Below, one piece after another: positions 1 to 41,884 of a stretch of 41,884 nt of DNA (the stretch's first letter is position 1; each line of letters opens with the position of its first letter). The stretch comes from Chlamydiota bacterium (GTDB taxonomy: Bacteria; Chlamydiota; Chlamydiia; Chlamydiales; Parachlamydiaceae): contig JABDCW010000013.1 of NCBI GenBank assembly GCA_013287905.1, positions 1-41,884 on the forward strand, given 5' to 3'. Below the pieces are notes generated by a model. That model had not been told where the DNA came from. It saw only the letters and a list, made by a program, of their open reading frames with translations, and did not search any database. The translations under genes and the position numbers were made by a program.

Positions 1-200
1 TGCTGCAGGGATTTCATTTCCTGGCACGCACTGCCAATCGCTCGTTGATAGCGAGCTAATTCTGCACTTGTCTGTGTTGCGTTAATGAATGTTTCAATAG
101 GGATATATTCAGGGTTTCTTAAGAAAAAAGGGTAACCAATGGCAATTCCTCTGGAGATCGGTGTGCCATTAATGAGAAATTCTTGTTTTTTTACAACCAT
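1..200 (-). CDS. ptsI: Phosphoenolpyruvate-protein phosphotransferase (Enzyme I), N-terminal part
   Basis: Only the first ~66 residues are in the window; the gene continues beyond base 1. Enzyme I takes phosphate from phosphoenolpyruvate and passes it to HPr in the cytoplasm. The translation starts MVVKKQEFLINGTPIS and continues RGIAIGYPFF, the usual Enzyme I opening (an I-x-G-x-x-x-S-x-G-I-A-x-G block), followed by a helical stretch. The ATG at 198-200 sits 2 bases after the ptsH stop, with GGAG at the end of ptsH acting as ribosome binding site, so the two are translationally linked. Identification is by motif and by the ptsH neighbour; the catalytic histidine lies outside the window. Confidence 0.85.
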   Translation of the reverse strand, partial: MVVKKQEFLINGTPISRGIAIGYPFFLRNPEYIPIETFINATQTSAELARYQRAIGSACQEMKSLQ

Positions 201-202
201 TT

Positions 203-469
203 CTATTCTCCAAACCGGTTTTCAAAAGCGCTCATTAATTGGTGCATGGTTTCTTCGGCATCCTCGCCATTGACTGTGATTGTGATTTTTGCATTTTTAG
301 TGGCAGCAAGCATTAATATGCTAATGATACTTTTTGCGTTAACCGTTTCTTTTTTATGGGTGAATAAGACTTCGCTTTTACAATTCTGTAAAATTTTGAA
401 AATGACTGTTGCGGGCCGTGTGTGCAATCCTAGTGGATTTTTCACCGAGATTTTGTTTACTAATTTCAC
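203..469 (-). CDS. ptsH: Phosphocarrier protein HPr
   Basis: 88-residue HPr, the small phosphocarrier between Enzyme I and sugar-specific or regulatory PTS components. The active-site histidine is H16 in G-L-H-T-R-P-A, and the regulatory serine region is present as N-A-K-S-I-I with S47, so control by an HPr kinase is possible. Length equals the family norm (85-90). It lies directly upstream of ptsI in the same operon. In chlamydiae the PTS is thought to be mainly regulatory (established for the group in general terms, not visible here). Confidence 0.93.
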   Translation of the reverse strand: MKLVNKISVKNPLGLHTRPATVIFKILQNCKSEVLFTHKKETVNAKSIISILMLAATKNAKITITVNGEDAEETMHQLMSAFENRFGE

Positions 470-532
470 TTGACTTAACCTGCTTTAACATTTGATTATA
501 ATCCATTGGCTTTAACTCGTAAATGGGAGAAA

Positions 533-1342
533 TTATTCTATTCGTTCCATATAAAACATGAGCCAGTCGGTAAAGGTGGGAAAAGCCATTGTTTCAGAAC
601 TTGAGTTTTTGCTAAAAATATCGGAGATAGTATGGGTTTCTCCTGAATAATAAATATTGCCCATTTCATTTTCGGGATACCAATCTGACAAAAAGCACTG
701 GAAAAAGGGCATGCCAAAAGATTCGTAAAAGGGAATGAGGGATTTTGGATCGATCGCGTCACCGCGGCTGTTAAGTAAAGGGCCGCATTTTTCCATGCGA
801 AGCTGTAAAAACTCATATGTCTTTAAAACCGATGTGGAAGGAATAATCCCCGTGCTGTCTGTTGTCTTGCAAAAGCCATTGTGAATTTGTAAAAATGCCA
901 GATAGTCAGCTGGAAAAGTCTGTTCCGGGAATGTTTTTTGTAATTGTTGTTGTTCTTCATCCAGGATGGGAAGTTCACCCCGATAAAAACCATTGTCTCC
1001 TTTTAGACTATAAACGAGATGTACCTCATATGGATCGGCAAATTTTTTTTCGGTAATATAAATGCCAATCTCATCTAACGAATGGAAAAAGCGGTCCAAA
1101 AACTCTGTCAGTCCCATTCTATAGGGTAGTTTAGAAACCCAAAAATCATGAGTAAAATTAATGCGATCTTCTGTGCTTAAATGCGCGAGTTCATACCACC
1201 CGCGAATAATTTTTGGAACTTTTTTCGAAAGCTCTTTCCAATTGATTTCTTTTTTTTCATGAAGGGCGATGACCTCATGAAAATTTCCCTGAGGGGTCTC
1301 ATCCGAAAAAAGATGGTAATACTCTTTGATGTGGCGGTCCAT
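533..1342 (-). CDS. SUKH (SMI1/KNR4)-like protein of unknown role
   Basis: 269-residue soluble protein, no signal peptide or membrane segment. Residues about 143-156 read F-P-x-D-Y-x-x-F-L-x-x-H-N-G-F, which resembles the core of SMI1/KNR4 (SUKH) domains, where a helix with D-Y-x-x-F-L precedes an N-G turn. The C-terminus, rich in aromatic residues (F-T-D-W-L-M-F-Y), also fits that fold. SUKH domains occur in toxin immunity proteins and in eukaryotic regulators, but no toxin gene is adjacent here, so I infer only the fold. ATG at 1340-1342. Neighbours are ptsH and a DUF202 gene on the same strand, separated by normal gaps. Confidence 0.6.
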   Translation of the reverse strand: MDRHIKEYYHLFSDETPQGNFHEVIALHEKKEINWKELSKKVPKIIRGWYELAHLSTEDRINFTHDFWVSKLPYRMGLTEFLDRFFHSLDEIGIYITEKKFADPYEVHLVYSLKGDNGFYRGELPILDEEQQQLQKTFPEQTFPADYLAFLQIHNGFCKTTDSTGIIPSTSVLKTYEFLQLRMEKCGPLLNSRGDAIDPKSLIPFYESFGMPFFQCFLSDWYPENEMGNIYYSGETHTISDIFSKNSSSETMAFPTFTDWLMFYMERIE

Positions 1343-1448
1343 ATAACGCTAATTTTTTCTTTTGTTCCCTTTTTTTTCAATTTAACATGATTATTCAAAA
1401 AGGGAAATATAAATTATTTAAATCACTTAAATTTGTTCAGCACAGCCT

Positions 1449-1868
1449 CTAAATACCACTGCCTAAATAAATAACGAGAACAATTCCAGTGATTACCACC
1501 AGGAATGTAAGGACGACATTTAACAGGTTTGAGGATTGGTAGGTATGATCTTCAATTTGTCTTTTTATTTTTGTATATTTGATAAAGGCGAGCAGGCAAA
1601 GAAGTGCGCCAAAAGCCACAAGCAGGATTCCAAAAGTAGAGGAATGCCCTTGTAACGAGGAAGAAAACGAAGAGAGCACCTGAGGCTGTTCATTTCTCAG
1701 GATAAGAGTCATTTGTTTTAAAAATAAGGCAAATTTTTCAATGACAAAACCAAACGCCATGATCCCAATGCTTGTCCTCACCCAGGCCAGATAGGTTCTT
1801 TCATTAGCCAAATGATCTTTTACAAGAGATTCGGCATTGATTTTGTTGTTTTTGAGATCATCGTTCAT
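1449..1868 (-). CDS. DUF202 (YidH-type) inner-membrane protein
   Basis: 139-residue integral membrane protein. The signature A-N-E-R-T-Y-L-A-W-V-R-T-S at about residues 20-33 is diagnostic of the DUF202/YidH family. Three hydrophobic segments follow, at about 34-51, 76-97 and 113-136, the normal three-helix layout. Length is typical. Function of the family is not established; small DUF202 proteins are found in bacterial and fungal membranes. The gene stands alone, with a palindromic repeat just upstream at 1929-2119, so its promoter must lie between the repeat and 1868 or within the repeat. Confidence 0.85.
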   Translation of the reverse strand: MNDDLKNNKINAESLVKDHLANERTYLAWVRTSIGIMAFGFVIEKFALFLKQMTLILRNEQPQVLSSFSSSLQGHSSTFGILLVAFGALLCLLAFIKYTKIKRQIEDHTYQSSNLLNVVLTFLVVITGIVLVIYLGSGI

Positions 1869-1928
1869 ATTGAATTGTCATAATTAACATTTTTATCATT
1901 TTTCGTCAAAGAACCTTAGATTCTGACC

Positions 1929-2119
1929 AGGTGACCGGACATTAAAACAAATATTTTAAACACAGAGGCACGGAGAACACAGAGACAAGCTATTGCACAT
2001 CTTTTTTTCCGCGGAAGCGAAAAACAGGCTATTTCTCTTTTGTCTTTCCGCAAAAAAGAAATTCTCTGTGCCTTCTGTATCTCTGTGTTTCAATAAATTG
2101 TTTTAATGTCCGGTCACCT
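1929..2119. repeat. Palindromic element with 8-bp-periodic arms and 22-bp terminal inverted repeats
   Basis: Ends are perfect 22-bp inverted repeats (1929-1950 and 2098-2119). Inside, arms made of degenerate 8-mers such as CACAGAGG and CACGGAGA (about 1960-1985) pair with the reversed motif (about 2060-2090). The element is flanked by the direct repeat AGATTCTGACCAGGT at 1918-1932 and 2121-2135, which resembles a target-site duplication. The left half is nearly identical over about 75 bases to the right half of the element at 25685-25821 read in reverse. It carries no ORF of its own. It is best described as a MITE-like or hairpin-forming repeat. Confidence 0.85.
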
Positions 2120-2136
2120 GAGATTCTGACCAGGTT

Positions 2137-3660
2137 CTAATACAGTTCTGAATCAGGAGGCAGCAACCCGTTATAGCCGATGCATTCAAAAATAAATGCT
2201 CCTTTCACGGTCTCTTCATCTGAAAAGTATAAAGGGGCAATTTTAAGAAATATTACTTTTGCAAAATATTTCGATAGTTCTTTGGTATATGTATCGATAA
2301 TAGCGGCAGCATCTGTGTTTAATTTTGGTGCATTTTCAGTAATGACAAAAAAACCTCGTTTCCCCAGTTGTTCTTCAGGAAGGCCAGGCCAAAAAGAAAA
2401 TTGATTTTTTCGAGTGCCTTGAATATTAAGAAAATATGCCCTTTTTTGCCCCGGTCCATAGAAACTTAACGTACTTGCCATCTGATATTTATCCCCTGCT
2501 AAAAAATCGTTCTTTGGATCATAGCCTGCCTCAGTCAGACTTTCAGTTAATTGCTTCCAGCCGACATTGTGACGAAAAGGATTGATCTTAAAGGAAAGGG
2601 GATTTTTTGCCATTAGACTTAAGCCAAAAACAATTCCGCAAAGAGCAATGGAAAGACAAAGCCCTCCAAAAAACCATTGCCGATATTTTTTTTCTTTCGA
2701 AGAGATAAACCATCCAAGCACTACAAAAGCCGGCGGATAAGCAAAAATAGCCCAATTGCCCTGAATTTTCATAAAAATTGAAGCAATTGTTCCCAAAATA
2801 AGCGAGGCAAAGGAAATGATTGTGCAGAAACGAACACCCGGGGACATTATCGTTACCGTTTTTTGGATAAAAGCCGACCAAAAGGCCATTGCGATCATCG
2901 CAAAGAAAATGGGAGAGGCTAAAAGTGCTTGAGCCCCAAGAAATTCCCCTACATTGCTTTGGGGCTGACCATGTCCCCCTCCAAGAGTTGCAAATACATG
3001 CCTGAAAGTCGCCCATTCATGGGTTGCGTTCCAGTAAACGCCAGGTAGCAGTGCAACCAAAGAGATGACTATCCCTGGAATCATTTTCCAGTTTATGATC
3101 GCTTTGTTTGGTAAAAACCAGTGAGATAATAAAAAGGCAATCCATAATAAATAAATTGGCCATTTAAAAATGGCCCCACAAGCAATAAATAGGCCGATTA
3201 ATAAATAGTGTGGGGCTTTGTTTTTTTCAATACTATCAATAAAACAAGCTATGGCAGCCGTCAAAAATAATACCATTCCTCCATCTGTAATCGCTAAAAA
3301 GGAAGATAATATTCCTAAAGGGGAAAAGGCAAATCCAAGGGCGGCAATAAAACATGACATTGGTGCGATGCGGCAGCTCAAAGCAGTTATATAGACTAAA
3401 ACCGGAATTGCTGTTCCAATGACAATAGACATGCTCCGGACACCAAATTCGGTATTGCCAAAAAGATAAGTCCCAAGCTTGATTTGCCAGGCAATTCCAG
3501 GAGGCTTGCTATAATACCCTAAGTCCAGCAATTGGCTCCATGTCCAATACTGCGATTCATCGGGCCCAAGGCCAATTTTTTCTGTTAAAATTAATAGACT
3601 CATAATGATTGCTTTAAATATCAAAATGAGGCATAAGAATGAGAAGTAACGAAAATACAT
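2137..3660 (-). CDS. GT39/ArnT-like polyprenyl-phosphate glycosyltransferase
   Basis: 507-residue polytopic membrane protein, with about ten or more hydrophobic segments in the first 350 residues and a soluble C-terminal domain. The motif G-P-D-E-S-Q-Y-W-T-W-S (D34, E35) in the first extracytoplasmic loop, followed by G-Y-Y-S-K-P-P-G, is the signature of the GT-C fold GT39/PMT/ArnT group, which moves a sugar from a polyprenyl-phosphate donor to lipid A, protein or another acceptor. Which sugar and acceptor cannot be told. The start at 3660 is only 25 bases from the divergent glgC start, so the two promoters must overlap the opposite genes. Confidence 0.82.
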   Translation of the reverse strand: MYFRYFSFLCLILIFKAIIMSLLILTEKIGLGPDESQYWTWSQLLDLGYYSKPPGIAWQIKLGTYLFGNTEFGVRSMSIVIGTAIPVLVYITALSCRIAPMSCFIAALGFAFSPLGILSSFLAITDGGMVLFLTAAIACFIDSIEKNKAPHYLLIGLFIACGAIFKWPIYLLWIAFLLSHWFLPNKAIINWKMIPGIVISLVALLPGVYWNATHEWATFRHVFATLGGGHGQPQSNVGEFLGAQALLASPIFFAMIAMAFWSAFIQKTVTIMSPGVRFCTIISFASLILGTIASIFMKIQGNWAIFAYPPAFVVLGWFISSKEKKYRQWFFGGLCLSIALCGIVFGLSLMAKNPLSFKINPFRHNVGWKQLTESLTEAGYDPKNDFLAGDKYQMASTLSFYGPGQKRAYFLNIQGTRKNQFSFWPGLPEEQLGKRGFFVITENAPKLNTDAAAIIDTYTKELSKYFAKVIFLKIAPLYFSDEETVKGAFIFECIGYNGLLPPDSELY

Positions 3661-3685
3661 ACAATTTATTTCTTTTAAGGGTTAT

Positions 3686-4942
3686 ATGGCAAACGCAATG
3701 AGAGATGTAATAGCGATCGTTATGGGGGGCGGAAAGGGGACCCGTCTGCTTCCTTTAACCGCATCGCGTTGCAAACCGGCGATGTGTTATGGGGGGTGTT
3801 ATCGCCTCATCGATATTCCTATCTCCAATGCAATCAACTCAGGTTGCCAAAAAATATATGTGATCACCCAGTATCTTTCCCATTCGCTGCATCAGCATAT
3901 TTTCAACACATACCGCTTTGATTCACTTCATCTTAGCTCAATCGAAATTTTATCTGTTGAAGAAAAACCTGAAACAAAGCGGTGGCTAGAGGGTACTGCC
4001 GACTGTATAAGACAAAATTTGCATTATTTTCAAGAATTAACTGCGGAGTATTTTCTCGTTTTGTCGGGAGATCAGCTCTATCAAATGGATTTTAGCAAAA
4101 TGCTCACTTTTGCTCAAGAGACAGATGCCGATGTAGTGGTTGCCTGCTTGCCGATCACAGAATCAACAACGATGCGCATGGGTGTTCTTGCCATAGATAA
4201 AAATCATCGGATCACTTCATTTATTGAAAAACCGCAATCCAAGCGCGAATTGGCAAAAAAAGAGTTAAGCAAAAATCAATTAAAAGAACTGCAGATTGAA
4301 GATCCCTCGACATCTTATTATTTGGGATCGATGGGAATTTATCTTTTTAAACGAGACAGCCTGATCAAGATATTGCAAGAAGATGAGCGCGAGGATTTTG
4401 GCAGACATTTAATCCCCGAGCTCGTCAATCGAGGAAATGCAGCAGCCTACGTACATAAGGACTATTGGGAAGATGTCGGTACAGTTGAATCCTATTATCG
4501 CGCTAATATGGCATTTAATAGCGCTCAGCCCCCTTTAAATTGTTACAATGCAAACTGGCGCATCTATTCGAACGAGCCGTCGCTGCCGGGAGCACAGATC
4601 CTCAATACGCATGTTAACCGGGCGATCTTCGGCAAAGGATCGGTTATTGCCGCAGATTCGGTTACAAATACGATTATAGGGCCTCGCAATATAGTGGAAT
4701 CGGGAACAGTTATTGCCGATTCTTATATATGTGGAAATGATTCTTATACTTCGCATGCACAAATTGGGAAAAACTGCGTGATTCAAAAGGCAATTATCGA
4801 TCAGCAAGTGCGTATTGGAAACAATGTAAAACTGATCAACCAACGAAATCTTTCCCATTACGATGGAGACCGCATCCATATACGCGAGGGGATTATTGTT
4901 GTTGCCAAAGGCGCTCACATCCCCGATGGAACAGTGATCTAA
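3686..4942 (+). CDS. glgC: Glucose-1-phosphate adenylyltransferase (ADP-glucose pyrophosphorylase)
   Basis: 418 residues, the usual GlgC length. It makes ADP-glucose from glucose-1-phosphate and ATP for glycogen synthesis in the cytosol. N-terminal nucleotidyltransferase domain: G-G-G-K-G-T-R-L at residues 14-21, K-P-A at 30-32, S-G-D-Q around D129, and F-I-E-K-P at 179-183 whose lysine (K182) corresponds to the glucose-1-phosphate-binding lysine. The C-terminal ~120 residues have the hexapeptide-like repeats of a left-handed beta helix (I-G-K-N-C-V-I-Q type). Chlamydiae retain glycogen metabolism, and glgC beside a metallophosphoesterase matches the order I recall from Chlamydia. Confidence 0.93.
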   Translation: MANAMRDVIAIVMGGGKGTRLLPLTASRCKPAMCYGGCYRLIDIPISNAINSGCQKIYVITQYLSHSLHQHIFNTYRFDSLHLSSIEILSVEEKPETKRWLEGTADCIRQNLHYFQELTAEYFLVLSGDQLYQMDFSKMLTFAQETDADVVVACLPITESTTMRMGVLAIDKNHRITSFIEKPQSKRELAKKELSKNQLKELQIEDPSTSYYLGSMGIYLFKRDSLIKILQEDEREDFGRHLIPELVNRGNAAAYVHKDYWEDVGTVESYYRANMAFNSAQPPLNCYNANWRIYSNEPSLPGAQILNTHVNRAIFGKGSVIAADSVTNTIIGPRNIVESGTVIADSYICGNDSYTSHAQIGKNCVIQKAIIDQQVRIGNNVKLINQRNLSHYDGDRIHIREGIIVVAKGAHIPDGTVI

Positions 4943-4961
4943 TTTTTTTGGTAATGAATTT

Positions 4962-5705
4962 ATGTCTATATGGGCAATTGCCGACCTGCATTTATCCTTT
5001 GGAGTTCCCAATAAGGCTATGGATGTCTTTGGAGAAGCTTGGATCAATCATCCTGAAAAAATTAAAATGCATTGGGAGCAAACGATTTCACCAGATGATC
5101 TTGTTTTATTGGCAGGCGACCTTTCATGGGGAATACATCCACATGAAGCTAAAGCCGATCTTGAATGGCTTGACTCTTTGCCGGGGACCAAAGTCCTGGT
5201 GCGGGGAAACCATGATTACTGGTGGACTTCCCTCAGCAAAGTAGAGAAAATTCTGCCTCCTTCCATTCATATTATTCAAAACAGCGTCTTTCGCTGGAAT
5301 GGGGTAGCCATTGGTGGAGCGCGCCTTTGGGATACTCCTGAATATTCTTTTGGGTCTGCGATAGAATACAAAGAAAATCTTCGCGAAAATGTATTGATTA
5401 AAAAAGAAGATGCTAAAGAAGCCGAGAAAATTTTTCAACGCGAATTAATTCGTCTGGAAATGAGTTTAAAATGCTTTCGGGACGATCCAGTCAAAATAGC
5501 GATGACGCACTATCCCCCAATTGGAGCTGAATTACGGGAATCCCGCGTTTCGAATCTCCTTGAAAAATATGGAGTGTCCCTATGTGTTTTTGGTCATTTG
5601 CATAATGTAAAACCAAACGAGCTTCCATTTGGCATCCGGAATGGAGTTCGTTATGTATTGACTGCTTGTGATTATCTTCAATTTACCCCAATAAAAGTTT
5701 ATTAA
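4962..5705 (+). CDS. Calcineurin-like metallophosphoesterase
   Basis: 247-residue soluble metallophosphoesterase. Metal-binding motifs appear in the order expected for the superfamily: A-D-L-H (D8, H10), A-G-D (D53), R-G-N-H-D (N83, H84), a histidine in M-T-H-Y-P-P, and F-G-H-L-H near the C-terminus. Substrate unknown; the family includes protein phosphatases, nucleotidases and phosphodiesterases. The ATG is 20 bases after the glgC stop, so it is likely co-transcribed with glgC. A homologue follows glgC in Chlamydia as far as I recall. Confidence 0.88.
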   Translation: MSIWAIADLHLSFGVPNKAMDVFGEAWINHPEKIKMHWEQTISPDDLVLLAGDLSWGIHPHEAKADLEWLDSLPGTKVLVRGNHDYWWTSLSKVEKILPPSIHIIQNSVFRWNGVAIGGARLWDTPEYSFGSAIEYKENLRENVLIKKEDAKEAEKIFQRELIRLEMSLKCFRDDPVKIAMTHYPPIGAELRESRVSNLLEKYGVSLCVFGHLHNVKPNELPFGIRNGVRYVLTACDYLQFTPIKVY

Positions 5706-5726
5706 TATGTTAACATGTAGGTTTTT

Positions 5727-7763
5727 ATGGCTAAAATCAAAGTGATAGGATTATTGATTTGTCTTAGCTCCATACTTTTCGGGGCAGATCAGGAGCTGCT
5801 GCAGACTCAGGATATCAACAAGGTCATGAGGCAAATCCTGGACCAGCATGTCGACAAAAAAGAAATCTCGATGTCGATAATAAAAAATTCTTTTGCGGTT
5901 TATATCAACCAGTTTGATCCTGAACGCATTTACCTCCTGGCCAGTGAAACCCGTCCATTTATTGATATGGAAGAGAGTACCGTTTCCACCGTATTGAATG
6001 AATACCGCCAGGGGAAATTTACGAAATATGAAGAATTGAACCAACTGATTGCGAAGGCAATTCGGCGCGCTCAAGTGTTCAGGGAAACAGTTTTAAAAAA
6101 AGAACTGATTCAGTTGCTGGCAAAGAGCCGTTCCTATACGTCAGACGGGTATGAAGACTGGAGCGATCCTAATCTGAAACAAGCCTTCCCCGTAACCACA
6201 CAAGAACTTGACGACAGGGTACGTCACAAGTTTGTTCATTTTATTGCTATGGAAAATACACGTTATGGCATCAACATGGACCGAATGGATCAAATTTGGA
6301 AAATATTTGACCGGGATGCCCGTATCCATGAAAATCAATATTTATTTATCAATGATAGCGGTAAGCCAATGAATGATAAGGAAAAACAAAATACTTTTTC
6401 TTTGCATATCTTAAAAGCGCTCGCAAGCAGCCTGGACGCCCATACCACAGTTTTAAGCTCTATAGAAGCCTCAGATATGAAAATACGCCTGGAAAAAGAA
6501 ATTTCAGGGATCGGCATTGAATTTAGTCCCGATCAAAATGGAGCTTTTATCATTCATCATCTTGTTGAGGGTGGGCCTGCAGAAAAAAATGGGGATATTA
6601 AAGTCGATGATCAAGTTGTTCAGGTCGATGGAGTAACTATAAAAGGAAAATCAATGTCTGAGGTTCTCAATATGATACGGGGGAAAGCTAAGTCGAAGGT
6701 CACTCTTGTTCTTAGTCGGGCGATCAACCCTTTAAGTCCGCAAGAAAGACAAAATGTTTCTGTTTCCCTTCAAAGAGAAGAAATTCCATCTAACGAAGAC
6801 CGTCTCCAGACAGCTTATGAAAAAATCAATAGAGGGGGAATTATAGGGATAATCAAACTCGATTCGTTTTACCAAAGCGATCTTGGCATCTCAAGCGAAG
6901 AGGACATGATAAATGCAATTAAAGCATTTAAAAAACAGGGGGATTTGCGAGGGCTTATTCTTGATTTTCGGGAAAACGGCGGGGGTTTTCTTGCACAGGC
7001 AGTGAAAATTGTTGGATTATTCATTACAGATGGTGTAGTTGTCATTTCACAATATTTTAATGGGGAAAAGCATTTTTATCGCGATATTGATAAAAAAATT
7101 ATTTACAACGGCCCCTTGGTAATATTGACTTCAAAGGCGACCGCTTCCGCTGCTGAAATTGTTGCACAAGCATTGCAGGATTATGGAGTGGCTGTCATTG
7201 TCGGCGATGAGCGTACATATGGCAAAGGAACAATTCAGAGTCAGACAGTCACAGATAACCAGGGTTCTACCTTTTTTAAAGTCACTGTTGGAAAATACTA
7301 TACTGTTTCGGGAAAAACCCCTCAAATTCAGGGGGTAAAGGCAGATATCGTCGTGCCGAGCCAGTTCCTTCATGAAAAGCTTGGAGAGGAATATTTAGAA
7401 AATTCACTGAAACCCGATACGATCGCGAGTGCTTATGATGATCAGTTAGACGATGTGCCTGCAAACCTTAAATCGTGGTATATGCGTTATTATCTTCCTC
7501 AATTGCAGCATAAGAAAGTCTTCTGGGAGCGTTTTTTACCTGCATTGAAAAGAAATAGCGCTTCGAGGATCTCGCGTAATCCCAGGTATCAGGCATTTAT
7601 CAAGCAAGCAATATTACCAGAAACACAAGGCCGAGGCGATGACTTACCGCTAAATGAAGCCTTGAACATTGTAAAAGATATGATTTTCCTCGAAACACAA
7701 GATCGGTTCGACGTTAAACCTGCAGAAGGAATTTTACAAGAGCAACCGATGTTGCAGACCTAA
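5727..7763 (+). CDS. prc: Tail-specific protease, S41 family (Tsp/Prc)
   Basis: 678 residues, matching Prc length. An N-terminal signal peptide (hydrophobic 4-18, cleavage near F-G-A at 18-20) sends it to the periplasm. A helical domain (25-240) is followed by a PDZ domain (about 255-335: G-I-G-I-E-F to V-T-L-V-L) and the S41 core, where L-D-F-R-E-N-G-G-G (412-420) precedes catalytic S474 in T-A-S-A-A-E and catalytic K500 in Y-G-K-G-T. The Ser-Lys dyad and order are those of E. coli Prc, which degrades proteins with nonpolar C-termini. It follows the phosphoesterase by 21 bases and may share its transcript. It is close to the chlamydial Tsp (CT441-type). Confidence 0.92.
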   Translation: MAKIKVIGLLICLSSILFGADQELLQTQDINKVMRQILDQHVDKKEISMSIIKNSFAVYINQFDPERIYLLASETRPFIDMEESTVSTVLNEYRQGKFTKYEELNQLIAKAIRRAQVFRETVLKKELIQLLAKSRSYTSDGYEDWSDPNLKQAFPVTTQELDDRVRHKFVHFIAMENTRYGINMDRMDQIWKIFDRDARIHENQYLFINDSGKPMNDKEKQNTFSLHILKALASSLDAHTTVLSSIEASDMKIRLEKEISGIGIEFSPDQNGAFIIHHLVEGGPAEKNGDIKVDDQVVQVDGVTIKGKSMSEVLNMIRGKAKSKVTLVLSRAINPLSPQERQNVSVSLQREEIPSNEDRLQTAYEKINRGGIIGIIKLDSFYQSDLGISSEEDMINAIKAFKKQGDLRGLILDFRENGGGFLAQAVKIVGLFITDGVVVISQYFNGEKHFYRDIDKKIIYNGPLVILTSKATASAAEIVAQALQDYGVAVIVGDERTYGKGTIQSQTVTDNQGSTFFKVTVGKYYTVSGKTPQIQGVKADIVVPSQFLHEKLGEEYLENSLKPDTIASAYDDQLDDVPANLKSWYMRYYLPQLQHKKVFWERFLPALKRNSASRISRNPRYQAFIKQAILPETQGRGDDLPLNEALNIVKDMIFLETQDRFDVKPAEGILQEQPMLQT

Positions 7764-7877
7764 GGTTTTTACGTTTTTAAGAAAAAGTGATTGTGTGAAA
7801 AATCAAAGATCGTATATCCTCGCTTATGTTTGGATCTCTTAGACTCCCTTGTTGGGCAAGAGGTTCAACTTCCATCT

Positions 7878-7950
<73 letters not shown>

Positions 7951-7955
7951 CATCA

Positions 7956-7986
7956 GTAGGAGCACTTTACGTGCTTCTACTTTTTT
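7956..7986 (+). terminator. Rho-independent terminator of tRNA-Phe
   Basis: Ten-bp stem, GTAGGAGCAC (7956-7965) against GTGCTTCTAC (7971-7980) with one G-T pair, loop TTTAC, followed by six T (7981-7986). It sits 5 bases after the tRNA 3' end, the expected place for its transcription stop. Confidence 0.88.
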
Positions 7987-8057
7987 CTCTTGCCGGAGTA
8001 AACGGATATTAAATTTCATTCCGTTATAATCTTGCTCTCGAAACTTCGGTATATATC

Positions 8058-8372
8058 TTAAGCAATTTTTCTAGTGATTTTTGGGCGATAAAAGCCTTTA
8101 TCTATAATTTCCAGCAGCCTTAAAGCCGCATGACTCGGAACGCGGATTCCAGATTCCCAAGATTGAACAGTTTTAATACTGACATTCAAAACTTTTGCAA
8201 AGATTCCTTGAGAGTAATGATTTTGTTCTCGGATTCTTTTGATGTCTTTTGCGTCATATTCTGCAGGAGGTTCAGGAATCTCAATTATTTCGGATTTAAG
8301 GGTTATTTTCCCTTCTGCATGTGCCAGAGCCTCTTCTAAACCCTTTTTAAGACCTTTAAATAATTTACTCAT
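8058..8372 (-). CDS. higA: HigA-like antitoxin with Xre helix-turn-helix
   Basis: 104 residues from the preferred ATG at 8370-8372 (M-S-K-L-F-K-G), which has GAAGG a few bases upstream; an earlier ATG at 8396 exists but lies deeper inside the toxin gene. The N-terminal half (about 1-45) is likely the toxin-binding part. Residues about 46-95 form an Xre-type helix-turn-helix (R-I-R-E-Q-N, S-Q-G-I-F-A-K-V-L, V-S-I-K-T-V-Q-S-W-E-S-G). It overlaps the upstream toxin gene by 8 bases, the usual toxin-first order of higBA-type modules. It probably represses its own promoter at the palindrome 8727-8745. First protein gene of the accessory island. Confidence 0.85.
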   Translation of the reverse strand: MSKLFKGLKKGLEEALAHAEGKITLKSEIIEIPEPPAEYDAKDIKRIREQNHYSQGIFAKVLNVSIKTVQSWESGIRVPSHAALRLLEIIDKGFYRPKITRKIA

Positions 8373-8718
8373 TTCTAACCTTCTTTTTGATAGCATCTGC
8401 TAGTTGTTTAAGTTCGATCTTTTCTGCTTGAGAAAGGTTTTCTTGTTCGTTTTTAGCATAAATAAACAGCAGAAATAAGATCAATTTGTCTTCTATGTCT
8501 AAGTAGCAAACTCGAAAACCACCACTTTTGCCTTTAGTCGCAGATTTCAAACGAGTTTTTCTAATTCCTCCACTGCCAGAAATGACATCGCCTTGTTCTG
8601 GATTTTCAGCTAGGTTCTTTTTGAAATCGTCAAAATCTTCTCTTTTAAGTCTTCTCTTAGCTATGAGGCTTTCAACGGTATCTTCGAAATCTTTTGTCTG
8701 TATTAAATGTCTCTTCAT
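8365..8718 (-). CDS. higB: HigB/RelE-type toxin (HigB2-like)
   Basis: 117 residues, RelE/HigB superfamily mRNA interferase. The central block G-D-V-I-S-G-S-G-G-I-R-K followed by K-G-K-S-G-G-F-R-V-C-Y and L-L-F-I-Y-A-K-N-E-Q-E-N-L is the recognisable signature of HigB2-like toxins, which cut mRNA at the ribosome. The antitoxin gene overlaps its 3' end. The ATG (8716-8718) is about 7 bases from a strong predicted -10 element with no clear ribosome binding site, so the mRNA may be leaderless or near-leaderless (inference). Gene order toxin then antitoxin, with an operator palindrome upstream, supports a complete type II system. Confidence 0.85.
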   Translation of the reverse strand: MKRHLIQTKDFEDTVESLIAKRRLKREDFDDFKKNLAENPEQGDVISGSGGIRKTRLKSATKGKSGGFRVCYLDIEDKLILFLLFIYAKNEQENLSQAEKIELKQLADAIKKKVRNE

Positions 8719-8724
8719 ACCTGA

Positions 8725-8754
8725 AGTATACTACTTAGTAGTATAGATTGTCAA
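8725..8754 (-). promoter_or_regulatory. higBA promoter with overlapping operator palindrome
   Basis: On the minus strand TTGACA (8749-8754) and TATACT (8725-8730) are 18 bases apart, close to sigma-70 consensus. The spacer and -10 contain a perfect palindrome with 9-bp arms TATACTACT / AGTAGTATA around base 8736 (8727-8745). A repressor bound there would block polymerase, as expected for HigA-type autoregulation. Confidence 0.8.
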
Positions 8755-8952
8755 TAACTTATTTTTTGTACAAGGACATATGGATGCTTGTAATTTTTCA
8801 AGAAAGCGAAAAAAAGCCGTAATATAGCCGTAGTTGTGGATTACCAGTCGTTGAAAGAGATGGATTTTGATGACCCGAATTTAGTGGATAATTTAAGCAT
8901 TTTGTCTGTGCACTATAGTAATTTTAGGTGACTAAAGGTTATCCAAAATAAT
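8755..8952. other. Intergenic stretch without a supported gene
   Basis: Between the higBA promoter and the first tRNA-like repeat no convincing gene is seen. A short open frame on the plus strand ends near 8930 (reading ...S-L-K-E-M-D-F-D-D-P-N-L...) but lacks a start with a ribosome binding site. It may be a decayed gene end. Confidence 0.4.
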
Positions 8953-9036
8953 GTAAGGAAGCACTTTTTCAAGACTGAAAATCCTTATGTCGCTGGTTCG
9001 ATTCCCGTCTTAATTTGAAGACACTTATTGATTAAA
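8953..9036 (+). repeat. Degenerate tRNA-Phe 3' half, copy 1 (att-like)
   Basis: Bases 8973-9005 match the anticodon-to-T-loop part of tRNA-Phe (7908-7940) with few changes; the D arm and acceptor stem are lost. The copy at 11999-12088 shares not only this core but also GTAAGGAAGC upstream and about 30 bases downstream (CCGTCTTAATTTGAAGACAC...), so the two are one repeat about 85 bp long in direct orientation, enclosing 3 kb. Best read as relics of site-specific integration at the tRNA gene. Confidence 0.8.
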
Positions 9037-9087
9037 TGGATGATCTGTGGTAGAATAAAGGAAAAACGATGGATAAAGGATATTCTT

Positions 9088-9477
9088 ATGGGCGCATTAA
9101 GTCATAGTATTTTTTCGAATATACCCGAGAAGGATTACCTTTCCCTTTTTGATAAAGGGGAGGCTCGGGCATCTAAAGTGATTGAATTCGTTGAATTTAG
9201 AAAGGATTATGTCGCAAAAGCAGTGGGTGTTCCTCCTAGTTCCATTCGTTATGATGAACGCATGCCTCAAATTCTCAAGGATAGGTTGAGGGAGTGGGCA
9301 AACTTATTTAATTTGGTTGCACAAGTCTTTGAAGGAGATGCCATAAAAACAGCTCTGTGGTTTAAAACAACAAATCCGATGCTAGGCAACATAACACCTC
9401 GCGATATGATACGCTATGGTCGTTACCAGAAATTACTTAAGTTTATTATCAACGCTTTTTCTGAAAACCAACATTAG
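9088..9477 (+). CDS. Antitoxin-like protein, DUF2384 (MbcA/ParS/Xre toxin-binding domain)
   Basis: 129 residues from ATG 9088, chosen because AAAGGA lies 8 bases upstream; an open frame extends back to 9028 but into the tRNA-derived repeat. The N-terminal part (about 25-60) resembles a short helix-turn-helix (Y-V-A-K-A-V-G-V-P-P-S-S-I-R). The C-terminal part with A-L-W-F-K-T-T-N-P-M-L-G-N-I-T-P-R-D-M matches the DUF2384 signature, the domain that binds RES-type toxins. No RES toxin gene adjoins it: the next genes lie on the other strand and look unrelated. So it is an orphan antitoxin or a partner of a new kind of toxin. Confidence 0.75.
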   Translation: MGALSHSIFSNIPEKDYLSLFDKGEARASKVIEFVEFRKDYVAKAVGVPPSSIRYDERMPQILKDRLREWANLFNLVAQVFEGDAIKTALWFKTTNPMLGNITPRDMIRYGRYQKLLKFIINAFSENQH

Positions 9478-9498
9478 AATGCTGCCCAAAAATCATAA

Positions 9499-9530
9499 AT
9501 AGGATTGCAAACACGTTTTTGCAATCCTAT
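9499..9530. terminator. Hairpin between convergent genes, likely bidirectional terminator
   Basis: Perfect 13-bp inverted repeat (9499-9511 and 9518-9530) with a 6-base loop, containing AGGATTGCAAA and its complement. It lies 22 bases after the DUF2384 stop and 35 bases after the converging gene's stop at 9565. The A/T-rich stem base gives a short T-run in both directions. Confidence 0.65.
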
Positions 9531-9564
9531 CCACGCTTTATGTCTTTTTCCTAGGAATACGGAT

Positions 9565-9843
9565 TCAATCATCCTCTATTCTAGTTGTAGAACATGCCAA
9601 GGCGCTTTCCTTAGTCATGGGCGCCTTTCGATACCGAATCATTTTATTTAGCTTCGCATGTGTTTTTTGCATAAGAGAGCATTCTTTTCTAGTACCACCG
9701 GCAAGCCCGTAAAGGGCATCGCTCCTAATGAACTCCCGATCAACCAATCCATACAGGTATTCTAGTTCTTCGATAGTCACTTCTGTTTTCATCAAAGCTT
9801 CTTTGCTTCTTCCAGATTTGTAACTTGCCAACTCAAATTTCAT
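9565..9843 (-). CDS. Small hypothetical protein, second gene of a coupled pair
   Basis: 92 residues, charged and soluble, not recognised. The N-terminus is rich in E and K (T-E-V-T-I-E-E-L-E-Y-L-Y), the middle is G-L-A-G-G-T-R-K-E-C, and the C-terminus is basic then acidic. Its ATG overlaps the stop of the upstream gene by 4 bases (ATGA at 9840-9843), so the two are translated together. The pair stands in the accessory island between an orphan antitoxin-like gene and a long gene-poor stretch. A toxin/immunity or toxin-antitoxin role is conceivable only from context. Confidence 0.6.
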   Translation of the reverse strand: MKFELASYKSGRSKEALMKTEVTIEELEYLYGLVDREFIRSDALYGLAGGTRKECSLMQKTHAKLNKMIRYRKAPMTKESALACSTTRIEDD

Positions 9844-10340
9844 ATCTCTAACTCCTTTTGCAGAGATAGAAATTGCCGCATAGCGCTATGTACTCCTCTT
9901 TGTGTTTCTTTAAAATCCTGCAAATTTAGTTGCTTTGAGACCTCTTCGATGAAGCCTTCTAAAAATCCATACATTTCAATTCTGATCGGTGCTTTACACT
10001 CAATCAGAGGTTTTCTGACTTTTGTTATTAGGTTGCCAGCAGGAACATACGAGTCGCCTCCAAATGCTACCTTTTGTTCAATCTCCTCGTATAACAAATA
10101 CCAATCGGATTGATTTCCATTGTTCTGATATACATTCCAAACGAGATACTTGGTGGTTTCAATCCCTGGGCCAAATCCGAAGGCTTCAAATCCGCCAAAG
10201 CTACCAATTGAAGCTTCTTTTTTGCAGAAATGACGGATTTCAGACGGAACATTAGCATCTTTTAGCGATGCTTGGATGTGTTTAATATCGGCTGAGATAG
10301 AATCTAATTGAGATTTGAAAAGAGCAATATTTTCATTCAT
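9840..10340 (-). CDS. Hypothetical protein, first gene of a coupled pair
   Basis: 166 residues from ATG 10338-10340, which has AGGGG 7 bases upstream; an in-frame ATG further upstream (10385) lacks such a site. The N-terminal ~40 residues look like an amphipathic helix, possibly a coiled coil (F-K-S-Q-L-D-S-I-S-A-D-I-K-H-I). A glycine-rich turn follows (S-F-G-G-F-E-A-F-G-F-G-P-G), then a mixed alpha/beta part. No signal peptide, no membrane segment, no recognised family. The downstream 92-residue gene overlaps by 4 bases. Confidence 0.65.
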   Translation of the reverse strand: MNENIALFKSQLDSISADIKHIQASLKDANVPSEIRHFCKKEASIGSFGGFEAFGFGPGIETTKYLVWNVYQNNGNQSDWYLLYEEIEQKVAFGGDSYVPAGNLITKVRKPLIECKAPIRIEMYGFLEGFIEEVSKQLNLQDFKETQRGVHSAMRQFLSLQKELEI

Positions 10341-11132
10341 AATTTTTCCCCTAATTAAATTTAATAAAATCCAATTCTCAATCAAGAGTTAAAGGGCCCA
10401 ATCAAAGGCAAAGATTGCTTGTACTTAAGTCAACAAGTACAGGCAGAAATATACTGCATTTGTGATATTATGTCCAAGAGTATGAGGAGATCGTAAAAAT
10501 GGCGTGAAGCACTCTGGTTCTATTTCATAGTAGGGAATGTCAAGGGAGGGGATTTGCTCGGTCAAGAAGCATTTTTAACATGTACACTGCTCTTTTCCCA
10601 TTGATTTGTGAGGTAGGGCTTTACTTTGATAAGGATTCTAGCTCATAGAGAAGCTTCATCCCCTCGATAAATTGGTTCGAGAACACTCCGGCTTTGGCCA
10701 CATCACCGGAGACATTTTCAGAAATGATCATGTCTTCGGCTTTTTCATTTTGTAAGTCTTTGTTTCCTTAATTATTTTTTGCCAGAATGAATATTTTTTG
10801 AGGGTTTTTGAGCTTATTGATATGTCTACAAGTAATCCCCAATGTTCAGTGAGCTTGAGTTCTCGAAAGGTTCTCCCTAAAACTTTAGTTCTTCAATCAT
10901 AAAAATCCTTTTTGGCAATTAACATGGAAATTAACATAGAAACACATGAAATTCAAGTTTTTCTATGTTCTTTACTATACCCTTTATGTGTTGTCTGATC
11001 TGCTTCCACTGGTAAATTCTCAGCAAATTTAAGTTTCTATACAACATAATTTTTATCAGAATTTTAGATTGAAAGATTGATTTGATCATGATAGGATGAT
11101 CATTTTTCAAACTTGAGAATAGGTGAAGTCCC
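10341..11132. other. Long gene-poor stretch of the island
   Basis: About 790 bases without an intact gene. It holds one probable gene remnant (10621-10767, listed separately), several small hairpins and A/T-rich sequence. The SD-like AGGTGA for the GNAT gene lies at its right end. No tRNA, terminator or repeat family seen elsewhere in the window is recognised here. It looks like decayed accessory DNA. Confidence 0.5.
10621..10767 (-). pseudogene. Possible 3' remnant of an unknown gene
   Basis: Open frame of 48 codons ending in TAA at 10621-10623, opened by an in-frame stop at 10768 and without a suitable start. It reads as balanced protein sequence (for example N-V-S-G-D-V-A-K-A-G-V-F-S-N-Q-F-I-E-G and L-L-Y-E-L-E-S-L-S-K at the end). 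Composition is protein-like, but the family is not recognised. Confidence 0.35.
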
Positions 11133-11774
11133 TTGTTAAAATCCTTCTTACTGCTGACTCTTTTTATTTCAGCATCTCTTTTCGGAGATCAAATTTTTCA
11201 AGATAAAAACCAGAATGAAATACGAATCTCTGTTGTGAAATCAGTGGAAGACATTGATCTGGAGAAGGGTCAAGATATTTTAGTTAGAAGCTTTATGAAC
11301 GCTTATGAAGATGTTCCTCTTTCAGAACTAAACCCCGAGTTTAAGTGTACTGGTGATGTAAGACGTTTTTATGAAAATTACTTTAAAGAAGAGCTAGAGC
11401 ATTTTAAGGAAGGCCACTTATTTTGGGTTCAGGCTTTTTTAAATAACAAAATTGTTGGATGGGCCACCTTCGAATTAGAGCCGCTGGAAGCAAATGCTGC
11501 TTACATGAATCTTCTTATTGTGGCACCAGAATATCAAAGAATGGGGATTGGAAAATATTTAACATTTTCAATATGCTCAGAAGATCTATTTTCAAATATA
11601 CAAGCTATAAATTTGCTCATCAGAAAAGTCAATATAGAGGGCTATAATTTTTATTATAGATTGGGATTCTTTGAGTTCGATTATCATCGTGACGACTTTG
11701 TAGACCCATCTCTTTTGACAGGTTTAAGGTGGGAAAAGAATCGGAACACACGCGGTCAAGCATCAGATCAATAA
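11133..11774 (+). CDS. GNAT-family N-acetyltransferase with a signal peptide
   Basis: 213 residues starting with TTG at 11133, with AGGTGA (11121-11126) in the right place. Residues 1-18 are a typical Sec signal peptide (hydrophobic L-L-L-T-L-F-I-S-A-S-L-F-G). The GNAT fold follows: beta strands around V-G-W-A-T-F-E-L (108-115) and M-N-L-L-I-V-A-P-E-Y (125-134), then the acetyl-CoA-binding motif Q-R-M-G-I-G (135-140). GNAT enzymes use cytosolic acetyl-CoA, so an exported one is unusual and suggests action outside the bacterium, for example in the host (inference). Stands alone, with no operon partner. Confidence 0.78.
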   Translation: MLKSFLLLTLFISASLFGDQIFQDKNQNEIRISVVKSVEDIDLEKGQDILVRSFMNAYEDVPLSELNPEFKCTGDVRRFYENYFKEELEHFKEGHLFWVQAFLNNKIVGWATFELEPLEANAAYMNLLIVAPEYQRMGIGKYLTFSICSEDLFSNIQAINLLIRKVNIEGYNFYYRLGFFEFDYHRDDFVDPSLLTGLRWEKNRNTRGQASDQ

Positions 11775-11945
11775 AAACTTAAAAAGGACGGTGAGGTCTC
11801 AGGCGTTATAGATAGGGTAGCAAGGAATATCCAAATGAATTTTCAGGGATCCAAGGGTTTTCCAAGACAAACATGGATAGAATGAGGGCATTTTACCTGT
11901 CATATTCAATTTCCCCACATACTGTGGGTAAATTAGAAGATCTAC
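11775..11945. other. Intergenic stretch
   Basis: No gene. A small perfect stem CCCACA / TGTGGG (11914-11928) is the only structure seen. It leads into the hydrolase-gene fragment and the second tRNA-like repeat. Confidence 0.4.
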
Positions 11946-12002
11946 TTCCAGGGTAAATCGAAGTAATCACTCAATTTTTCGGCTTCTATTCCCAAATCAG
12001 TA
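11946..12002 (-). pseudogene. Displaced fragment of the RBBP9-like hydrolase gene
   Basis: 57 bases identical, apart from one T/C change, to 18566-18622, an internal part of the hydrolase gene at 18355-18912. Same orientation, no start or stop. It abuts the second tRNA-Phe-like repeat (11999-12088), so a rearrangement joined the two. The near-identity implies a recent duplication or recombination event. Confidence 0.85.
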
Positions 12003-12088
12003 AGGAAGCGACTGAGGAAGACTGAAAATCCTTGTGCCGCTGGTTCGATTCCCGTCTTAATTTGAAGACACTATTGATTAAATGGATG
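11999..12088 (+). repeat. Degenerate tRNA-Phe 3' half, copy 2 (att-like)
   Basis: The core 12020-12052 matches the tRNA-Phe anticodon-to-T-loop segment. Flanks match copy 1 (8953-9036): GTAAGGAAGC upstream and TTAATTTGAAGACAC then TTGATTAAATGGATGA downstream. The T-arm 3' strand is changed, so it cannot form a tRNA. Confidence 0.8.
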
Positions 12089-12263
12089 AAACGCGCTAAA
12101 TATAATGCGTATATAATTGGCGCGTTTGCACAGGAAGTCTTTTTAAGATAAACTAAGAACCATTCAACATTGGAATGATCCATTTTTTTTATTGCGTTCC
12201 ATCGAACAATTATGCAATAGTTGTGTTAACACGCCAATTATAAACTTGTTATAAATGGCGTTT
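12088..12263. repeat. Two inverted motif pairs upstream of the DUF234 ATPase
   Basis: Four degenerate copies of a motif like AAACGCGCCAATTATA occur as two inverted pairs: 12088-12103 with 12112-12127, and 12229-12244 with 12249-12263. The exact 11-mer TATAATTGGCG (12112-12122) recurs inverted at 12232-12242. The outer ends AAACGC...GCGTTT also form short terminal inverted repeats, so this could be a 176-bp MITE-like element or an operator cluster for the gene starting at 12309. Confidence 0.55.
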
Positions 12264-12308
12264 CCGCACAACAATCCATTTCAAATACATATGTAGAGTG
12301 TTTTGTCT

Positions 12309-13808
12309 ATGAAATCATCAAAAAAACAAGCAAATAAAATCAGTGGACGTGTGAGAGAACAGCTTATTTTGGATCGACTCTTTGCAACTGAAAAGTCCGA
12401 GTTTTTGACGTTATACGGCCGGCGCCGAGTTGGAAAAACATTTCTTGTTAGGAATTTTTTTGAGAAAAAGCCGTGTTTGTTTTTTTATGTTACTGGGATA
12501 CAAGAAGGGAAACTGAAGGAACAACTAGGACAATTTACAAAACAAATTAGCACCATCTTTTATGAAGGTATATCTATTGTTCCCTACAAATCATGGTCAG
12601 AGGCTTTTGAGGCCCTGACAACAGCAATGTTGAAAGTATCAAAACGAACGAAAATTGTTCTATTTTTTGATGAGTTTCCATGGATGGCAACAAAACGTTC
12701 AGGATCACTTAGTGCACTGGAATATTTTTGGAATAGGCATTGGACTCACGATCCGAGGTTAAAGTTAATCATATGTGGGTCTTCAGCATCTTGGATAATC
12801 GACAAAATTGTTAATAATAAAGGAGGTCTTCACAATCGTGTAACAAGAACAATGATATTAGAACCGTTGAATTTACACGACACTAAGGCGTATCTGGCAG
12901 ACCTTGGTAATAAACTAAATGATCGCCAAGTTTTAGATCTCTATATGGTCTTGGGTGGAATACCACATTATTTATCTTTGGTTGAAAAAGGATTATCTGC
13001 CCAACAATGTATCGAAGAACTATTTTTTAGGAGAGATGGTGCTTTGGTAAATGAGTTTGACCGCCTGTTTTCCTCTTTATTCAAAGAGTCTTCAGCATAT
13101 ATAGACATCATCCGTATTATCGCTAACCACCGCTACGGGATAGGTCAAGCTCAATTGATTCGAGAAATTAAGTTGTCGAGCGGTGGAGGTACCACACGTC
13201 GTCTAAAAGAACTGGAGGAGGCAGGCTTTATTGTTAGTTTTCTCCCGCATGGGCACTCTGATAAGGGGTTGTACTATAAGGTGATCGATGAGTACACATT
13301 ATTCTATCTCCATTGGTTGGAACCACGAATTACTGCGATACGCAATCGAGACCAAAGTCCAGGATATTGGCTTTCAAAATCACAGTCGTCTGGTTGGAAA
13401 AGTTGGTCAGGATATGCATTTGAAGCCGTTTGTAATAAACATATCGCCCAAATCAAAAAAGCATTAAATATCGATCCAGGATCTGAGTCTGGGTCATGGA
13501 GGTATGTTCCCCGTCAGAATCCTGAAGATGAAAAGGATGGAGGCGGAGCGCAGATAGATTTGTTATTTGATCGACCAGATCAAGCGATTACTGTTTGTGA
13601 AATCAAATATTCAATGCAGCCATTTACCATCGATAAAGTTTATGCACAAGCCCTTGCGAAAAAGGTAGAGGTGTATCAACAGCAGACAAGAACAAAGAAA
13701 CAAATATTTCTTGTAATGATTACGAGTGCTGGATTGAAATCATCAAAGCATTATGACGAGTTAATTTCCCAGGAAGTTACATTGGGAGACCTGTTTAAAT
13801 CTGTTTGA
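12309..13808 (+). CDS. P-loop ATPase with C-terminal DUF234 / PD-(D/E)XK-like domain
   Basis: 499 residues from ATG 12309 (a TTG two codons earlier is possible). Numbering here is from the TTG. Walker A is G-R-R-R-V-G-K-T (39-46), Walker B is L-F-F-D-E-F-P-W (120-127), and a sensor-like C-G-S-S-A-S occurs at 158-163. A winged-helix part (about 265-335) follows, then a C-terminal domain whose spaced E374, D419 (A-Q-I-D-L-L) and E433-x-K435 (C-E-I-K-Y) resemble a PD-(D/E)XK nuclease site. This is the archaeal ATPase_2/DUF234 architecture also common in amoeba-associated bacteria. Biological role is unproven; a mobile-element or conflict role is suspected. Confidence 0.85.
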   Translation: MKSSKKQANKISGRVREQLILDRLFATEKSEFLTLYGRRRVGKTFLVRNFFEKKPCLFFYVTGIQEGKLKEQLGQFTKQISTIFYEGISIVPYKSWSEAFEALTTAMLKVSKRTKIVLFFDEFPWMATKRSGSLSALEYFWNRHWTHDPRLKLIICGSSASWIIDKIVNNKGGLHNRVTRTMILEPLNLHDTKAYLADLGNKLNDRQVLDLYMVLGGIPHYLSLVEKGLSAQQCIEELFFRRDGALVNEFDRLFSSLFKESSAYIDIIRIIANHRYGIGQAQLIREIKLSSGGGTTRRLKELEEAGFIVSFLPHGHSDKGLYYKVIDEYTLFYLHWLEPRITAIRNRDQSPGYWLSKSQSSGWKSWSGYAFEAVCNKHIAQIKKALNIDPGSESGSWRYVPRQNPEDEKDGGGAQIDLLFDRPDQAITVCEIKYSMQPFTIDKVYAQALAKKVEVYQQQTRTKKQIFLVMITSAGLKSSKHYDELISQEVTLGDLFKSV

Positions 13809-13879
13809 CGAAGTTAAAGATAAAAAGAGTCAGAAAAAAGAAGGAAATTTAAGTAGAAGGATCTTTTGAGGACAAAAAA

Positions 13880-13957
13880 ATGAATAAAGATGTTCAGGTT
13901 GACCTAAATGAGGTTGTTGATGCGTTTGAATGGAGTTTTGCGAACGCCATGGCTTAA
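13880..13957 (+). pseudogene. Short ORF, possible decayed gene start
   Basis: 25 codons (M-N-K-D-V-Q-V-D-L-N-E-V-V-D-A-F-E-W) with GAGGA 7 bases before the ATG. After the TAA the same frame stays open to 14015, so this may be one gene broken by a stop. The opening resembles the start of UPF0158-type small proteins, but that is a weak impression. Confidence 0.3.
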
Positions 13958-14023
13958 CATATCATTATTCGTCTCGATGTAACGACCATTAATTTTATAG
14001 AACCAACGGAATGACAATTGCAT

Positions 14024-14119
14024 ATGGGAAGATTTTGCAGAATCTGCGGTCAGTCGCGCTCAAACGAAAGCTTTTCTGGTAAAGGTCATAGACAATGTAT
14101 TTGCAAGAAGAGCCCATGA
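14024..14119 (+). CDS. Cys-rich mini-protein, truncated zinc-ribbon-like family
   Basis: 31 residues: M-G-R-F-C-R-I-C-G-Q-S-R then N-E-S-F-S-G-K-G-H-R and C-I-C-K-K. The C-x-x-C-G and C-x-C-K-K pairs with an F-S-G-K-G-H-R linker resemble a widespread family of small two-CxxC proteins (M-G-R-F-C-R-I-C-G-R type), which normally continue past the second pair. Here the second pair is C-x-C and the protein stops soon after, and there is no clear ribosome binding site. It may be a remnant. Its 3' end overlaps the end of the converging AbiEi-like remnant. Confidence 0.4.
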   Translation: MGRFCRICGQSRSNESFSGKGHRQCICKKSP

Positions 14120-14598
14120 GATTTTGAGTCCTTTGCTTGCCATTGTTTTGCGTATTTCAAAGCGATTAAATTCCCAAAATCAAATTTAGAAAGAGGGTTT
14201 AAGCTTTTTTTCAAAGCGATAAGAACATCTTTTTGACAACCAATTTGCTGTCCTATGGCTCCCAGTAAGGCTCTAACACGCGGAGGTTCTGATTCTGCAA
14301 CTTGAATAAGACGTTCAAATTGATGTTTTTCATCGAAATGCTTCAGCAGTCGTTTTACTGTTTCTTTTGGGGATAGTTCACTCGTTTTGCCGCCTTGACG
14401 AAGAAAGTCTAGAAGAGCGGCATCTTTGGTGGAGAGATTTCTCCAAGATTCAGGTCTTCTGGTGTGAATAATCGTATCTTGACCAACAATGGATCGAGGG
14501 AGGCTGAGTCGATTCGTTGCAACCTCGATTTTTGCTGCGTTTTGAGTTGTAAAACCCAATAAATTAGAAGCGGCATTGCCAGCTGGGAAAATCTTTTT
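14086..14598 (-). pseudogene. AbiEi-like antitoxin, N-terminally truncated remnant
   Basis: Open frame of about 170 codons without its own start. It begins P-A-G-N-A-A-S-N-L-L-G-F-T-T-Q and then A-A-K-I-E-V-A-T, parallel to P-T-G-A-Y-A-A-N-I-L-G-L-S-E-Q and P-A-K-V-V-F-L-T in the intact AbiEi at 16729-17352. The later part (S-W-R-N-L-S-T-K-D-A-A-L-L-D-F-L-R; R-V-R-A-L-L-G-A-I-G) is an intact-looking C-terminal domain. The wHTH domain is missing, replaced by the methyltransferase gene, whose TGA stop is in the same frame. Confidence 0.65.
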
Positions 14599-15312
14599 TC
14601 ATAATGGATTCTTTTGTAAGATAAGGTTAATTACTTTCCTTGTATAGATTTTCCCGTGCATCGGGCTGCTGGAAGTTTTTTCTGAAGCTTCTATTACAGT
14701 GAACAGGTCACTAAATTCGTTGGATAAATCAGAAATTGAATAAAGGTACGAAGGGATATTTGCATAGGGGTCTATAACCATTTTTTCTATAGGGCAAGGA
14801 GAATTCTGTAAAAGAGGACCGTAAAACTCGTCATTTATAGAAGCTAAGGAAATGAAATAAAACCCATTTGGTTTCATGGCTTTCCATAATTCCCTTCGGT
14901 AATTTTTTTGTGACTGTTTATTTGTGATGTGCTTGTAGCAAAATATATCAATTGCAATGTCTAGGGAATTTGGAATTATAGACCATTTTGATGAAACATC
15001 TTGAGCAAATGCGGTAATGGGTAGTTTTGTTCGATCAGCTTCTCTCATGACGGCATTGACATTGTCTTGTAATAAATCGATAGCGATAACAGAAAATCCG
15101 CGACTGGCTAAATAAAAGCTGTTTCGCCCAAGTCCGCATCCTAAATCTGCGGCCTTTTGTCTCTCATTACTAGGTTGCGTTTCGAGCCATGAAATGAACT
15201 CTACCACGGCATTTGTAGGGTCTTTTCTAAAAGATGAAGGGATTCCTTGTCTTTTATATTCATCAGCCCAGGCTTCTGTTGGGTGAGGAATCTTGGGATA
15301 GTTTTGAGTCAT
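14599..15312 (-). CDS. Class I SAM-dependent methyltransferase
   Basis: 237 residues. Motif I is A-A-D-L-G-C-G-L-G-R-N (54-64), and the acidic residue binding the SAM ribose is D79 in V-I-A-I-D-L. A later W-K-A-M-K-P-N-G-F-Y-F-I-S-L strand-turn is motif-III-like. Substrate not identifiable; small-molecule or lipid methylation is as likely as any. GGACGG lies 7 bases before the ATG at 15312. It is 35 bases downstream of the AbiEii-ankyrin gene on the same strand and may be co-transcribed. Its stop is directly followed, in frame, by the AbiEi-like remnant. Confidence 0.85.
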   Translation of the reverse strand: MTQNYPKIPHPTEAWADEYKRQGIPSSFRKDPTNAVVEFISWLETQPSNERQKAADLGCGLGRNSFYLASRGFSVIAIDLLQDNVNAVMREADRTKLPITAFAQDVSSKWSIIPNSLDIAIDIFCYKHITNKQSQKNYRRELWKAMKPNGFYFISLASINDEFYGPLLQNSPCPIEKMVIDPYANIPSYLYSISDLSNEFSDLFTVIEASEKTSSSPMHGKIYTRKVINLILQKNPL

Positions 15313-15347
15313 GTTGACCGTCCTAAAGTATTAAATTTCAATTAAAT

Positions 15348-16727
15348 CTATGGCAATGGGATCTCGTGGTACATGTCATAATGCTGAGCGTAGCCTGTTC
15401 CTGGAGGCGACATGGGGCGAGCACCTTTGGAGCGTAAGAGATCGGAAATTGATTTATTCTTTTCAGAAATAGCAACTTGATAGGGTGTTAATCCACTTTT
15501 ATCCGCAGAGTGGATATCAGCTCCTAGGCTAACTAGGCGTTTGACTAATTCAAGTTTTTTGCGTGATTCCAGATTGGCTTTGATTAATAATTGCAAAGAG
15601 CGATGTCCATTCCAGGAAATATCATTAATGTTAGCGCCCGCATTTAAGATTTTCGTCACGGATTGCACTAATTCATCTCCTCTTTGCTTGACTAGCACCT
15701 CTCCTAGAGAAAGCAAAGATATAGTGAGATTGATGCGATGTTCTAGTTCTGATAAAGCTCTTAGGATGTCGTCAAAATTTACAGGTTCAGTAAGATACAT
15801 GTCGCGCATCAACTGATAATCACGTCGCAATTCAGGCAGCCTTTCATCTCTAGGAACAAGACGAAAAGTACCGGGTTTAGCTTCAGTGTAGTTTGTCCAT
15901 GAGTCACGAAAGAACAGATTTTTCCATGAAACGACTCTATCTCGGAGGTCATGATGATCAATAGCCTTGATTGCTTCAGGGTGATTTGCTAGTGCCGCGG
16001 TATCCGCATAATGACGGGAGAATCGATCTCGTATTGGTTTATCGAGTGGTCGATGATATTCTGCATGTAGAATCGTAGCCTTTTCCCAGAAAGTTCGCTC
16101 GATCTCTAGAGCTACGACTTCACATTGCCAATCGGAAAAAGCTGCAGGGAAAACCTCCGCAATCCAAGGTCGTATTGTATGGCGCCCGGTTGGTTGCTGA
16201 TCAGTTAGAGAGCCAAATTCGAGTTTCACAGAACGTTTAATATAGGCAAATCCAGTTGGTAGCGATGATGGGTAGTGGAAAAGAATTACCGGTGACTTGG
16301 TTTGAGGGTCTTTTAAAAACTCGAATCTTGTCTGCTCATTTTTTCCTAATATTTCCAATGTCGAGGTTTCTAACATCGCCATAATCTGAGTTTGAACAGC
16401 TATCTCACAGGCTTCTTCAGCTTTTTTCCACCATTTATCAGCTTGGCTGCGATTTGCAGCGGTTTCAGGAAGTCCAAGAAAAATAGGCGACAGCGAAAGA
16501 TCGATATCTTCAGAAAACCGATTGATTGCGCCAAATATTTTTGATAGGGAAGTACCCCCTTTGAATACAAGGCTTTCAGTGAACTCAGACTCGAATAGAA
16601 TAGTGAGCAACCAGCACACGAAGAAATCTTTCTCCATGATTACAGGAGATATATTTCTTTGAATGGCAGCTTGTTCAATGTACAGACGCCGTTCGTCAGA
16701 AGGTAGTTTTAAAAAATCAAGTTTCAC
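15348..16727 (-). CDS. AbiEii-type nucleotidyltransferase toxin fused to ankyrin repeats
   Basis: 459 residues, GTG start (16725-16727) with GAGGAG upstream. N-terminal AbiEii/AbiGii domain (1-335): F-K-G-G-T-S-L (55-61) and E-D-I-D-L-S (73-78, D74/D76) form the nucleotidyltransferase active site, E-R-T-F-W-E-K follows (210-216), then R-D-R-F-S-R-H-Y-A-D. Residues about 340-436 contain ankyrin repeats: I-L-N-A-G-A-N-I-N-D; L-V-S-L-G-A-D-I-H-S-A-D; K-S-G-L-T-P-Y-Q-V-A-I and D-L-L-R-S-K-G-A-R. Ordinary AbiEii proteins (about 300 residues) end before this. The toxin arm of type IV TA/abortive-infection AbiE is known to act by nucleotide transfer; the ankyrin tail is unusual and its purpose unknown. 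Confidence 0.88.
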   Translation of the reverse strand: MKLDFLKLPSDERRLYIEQAAIQRNISPVIMEKDFFVCWLLTILFESEFTESLVFKGGTSLSKIFGAINRFSEDIDLSLSPIFLGLPETAANRSQADKWWKKAEEACEIAVQTQIMAMLETSTLEILGKNEQTRFEFLKDPQTKSPVILFHYPSSLPTGFAYIKRSVKLEFGSLTDQQPTGRHTIRPWIAEVFPAAFSDWQCEVVALEIERTFWEKATILHAEYHRPLDKPIRDRFSRHYADTAALANHPEAIKAIDHHDLRDRVVSWKNLFFRDSWTNYTEAKPGTFRLVPRDERLPELRRDYQLMRDMYLTEPVNFDDILRALSELEHRINLTISLLSLGEVLVKQRGDELVQSVTKILNAGANINDISWNGHRSLQLLIKANLESRKKLELVKRLVSLGADIHSADKSGLTPYQVAISEKNKSISDLLRSKGARPMSPPGTGYAQHYDMYHEIPLP

Positions 16728-16728
16728 T

Positions 16729-17352
16729 TCAAGTCTCCTCGGCTAATTCCTTGAAAATAGAATGCATCCATTCCGGTGCAAATCGAATATCCTTGAGCAG
16801 TTCTTTGCGAGCATTCAGTGGTATAGTTCGCTTTAAATGTTTAAGTCGTTCAGGAGTGACATTTTCTTTGCCTAATTCACGGAACGTTTGAACTAAAAGA
16901 CCGCTGAGCCGTCCTGCCATTACCATGTTTTTGGGGGTCGTGCGTCGCAGCTGAATGGTTGTCGACCCTATTTTTACCGTTCGACTTGGTCCGTCTGTCA
17001 GAAATACAACTTTAGCAGGGACTTGTTCGGATAGTCCCAGGATATTTGCTGCATAAGCGCCCGTTGGTTGAATACGAGTGCAATCTCTGCCAACTAAGGC
17101 CTCTGCTATTTTTTCTGGAGATGGTTGAAGTGTTCCAAGCTTAGGATGTTCTTTAGGAAAATCATATATTCCTCTTGTGAGTCGACGAATAGTTCTTTTT
17201 CGAACGAGTCGGTAAAGAACAATATCGACAGTTTGCCGACTGCCAAGAGTCAAAAAGTCAGTTGGAACAAATACTGCGCCCTGCCCAAGAATGGTTATTG
17301 CATTAAGTATTTGCTGATCAATACTATTCGGTTTTTTTTGATTCTTCTTCAT
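16729..17352 (-). CDS. AbiEi-type antitoxin (wHTH, DUF6088-like)
   Basis: 207 residues. Winged helix at about 12-65 (Q-Q-I-L-N-A-I, Q-T-V-D-I-V-L-Y-R-L-V, R-R-L-T-R-G-I-Y-D-F-P), then the AbiEi C-terminal domain (Q-P-T-G-A-Y-A-A-N-I-L-G-L-S; V-F-L-T-D-G-P-S-R-T; L-R-R-T-T-P-K-N-M). The stop is 1 base from the toxin start, and antitoxin-first order is normal for abiE. AbiEi proteins neutralise AbiEii and repress their own promoter by binding inverted repeats; such a repeat is at 17352-17381. So this is a complete module, unless the ankyrin tail has changed its logic. Confidence 0.87.
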   Translation of the reverse strand: MKKNQKKPNSIDQQILNAITILGQGAVFVPTDFLTLGSRQTVDIVLYRLVRKRTIRRLTRGIYDFPKEHPKLGTLQPSPEKIAEALVGRDCTRIQPTGAYAANILGLSEQVPAKVVFLTDGPSRTVKIGSTTIQLRRTTPKNMVMAGRLSGLLVQTFRELGKENVTPERLKHLKRTIPLNARKELLKDIRFAPEWMHSIFKELAEET

Positions 17353-17381
17353 GTAAGAAATATTGACATGTTTTTCTTACA
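17352..17381 (-). promoter_or_regulatory. Inverted repeat upstream of the abiE-like operon (putative AbiEi operator)
   Basis: TGTAAGAAA (17352-17360) and TTTCTTACA (17373-17381) form a perfect 9-bp inverted repeat with a 12-base spacer immediately before the ATG. The start codon shares its last position. A weak promoter may overlap it (TTGCAT near 17385). The position and spacing fit an autoregulatory operator. Confidence 0.65.
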
Positions 17382-17641
17382 AATGCAAGCAGCATCTTGA
17401 GTTTTTTTGCTAATGTATATGATTTCATATATAACAGATTGGAAATCAACTAGTTGCTTGCTCTCATTATATGACAATCCAAGTTTTTTTGCTGTAAAAG
17501 TTGACATGTTAATCCGGACACTGATTTATATACAATCATACTGATCATCATTTCCACAATCGCAGAGCATAAAACATGAAAAACTCTTCATCTCTTCATC
17601 AATATAAATTTTCTTCTTAAATACAACGAAAGTGCTTAACG
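17382..17641. other. Intergenic region between two minus-strand genes
   Basis: A/T-rich, 260 bases, with no gene found on either strand. It must contain any upstream promoter elements of the abiE-like operon. No hairpin followed by a T-run is obvious. Confidence 0.4.
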
Positions 17642-18268
17642 CTAAGAGCAGAAACCATTTGCTTCAGGACCGTATTTTGCTTTCAATGCAAGAACTGTTT
17701 GACACTCTCTTGCTGAGTTAACCCTTAGCAATCGTAAACAATTGACCCAATAGAGAACTTCAATTCCAAGGAATGTTATAACCATAAACCAACTAAGAGA
17801 ATCCCAATCTGCTGCTTGATTCCACTCACCCATTCCAATACTTGACAATTCTCTTAAGGGTAGTGAAATCATAGTCCATATAAGCCACACAGTGCCTCTC
17901 TTCTTGTAAGAGCAATAGTATGTAATCCAAAACCAAGGAACTACAACCAAGGAAGAGAGAAAAAGGCCAAAACTTAAGCTAAAGGCAAGGGGGGTATTTT
18001 CAGAAAATTCATTAAATGCACCATCTCCAAAATAGATAAAAAAAATGGATAAGGCTGTTATTCCGGTAAATGCGAAAAGTGAAGCGAGCCATTGCTTTCT
18101 CACTTTCACTTCAATATCAAGACTGAGACCATCTAAAAATGGTTTTAAATCGGCTTCTGAAAGTGGTTGTTGATTTTCAGAGTTTTTTGATCCTCTCCTA
18201 AACAGCTTGTAAACACCAAATGCGATTAATAAGAATACAAGCACTGCAATCAGATTATATATGTTCAT
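17642..18268 (-). CDS. Hypothetical membrane protein, four predicted helices
   Basis: 208 residues. One N-terminal helix (5-23, N-L-I-A-V-L-V-F-L-L-I-A) is followed by a charged segment (24-58) and three or four more helices (about 62-80, 94-118, 127-140, 160-180). The end is a short soluble tail with two cysteines (E-C-Q-T-V and G-F-C-S). No family recognised. Same strand as the hydrolase and LRR genes upstream, but an 86-base gap argues for a separate unit or loose operon. Confidence 0.65.
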   Translation of the reverse strand: MNIYNLIAVLVFLLIAFGVYKLFRRGSKNSENQQPLSEADLKPFLDGLSLDIEVKVRKQWLASLFAFTGITALSIFFIYFGDGAFNEFSENTPLAFSLSFGLFLSSLVVVPWFWITYYCSYKKRGTVWLIWTMISLPLRELSSIGMGEWNQAADWDSLSWFMVITFLGIEVLYWVNCLRLLRVNSARECQTVLALKAKYGPEANGFCS

Positions 18269-18354
18269 GATACCCTTAAGCTGTCCTTTTTTTGAAGCTT
18301 TGATGTCTAGCTATGATTCCTGTCCAATCTTTAGAGAAATAAATTTTCAGCTAT

Positions 18355-18912
18355 TTATTTCCCGATTTTCTTTTTTATCGCTTCTAGTAGTTCGGGAAAA
18401 GTTTCTTTGTAATAGTCCCCTCCAAAGTGACCTTGGTCTGGCGACTCGTGATAGTCCGTGTCCAAGCAGTCTCTCACAACATGAGCTTCCTTGATAGGGA
18501 TCCAAGGATCATTTACACCCGCAAATTGAATGATCCATTTTTGATTTTTCTTAATGTTTTTCCAGTTCCAGGGTAAATCGAAGTAACCACTCAATTTTTC
18601 GGCTTCTATTCCCAAATCAGTATAGTAGGTTCCTATTAAAGCTGAACCTAAAATTCGATGGGTTTCTGCATACCGCATAGCTGCGATAGCTCCTGAGGAA
18701 TGTCCCACAAGTATTGTATTTTCATCTGCTTTTAATTCATCCAGAAATGGAAGCCAATAGGAGCTCCTGGCTAGTTCTGTATCAGGAAATTGAGGTGCAT
18801 TCACTTCTACACCAAGATTTTCAAGTTCTTTTTTGAGATAAGGCAGCCAATTATCAGTTGGTTTGCTATTGCCATTACCATGGATCAAAATTGCTCTAAT
18901 CAATTTCAGCAT
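18355..18912 (-). CDS. RBBP9/YdeN-like serine hydrolase
   Basis: 185 residues, compact alpha/beta hydrolase. I-H-G-N-G-N (10-15) forms the oxyanion region, G-H-S-S-G (70-74) holds nucleophile S72, and D135 (N-D-P-W-I-P) and H162 (Q-G-H-F-G) complete the triad. The fold and spacing are those of the RBBP9/YdeN group, whose natural substrates are unclear. No signal peptide, so cytoplasmic. The start overlaps the end of the upstream LRR gene by 7 bases, suggesting translational coupling. A 57-bp piece of this gene is found again at 11946-12002. Confidence 0.88.
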   Translation of the reverse strand: MLKLIRAILIHGNGNSKPTDNWLPYLKKELENLGVEVNAPQFPDTELARSSYWLPFLDELKADENTILVGHSSGAIAAMRYAETHRILGSALIGTYYTDLGIEAEKLSGYFDLPWNWKNIKKNQKWIIQFAGVNDPWIPIKEAHVVRDCLDTDYHESPDQGHFGGDYYKETFPELLEAIKKKIGK

Positions 18913-19454
18913 TGCAAACAGCTTCCTTCTCTAAATTTTGACGATGAAAGGAAATAAGCTTTTTCCGGGTTCGGCCCCAAGATTTGCGATGAACCAATAC
19001 TTTTATCCTTATATATATATTTCAACGAGACAAGTTTACTGATCACTTTCGGGCATATACGGAAGTTATTTTGTGTTATATCAAGATGTTCTAATTGTGT
19101 TAATTCTTCCATAGAATCATGTAGGTCTTCTATATGATTAAAAGAAAGGTTCAACCAGGTTAGATTTTTAAAACGAGCAATCTGTTCAGGAATAAATGTT
19201 AGTCCGTTGCCGCTTAGACAAAGAATCTTAAGATTTAAAAAATCTGTAGAATGAAGCCAGCCTTCAATTCGTGAAATCATTGTTTCATTTGCTAGCCCTT
19301 CTAGTCCAATAGTGGGTAAACCTCTTGCACGTAGTCCCCAGTAAAACTGGTGAAGACCCTGAGCCCTTTTAGTAAGGGCTATTTTATGCAAATCCTCCTC
19401 ATTAGATTCTCTATTGTCTTTTTCTAGTACAGTACTAGATAGGTTAACCGACAT
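18906..19454 (-). CDS. Leucine-rich-repeat protein
   Basis: 182 residues. An N-terminal helical part (1-70, with H-Q-F-Y-W-G-L-R-A-R-G-L-P) precedes about four LRRs of the L-x-x-L-x-L-x-x-N type: L-K-I-L-C-L-S-G-N-G-L (75-85), L-T-W-L-N-L-S-F-N-H-I, L-E-H-L-D-I-T-Q-N-N-F, L-K-Y-I. The last part is not repeat-like and ends abruptly (S-C-L-Q-C). GGAGG precedes the ATG. No signal peptide. LRR proteins in amoeba symbionts are candidate type III effectors, but that is inference; coupling to the hydrolase gene suggests a joint function. Confidence 0.8.
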   Translation of the reverse strand: MSVNLSSTVLEKDNRESNEEDLHKIALTKRAQGLHQFYWGLRARGLPTIGLEGLANETMISRIEGWLHSTDFLNLKILCLSGNGLTFIPEQIARFKNLTWLNLSFNHIEDLHDSMEELTQLEHLDITQNNFRICPKVISKLVSLKYIYKDKSIGSSQILGPNPEKAYFLSSSKFREGSCLQC

Positions 19455-19893
19455 TTTGATACCTCCGAATGTTTTAAATTCAACATAATTGCAACAAAAT
19501 ATTTATTATAAATCAAAAGAAAAGAAACCACGACGACATGGAGAAGTCTATTGGTATTCAGGTAAAGGTCTTAGGGGATGTAGTCGTAGGGGATGTATTT
19601 GCAAGAAATGCGTTTTCGCCTTGAAACCATCCCTTCTCAGCTGCCTTGGTTTGCGTTTACTACAGGACCTCGGGCCAACAAAGCGTTACTTAGGAGAAAT
19701 GAGCTTGAGCAAACCATGTAGGATCTTTTAAAAAGGCGCATGTAATGGATAAAGCAGAATAAACGCGGTCTCTATATCTGAGCATAAGAGATTATTTATG
19801 AGATTTGCGGAAGACCGTAATTGACGCGATGGGCGAGTTTTTACAAAATAGCCAGGTTGTCTCGACTTAAGATCAAGGCTTAAGACGGCCTTG
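19455..19893. other. Gene-poor stretch at the island border
   Basis: 440 bases without an intact gene. Open frames on the plus strand (for example 19608-19721, M-R-F-R-L-E-T-I-P-S-Q-L-P-W-F) look protein-like but short. A segment near 19570-19605 resembles part of the mini-protein at 14024 (GGTAAAGGTC, then GTATTTGCAAGAA), suggesting shared decayed DNA. Ends in a fragment of the 165-bp repeat at 19895. Confidence 0.45.
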
Positions 19894-22062
19894 TTATACC
19901 GAACGTGATTTGGTATTCACGCGACGATGGAAGGCGGCCACGAGCTTAATTTCGTCATAGGTGTAATCTTCTGAGAGAGCATTTTTGATGGGACTTAATT
20001 TTTCTACGCCAACGACAGCGATGGCTTTGTTGATGCCTTCTTGTTTTTCGGCCGATACCAGCGTTGAGATATCGAGGTCTTGACCCAAAACTATCTGTTC
20101 GGCCAGATGGTCCAGAATGGTTCTTGGGGATAACGTGCGTATTTTAGCTATTTCCTCAACGCTGTTTCCCATCCCAAATAATCTTGCTGACTCCTCTGAA
20201 GACAGGTTTTTTTCTTGGGTTTTGCTATCCCGCATATTTTTTTGGGGAATATTAAGGTGTTTTGAACGATAGGACAGAATGAGATCTATAAAGGATTGCC
20301 CATATTTTTCCCATTTAGCGGGACCAAGGCCATTAACAGCCAGCATTGATTCTTTAGTTGTCGGATAACGGGAGGCCATCTCCATCAGCACCTTATCGCC
20401 AAAAACGACAAAAGCGGGCACATGGGTATCGGCAGCCCATTTTTTCCGTAAATCCGCTAATTCTTTGAAAAGTTCCCGGTCGTAATTTAATTTATTAGCG
20501 TCCCGTACCAGCTGACGCTTAGCGAGTCTTTCCGATATAGATTTATATTTGCGCGATACTACTTTCGCAGATCCAGAAGTGACCCCGCGCGATAGTTCGG
20601 TCCATTGCAAGACCGGATAGTCGTCCCCGTTGCGTTTTAAATATCCTTGATCGAGAAGATTATTGATTAAAAATAGCAGGTCGCCTTCGGACCGGTCTTT
20701 CATGATCCCATAGGTCGATAATAAATTGTGCCTTCGGTCAAGAATGTTTTTGGCTTTGGAACCTCGAAGCACTTCGATAAGGTATTTGGCTCCAAAGCGC
20801 TGCTGCAACTGGTATACGCAAGAAAGGATTTTTTGGGCATCGATTGTTGCGTCTATTTGATCCACGTTGTCCAGGCAGTTGTCGCAACCCTGGCAATTAC
20901 GCACAGGGTATTTTTCGCCAAAATATTCTAAAAGGCCTTTTCGGCGGCAATACCATGAGCGGCATAAGTTATACATAGCTTTTGTCTTAAAACTCATCGA
21001 TTCGCGGATTTCCCTTTCGGTTATTTCCTGCAGAAAGTAGTCATAGATTGCCATATCTTGCGGTGAATATAGCATGAGGCATTCTGCCGGCAAACCATCG
21101 CGTCCGGCCCTTCCAATTTCCTGGTAATATTGCTCAATGGAGCGAGGCATATCTAAATGGACGATAAAGCGGATATCTGGTTTGTGAATACCCATGCCAA
21201 AGGCCACCGTTGCCACCATCAGATTGACTTTGCCATAGACAAAATCATTTTGAGCATTGGCTCTTTCATAGTCTGGCAAACCCGCATGATACTTCCTGGC
21301 ATCGAAACCTGAATGTGACAGCTCTTCATAAGTTTCATCGACTTTTTTACGAGTCGCAGCATAAATAATGCCGGGTTCATCAGGGTGTTTTTCCAGGAAC
21401 TCGCGCAAGCTATCTGATTCATCTTCCTTGGAATCAATCAAAAAGGTCAGATTGGGCCGATCAAAACTGGCTTTCACTATGTGTGGAGTTTTCATCAGCA
21501 GTTGGGAGATGATATCTTCCTGGACTTCTTGAGTAGCAGTGGCCGTTAAAGCGATTAGGCTGGATTTGGGAAAGGCTGTTTTTAGAAGGGATAGTTGGCG
21601 GTAGTCCGGGCGAAATGAATGTCCCCATTGAGAGATACAATGAGCTTCGTCAATGGCAAAAAGGGACGTTTCCGCCTGTTGAAGTTTTTGAACAAAGGCC
21701 TTATCAGAAAAACGTTCAGGGGCTACATATAGCAGTTTATAATCTTGCAGATTGTTCATTACCATATGCATATCCTGTACATGTAAACTGCTGTTGAGAA
21801 GGGCAGCAGAAATGCCATTTTTGGTGAGACTTAACACCTGATCCTGCATTAAAGATATCAAAGGTGAAATCACAACTGCGAGGCCTGGCATCACCAAAGC
21901 GGGCAGTTGATAACAGATGGATTTGCCGGCTCCCGTAGGTAAAATGGCAAGCACATCCTGGCGGTTTAGAATTTTGGAAATAATTTCTTTTTGGTGCTGC
22001 CGAAATTCATTATAGCCAAAAAAATGTTTGAGGTGGTCTTCTAAGGGAATGCTATTATACAT
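19894..22062 (-). CDS. recQ: ATP-dependent DNA helicase RecQ
   Basis: 722 residues. Helicase core: T-G-A-G-K-S (43-48), D-E-A-H (138-141), T-A-T-A-T (173-177), and Q-Y-Y-Q-E-I-G-R-A-G-R-D-G (311-323). The zinc module has C372, C390, C393, C396. The RQC wing follows, then an HRDC domain (about 520-600) and a C-terminal helix-turn-helix_40-like part (about 625-715). RecQ unwinds forked and recombining DNA. The last residues S-R-S-V and the stop TAA are encoded by an end fragment of the 165-bp repeat (19895-19910), so the original C-terminus was replaced. No clear ribosome binding site before the ATG at 22062. Confidence 0.93.
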   Translation of the reverse strand: MYNSIPLEDHLKHFFGYNEFRQHQKEIISKILNRQDVLAILPTGAGKSICYQLPALVMPGLAVVISPLISLMQDQVLSLTKNGISAALLNSSLHVQDMHMVMNNLQDYKLLYVAPERFSDKAFVQKLQQAETSLFAIDEAHCISQWGHSFRPDYRQLSLLKTAFPKSSLIALTATATQEVQEDIISQLLMKTPHIVKASFDRPNLTFLIDSKEDESDSLREFLEKHPDEPGIIYAATRKKVDETYEELSHSGFDARKYHAGLPDYERANAQNDFVYGKVNLMVATVAFGMGIHKPDIRFIVHLDMPRSIEQYYQEIGRAGRDGLPAECLMLYSPQDMAIYDYFLQEITEREIRESMSFKTKAMYNLCRSWYCRRKGLLEYFGEKYPVRNCQGCDNCLDNVDQIDATIDAQKILSCVYQLQQRFGAKYLIEVLRGSKAKNILDRRHNLLSTYGIMKDRSEGDLLFLINNLLDQGYLKRNGDDYPVLQWTELSRGVTSGSAKVVSRKYKSISERLAKRQLVRDANKLNYDRELFKELADLRKKWAADTHVPAFVVFGDKVLMEMASRYPTTKESMLAVNGLGPAKWEKYGQSFIDLILSYRSKHLNIPQKNMRDSKTQEKNLSSEESARLFGMGNSVEEIAKIRTLSPRTILDHLAEQIVLGQDLDISTLVSAEKQEGINKAIAVVGVEKLSPIKNALSEDYTYDEIKLVAAFHRRVNTKSRSV
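19895..19910. repeat. End fragment of the 165-bp MITE-like element
   Basis: TATACCGAACGTGATT is identical to the outer 16 bases of the full copies (compare 32243-32258 and the inverted end of copies at 22177 and 38331). It supplies the stop codon of recQ. Confidence 0.75.
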
Positions 22063-22176
22063 GAGTAGATATTTTTTAAAATTTAATTGTGCCAGAACAG
22101 GTATAAGTTATCAAGTTGTTTCCTGTTCATAAGGAATTGCTATTGATCAATAATAATAAATAATTATTATTACGTA

Positions 22177-22341
22177 TATACCGAAGGTAGTTCAAAAATT
22201 GGGATTTTGACAAGGAGGCTGCTCAAAATTTTTCGTCTGGAGCTAAGTGACCATTGCCTATGGCAAGGCTCGAGTGAAGACAAAAATTTTGATGCAAAGC
22301 CGACGCCGTCAAAAACCAATTTTTGAATCACGTTCGGTATA
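22177..22341 (+). repeat. 165-bp MITE-like palindromic element, copy A
   Basis: Begins TATACCGAAGGTAGTTCAAA and ends TGAATCACGTTCGGTATA. The two halves are imperfect inverted repeats over their whole length (GACAAGGAGG, CAAAATTTTT and their counterparts). Same orientation as copy C (38331-38496), opposite to copy B (32243-32409). No coding capacity. It lies directly before the SnoaL-like gene, between the divergent recQ and that gene. Confidence 0.9.
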
Positions 22342-22370
22342 ACTCCCCATTTGCTAAAAAGGAGAAATCG

Positions 22371-22832
22371 ATGCGAAGTGCAGTTTGTTTTCAAGCCTTT
22401 CTTGTAATGGTGTTATTGGCATCTTTTGGGTATACCGAGTCCTTTCCTCCCGAACAGGAGAAACAAATACGGGCGATACTCGAATATCATTATGCAGCCT
22501 GGAATGAGCATGATCCAATAAAAATGGCAGAGATTTATGCTACAGATGGAGATTTAAGAAGCCTCACCAATGAATGGGCTAAAAATAGAAACGAGGTGGA
22601 AAAATTATATACCGTTCTACAAAACACAAAGATGAAGCACGCCCACATAAATTATGAAATAAAATCTATCAAGATGATCAAACCCGATGTAGCTTTCGTC
22701 GATGTCGAATCTGAGATTAAAAATATGGAAACCACTCAAGAAAAAAAATACCCGCCATTACATCATGATGGCATATTTGTATTAGTACAAAGAGATGGTA
22801 AATGGCAGATATTAATCGGACGTCCTTTCTAA
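22371..22832 (+). CDS. Exported SnoaL/NTF2-like (SgcJ/EcaC-type) protein
   Basis: 153 residues from ATG 22371, preceded by AAGGAG; the frame extends upstream into the repeat but that part is not credible. Signal peptide at 1-22 (C-F-Q-A-F-L-V-M-V-L-L-A-S-F-G-Y-T). The rest is an NTF2/SnoaL-like cone: Y-H-Y-A-A-W-N-E-H-D (helix 1), E-I-Y-A-T-D-G-D-L-R, then strands ending R-D-G-K-W-Q-I-L-I-G-R-P-F. The family binds small hydrophobic molecules or acts as hydratase/isomerase; no substrate can be named. The next gene is a paralogue. Confidence 0.8.
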   Translation: MRSAVCFQAFLVMVLLASFGYTESFPPEQEKQIRAILEYHYAAWNEHDPIKMAEIYATDGDLRSLTNEWAKNRNEVEKLYTVLQNTKMKHAHINYEIKSIKMIKPDVAFVDVESEIKNMETTQEKKYPPLHHDGIFVLVQRDGKWQILIGRPF

Positions 22833-22877
22833 GAATTTGTTTAGAATCTAAGGTTCTAAACAATTGATGGAGTACAC

Positions 22878-23321
22878 ATGCATAAAGCGCGTTTTTATAT
22901 TTTACTATTGTTTTCAGCAATCCTGATCTCATCTTGCGAAAGAAAAGCCGGTGACGAATTTCAAAAAGTTGCAAATGAGTTCACGTCAGCCTGGAATAAT
23001 CATGATCTTCAAGCTCTGGCAAATCTTTGGACAGAAGATGGAAATCTCATTACTCCTTGGGCCCATGAATATAATGGCAAGGAGGAGATTGAAAAGCATT
23101 TGGCTAAGGAACATTCCGAGAATATGAAAGATTCTCACATGATATTATTGGTGCAAAATGTCCATTTTTTCGATCCGGATACAGCATTCGTTGATGCCGA
23201 CATGACGATAGAAGGCATGACGGTTGGCGGAGAAAAGGCCTCTCCTTTTCACGATTACTCTATTTTCGTGTTTGTTAAAAGGGATGGTAAATGGAAGATC
23301 CTTATCGCCCGGCCTTATTGA
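22878..23321 (+). CDS. SnoaL/NTF2-like lipoprotein
   Basis: 147 residues, paralogue of the previous gene (shared W-N-x-H-D, E-D-G-N-L or T-D-G-D-L, and R-D-G-K-W-x-I-L-I-x-R-P ending). The signal ends with a lipobox L-I-S-S-C20, so the mature protein should be lipid-anchored in a membrane. 45 bases after its neighbour, same strand, likely one transcript. One copy soluble in the periplasm and one anchored would fit two sites of the same activity, but that is inference. Confidence 0.82.
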   Translation: MHKARFYILLLFSAILISSCERKAGDEFQKVANEFTSAWNNHDLQALANLWTEDGNLITPWAHEYNGKEEIEKHLAKEHSENMKDSHMILLVQNVHFFDPDTAFVDADMTIEGMTVGGEKASPFHDYSIFVFVKRDGKWKILIARPY

Positions 23322-23368
23322 ACAAAGAATAGACTTTTTAAATCTCCTAACTTTCCGCTGCTTAGAAT

Positions 23369-24091
23369 TTATATAATTTGACGCGTTGGGCAAATGACAA
23401 TCTCCCTCATGCATACATTTTGCGGCTGTTCGTAGGCAAAGAGAATTGTTCTTGCGACATCTTCAGATTGTAAATTTTCGTAAGGCTTTCTTTTATAAGA
23501 GGCATGGGTATTCTTAATTTCCTGAGAGGCCGCTTGATCGAAAATCTCGGTTTTTACATTACCGGGAGCTATTGTCATTAGACGCACGTTGTGATCCGCT
23601 ACTTCTTCTCTAATGCTTTCAGTAAGGGAATGAACTGCAAATTTAGTTGCGCAATAAATTGCATGAGTAGGAAATGTTTTTCTTCCACAAAGAGAACTAA
23701 TATTAATAATTGTCCCTGTCTGTCTTTTTATCATGTTTTGAAGCACTAAATGAATCCCATGAAGGACTCCTAAAACATTGACATCGAGCATTTTTCTCCA
23801 TTCCTCGGGGTTTTGTTGATGAGTTAAATTGATAAATAATACTCCAGCATTATTGATGAGGCATTCCGTCTCGCCAAATTTTTCTTCCGCTTTGTTTATT
23901 GCAGCTTTGAATCTGCAAAGATCTGTAACGTCAACTTCTTCACACATAGTGTTTGGTAAGTTAAGAGCTTTTAGTCTGTGGAGTCGCCTCCCAAGTAAAA
24001 GAAGAGGGTAACCTGCATGAGAAAATTGTATTGCAGTGGCTTGTCCAATCCCCGCACTTGCACCTGTTATGACGACTAAACCTTTTTTCAT
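23369..24091 (-). CDS. Short-chain dehydrogenase/reductase (classical SDR)
   Basis: 240 residues. NAD(P) motif T-G-A-S-A-G-I-G (9-16), N-N-A-G (80-83), catalytic serine in I-S-S (131-133), and Y146-x-x-x-K150. R35/R36 after the second strand favour NADPH. Similar to the YdfG/serine-3-dehydrogenase group; substrate unknown. Convergent with the SnoaL gene pair (47-base gap). Confidence 0.9.
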   Translation of the reverse strand: MKKGLVVITGASAGIGQATAIQFSHAGYPLLLLGRRLHRLKALNLPNTMCEEVDVTDLCRFKAAINKAEEKFGETECLINNAGVLFINLTHQQNPEEWRKMLDVNVLGVLHGIHLVLQNMIKRQTGTIINISSLCGRKTFPTHAIYCATKFAVHSLTESIREEVADHNVRLMTIAPGNVKTEIFDQAASQEIKNTHASYKRKPYENLQSEDVARTILFAYEQPQNVCMREIVICPTRQII

Positions 24092-24216
24092 ATTCTACCT
24101 CAGCGATATAGTGATGTTTAAAACAATATTAACTTTCTTTCTTTTTTTGCAATCTGATAAGCTTAAACTTATTTAAAACCACGCTAAGCTATGGCTTTGA
24201 TAACACAGGAAAACTT

Positions 24217-25671
24217 ATGATTAGACTGTTTACCGTTTCATTGTTCGTTGTAATTATCCTCTTAGTGATATTTTTTTCGTATAAAGACTCTGCCTTAAGT
24301 TACAAAGAAGCCGAAGAAAAGTTATTGAGTATCGGGCAGGTGCATTTATTGAAAGATTGGGATAATTTAAATCCTAAAGAACAGCAGGAAATGTTGCTTC
24401 AGATACAAAATTTAGATGCATCTGTTTTTTTGGCTCAACAAGACCTTATAGAACATCCCCTTCCTGGCATTAAAGAGCCTGTAAATCCATTAACTAATAT
24501 TGCACATTCGGGAAATCAGGAGTACATTTCCCGCGGTAAGCAATTGATCAGGGAAGGAAAGGCGGGTTGCATCATTGTAGCTGGTGGACAAGGGTCTCGT
24601 TTGCGCTCTGACCAGCCCAAAGGGATGTTTGATGTAACAGTGATAAAACACAAAAGTTTATTTCAGCTATTTGCCGAAAAAACCTTAGCGGCAAGCATAC
24701 AAGCCGGGTTACCTCTGCAGTTAGCCATTATGACCTCGCCTGGTAATCATAAGGACACTGTAACGTACTTTAAGGATAATCATTATTTTCATCTGAATGA
24801 GGATCAGATTTCATTTTTTACACAGACCGAGCTTCCCTTTCTTGATAGCAATGGAAACCTGTTTCTTGAACGGCAGAACAAAATTGCTCAAGGTCCAAAT
24901 GGCAATGGAGGTGTGTTAAAGCATTTTTTTGATTCGGGAATTTGGTCTGACTGGTATCAAAGAGGGATAAGTTACATATTTTTTATGTTTATCGATAATG
25001 CATTGGCCGACCCCTTTGACGCCGAACTTATAGGCAGTAACGATATTGAAAAAAGCGATGCGGCCATGAAATGCATTGAACGAATCAATCCGGAAGAAAA
25101 ATTAGGGGTTATGGTTGAAAAAGATGGTAAAATCCATGTCGTAGAATATTCAGAATTATTTCCTGAACTCATGGTGATTAATGATGACGGCAAGTTAAAA
25201 TACCCATGCGGGCATATCGGGTTATATAGCTTCAATATGGACTTTGTGAAACAGATAGCGATGCATTATGACGAAATACCCATTCACAATACATGGAAGG
25301 CAGTTAAATATCTCAATGCCGATAACCTGACAGTAATGTCGGCTCAGCCTATTGCCTGGAAGTATGAGAAACTAATTTTTGATATTTTACCTTATGCGCA
25401 AAAGGTGAATGTAATCATGTCTCCTCGTGAATGCTGTTTTGGCCCTTTGAAAAACGAAAAGGGTCCCGATAGTCTTTCAGAAGTGCAAAAAGCCTTACAA
25501 GCCAGGGATAAAAAAATCTTTGAAGAAATTTCAGGGACCACCCCTCCTGATAGACCTTTTGAGTTATCTCCTCAATTTTATTATCCAACTTTAGAAATGG
25601 TAGAGTTCTGGAAAGGAAAAAAACTTCCGGAAACTCATTATATCGAACCTTTTTTGGATAAATCTTCTTGA
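24217..25671 (+). CDS. Eukaryote-type UDP-sugar (UDP-GlcNAc/glucose) pyrophosphorylase with N-terminal membrane anchor
   Basis: 484 residues. Residues 4-20 are a strongly hydrophobic helix (V-S-L-F-V-V-I-I-L-L-V-I-F-F) followed by a charged stretch, so an inner-membrane anchor is likely. The catalytic UDPGP domain has G-G-Q-G-S-R-L (123-129) and P-K-G (134-136), Q-G-P-N-G-N-G-G, and C-G-H-I-G-L-Y. The closest relatives I recall are AGX/UAP-type enzymes, which chlamydiae possess. The product would be UDP-GlcNAc or UDP-glucose from UTP and sugar-1-phosphate, for cell-envelope sugars or glycogen-linked metabolism. The N-terminal anchor is unusual for this enzyme. Confidence 0.82.
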   Translation: MIRLFTVSLFVVIILLVIFFSYKDSALSYKEAEEKLLSIGQVHLLKDWDNLNPKEQQEMLLQIQNLDASVFLAQQDLIEHPLPGIKEPVNPLTNIAHSGNQEYISRGKQLIREGKAGCIIVAGGQGSRLRSDQPKGMFDVTVIKHKSLFQLFAEKTLAASIQAGLPLQLAIMTSPGNHKDTVTYFKDNHYFHLNEDQISFFTQTELPFLDSNGNLFLERQNKIAQGPNGNGGVLKHFFDSGIWSDWYQRGISYIFFMFIDNALADPFDAELIGSNDIEKSDAAMKCIERINPEEKLGVMVEKDGKIHVVEYSELFPELMVINDDGKLKYPCGHIGLYSFNMDFVKQIAMHYDEIPIHNTWKAVKYLNADNLTVMSAQPIAWKYEKLIFDILPYAQKVNVIMSPRECCFGPLKNEKGPDSLSEVQKALQARDKKIFEEISGTTPPDRPFELSPQFYYPTLEMVEFWKGKKLPETHYIEPFLDKSS

Positions 25672-25684
25672 ACAAGGCGCTAAG

Positions 25685-25821
25685 CATTAAAACAATTTAT
25701 TGAAACACAGAGACACAGAGGGCACAGAGATTTTTTTTGCCGAAAGCCAAAAAAAAAAGGATGTGTAATAGCTTGTCTCTGTGTTTTCCGTGTCTCTGTG
25801 TTTAAAATATTTGTTTTAATG
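25685..25821. repeat. Palindromic element with 8-bp-periodic arms (relative of 1929-2119)
   Basis: 11-bp terminal inverted repeats CATTAAAACAA / TTGTTTTAATG (25685-25695, 25811-25821). Arms of CACAGAGA-type 8-mers (25706-25730) pair with CTCTGTGT-type sequence (25776-25801). Read in reverse it is nearly identical to the left half of 1929-2119. Between the pyrophosphorylase and rlmI genes, non-coding. Confidence 0.85.
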
Positions 25822-25919
25822 TTCATTGCCCTCTCTTCTTGAATATTAGCCTTTGCACTTTTTTCCCTGATCGTGTATGCTAACCCCAAACAACTTCCAA
25901 CAACTTCAAAAAATTAACA

Positions 25920-27095
25920 ATGTCAGAAAAATCGGTCATTCTTAAAAACGGCAAGGATAAACCCATCCGCAATCGCCATCATTGGATTTTTTCCGGGGCA
26001 ATTGAACACCTGCCCGAATTTGAGGATGGGGCAATTTTATCGGTGTATTCAGCACAAAAAGAATTTTTAGGCGATGGATATTTTAACAGGTCAGCACAGA
26101 TTGCCGGGAGAATGCTCTCTTTCGGTGTTCCATTCACTAAAGAGCTGTTGCATCGCCAGTTAGAGAAGGCTATAGCTCTTCGCTCCCGATTGTTTGATAA
26201 AGAAAAGACAAACGGCTTTCGGTTAATCAATGGCGAAGGAGACTTCCTTCCCGGATTAATTATTGACCAATACGACGATGTGCTCGTTTTGCAGATCGGT
26301 ACGTTAGGCATGCACCGTTTACGTTCATGGATTGTCGAATGGTTGACTCTAGCGTTGTCTCCCAAAGCCATTTACGAAAAATCGTTGGTCCAATCGCGCA
26401 AAGAAGAGGGAATGCAGGAATACCAGGGCTCTCTTTTCGGTGAAGTTCCCGCACAAGCTGTTATTATCAGGGAAAATCATTTACAATTTTATGTATCGGT
26501 CCTGCATGGGCAAAAAACCGGTTTTTTCTTAGACCATCGCGAAATGAGGCATAAAATCCAAGGGTTGTCTTTACATAAACGGGTACTGAATTGTTTTGCC
26601 TATACGGGCGGCTTTAGTGTGTATGCAGCTGCTGGCAAAGCTACCCTTGTTGACTCTGTCGATATTTCCGCCGCTGCCATTGAGATGACAAAACGCAATA
26701 TGGTTTTAAATGGGTTTGATCGGCCAAATGACCGTTTTTTTGTTGCCGATGTTTTTCAGTTTTTACGAGAACAGCCCCTGGAATATGAGATCGTGATCCT
26801 CGATCCTCCAGCTTTTGCAAAGCGGCAAAAGGATGTCGTTCAGGCCTGCCGGGGATATAAAGACATCAACCGGTTGGCGATGGAAAAAATGCCGAAAAAT
26901 TCGTTGCTTCTTACCAGCTCTTGTTCTTATCATGTCGATGAGGAATTATTTCAGAAGGTTGTTTTTCAGGCGGCAGTAGAATCTAAACGGGAAGTGCAGA
27001 TCATAGGGCACCACAGCATGGCTAAGGATCATCCGGTCAACATCTGTCACCCTGAGAGCAATTATTTGAAAAGTCTGCTTCTTTATTTAAATTAA
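25920..27095 (+). CDS. rlmI: 23S rRNA (cytosine-C5)-methyltransferase RlmI
   Basis: 391 residues, very near the E. coli length. PUA domain (about 1-75: H-H-W-I-F-S-G-A-I), central region (80-190), then the methyltransferase core: C-F-A-Y-T-G-G-F-S-V-Y-A (225-236) binds SAM, D-P-P-A-F-A (295-300) is motif IV, and S-S-C-S-Y (333-337, C335) holds the catalytic cysteine. It should methylate one cytosine of 23S rRNA (C1962 in E. coli). Stands before mtaB with a 26-base gap, both RNA-modification genes. Confidence 0.92.
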   Translation: MSEKSVILKNGKDKPIRNRHHWIFSGAIEHLPEFEDGAILSVYSAQKEFLGDGYFNRSAQIAGRMLSFGVPFTKELLHRQLEKAIALRSRLFDKEKTNGFRLINGEGDFLPGLIIDQYDDVLVLQIGTLGMHRLRSWIVEWLTLALSPKAIYEKSLVQSRKEEGMQEYQGSLFGEVPAQAVIIRENHLQFYVSVLHGQKTGFFLDHREMRHKIQGLSLHKRVLNCFAYTGGFSVYAAAGKATLVDSVDISAAAIEMTKRNMVLNGFDRPNDRFFVADVFQFLREQPLEYEIVILDPPAFAKRQKDVVQACRGYKDINRLAMEKMPKNSLLLTSSCSYHVDEELFQKVVFQAAVESKREVQIIGHHSMAKDHPVNICHPESNYLKSLLLYLN

Positions 27096-27121
27096 GAAAT
27101 TATTTTGTATAGTAATGACAT

Positions 27122-28405
27122 ATGATGGAACAGAAGAATAAAAAATTTAAAATTGTCACATTAGGTTGCCGGACGAATCAATATGAGTCGCAAGCCTATC
27201 ACGATCAATTAACAGAGCTCGGGTATACCGGTGTAAAAGAGGATGAAGCTGCCGACATTTGCATCGTGAATACCTGCACAGTCACCGATTCGGCCGATCG
27301 TTCGAGCAGGCTGGAAATCCGTAAACTGGCAGAGCAAAACCCCCATTCTCAACTTGTTGTGACAGGATGTGCCGCAGAGAGGGCGCCTCAAGAAATATTG
27401 CAGATCGGAGGGGTATCCCATGTTGTCCCTAATAAAGACAAAGAAAAACTCCTTTCCTATTTATTCAAGGATCAAGAACTTCCAGAGTTTTCGATCAAAC
27501 ATTTCGATGCGCATACGCGCGCTTTTGTCAAAGTACAGGACGGGTGCGATTCTTTTTGTACCTACTGCATTCTTCCTTATGTCAGAGGGCGTTCCCATTC
27601 ACGCACCATCGATGAGGTTCTTAGGGAAGTCGAAGGGCTGATTGCCAATGGATTTAAAGAAATTGTGCTGACAGGAATCAACATCGGCGACTTTGACGGG
27701 AATAAACCGGAGGAAACACCAGATCGTCTGGCTGATCTCGTCCGTGCTGTCGATAAAGTACCCGGACTTAGACGGTTGCGCATTTCTTCCATCGATCCCG
27801 ATGAGGTCGATGACGATCTGCTCGATGCAGTGATCAATGGCAAGAACACAGCGCCTTCGATGCATATTGTCCTGCAATCGGGTTCGAATGTGATCTTAAA
27901 GCGAATGAACCGCAAATACACAAGACAAATATTTATGCAAACGGTAGACCGTTTGCTGGCAGCCCATAGCGATTTCACGTTCACGACAGATGTAATCGTA
28001 GGATTTCCAGGAGAAACTCAAGGCGACTTTGAACAGACGCTTAGCGTGATTCGGGAAGTTAAGTTTGCTAAAGTGCATATGTTTCCTTACAGCGATCGTC
28101 CTCGTACAAGATCCTCTCTTATGCCCAATAAGGTGCCTCCTGATATTATGAAAGCACGAAAACAGGAAGTGATGCATCTGGCTGAAACAGTGGCCTATGA
28201 ACTGCGGGAGCAATACGTTGGCAGAACCATGACTGTTTTGACAGAGAAAACCGATAAGATGCATCCAGGTTTTCTCTCCGGTCATACAGAAAATTTCTTG
28301 ACCGTATGGATTGCGGAAGGGGATCATCAGTCCAATGAACTTGTGACAGTGAAGCTTGTGGAAAATACTCCGCATGGACTGACAGGAATAGTCGATGGAA
28401 ATTGA
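27122..28405 (+). CDS. mtaB: tRNA t6A methylthiotransferase MtaB
   Basis: 427 residues. The N-terminal UPF0004 domain has C16, C52 and C83 (L-G-C-R-T-N, N-T-C-T-V-T, G-C-A-A); the radical SAM site is C142-x-x-x-C146-x-x-C149 in G-C-D-S-F-C-T-Y-C; a TRAM-like end follows. The G-C-R-T-N (rather than G-C-Q-M-N of MiaB) and N-T-C-T-V-T favour MtaB, which converts t6A37 to ms2t6A37. It overlaps the next gene by 11 bases. Confidence 0.9.
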   Translation: MMEQKNKKFKIVTLGCRTNQYESQAYHDQLTELGYTGVKEDEAADICIVNTCTVTDSADRSSRLEIRKLAEQNPHSQLVVTGCAAERAPQEILQIGGVSHVVPNKDKEKLLSYLFKDQELPEFSIKHFDAHTRAFVKVQDGCDSFCTYCILPYVRGRSHSRTIDEVLREVEGLIANGFKEIVLTGINIGDFDGNKPEETPDRLADLVRAVDKVPGLRRLRISSIDPDEVDDDLLDAVINGKNTAPSMHIVLQSGSNVILKRMNRKYTRQIFMQTVDRLLAAHSDFTFTTDVIVGFPGETQGDFEQTLSVIREVKFAKVHMFPYSDRPRTRSSLMPNKVPPDIMKARKQEVMHLAETVAYELREQYVGRTMTVLTEKTDKMHPGFLSGHTENFLTVWIAEGDHQSNELVTVKLVENTPHGLTGIVDGN

Positions 28406-29390
28406 GATCAGAGAGCGATTAAAGCCTTATACCCATACCGCAGGAACCTGGATGATGCTGCCTGGCAGCGACTTTTGCGTCCAAGTGTTTCCTACTCGTT
28501 TAGTAGTAAAAAATTGCTATAGCTGCCATATACAGACCGTTGATTTCGATATTACAGGGCCGGTCGATCATTTTACTGCAGAACAAGATCTTGAACATGG
28601 GTGGATCAAAGTTTTTGGAACTGGTCAATCGGGGTATTTTTGTTATTATGTCGATGCTGCAGGGGAGGTTCATCCCGAAAAGAAGACGATCCGGCCGCTC
28701 GCCTTTATGATGGAACGATTATCTTTAGGATCAAATAAGGCGCAAGATTGGGATTTGATCTGCAGAAGAGGAAATTTTACTGAAATCTTTCCCATTTGGC
28801 ACCGGCTGGGCAGGCTGTTAGCGCACACGGAAGAAAAGGGCAAGTTCCAAAGGGGGAATCTTCAAGGGATGTATTCCTTATTGGATCAGTGTCGGCAGTC
28901 GATAATGGCCAATGCACCGGAGCATATTATCCCTCATTTTCGTCGATTATTCCTTAGCGGGTTTAAAGGGGTATTCGTGCCCAGGTTGTTCGATGATGAT
29001 TTTAATGGGATTATCAAGTCTGACCAGGCAGATGATCGATCTTCCTTGGCCTTGCTCTATGAAAGCGCCTTCCTCATCCATTCTTTATTTTTTCAGGAAA
29101 GGGAGAAGAATATATATCTATTGCCTGCTTTGCCGCCCGAATTTCATTGCGGGCGCCTGATGCATGTCTCTTGTGGAGTGGAGGGGCGCCTTCATTTCGA
29201 ATGGACAAAGAAAGTGGTCCGCCGCATGACGTTTATTTCCAGACAATCACAAGATTTGACATTTCATTTTTCGAAAAAGAAATCTTGTCGTTTACGTCAT
29301 TCAAATCAGGATAGGGGGACTTCTTACATTTCAGGGACACCTATTGAAGTGGTGGCAGATCGTCATTATTGGTTTGATCAATTTCAGTAA
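28395..29390 (+). CDS. Hypothetical protein with glycoside-hydrolase-like C-terminus
   Basis: 331 residues, soluble, no signal peptide. The first two thirds are unrecognised. The C-terminal part, L-L-P-A-L-P-P-E-F followed by G-R-L-M-H-V-S-C-G-V-E-G-R-L-H-F-E-W, resembles the C-terminal beta-sandwich end of GH95/GH65-type glycosidases, where L-P-A-L-P-x-x-W and a G-G-x-x-V-x-x-x-W strand recur. The catalytic (alpha/alpha)6 barrel of those enzymes is not evident, so this is at best a distant or partial relative. Starts inside mtaB (11-base overlap) and overlaps convergent astB by 7 bases. Confidence 0.6.
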   Translation: MEIEIRERLKPYTHTAGTWMMLPGSDFCVQVFPTRLVVKNCYSCHIQTVDFDITGPVDHFTAEQDLEHGWIKVFGTGQSGYFCYYVDAAGEVHPEKKTIRPLAFMMERLSLGSNKAQDWDLICRRGNFTEIFPIWHRLGRLLAHTEEKGKFQRGNLQGMYSLLDQCRQSIMANAPEHIIPHFRRLFLSGFKGVFVPRLFDDDFNGIIKSDQADDRSSLALLYESAFLIHSLFFQEREKNIYLLPALPPEFHCGRLMHVSCGVEGRLHFEWTKKVVRRMTFISRQSQDLTFHFSKKKSCRLRHSNQDRGTSYISGTPIEVVADRHYWFDQFQ

Positions 29391-30703
29391 ATCGGCTCAA
29401 GATGAAGGATGTTTGTAAGCTCTTCAAGAGCCGCTCTTGTTTCCTTTAGCAGAAGGGGATCGGCAAGGTCATCTGGGACCAACCGGTCCCGATAGTGTTT
29501 GTGAATCCAGCTCTTTAATTTCAAGTACAAAACATCGTCCAAAAAAATTGCAGGGTGTACGGCAGCCAGTTCTTCCTCATTAAGAACGACCCGTAACCGC
29601 AAACAGGCTGGCCCCCCGCCATTTTGCATGCTTTGATGAACGTCAATGTAATAAATATGATCGACCACCCGTGTGAGAACTTCCTGGGTGTATTGAAAAA
29701 TTCCCTGGTGATTGCGGCATTCTAGCGGCATTAAGAGAGCAGTTTTTCCATTCGGCAGAGAGAGGATTTGCGAATTGAATAAATAGGTATCGATGGCACT
29801 TTTCAAAGAAATGTCTTTGCTTTTCACTTCTACACAACGAATGTCGCCAATGTCTAGTTCCACCCCTTTTTTTTTAATTTCATCGATTACCTGATGAGAT
29901 TTAAGAAATGCCTCTTCATGATACAAAAACAATTGCTTGTTCCCTACAGCCAAGACATCGTTGTGAAAGGCCCCTGCATCGATCGCATTTGGGTGTTGTT
30001 GAAGAAAGATCACCTTCTTTGGATCAATTTGATGCAGGCGGGAAATCGCTTGAGAAGCCTCATACGTTTGTCTTGCAGGAAAGCGGACAGGGAGGGCATT
30101 ATTCTGTTGTAATGCATAGCGGCCAAATGTAAACAAATGAAGGCCCGGAGCATTATAGTCACGGCATAGCCTGGTGTGATTTGCCGCCCCTTCATCGGAG
30201 AAAATATCCCCCCCAATTAAGGGAGAGTGGTGAGAAAAAAAAGCCCCCTCTTTAAATATGTTTTTCAGTATTTTAGCTGTCACCGGAGATTCAATCGACC
30301 TGTGGGGGTAACTCGACAGGTTGGCCGGGGTAAAATGAACACGGCTATCATATGTGTCGCATGAGGGGGTAACTGTGGCGCTATTTGCCGCCCACATTGC
30401 CGCTGCCGATCCAAACATACTCAGAGCTTCCGGGAATTCAAGACGGGCTTGTGCCAGAACTTCAGCGTCAGATCCGCAAAATCCAAGAGAACGCAATGAG
30501 GGGATATGCGGGCGTTCATGTGGCGGCAATACCCCTTGCTTTAGTCCAAGTTTGGCAAGAAAATACATTTTTTCCAGCCCTTGCAAGGCGGCTGTTTTCG
30601 GATTCGATTCCTGAAATTGATGATTTTGCGAAGCGAGATTGCCATAAGATAGTCCGCTATAATTATGTGTGGGACCGACAATACCGTCAAAGTTAATTTC
30701 CAT
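29384..30703 (-). CDS. astB: N-succinylarginine dihydrolase
   Basis: 439 residues, the usual AstB length. The start M-E-I-N-F-D-G-I-V-G-P-T-H-N-Y is the family signature. The catalytic triad is in place: E171 (S-D-E-G-A-A), H247 (A-F-H-N-D) and C367 (G-G-P-A-C-L-R), matching E174/H248/C365 of E. coli. It splits N2-succinylarginine to N2-succinylornithine, CO2 and ammonia, step two of the arginine succinyltransferase pathway. It follows astD by 12 bases in one operon; astA, astC and astE are not in this window. Confidence 0.95.
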   Translation of the reverse strand: MEINFDGIVGPTHNYSGLSYGNLASQNHQFQESNPKTAALQGLEKMYFLAKLGLKQGVLPPHERPHIPSLRSLGFCGSDAEVLAQARLEFPEALSMFGSAAAMWAANSATVTPSCDTYDSRVHFTPANLSSYPHRSIESPVTAKILKNIFKEGAFFSHHSPLIGGDIFSDEGAANHTRLCRDYNAPGLHLFTFGRYALQQNNALPVRFPARQTYEASQAISRLHQIDPKKVIFLQQHPNAIDAGAFHNDVLAVGNKQLFLYHEEAFLKSHQVIDEIKKKGVELDIGDIRCVEVKSKDISLKSAIDTYLFNSQILSLPNGKTALLMPLECRNHQGIFQYTQEVLTRVVDHIYYIDVHQSMQNGGGPACLRLRVVLNEEELAAVHPAIFLDDVLYLKLKSWIHKHYRDRLVPDDLADPLLLKETRAALEELTNILHLEPIY

Positions 30704-30715
30704 GTTTTTTTTGAG

Positions 30716-32179
30716 TTAAGGTGTGACCCCTGGCAAAATTGCAGCTGGGATTTTCAGATCCTGGGCTTCTAAGGAAGAGACAGGATAAGCACAAAAATCG
30801 ATGGCGTAAAAGCCAACCGGCCGGTGGTTTCCGCTGTGTTTAACACCCCCAAAAGGAGCAATGCCGCTCAAGCCTGTAAGCGGGGTATTCCAGTTAATCA
30901 CACCAGCCTGAATTTTGCGATGAAAAGCATGGTATTCTGCAGAATTATCGCTTAAAAGTCCGGCTGTCAGCCCATATTGCGTGCGGTTGGCCTCTTCGAT
31001 GGCGCTTACGAAATTGGAAACGCGGACCACCTGCAGCAACGGACCAAAAATTTCTTCATCGCTCTTTTCGCGAATTTGAGTGACGTCGATAATTCCCGGA
31101 GATAAAAATGCGGGACCTAAATCGAGTTGTTTTAATGCAAGCAGTTCGACAGCTCCTTTATTCAATAAATCTTGTTTTTTATCGAGAATCCCTTTCGCGG
31201 CTTCTTTAGAGATCACAGGTCCCATAAATGGCTCTGGCTGATCGCCATATTTGCCTACCTTAAGCGTTTTTGTCATTTCAATCAATGCGGTTATAAATGT
31301 ATCGCCCCTCTCTCCTTCGGGCACAATAAGCCTTCTTGCACATGTGCAGCGTTGTCCCGATGTGATGAATGCCGATTGAATGGTCATGTAGGCAGCTGCT
31401 CTAAAATCGGAAATTTCCCCAATGACAAGTGGGTTATTGCCGCCCATTTCGAGAGCTAAAATTTTGTCCGGGTTATTGCTCAGTGTTTTTGCAAAATGTT
31501 GTCCTGTTTTCCAGCTTCCCGTAAATAAAAATCCATGCGGTCTTGGATGGCAGAGCAATTTTTCCCCTGTCTCTTTCCCCCCTTGAACAAGATTGATCAC
31601 CCCCGGAGGAATTTTTGTTTCCTCCCATAAACGGAAGATTTTTTCTCCGACAAGAGGGGTGAGCTCACTTGGTTTATGCACAATGGTATTGCCGGCAAGA
31701 AGAGCGGGAATAATTTGACCATACGGCACATGGCCCGGAAAATTATAGGGCCCAAACACTGCCATCACTCCATAGGGACGATGCCGGACGGTTAATGTAC
31801 CCAATGTTTGCGCATGGGACGCTTCCCTGCATCTGGCATTATTGGCGTCTTTAGAAATATCGACCTTATTGATCATCGATGCCACTTCGCTTAAAGATTC
31901 CCATAAGGGTTTCCCGGTTTCTTGCGAAATAGCAAGAGCCAGCTCTTTTTGGTTCTTAGCGAGAATTTTTTTAAAATCATATAAATATTTCAGACGGCCA
32001 TCTAACCCTAAATCACTCCAGCGGGTAAAAGCCTTCTCTGCAGAAGATACAGCTTCTTCGATCTCTTCTTCAGTCGCTTCATTTCCTTGCCAAATCGATT
32101 CAGATGAGCTTGGGTCTATGGAAACAAGCACAGGGCCGTTCCCCTTTTTCCATGTGCCATTGATATAATGTGAATGCAT
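30716..32179 (-). CDS. astD: N-succinylglutamate 5-semialdehyde dehydrogenase
   Basis: 487 residues. Aldehyde dehydrogenase fold with N146 (F-G-P-Y-N-F-P), general base E244 (L-A-L-E-M-G-G) and nucleophile C278 (S-G-Q-R-C-T). The N-terminal Y-I-N-G-T-W-K and the N-F-P-G-H-V-P pocket match AstD. It oxidises succinylglutamate semialdehyde to succinylglutamate with NAD+, the fourth step of arginine catabolism. AAGGAG is well placed before the ATG at 32179. First gene of the astD-astB pair; the 165-bp repeat B lies 64 bases upstream. Confidence 0.95.
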   Translation of the reverse strand: MHSHYINGTWKKGNGPVLVSIDPSSSESIWQGNEATEEEIEEAVSSAEKAFTRWSDLGLDGRLKYLYDFKKILAKNQKELALAISQETGKPLWESLSEVASMINKVDISKDANNARCREASHAQTLGTLTVRHRPYGVMAVFGPYNFPGHVPYGQIIPALLAGNTIVHKPSELTPLVGEKIFRLWEETKIPPGVINLVQGGKETGEKLLCHPRPHGFLFTGSWKTGQHFAKTLSNNPDKILALEMGGNNPLVIGEISDFRAAAYMTIQSAFITSGQRCTCARRLIVPEGERGDTFITALIEMTKTLKVGKYGDQPEPFMGPVISKEAAKGILDKKQDLLNKGAVELLALKQLDLGPAFLSPGIIDVTQIREKSDEEIFGPLLQVVRVSNFVSAIEEANRTQYGLTAGLLSDNSAEYHAFHRKIQAGVINWNTPLTGLSGIAPFGGVKHSGNHRPVGFYAIDFCAYPVSSLEAQDLKIPAAILPGVTP

Positions 32180-32242
32180 TACACACTCCTTGTAGTTTCA
32201 GTATATAAACTATTTATTTTTTGACTACAGCATAATCTATGT

Positions 32243-32409
32243 TATACCGAACGTGATTCAAAAATTGGTTTTTGACGGCGCTTTTGCTTTGCATCAAAAT
32301 TTTTGTCTTCACTCGTGCCTTGGCCATTGGCAATGGTCCCTCGCTCCAGACGAAAAATTTTGAGCAGCCTCCTTGTCAAAATCCCAACTTTTGAACCACC
32401 TTCGGTATA
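32243..32409 (-). repeat. 165-bp MITE-like palindromic element, copy B
   Basis: Same element as 22177-22341 and 38331-38496, in opposite orientation: begins TATACCGAACGTGATTCAAA and ends with ACCTTCGGTATA. 167 bases. Lies between divergent astD and the thioredoxin-fold gene. Confidence 0.9.
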
Positions 32410-32549
32410 TGAAAACAAGTTGCGCAATTATTCAAGTATTTGTTACTGTCAGGCTAATAGGAGAATTGCACACAGACAGATCAATCGTCTTGCCCCGTCT
32501 GTATGCAGCGTTACAAAAAATATTTTCAAACCTTAAGCCAGGGAAATGT

Positions 32550-33566
32550 ATGCTACAGAAAAAAAATCATCCATTTTATGTTTGTTTTTTTATTTTATTG
32601 TCTTGCCTCTCCTCATTATCCCTTTATGCCGAGGGGATTTACTGGCAAACCAATTATGACTCTGCTCTTGCAGAAGCTAAACAGACAAAAAAACCTGTAC
32701 TTCTTTTGTTTACTATGTCTGAAGGTTGCACATATTGCACAAAACTCAAAGAAGAGGCTTTGGATACAAAAGAATTTGCCGAAAAGGCGGAAAACAGGTT
32801 TGTCTTTGTCAAATTGGATTATAATGCCCCTACCCCTGAATTAAGAGCACAACACGATCAGCTGCAAAGAAAATACAATATCCGCGGCTATCCGACAATT
32901 ATTATTTTAGACCCTAAAGAGGAAAGACAAATCGGCGTGACAGGATATCGTCCGGGCGGCGGCAGGCAGTATGCCGATCATTTGCTGCAATTCATTACCC
33001 GTTATTCCACATATCAGCAAAAGCTCCATCATATAGATGAGCTAGCTCTTCAGGAAAGCGAGCTGAAGGAGTTATATTCTACAGCAAAGCAATTACATCT
33101 TGACTCTGGTATGAAAATAATTATGGCAAAAGGGATAAAGGAAAAGAGCTCTCCTTTTTTTTTGATGGAGTCGTATTGGCAATTGGCCAGGGAAGGGAAA
33201 ATTCATTCTAAAGAGGCATTGGACTTGCGTCAGAAGTTATTATCATTAGACGCAACCCACCAAAAATCGATAGCTTTCGATCTTGCAATTATTGATTTTG
33301 AGACTTATTTTGCCCAGATGGATAATCATGAGGCTAGCACAGAAGCGATAATTGCTCCGCTTACAGCCTATATCGATGAATATGATACGATAGATAAAGA
33401 AAACACCTGGAGAATGCGATTGATCATTTCCCAAGTCTATCTTGAGAAAGACCAGCTTCCCATTGCCTTGCGGTATGCACAAGAATGTTATGATACTGCT
33501 CCCTATGCTGTCAGGCCAAAACTTGCGCGCACCATCGAAAATATATCAGCACAAATCGATACTTGA
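32550..33566 (+). CDS. Exported thioredoxin-fold protein (CT783-type predicted disulfide isomerase)
   Basis: 338 residues from ATG 32550 (GGGAAA upstream); an open frame reaches back into the repeat but the signal peptide fixes the start: hydrophobic 10-25 (V-C-F-F-I-L-L-S-C-L-S-S-L-S-L), cleavage after Y-A-E. Thioredoxin domain: P-V-L-L-L-F-T-M-S-E-G-C60-T-Y-C63 (C-x-x-C), then R-G-Y-P-T-I-I-I-L-D, with the cis-proline. The C-terminal half is helical (TPR-like end, about 190-330). Role in thiol oxidation or isomerisation outside the cytoplasm is likely. In Chlamydia a similar gene precedes rnpA, as here. Confidence 0.85.
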   Translation: MLQKKNHPFYVCFFILLSCLSSLSLYAEGIYWQTNYDSALAEAKQTKKPVLLLFTMSEGCTYCTKLKEEALDTKEFAEKAENRFVFVKLDYNAPTPELRAQHDQLQRKYNIRGYPTIIILDPKEERQIGVTGYRPGGGRQYADHLLQFITRYSTYQQKLHHIDELALQESELKELYSTAKQLHLDSGMKIIMAKGIKEKSSPFFLMESYWQLAREGKIHSKEALDLRQKLLSLDATHQKSIAFDLAIIDFETYFAQMDNHEASTEAIIAPLTAYIDEYDTIDKENTWRMRLIISQVYLEKDQLPIALRYAQECYDTAPYAVRPKLARTIENISAQIDT

Positions 33567-33642
33567 TTGCGTGCCCGTGAGCGTGCCCGAGTAAAACGAC
33601 AATAAGTCTTTAGATCACTTGATCGCATGAAAATGGACGACA

Positions 33643-34054
33643 TGAGACAATTGCAAAAGTCTTAGATTACTCAGAGCTAGCAAAATATTCAACGCAAAGG
33701 CGCAGAGGCGCTAAGACGCGAAGATAAAAACAGGCTCAAGAATTGGCTTCTAACGTATCTTAAGTTAAGCCGCTACTTAAAAGGCGATTTCAGAGCGCTT
33801 TAAATCTCTTTAGCTCGCCTTTTAAGTAGCGGCTTAAAGCGTCTCACTTTTATCGGGTTACCCGATAAAAGTGAATGGGTCAAATCAAGCTATATATTTC
33901 CTTATATACAGTCTTTATCGTTTTTATCGTTATAATCGTTGATCATGTCTGTGACGTATATCCTTGAAAGCTGTTTATTATCTTTGCGCCTCTGCGCCTT
34001 TGCGTTGAATATTCTGTTAGCCCTGAGTAATCTAAGACTTTTGCAATTGTCTCA
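33643..34054. repeat. Large nested inverted repeat with 8-bp-periodic arms
   Basis: Outer arms: a perfect 32-bp inverted repeat, 33643-33674 and 34023-34054. Inside them the periodic arms, AACGCAAAGGCGCAGAGGCG-like at 33691-33727 and TTGCGCCTCTGCGCCTTTGC-like at 33978-34005. Further in, a perfect 22-bp inverted repeat (33765-33786 with 33816-33837, containing GCCGCTACTTAAAAGGCG). Beside it a 13-bp hairpin CACTTTTATCGGG / CCCGATAAAAGTG with 3-base loop (33845-33873). It fills the space between the thioredoxin-fold gene and rnpA. No gene is supported inside. Confidence 0.9.
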
Positions 34055-34113
34055 TTGCGTCCGGAGGAAATTGTCGCTTCTTATCTTCCCGCGAAAACTA
34101 TTCTTTAGCTGTT

Positions 34114-34446
34114 TTAAAATTTGGACGCGAGATCGAGCAACTCTGATGCTATGTCCATCATTGTCGATTTTTGAGCTGCTGTCCGCGGTTTGATATTAAG
34201 ATCAAAACCTGCAGGAAGCAACGCGCGATTTAAACGGAAAGATTCCTTGACAAGGCGCTTGAAACGATTTCTTTTGACGGCATTACCGTAACGGCGCGTT
34301 ACGGTAATGCCTAGTCTGCAGACTGGAACATTAGATTGTCTTGCATCGATAACGATCAATTTCCCTATATGACGCGTATAATTTTGTGCGATGTGCCGGT
34401 AATGACGATGCGAACATACTCGCGCCGATTTGGGAAATTGATACAT
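34114..34446 (-). CDS. rnpA: Ribonuclease P protein component
   Basis: 110 residues. The RnpA signature N-A-V-K-R-N-R-F-K-R-L-V-K-E-S-F-R is present (about 55-71), with F-P-K-S-A-R near the start and a basic overall charge. It binds the RNase P RNA and helps mature tRNA 5' ends. Downstream of rpmH (14-base gap) on the same strand, the classical pair. Confidence 0.93.
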   Translation of the reverse strand: MYQFPKSARVCSHRHYRHIAQNYTRHIGKLIVIDARQSNVPVCRLGITVTRRYGNAVKRNRFKRLVKESFRLNRALLPAGFDLNIKPRTAAQKSTMMDIASELLDLASKF

Positions 34447-34459
34447 GAGGCTGGAAAAG

Positions 34460-34597
34460 TTACACTCGAGTCAGCTCTTTGCGCCCTTGACGGCGGCGGC
34501 GGTTGATGATTTTTCTCCCATCCGCTGTTTTCATTCTTTTACGAAAACCACAATTCGTTATGCGGCAGCGCTTACTTGGTTGATAAGTACGTTTCAT
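34460..34597 (-). CDS. rpmH: 50S ribosomal protein L34
   Basis: 45 residues: [10 protein letters not shown] at the start, then [21 protein letters not shown] at the end, the L34 pattern. Overlooked easily because of its size. Start ATG at 34595-34597. Its gene is divergent from rpmJ (192-base intergenic region with both promoters). Confidence 0.95.
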
Positions 34598-34788
34598 GTG
34601 AACACCTTCTTAATTGCATGTTTGACTGAAATACCAGTATCACGTGAGTATACAATGCATTTCGATAAAAAGAAAGAAAAAAATCATGAACACCCATTTT
34701 TATCAAAAAGTTCACAAAAGGATTGAGGCAAAATAGCAAACTCGTTAGAATAAAGAGCAAAATTGTTTTTTCTCAAAGGACAACGATC

Positions 34789-34926
34789 ATGAAAGTAAGT
34801 GCATCAATTAAAGCTGACCGTTCTAAAGGGGATATTTTGGTTCGTCGCCGCGGTCGGTTATATATCGTAAATAAACTAGATCCCAATCGCAAGCAGCGGC
34901 AAAAAGGCCCTGCCCGTAAAAAATAA
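34789..34926 (+). CDS. rpmJ: 50S ribosomal protein L36, cysteine-free type
   Basis: 45 residues from ATG 34789 with AAAGGA upstream. [11 protein letters not shown] at the start and [13 protein letters not shown] at the end are L36; the Cys/His zinc ligands of the common form are absent, so this is the C-minus variant, as in Chlamydia. Eleven bases before rpsN. Confidence 0.92.
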
Positions 34927-34937
34927 GAGAATTATCT

Positions 34938-35243
34938 ATGGCAAAGAAATCATCTGTAGAAAAGCAACTGCGTCGCCAACGTCTGGTGAACAAAGCCTGG
35001 GGAAAGCGGCAAGAGCTTAAGAAAAAAAGTTCCGATATTCACGCAACTGAGGAAGAGCGTCAATTTGCCCGCGTTGCGCTGAACAAAATGCCAAGGAATA
35101 CATCGCCGATACGTTTAAGAAATCGCTGTAAATTAACAGGCCGCTCGCGCGGATTTCTTAGAAAATTTGGCGTCTCGCGTTTAACGTTTAGAGAACTGGC
35201 ATCTGTTGGCGTAATTCCAGGCGTGACCAAAGCTAGCTGGTAA
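34938..35243 (+). CDS. rpsN: 30S ribosomal protein S14
   Basis: 101 residues, long zinc-free S14 form. M-A-K-K-S-S-V-E-K at the start, [15 protein letters not shown] in the middle, and the S14 signature [16 protein letters not shown] near the C-terminus. Co-transcribed with rpmJ. A stretch of the 8-bp-periodic repeats begins right after the stop. Confidence 0.95.
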
Positions 35244-35305
35244 TGCTTCAGGTTAGTAATAAGCGATAATATTCAACGCAAAGGCGCAAACGTACTATTA
35301 CCCGT

Positions 35306-35427
35306 AAGTATAGACTTTAATTCAACACAAAGGCACGAAGACACCAAGACACTAAGAGAGAATGGTCTCTAGATCAAAATTTCTTTGTTTCTTTGGGACT
35401 TTGTGCCTTTGCGTTGATTATTTTTTT
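35306..35427. repeat. 8-bp-periodic palindromic element downstream of rpsN
   Basis: Left arm CAAAGGCACGAAGACACCAA-type (35324-35358), right arm TTTCTTTGGGACTTTGTGCC-type (35391-35418). A partial extra left arm lies at 35271-35290. The flank ACTATTACCCGTAAGTATAG at 35294 is related to the flank ACTATTACCCATAAGTCTAA of the repeats at 41135 and 41581, tying these copies together. Confidence 0.8.
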
Positions 35428-35555
35428 TCTTGCCCTGCTTCAAATAGATTCTATAGTTAGTTTTTTATTGCAGCCTTTTTTATCCTCCTATTGTAAAAAT
35501 ATAATTTATATTTTATGGTGTGAATTGTTCATTTGAACAAGAAAAGGAGGCTACG

Positions 35556-36164
35556 ATGAACTTTTTTGAAAAAATAATAGTTCCAGGTCTGTTATCCGCA
35601 AGCTGGGCTCTTTGTGCTGTGCAGCCCTATGATTCCATTCGTCAAATGCAGGCAACGCCCTATTATGTGCAGGATTCTTACGCCTATTATCAATTGGCTA
35701 GTGCAAATCAGGCTTCAGTCATTGTTGATGTGGAATCGCAGGATGGCGGTGTTGCCAGATTCTTCGCTCAACAGACAAATAACTTACCATCCTTAAGCCA
35801 GGTTTATTCGGTCAGCTCCTGGGTTGACCAAGGTTCAAATAAACACCTTTATCATCGATTTTTGTCTAACGTGATGCAGGAAAACACTTCTGATATGATT
35901 ATTCCTGTACGGATGAGTTCTCAAGAGGCCGCCTCCTCATTAAATGTCAGCGCTGACCTGATTAGTTTAGTGGGTGGGAACGATGCAGATGAAATCTATA
36001 ATGATATTTTGGCATGGTATCCTCATCTTTCAGAAAAAGGAGTCATATGCGGTGATAATTGGTCGGAAAGCGCGATAGAAATGGGTGTAACGAATGCTGC
36101 AAGTGCATTAGACTTGAGTCTTAAGATCAACGCCAATTTATGGTATTTGGAAAGAAATCTTTAA
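35556..36164 (+). CDS. Exported methyltransferase-fold protein (Methyltransf_24-like)
   Basis: 202 residues from ATG 35556 (AGGAGG 7 bases upstream; an upstream ATG is less suited). Signal peptide 1-21 (I-I-V-P-G-L-L-S-A-S-W-A-L-C-A). Later motifs follow class I methyltransferases of the cephalosporin-hydroxylase/Methyltransf_24 type: V-Y-S-V-S-S-W, Y-H-R-F-L-S-N-V, M-S-S-Q-E-A-A, A-D-L-I-S-L-V-G-G-N-D-A-D-E-I-Y-N-D-I, W-Y-P-H-L, G-V-I-C-G-D-N-W. The SAM loop (usually G-x-G) is reduced to D-V-E-S-Q-D-G-G, so activity is uncertain. Upstream of the exported alliinase-like gene. Confidence 0.7.
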   Translation: MNFFEKIIVPGLLSASWALCAVQPYDSIRQMQATPYYVQDSYAYYQLASANQASVIVDVESQDGGVARFFAQQTNNLPSLSQVYSVSSWVDQGSNKHLYHRFLSNVMQENTSDMIIPVRMSSQEAASSLNVSADLISLVGGNDADEIYNDILAWYPHLSEKGVICGDNWSESAIEMGVTNAASALDLSLKINANLWYLERNL

Positions 36165-36175
36165 TTTCAAAGTGC

Positions 36176-36222
36176 AGATCGTTTAGTCAAAACCCTGTTA
36201 ACAGGGCTTTGACAAACGATCT
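36176..36222. terminator. Strong stem-loop between two exported-protein genes
   Basis: 23-base arms AGATCGTTT...CCCTGTT and AACAGGG...AAACGATCT pair with one bulge and one mismatch. No T-run follows, so it may be a processing or attenuation hairpin rather than a simple terminator. 12 bases after the methyltransferase-like stop and 18 before the next ATG. Confidence 0.6.
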
Positions 36223-36240
36223 ATAAAATTTAAGGATTAT

Positions 36241-37836
36241 ATGAGACAATGGCATATTGCATTATTTTTTGCTATTTTATGCTCTTTCGTATATGCCGCA
36301 GAGGATGATCATAAGGAAAATGATGCAGGTAAAGGCCCTTTTCTCTATCTTCAGCCCAATACCACGCAAATATTTACCGAAGTGTATCAGGCATATGGCC
36401 TGCTCAATCCTCTTTCAAGGACTCAATTCGAAAACGCTCTTTATTTGGACCAGTCCACACAGCCTTTTATATTGCCGATGCAACCATCGGACATAGGTGT
36501 TTTTGAACATGCAAGCCAGGTGCTTATAGAATATCATCAACGAGTGAATGATTTAGAGCTTTATATTGATCCAAAAAAGCCCAAACCCTTCTTTTTTACA
36601 GCAAACGGGTCAAAACATCTGATCGTTGCGCTTGTGTATGCGATAGCAATGTCGCAACCAGATAAGAAATTTTTGTTTGTAGAGCAGGCTCCCTTCTATT
36701 CCGGCCATCCTAATGCTGTTTCAGATATTTTTCATTATCCAAATGCCAGGTTCCTTCCCTTTCATGAACCATCTGAAATTCAACCAAAACCTGGAGAAAT
36801 TCTTGTCGAGATTGTGACTTCACCCAATAATCCCGATGGAAAATTTCGAAAGCCTCTTACGAATGCCGATATTATTATTGCCGATTTTGTATTTGCATCA
36901 TCGGCATTTGGAACAGATGGGACCGGTTATGTAAATAAAAATATTGAATGGATCAGAAAGGCGCGCGAGGCGGGAAAACATCTCTTCAGCTTTAATTCCG
37001 CATCCAAGCAGTTTGGAAAAACAGGAACTCGTTGCGGATATATCTGGTATCCGCTCTATGACCAGTATGCCGCGTCGATCTTTAAGAACTTCTTTAATTT
37101 CATCTCCTTCTCAACGGTGGCAGGGGGAACAAGCGGTCTTTCCGATTTTCTAAATCTTATTAAAGCCCTTTTAGACATGCCGGATAAAGGAAAAGCGCTT
37201 AGAGAGGATGTGTATAAAAGTCTCGTAAAACGGCATGAACTTGTCGAAAAAGAGTTATTAAACCGATATCCTAAGGCAACCATCATTAGTGTTCCTGGAA
37301 GCCCCACCCTTTTTGCTAAAATCCCGGATCCGAAAGGGATAAATAAAAATGCTTCTGAATTACTTCGTAAAGACTTCCAGGTGGCTGTTAATTCAGGAAA
37401 ATCGATGGGAGAGACCGATGAATTCATCCGTTTGAATTTATCCGGATACAGCCAAATACTGGTGGAATTCCTCAATCGTTTGGCAGGAAAAGGGAAATAC
37501 ACAGTCAATGATCTCTTATTTATATCATCCCACATCTGTCCTTCTGTCAAAGTGTGTGGAAGAAAAACGTCAAATACGATTTATGTTGTCAATCCGGGCG
37601 ATTGCCAGGTCGATGCAGATGCATCACAAGGACCAATCGAGGTTATACTGCCGCCTTTCATGGGCTATGTAGAGGGGCCAGTTGTAACGATAAAAAAAAT
37701 TGACTCATCGGACATGAAAGTTATTGTCAGATCTGAAAATTTTAGCGAATCGTTAAAAGGGCCTGGGAACTCTTTGAAAGTCCAATGGGTGCAACCACTG
37801 TACCAGGACGGCCATTGGCAAGTGATTGCGCCTTAG
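36241..37836 (+). CDS. Exported alliinase/TAA1-like PLP enzyme with extra C-terminal domain
   Basis: 531 residues. Signal peptide 1-20 (A-L-F-F-A-I-L-C-S-F-V-Y-A-A). Residues about 33-400 follow the plant alliinase/tryptophan-aminotransferase-related family of fold-type I PLP enzymes: T-A-N-G-S-K-H (120-126) for cofactor phosphate, S-P-N-N-P-D-G (194-200, N196), D215 facing the pyridine nitrogen, and the Schiff-base lysine K256 in S-A-S-K-Q-F-G-K-T-G-T-R with R264. Residues about 430-531 form a separate beta-rich domain (V-V-N-P-G-D-C-Q-V-D-A-D, then I-E-V-I-L-P-P-F-M), reminiscent of viral or fibre-type domains. Substrate unknown: C-S lyase or aminotransferase activity on a host amino acid is the best guess. 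Confidence 0.78.
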   Translation: MRQWHIALFFAILCSFVYAAEDDHKENDAGKGPFLYLQPNTTQIFTEVYQAYGLLNPLSRTQFENALYLDQSTQPFILPMQPSDIGVFEHASQVLIEYHQRVNDLELYIDPKKPKPFFFTANGSKHLIVALVYAIAMSQPDKKFLFVEQAPFYSGHPNAVSDIFHYPNARFLPFHEPSEIQPKPGEILVEIVTSPNNPDGKFRKPLTNADIIIADFVFASSAFGTDGTGYVNKNIEWIRKAREAGKHLFSFNSASKQFGKTGTRCGYIWYPLYDQYAASIFKNFFNFISFSTVAGGTSGLSDFLNLIKALLDMPDKGKALREDVYKSLVKRHELVEKELLNRYPKATIISVPGSPTLFAKIPDPKGINKNASELLRKDFQVAVNSGKSMGETDEFIRLNLSGYSQILVEFLNRLAGKGKYTVNDLLFISSHICPSVKVCGRKTSNTIYVVNPGDCQVDADASQGPIEVILPPFMGYVEGPVVTIKKIDSSDMKVIVRSENFSESLKGPGNSLKVQWVQPLYQDGHWQVIAP

Positions 37837-37901
37837 AGGCAGAATCATAGATTATGAACAGGTTTTTAAGTTTTCACTTCTAAAGCCTCCGGTAATTAAC
37901 T

Positions 37902-38258
37902 CTATGAGCAATAGATCCACTTGTGTGCTGTTAAGGCAGCACAAGTGGTGATTCCTGCCCCCATTCCTACCTTAACTATAGGTGTTAGATCTTTACACGC
38001 TTGGCTTAAATGTGATTTTCCCATGCTAATGTGCAGCTCATAAAGGCGAGTATTTTTCGTGCAACAAAAAATAGGGGAAACAAGAAAGCTGCCAAGGCCG
38101 AAGATAGTATTCACGCAACCTCTGCATTCAGAATATCCCGGATAGTACGGTTGTGGGTTCCTGGCATCTCTTGCAAGATTAATGGCAGAACGTTCAAGAT
38201 CCCTGAAAAAGACTGGGATATTTACTTGTAACATAAATTCTTCTACTTCGTTACCCAT
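37902..38258 (-). CDS. Small hypothetical protein with hydrophobic segments
   Basis: 118 residues from ATG 38256-38258, which has GAGG 9 bases upstream; a longer frame to 38327 has no such site. The middle, I-F-G-L-G-S-F-L-V-S-P-I-F-C-C, and the end, V-G-M-G-A-G-I-T-T-C-A-A-L, are hydrophobic; several cysteines. Y-P-G-Y-S-E-C-R-G-C is notable. No family recognised. Convergent with the alliinase-like gene, upstream flank is the 165-bp repeat. Confidence 0.6.
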   Translation of the reverse strand: MGNEVEEFMLQVNIPVFFRDLERSAINLARDARNPQPYYPGYSECRGCVNTIFGLGSFLVSPIFCCTKNTRLYELHISMGKSHLSQACKDLTPIVKVGMGAGITTCAALTAHKWIYCS

Positions 38259-38330
38259 GCATACCTCGTATATAATTGTTTTACTCATACAAGAAATATA
38301 TTTACATAAAACTTTTGTCAAATACAATTA

Positions 38331-38496
38331 TATACCGAAGGTGGTTCAAAAGTTGGGATTTTGACAAGGAGGCTGCTCAAAATTTTTCGTCTGGAGCTAA
38401 GTGACCATTGCCAATGGCCAAGGCACAAGTGAAGACAAAAATTTTGATGTAAAGCCGACGGAGTCAAAAACCAATTTTTGAATCACGTTCGGTATA
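38331..38496 (+). repeat. 165-bp MITE-like palindromic element, copy C
   Basis: Begins TATACCGAAGGTGGTTCAAA, ends CACGTTCGGTATA. Differs from copy A only at scattered positions (for instance GAGTCAAAAA for CCGTCAAAAA near the right end). Its last 4 bases are shared with the first bases of a second, unrelated palindromic element. Confidence 0.9.
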
Positions 38497-38670
38497 CACA
38501 AACAATTTCAAGAGTTGTTTTTTTGCGTCGTCACCAGAAGGCGGGTTTTAAACCTGCCTGTCACGCTTCAACTTATTCAAGTTGAGCTTGCTTTAAGCAC
38601 CAGCTACGCTTGGTTCAAATTCGAGGCGGCTCCTTGCGAATTCTAGGGCTCTTGAAGTTGTTTGTGTATA
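38493..38670. repeat. 178-bp structured palindromic element
   Basis: Terminal inverted repeats of 22 bp with one mismatch: TATACACAAACAATTTCAAG... at 38493-38514 and the complement at 38649-38670. Inside, small hairpins such as GGCGGGTTTTAAACCTGCC (38542-38560) and CAACTTATTCAAGTTG (38569-38584). No ORF. It could be a MITE or a structured RNA gene; a clear promoter is not visible. Directly upstream of nfi. Confidence 0.75.
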
Positions 38671-38733
38671 ATTTGCACATCGCGTATTATTTTAATTTCG
38701 TTAATTTGTTGTTAATATTCTAATGAAATTAAA

Positions 38734-39432
38734 ATGAATGAATGGTTAGAAAATAAATGGGTTTTTCCAAAAACCATTTCAGATGCCAAAGCCGCACAAA
38801 ATGAAATGGCGGAAAAAGTGATGCTGCAAGGTGATAAAAAGCCGATCAAATATATTGCCGGAGTTGATATTAGCAACACCCCTTTTGATCCGCAGCAAAT
38901 GATCTTTGCTTCCATTGTTGTCCTATCCTATCCTTCCTTAAATATTGTCGAGATAGCAACCTCTGCAATCAGGCAAGAATTCCCCTATATTACGGGCTTG
39001 CTTGGCTTTCGCGAAGTCCCTGCAATGGTGAAAGCGTACTATCAATTATCCATCCGTCCCGATTTGATCATGGTCGATGGACATGGAGTGAGCCATCCAC
39101 GGGGCTTAGGGGTGGCAAGCCATCTGGGCGTTTTGCTCGATATTCCAACGATCGGCGTTGCCAAGTCTATTTTGACAGGTAAGCCTTCCGGCACTCTTGC
39201 TGAAGAACAGGGAAGCATGGTTTCCCTTATTCTTAAGGAAAAAGAAATTGGCAAGTTGTTGCGAAGCCGGAAAAAATGCCGCCCACTGATTATTTCTGCG
39301 GGGCATTTGATCACTCTTGAAATGGCTTTACAGATAATCACTAACTGTTTTAGGGGGTATCGTCTTCCCGAACCGACAAGACATGCGCATTTAATGGCTA
39401 ACAATTGCCGGAAAAATCATTTTAAAAGTTGA
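38734..39432 (+). CDS. nfi: Endonuclease V (deoxyinosine 3'-endonuclease)
   Basis: 232 residues, normal length. A-G-V-D45-I-S, the wedge-like P-Y-I-T-G, E94 in G-F-R-E, D115 in M-V-D-G-H-G, then [18 protein letters not shown], and [11 protein letters not shown] at the end. It cuts DNA (or RNA) next to deaminated adenine (inosine). It precedes adenine deaminase, an interesting but probably chance pairing of adenine-deamination genes. Confidence 0.93.
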
Positions 39433-39464
39433 TTTAAAATATCTTTGTACACTTAAATCCAGTT

Positions 39465-41099
39465 ATGGATCAAAGTCAAAAAATTTCAGGCAATTTAGTC
39501 GATATCATTAATGAAACGATCTATCCTGCGACAATAGAAATAAAGGAAGGAAAGATTGTTTCGATCAAGCGCAAGGAGGGAAGTGAAAAGCATTTTCTTA
39601 TCCCTGGATTTGTAGATGCCCATGTCCATATCGAAAGCTCGATGCTGCCTCCATCTGAATTTGCAAGATTTAGCTTAAAGGATGGTGTTATTGCCACAGT
39701 GAGCGATCCGCATGAAATTGCCAATGTATTGGGAACAGCAGGCGTTGAGTATATGCTGCAAAATGCCGCCACAGTTCCTTTTAAATTCTATTTCGGCGCC
39801 CCTTCCTGCGTTCCGGCCACGAGTTTTGAGACATCCGGTGCGCGTTTGGGGCCGCAGGAGATCGAGCACCTTCTTTCAGACAACCGGATTAAATACCTCA
39901 CTGAAGTCATGAATTTTCCAGGCGTCATTCAGTGCGATCCCGAAATCATGCAAAAAATCGCCATAGCTAAAAAATTGAAGAAAAAAATCGATGGGCATGC
40001 CCCCCAATTGCGCGGGGAAGATTTAAAAAAGTATGTCATAGCCGGCATCGACACGGATCATGAATGTGTGAATGCAGATGAGGCAAGGGAAAAAATTGCT
40101 TTGGGAATGAAAGTACTGATTCGGGAGGGATCTGCGGCCCATGATTTCGATGCTCTTTTCCCTCTTCTTTTGGAGTGTCCGGAAAGTTGTATGCTATGCA
40201 GCGATGATATCGATCCCGTCACCCTGATGCGCGGAGGTGTTAATTTACTGGTGAAACGGGCCGTTTCCAGGGGAGCTGATTTAATGAGCATTCTTCGCTG
40301 CAGCTCTTTAATCCCTGTCCAACATTATGGCCTGGAAGTTGGATTATTGCGCGCGGGTGATCCCGCCGATTTTATCGAAGTAAGCGACTTAAAAGATTTT
40401 AAGGTGCAAAGCGCTTACGTCAATGGTCAATCTGTTTTTAAAGAGGGGAAAATCCTTTTTCCGCGCACAATTCCAGAGCGGATCAACCATTTCACTGCAG
40501 AAAAGAAACAGATGGGCGATTTTCTTGTCCCTGCTCATCCTGGACGTATCAAGGTCATTGAGGCCATTGACGGCAAACTATTAACGCAAGAGTTTTTAGC
40601 CGAACCTTTGATTGCAGGCAATGCTGTGGTTTCAGATCCGGAAAGGGATATCCTTAAAATCACAGTAGTCAATCGCTACCAAAACAAGCCTCCTAGCGTG
40701 GCCTTTATTAAAAATTTTGGTTTAAAGCAAGGGGCGATTGCCTCTTCGGTGGCCCATGATTCTCACAATATCGTAGCTGTAGGGGCAAGTGATGAGGCAT
40801 TATGCAAAGCCGTTAATTGCATCATTGCACATCGGGGCGGCCTTTGTGTTGTTGACGGACAGTCTGAAACTATATTGCCATTTCCCATTGCCGGTTTGAT
40901 GTCTGATCGGGAAGGCGCGCTTGTTGCAAAGGAGTACGAACGCTTGCAACTTTTGGCCAAATCACTTGGGTGCCCTCTCCACGCCCCTTTCATGACCCTT
41001 TCGTTTATGGCTCTGTTAGTGATCCCTCAAATAAAATTAAGCGATCTTGGGTTATTTGATGGAAAGACTTTTCAAATCACAGAGCTCTTTGCTCCTTAA
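39465..41099 (+). CDS. ade: Adenine deaminase (AdeC-type)
   Basis: 544 residues, amidohydrolase superfamily. Metal site D-A-H-V-H-I-E-S-S-M (51-60), D-P-H-E-I-A-N, G-H-A-P-Q-L, and C-S-D-D-I-D; the AdeC C-terminal domain includes V-A-H-D-S-H-N and P-F-P-I-A-G-L-M-S. Length is slightly below AdeC (about 570-590). It converts adenine to hypoxanthine and ammonia, useful to an intracellular organism salvaging host purines. 32 bases downstream of nfi; the two may form one transcript. Confidence 0.93.
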   Translation: MDQSQKISGNLVDIINETIYPATIEIKEGKIVSIKRKEGSEKHFLIPGFVDAHVHIESSMLPPSEFARFSLKDGVIATVSDPHEIANVLGTAGVEYMLQNAATVPFKFYFGAPSCVPATSFETSGARLGPQEIEHLLSDNRIKYLTEVMNFPGVIQCDPEIMQKIAIAKKLKKKIDGHAPQLRGEDLKKYVIAGIDTDHECVNADEAREKIALGMKVLIREGSAAHDFDALFPLLLECPESCMLCSDDIDPVTLMRGGVNLLVKRAVSRGADLMSILRCSSLIPVQHYGLEVGLLRAGDPADFIEVSDLKDFKVQSAYVNGQSVFKEGKILFPRTIPERINHFTAEKKQMGDFLVPAHPGRIKVIEAIDGKLLTQEFLAEPLIAGNAVVSDPERDILKITVVNRYQNKPPSVAFIKNFGLKQGAIASSVAHDSHNIVAVGASDEALCKAVNCIIAHRGGLCVVDGQSETILPFPIAGLMSDREGALVAKEYERLQLLAKSLGCPLHAPFMTLSFMALLVIPQIKLSDLGLFDGKTFQITELFAP

Positions 41100-41134
41100 A
41101 AAATAAACCACCACAGAGCCCACAGAAAACACGA

Positions 41135-41438
41135 GAGGGTTAGGGCAACTATTACCCATAAGTCTAATTAACAATTCAACGCAGAGGCACGGAGACGCTG
41201 AGACGCTGAGGAAAACAGGATTTAATTTTGAATTTTCTCTCGGCGTCTCTGCGTCTCTGCGTTTATCCATCGATGTTGCGTTGCAGACAGATATTTTGCG
41301 ACTTATGGGTAAGAGCATGGGTTAGTGGGCACGGGAAATTATAACGAATTTTTGAATTTTTCTCAACCAAGAGGGCTCTTAAGCCAATCCTGATCTCGAT
41401 CTTGATCATGATCTTAATCCAGCGCTTCTCACATTTCG
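41135..41438. repeat. Direct repeat unit 1 (at least 304 bp), contains an 8-bp-periodic palindrome
   Basis: Identical at every base I compared to 41581-41884. It includes periodic arms (GCAGAGGCACGGAGACGCTG type, 41180-41212, and GTCTCTGCGTCTCTGCG type, 41243-41262), a short inverted pair ATTACCCATAAG / CTTATGGGTAA, and four GATC sites 6 bases apart (41392, 41398, 41404, 41410). Non-coding; the open frames in it are the periodic arms read through. Confidence 0.92.
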
Positions 41439-41572
41439 CTCTCTAGTTGGCTTTTATCAATAAAATTGAAGAAAAGCAAGACTAAGATCATGATCAAGAT
41501 CGAGATTAAGATCAAGACTTGCTTAGATTTTTCTTGGTTAAGAGAAATTCAAAAATTCGTTCTAATTTCCTC
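41335..41572. repeat. Inverted repeat joining the two direct repeat units
   Basis: 41335-41374 (GGAAATTATAACGAATTTTT...) is an imperfect inverted copy of 41535-41572 (...AAAAATTCGTTCTAATTTCC). Inner parts carry GATC-rich tracts on both arms: 41392-41413 on the left; 41486, 41492, 41498 and 41510 on the right, again 6 bases apart, with GATT at 41504. Confidence 0.85.
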
Positions 41573-41580
41573 ACACCCTA

Positions 41581-41884
41581 GAGGGTTAGGGCAACTATTA
41601 CCCATAAGTCTAATTAACAATTCAACGCAGAGGCACGGAGACGCTGAGACGCTGAGGAAAACAGGATTTAATTTTGAATTTTCTCTCGGCGTCTCTGCGT
41701 CTCTGCGTTTATCCATCGATGTTGCGTTGCAGACAGATATTTTGCGACTTATGGGTAAGAGCATGGGTTAGTGGGCACGGGAAATTATAACGAATTTTTG
41801 AATTTTTCTCAACCAAGAGGGCTCTTAAGCCAATCCTGATCTCGATCTTGATCATGATCTTAATCCAGCGCTTCTCACATTTCG
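41581..41884. repeat. Direct repeat unit 2, truncated by the window end
   Basis: Same 304 bases as unit 1, offset 446. It runs to the last base, so the true unit length and copy number are not visible. Confidence 0.92.

Follow-up and report, generated by a model that had tools for sequence, protein, structure and literature searches.

A portable C-terminal tail of predicted ankyrin fold on an AbiE-type toxin and on unrelated toxins of Chlamydiota

From its sequence, we firmly assign a gene pair in the stretch of Chlamydiota DNA analysed here (the window, 41,884 nucleotides) to the AbiE type of toxin-antitoxin systems, with a toxin that bears a C-terminal tail. Toxins of unrelated fold elsewhere in the phylum end in a tail of the same kind, for which an ankyrin-repeat fold is predicted, and its standing as a portable toxin module is well supported by searches, alignments and trees. 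Its presence on unrelated toxin enzymes would make it an interchangeable part, one that probably attaches a range of toxins to a shared partner. Our leading reading, held tentatively, is that it docks all of these nucleotidyltransferase and Fic toxins to one conserved partner, which would set the place or time of their action.

The gene pair and its setting

The features of the pair are as follows.

15348..16727, minus strand: AbiEii-type nucleotidyltransferase toxin with C-terminal tail (ORF, PF08843, PADLOC PDLC02289; 459 aa, GTG start)
15351..15716, minus strand: portable C-terminal tail of the toxin, residues 338-459, predicted ankyrin fold, ending in PPGTGYAQHYDMYHEIPLP
15723..16727, minus strand: toxin core, residues 1-335, predicted MenT3/TglT-like fold
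16500..16559, minus strand: active-site motifs I-II, G57-G58-x15-D74-I-D76 with R70 and S72 (sequence, conservation and the motif definition in excerpts of PMC3985639)
16729..17352, minus strand: AbiEi-like antitoxin, DUF6088 (ORF of 207 aa; PF19570, 161 bits; PADLOC PDLC02226, E 1.5e-68)
17352..17381, no strand: operator-like inverted repeat with 9-bp arms (17352-17360 and 17373-17381, 12 nt between), touching the antitoxin start codon

In the ORF list the antitoxin gene comes first on the minus strand and the toxin gene follows after one base (16728). The first-pass annotation had taken the two for an apparently intact AbiE-type module with a C-terminal ankyrin module, and this description holds up: the ORFs, PF19570 and the PADLOC AbiEi model agree on an AbiEi-like antitoxin one base from the toxin, Pfam and PADLOC recover the toxin, and fold prediction recovers the ankyrin module. 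The HMM search it had suggested for the core returns AbiEii in both libraries (PF08843, 124.7 bits over residues 41-323 with a cut-off of 22.5; PDLC02289, E 4.2e-96 over residues 2-334). Against the NCBIfam AbiEi model the antitoxin scores 17.1 bits, far under the cut-off of 150.

The nucleotidyltransferase residues said to be kept, G-G-T-S and D74/D76, are indeed present (G57-G58-T59-S60, D74, D76), together with R70 and S72; all are invariant in a 48-row alignment with the exception of G58, which is kept in at least 90%. G57-G58-x15-D74-I-D76 with R70 matches the AbiEii motif description, hG[G/S]x15DhD plus an arginine, in excerpts of PMC3985639. K216 and R238-H-Y-A-D242 are also invariant in the 48 rows, and the motif III +7 arginine and the first aspartate of motif IV are absent. 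Aligned by eye, S72 stands two residues ahead of the first aspartate, like S78 of MenT3, which is the phosphorylated serine of that toxin (PMC11375011, excerpts). The full-chain toxin model (mean pLDDT 88.3, pTM 0.72) predicts a MenT3/MenT4-like fold along the entire core.

The 9-bp inverted repeat reported at the start of the antitoxin gene is confirmed, its arms (TGTAAGAAA / TTTCTTACA) pairing at 9 of 9 bp. An equally long repeat arose in 1 of 500 mononucleotide shuffles of the 48-nt stretch. The arms are identical in seven of ten close relatives and differ by one base in the other three, with a variable spacer; the distant relative L101 has a different repeat. A promoter scan found two sites, below the shuffle mean of 5.8.

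A tRNA gene and two partial copies of it lie elsewhere in the window.

7878..7951, plus strand: tRNA-Phe gene
8973..9005, plus strand: 33-bp copy of the tRNA-Phe 3' half, 1 mismatch
12020..12052, plus strand: 33-bp copy of the tRNA-Phe 3' half, 1 mismatch

A shuffled version of the window contained no copy of the 3' half at nine or fewer mismatches. Together the three elements partition 7878-12052 into segments, a layout that would suit the stepwise addition of modules. In 14 relatives of the window module, tRNA-Phe lies 0.1-3.3 kb past the toxin end in six, two have the 3'-half copy only, and the DNA examined holds neither in the remaining six; in L010 and L115 the module stands between tRNA-Phe and a 3'-half copy about 3 kb off, and in L113 a tRNA-Ser is close to the antitoxin. 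Because the window module lies beyond the last 3'-half copy found, we infer its membership of an island rather than observe it. Genes for tRNA or tmRNA occur at 9 of the 38 loci scanned, so that proximity to a tRNA marks the window-type module more than tailed toxins generally. Around another tailed AbiE, two loci from two families (L082 and L100) share 88% DNA identity over 2.5 kb and 82% over 2.0 kb; both have a tRNA-Leu, and L100 has a serine-recombinase-like gene close by (under curated cut-offs).

Several other genes of the region deserve mention. At 8058-8718 (minus strand), adjoining tRNA-Phe, lie a tail-less RelE-family toxin (PF06296, 39.5 bits) and its HTH_3/NadS-like partner, and 9028-9477 gives a weak Xre/MbcA/ParS antitoxin match, under cut-off. 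An ATPase at 12303-13808 (plus strand) corresponds to the PADLOC phage-defence candidate PDC-S27 (E 1.5e-170). At 14086-14600 (minus strand) is the remnant of an AbiEi-like antitoxin, its N-terminal part missing (PDLC02226 positions 96-197, E 2.6e-12), and no toxin follows it on its strand. The source genome assembly (G000; 93 contigs, 74% complete) holds a second AbiEii (L002, G000:C64:849-1916), which is tail-less, 36% identical, has two in-frame stops and adjoins a DUF6088-like antitoxin frame.

The tail on different toxin cores

Fold prediction and matches to solved structures place the extra domain at residues 338 (approximately) to 459, and because of these two lines we assign it a predicted ankyrin fold. 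The first-pass annotation was thus right about the kind of domain and wrong about its extent, given as 340-436. Of the checks it proposed, structure prediction returned an ankyrin fold for the C-terminal domain, and the HMM search for ankyrin repeats divided: the best Pfam match in the window toxin, Ank_4, reaches 21.3 bits against a curated cut-off of 22.7, and some tailed relatives (P0129, L100) pass. A profile of the tail (A1) run against solved structures met ankyrin and designed-repeat chains only, among the best 60 of 373 matches. For the Fic-tail protein P0134, AlphaFold2 with five rows gave a mean pLDDT of 47, and the model was set aside.

Ordinary AbiEii proteins might have been expected to share this C-terminus, a possibility raised at the outset. 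Among the best 120 of 7913 relatives of the window toxin, 29 are tailed, three have a partial tail and 88 have none, so the tail is not part of ordinary AbiEii. Record titles name Chlamydiae, Parachlamydiaceae, Rhabdochlamydiaceae and Simkania, with a few Verrucomicrobia or Acidobacteria. A search with residues 338-459 alone returned 44 proteins, seven of them strong matches with a different core: five nucleotidyltransferases outside the assigned groups (P0121, P0124-P0126, P0129) and AbiEii proteins of PDLC02294 (P0122) and PDLC02288 (P0128). Querying 232 genomes of the phylum in all six frames with the tail of the window toxin added Fic proteins, an NTP_transf_8 enzyme and more AbiEii groups. 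The same fusion, which the annotation had suggested seeking in chlamydial genomes, was therefore found on further AbiEii proteins and also on Fic and other nucleotidyltransferases, in at least eight tailed toxin groups in Chlamydiota: five of AbiEii (PDLC02289, 02294, 02288, 02293 and 02304), two of other nucleotidyltransferases, and Fic mob_myst_B. Four tailed Fic proteins were scored against TIGR02613, the model for mobile mystery protein B, and each exceeds its cut-off; the model, of 186 positions, stops ahead of the tail. Fic itself is present in at least 188 of the 232 genomes searched.

A profile built from 32 tails (A3, leaving out L098, L103-L107, L114, L115 and L119) gave 41 matches of at least 82 bits in the 232 genomes. 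A toxin core or its remnant carries 38 of these, a count in which 32 of the 41 had built the profile and six of the other nine are toxin cores or remnants. They sort into window-type AbiEii (11), other AbiEii (11, one a fragment), other nucleotidyltransferases (2) and Fic (14, several truncated or deletion-bearing and two assigned by eye). Of the three matches that lack a toxin core, one lies at a contig edge, one is an orphan tail (L155:3037-3348, 104 aa), and in the third, L098:3317-4753, the tail is at the N-terminal end of the frame, ahead of an APH phosphotransferase (kinase-like) domain. Among fifteen extra regions, five contribute more Fic-tail proteins, whose HTH partners are spaced at -19 to +3 nt, and in two (L156, L158) a tail end accompanies a toxin remnant; one is L155, six have generic ankyrin or other non-toxin proteins and one gave no match. 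L154 and L151 hold a similar pair of proteins, not toxin-like, with C-terminal ankyrin repeats.

In the aligned toxins the tail is always C-terminal, and a shared hairpin pattern, defined after the tails had been viewed, occurs in 58 of 64 tails versus 0 of 36 generic ankyrin proteins. An upstream partner on the same strand, resembling one of eight antitoxin-type genes, accompanies 35 of 39 tail-bearing frames, at a spacing of -60 to +10 nt in 31 of those 35. These partners include DUF6088, several AbiEi groups, AbiEi_2, a MarR-like protein of 328 aa and HTH_3. The four misses are L105 and L107, cut by the contig end, L082, with a broken toxin gene, and L100, whose AbiEi_4-like gene overlaps by 71 nt, beyond the limit, and scores 24.3 bits against a cut-off of 25.

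Alignments and trees indicate that the histories of tail and core disagree. DNA was compared between eight pairs of loci whose toxin cores differ: in six of them similarity is confined to the tail, and in none does it extend into the core. The match comes within 13 nt of the stop for L102/L113 (75% over 366 nt), L102/L108 (78% over 365), L102/L114 (77% over 358) and L090/L095 (79% over 356); it covers most of the tail in L091/L092 and lies inside it in L090/L092 (69% each), and between the loci of L091/L097 and of L101/L099 there is no DNA match. In a tree of 64 tails (121 columns, many unsettled forks; P0023 with its cut tail, fragments and contig-edge frames left out, P0128-like tails kept) the five nucleotidyltransferase tails fall among AbiEii tails, and P0125/P0127 and L090/L095 are well-supported sister pairs of different core. 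The core tree, from which 5 of the 120 proteins were dropped for incomplete cores and two broken ones were left uncounted, demands at least 20 changes in tail presence over the 113 rows counted, five of them forced by well-supported branches alone; shuffled tail labels gave a mean of 26.3, and a count as low as the observed one came up once in 500 shuffles. Loss does occur, since a stub of the beginning of the tail remains in several tail-less relatives and the tail of L115 is interrupted by a stop. By these reconstructions the tail has been repeatedly gained or lost, and as it is often lost with the pair retained it is not essential. Where present, it is under purifying selection: in ten intact fusions median dN/dS is 0.143 for the tail (44 pairs) versus 0.113 for the core (45 pairs).

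Three other origins of the tail were considered and rejected. A chance extension does not agree with the 29 tailed proteins among the best 120 relatives or with the dN/dS of 0.143, and fresh recruitment of a generic ankyrin each time does not agree with the common hairpin pattern and the DNA similarity across cores. A phage or plasmid reservoir was dismissed, since at E 1e-5 neither phages nor plasmids matched the tail and a pattern-based search of viral contigs confirmed none.

What the tail may bind

Positions 2, 3 and 5 of the ankyrin hairpin are those varied in designed ankyrins for ligand binding. Across the 32 tails, two repeats show near-fixed residues at positions 3 and 5 (0.40-0.73 bit; residue counts N 29, H 29, S 30, L 28) and a variable position 2 (2.15-2.61 bits), whereas generic ankyrin repeats (n=191, a mixed set) reach 3.69-3.86 bits at positions 3 and 5. 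Because the tails are related by descent and the comparison set is heterogeneous, this contrast is suggestive only; the fixed ligand-facing positions might stem from folding or common descent. A protein-binding role is plausible, and it is strengthened by the occurrence of the same tail on unrelated toxins.

We infer that the tails may have one common partner, in keeping with the near-fixed ligand-facing positions and with antitoxins that are alike with or without a tailed toxin. Against a single partner per cell stand differing tail types within one genome (G134, G135, G145, G147), and against a portable dock the two of eight different-core pairs lacking a DNA match and the three of 41 matches off toxin cores. 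In the mechanism we propose, the AbiEi-like antitoxin would repress the operon and silence the toxin core, perhaps via S72, as MenA3 acts via S78 of MenT3 (PMC11375011, excerpts). The partner of the tail would be a conserved bacterial protein other than the antitoxin, with phage or amoeba proteins as less likely candidates, and toxins of differing chemistry could thereby share a single targeting or release switch. That the cassette, passing between nucleotidyltransferase and Fic operons, wires them as a network of toxins to a single conserved cell protein is rather unlikely on present evidence. If true, enzymes of unrelated fold would respond to one trigger or be steered to one target. Toxin-antitoxin pairs are usually viewed as closed two-part units. 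A tail shared across toxin folds and antitoxin families suggests a further component common to them, whose discovery would show what triggers or directs these toxins in intracellular bacteria; the tail, at 120 residues, could serve as bait for it.

The repeats could instead pack on the core and keep it inactive or stable, with no outside partner. The chain as a whole was modelled in one piece at a pTM of 0.72 and the tail keeps its C-terminal place in the aligned toxins, both of which suit such an intramolecular regulator. Yet close relatives manage without the tail, and the cores that bear it include different folds (nucleotidyltransferase, Fic) and divergent AbiEii groups, a range that an internal interface fitted to one core would not readily accommodate; we regard this alternative as unlikely.

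Distinctly unlikely is a sensor whose tail, on binding a phage protein, would release the toxin and so abort infection. AbiE systems can confer phage resistance (PMC3985639, excerpts), and the window contains further defence-like genes. However, the low dN/dS of the tail and its fixed ligand-facing positions do not describe a diversifying surface, although conserved phage proteins do exist.

Ankyrin repeats are frequent in the effectors of intracellular bacteria, and the first-pass annotation had wondered whether the system was re-purposed as one. In such a case the toxin would be secreted into the amoeba and its tail would bind a host protein. Matches of the ankyrin region to AnkH/AnkY effector models are weak, far under their cut-offs. 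The antitoxin is retained beside the toxin, the toxin N-terminus aligns with tail-less relatives, among them L014 (49%, record titled Betaproteobacteria), and the nucleotidyltransferase, Fic and NTP_transf_8 cores each keep their own, unrelated antitoxin families, all of which speaks against this re-use; it is not supported, and we consider it very unlikely.

Most improbable, and rejected, is a docking surface for the cognate antitoxin: antitoxin and toxin genes do adjoin in the window, as they do wherever the upstream side of a relative can be read (bar L105, L107, L082 and L100), but at matched core identity antitoxins resemble that of the window to a similar degree beside tailed and tail-less toxins (83-94% versus 82-88% at core identities of at least 82%, 78-83% versus 76-81% at 74-78%, leaving out L101 with its diverged tail), and the tail also pairs with the unrelated AbiEi_4, AbiEi_2, MarR-like and HTH_3 partners.

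Comparison with known systems

The window pair resembles AbiE (AbiEi/AbiEii) in its two-gene operon with an AbiEi-like antitoxin first, its DUF1814/PF08843 toxin with hGGx15DhD plus an arginine, and an inverted repeat at the antitoxin start (PMC3985639, excerpts). It differs in the C-terminal tail and in an antitoxin that is DUF6088 and falls far below the NCBIfam AbiEi cut-off; moreover, it has one short inverted repeat where AbiE has two 23-bp half sites, and R-H-Y-A-D in motif IV where AbiE has +DxxD (same excerpts). MenT3/TglT (Rv1045) and MenT4 of Mycobacterium tuberculosis are 13-16% identical to the window core with a similar predicted fold, but their chains, of 288-292 residues, are tail-less. 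Mobile mystery protein B/A shares with the window pair, in its Chlamydiota members, the same kind of tail and an upstream partner, here of HTH type, whereas the Fic fold of protein B is unrelated to the AbiEii core.

The open-access literature searched, in the portions available, yielded no description of an AbiEii-tail fusion or of a shared toxin tail, and neither is described in the excerpts of PMC3985639, PMC11375011, PMC3482391, PMC10880633, PMC9997750 and PMC6364476. RNase L, which joins ankyrin repeats to a catalytic part, is an analogy of fold only: it is eukaryotic, its repeats are N-terminal and its enzyme is an RNase. Polymorphic toxin systems are likewise modular, with recombining parts (PMC3482391, excerpts), but there the C-terminal toxin domain varies, whereas in the chlamydial proteins the C-terminus is constant and the N-terminal enzyme varies. 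If the shared-partner reading is true, the tail would thus invert the polymorphic toxins, as a constant C-terminal controller to which interchangeable N-terminal toxins are joined.
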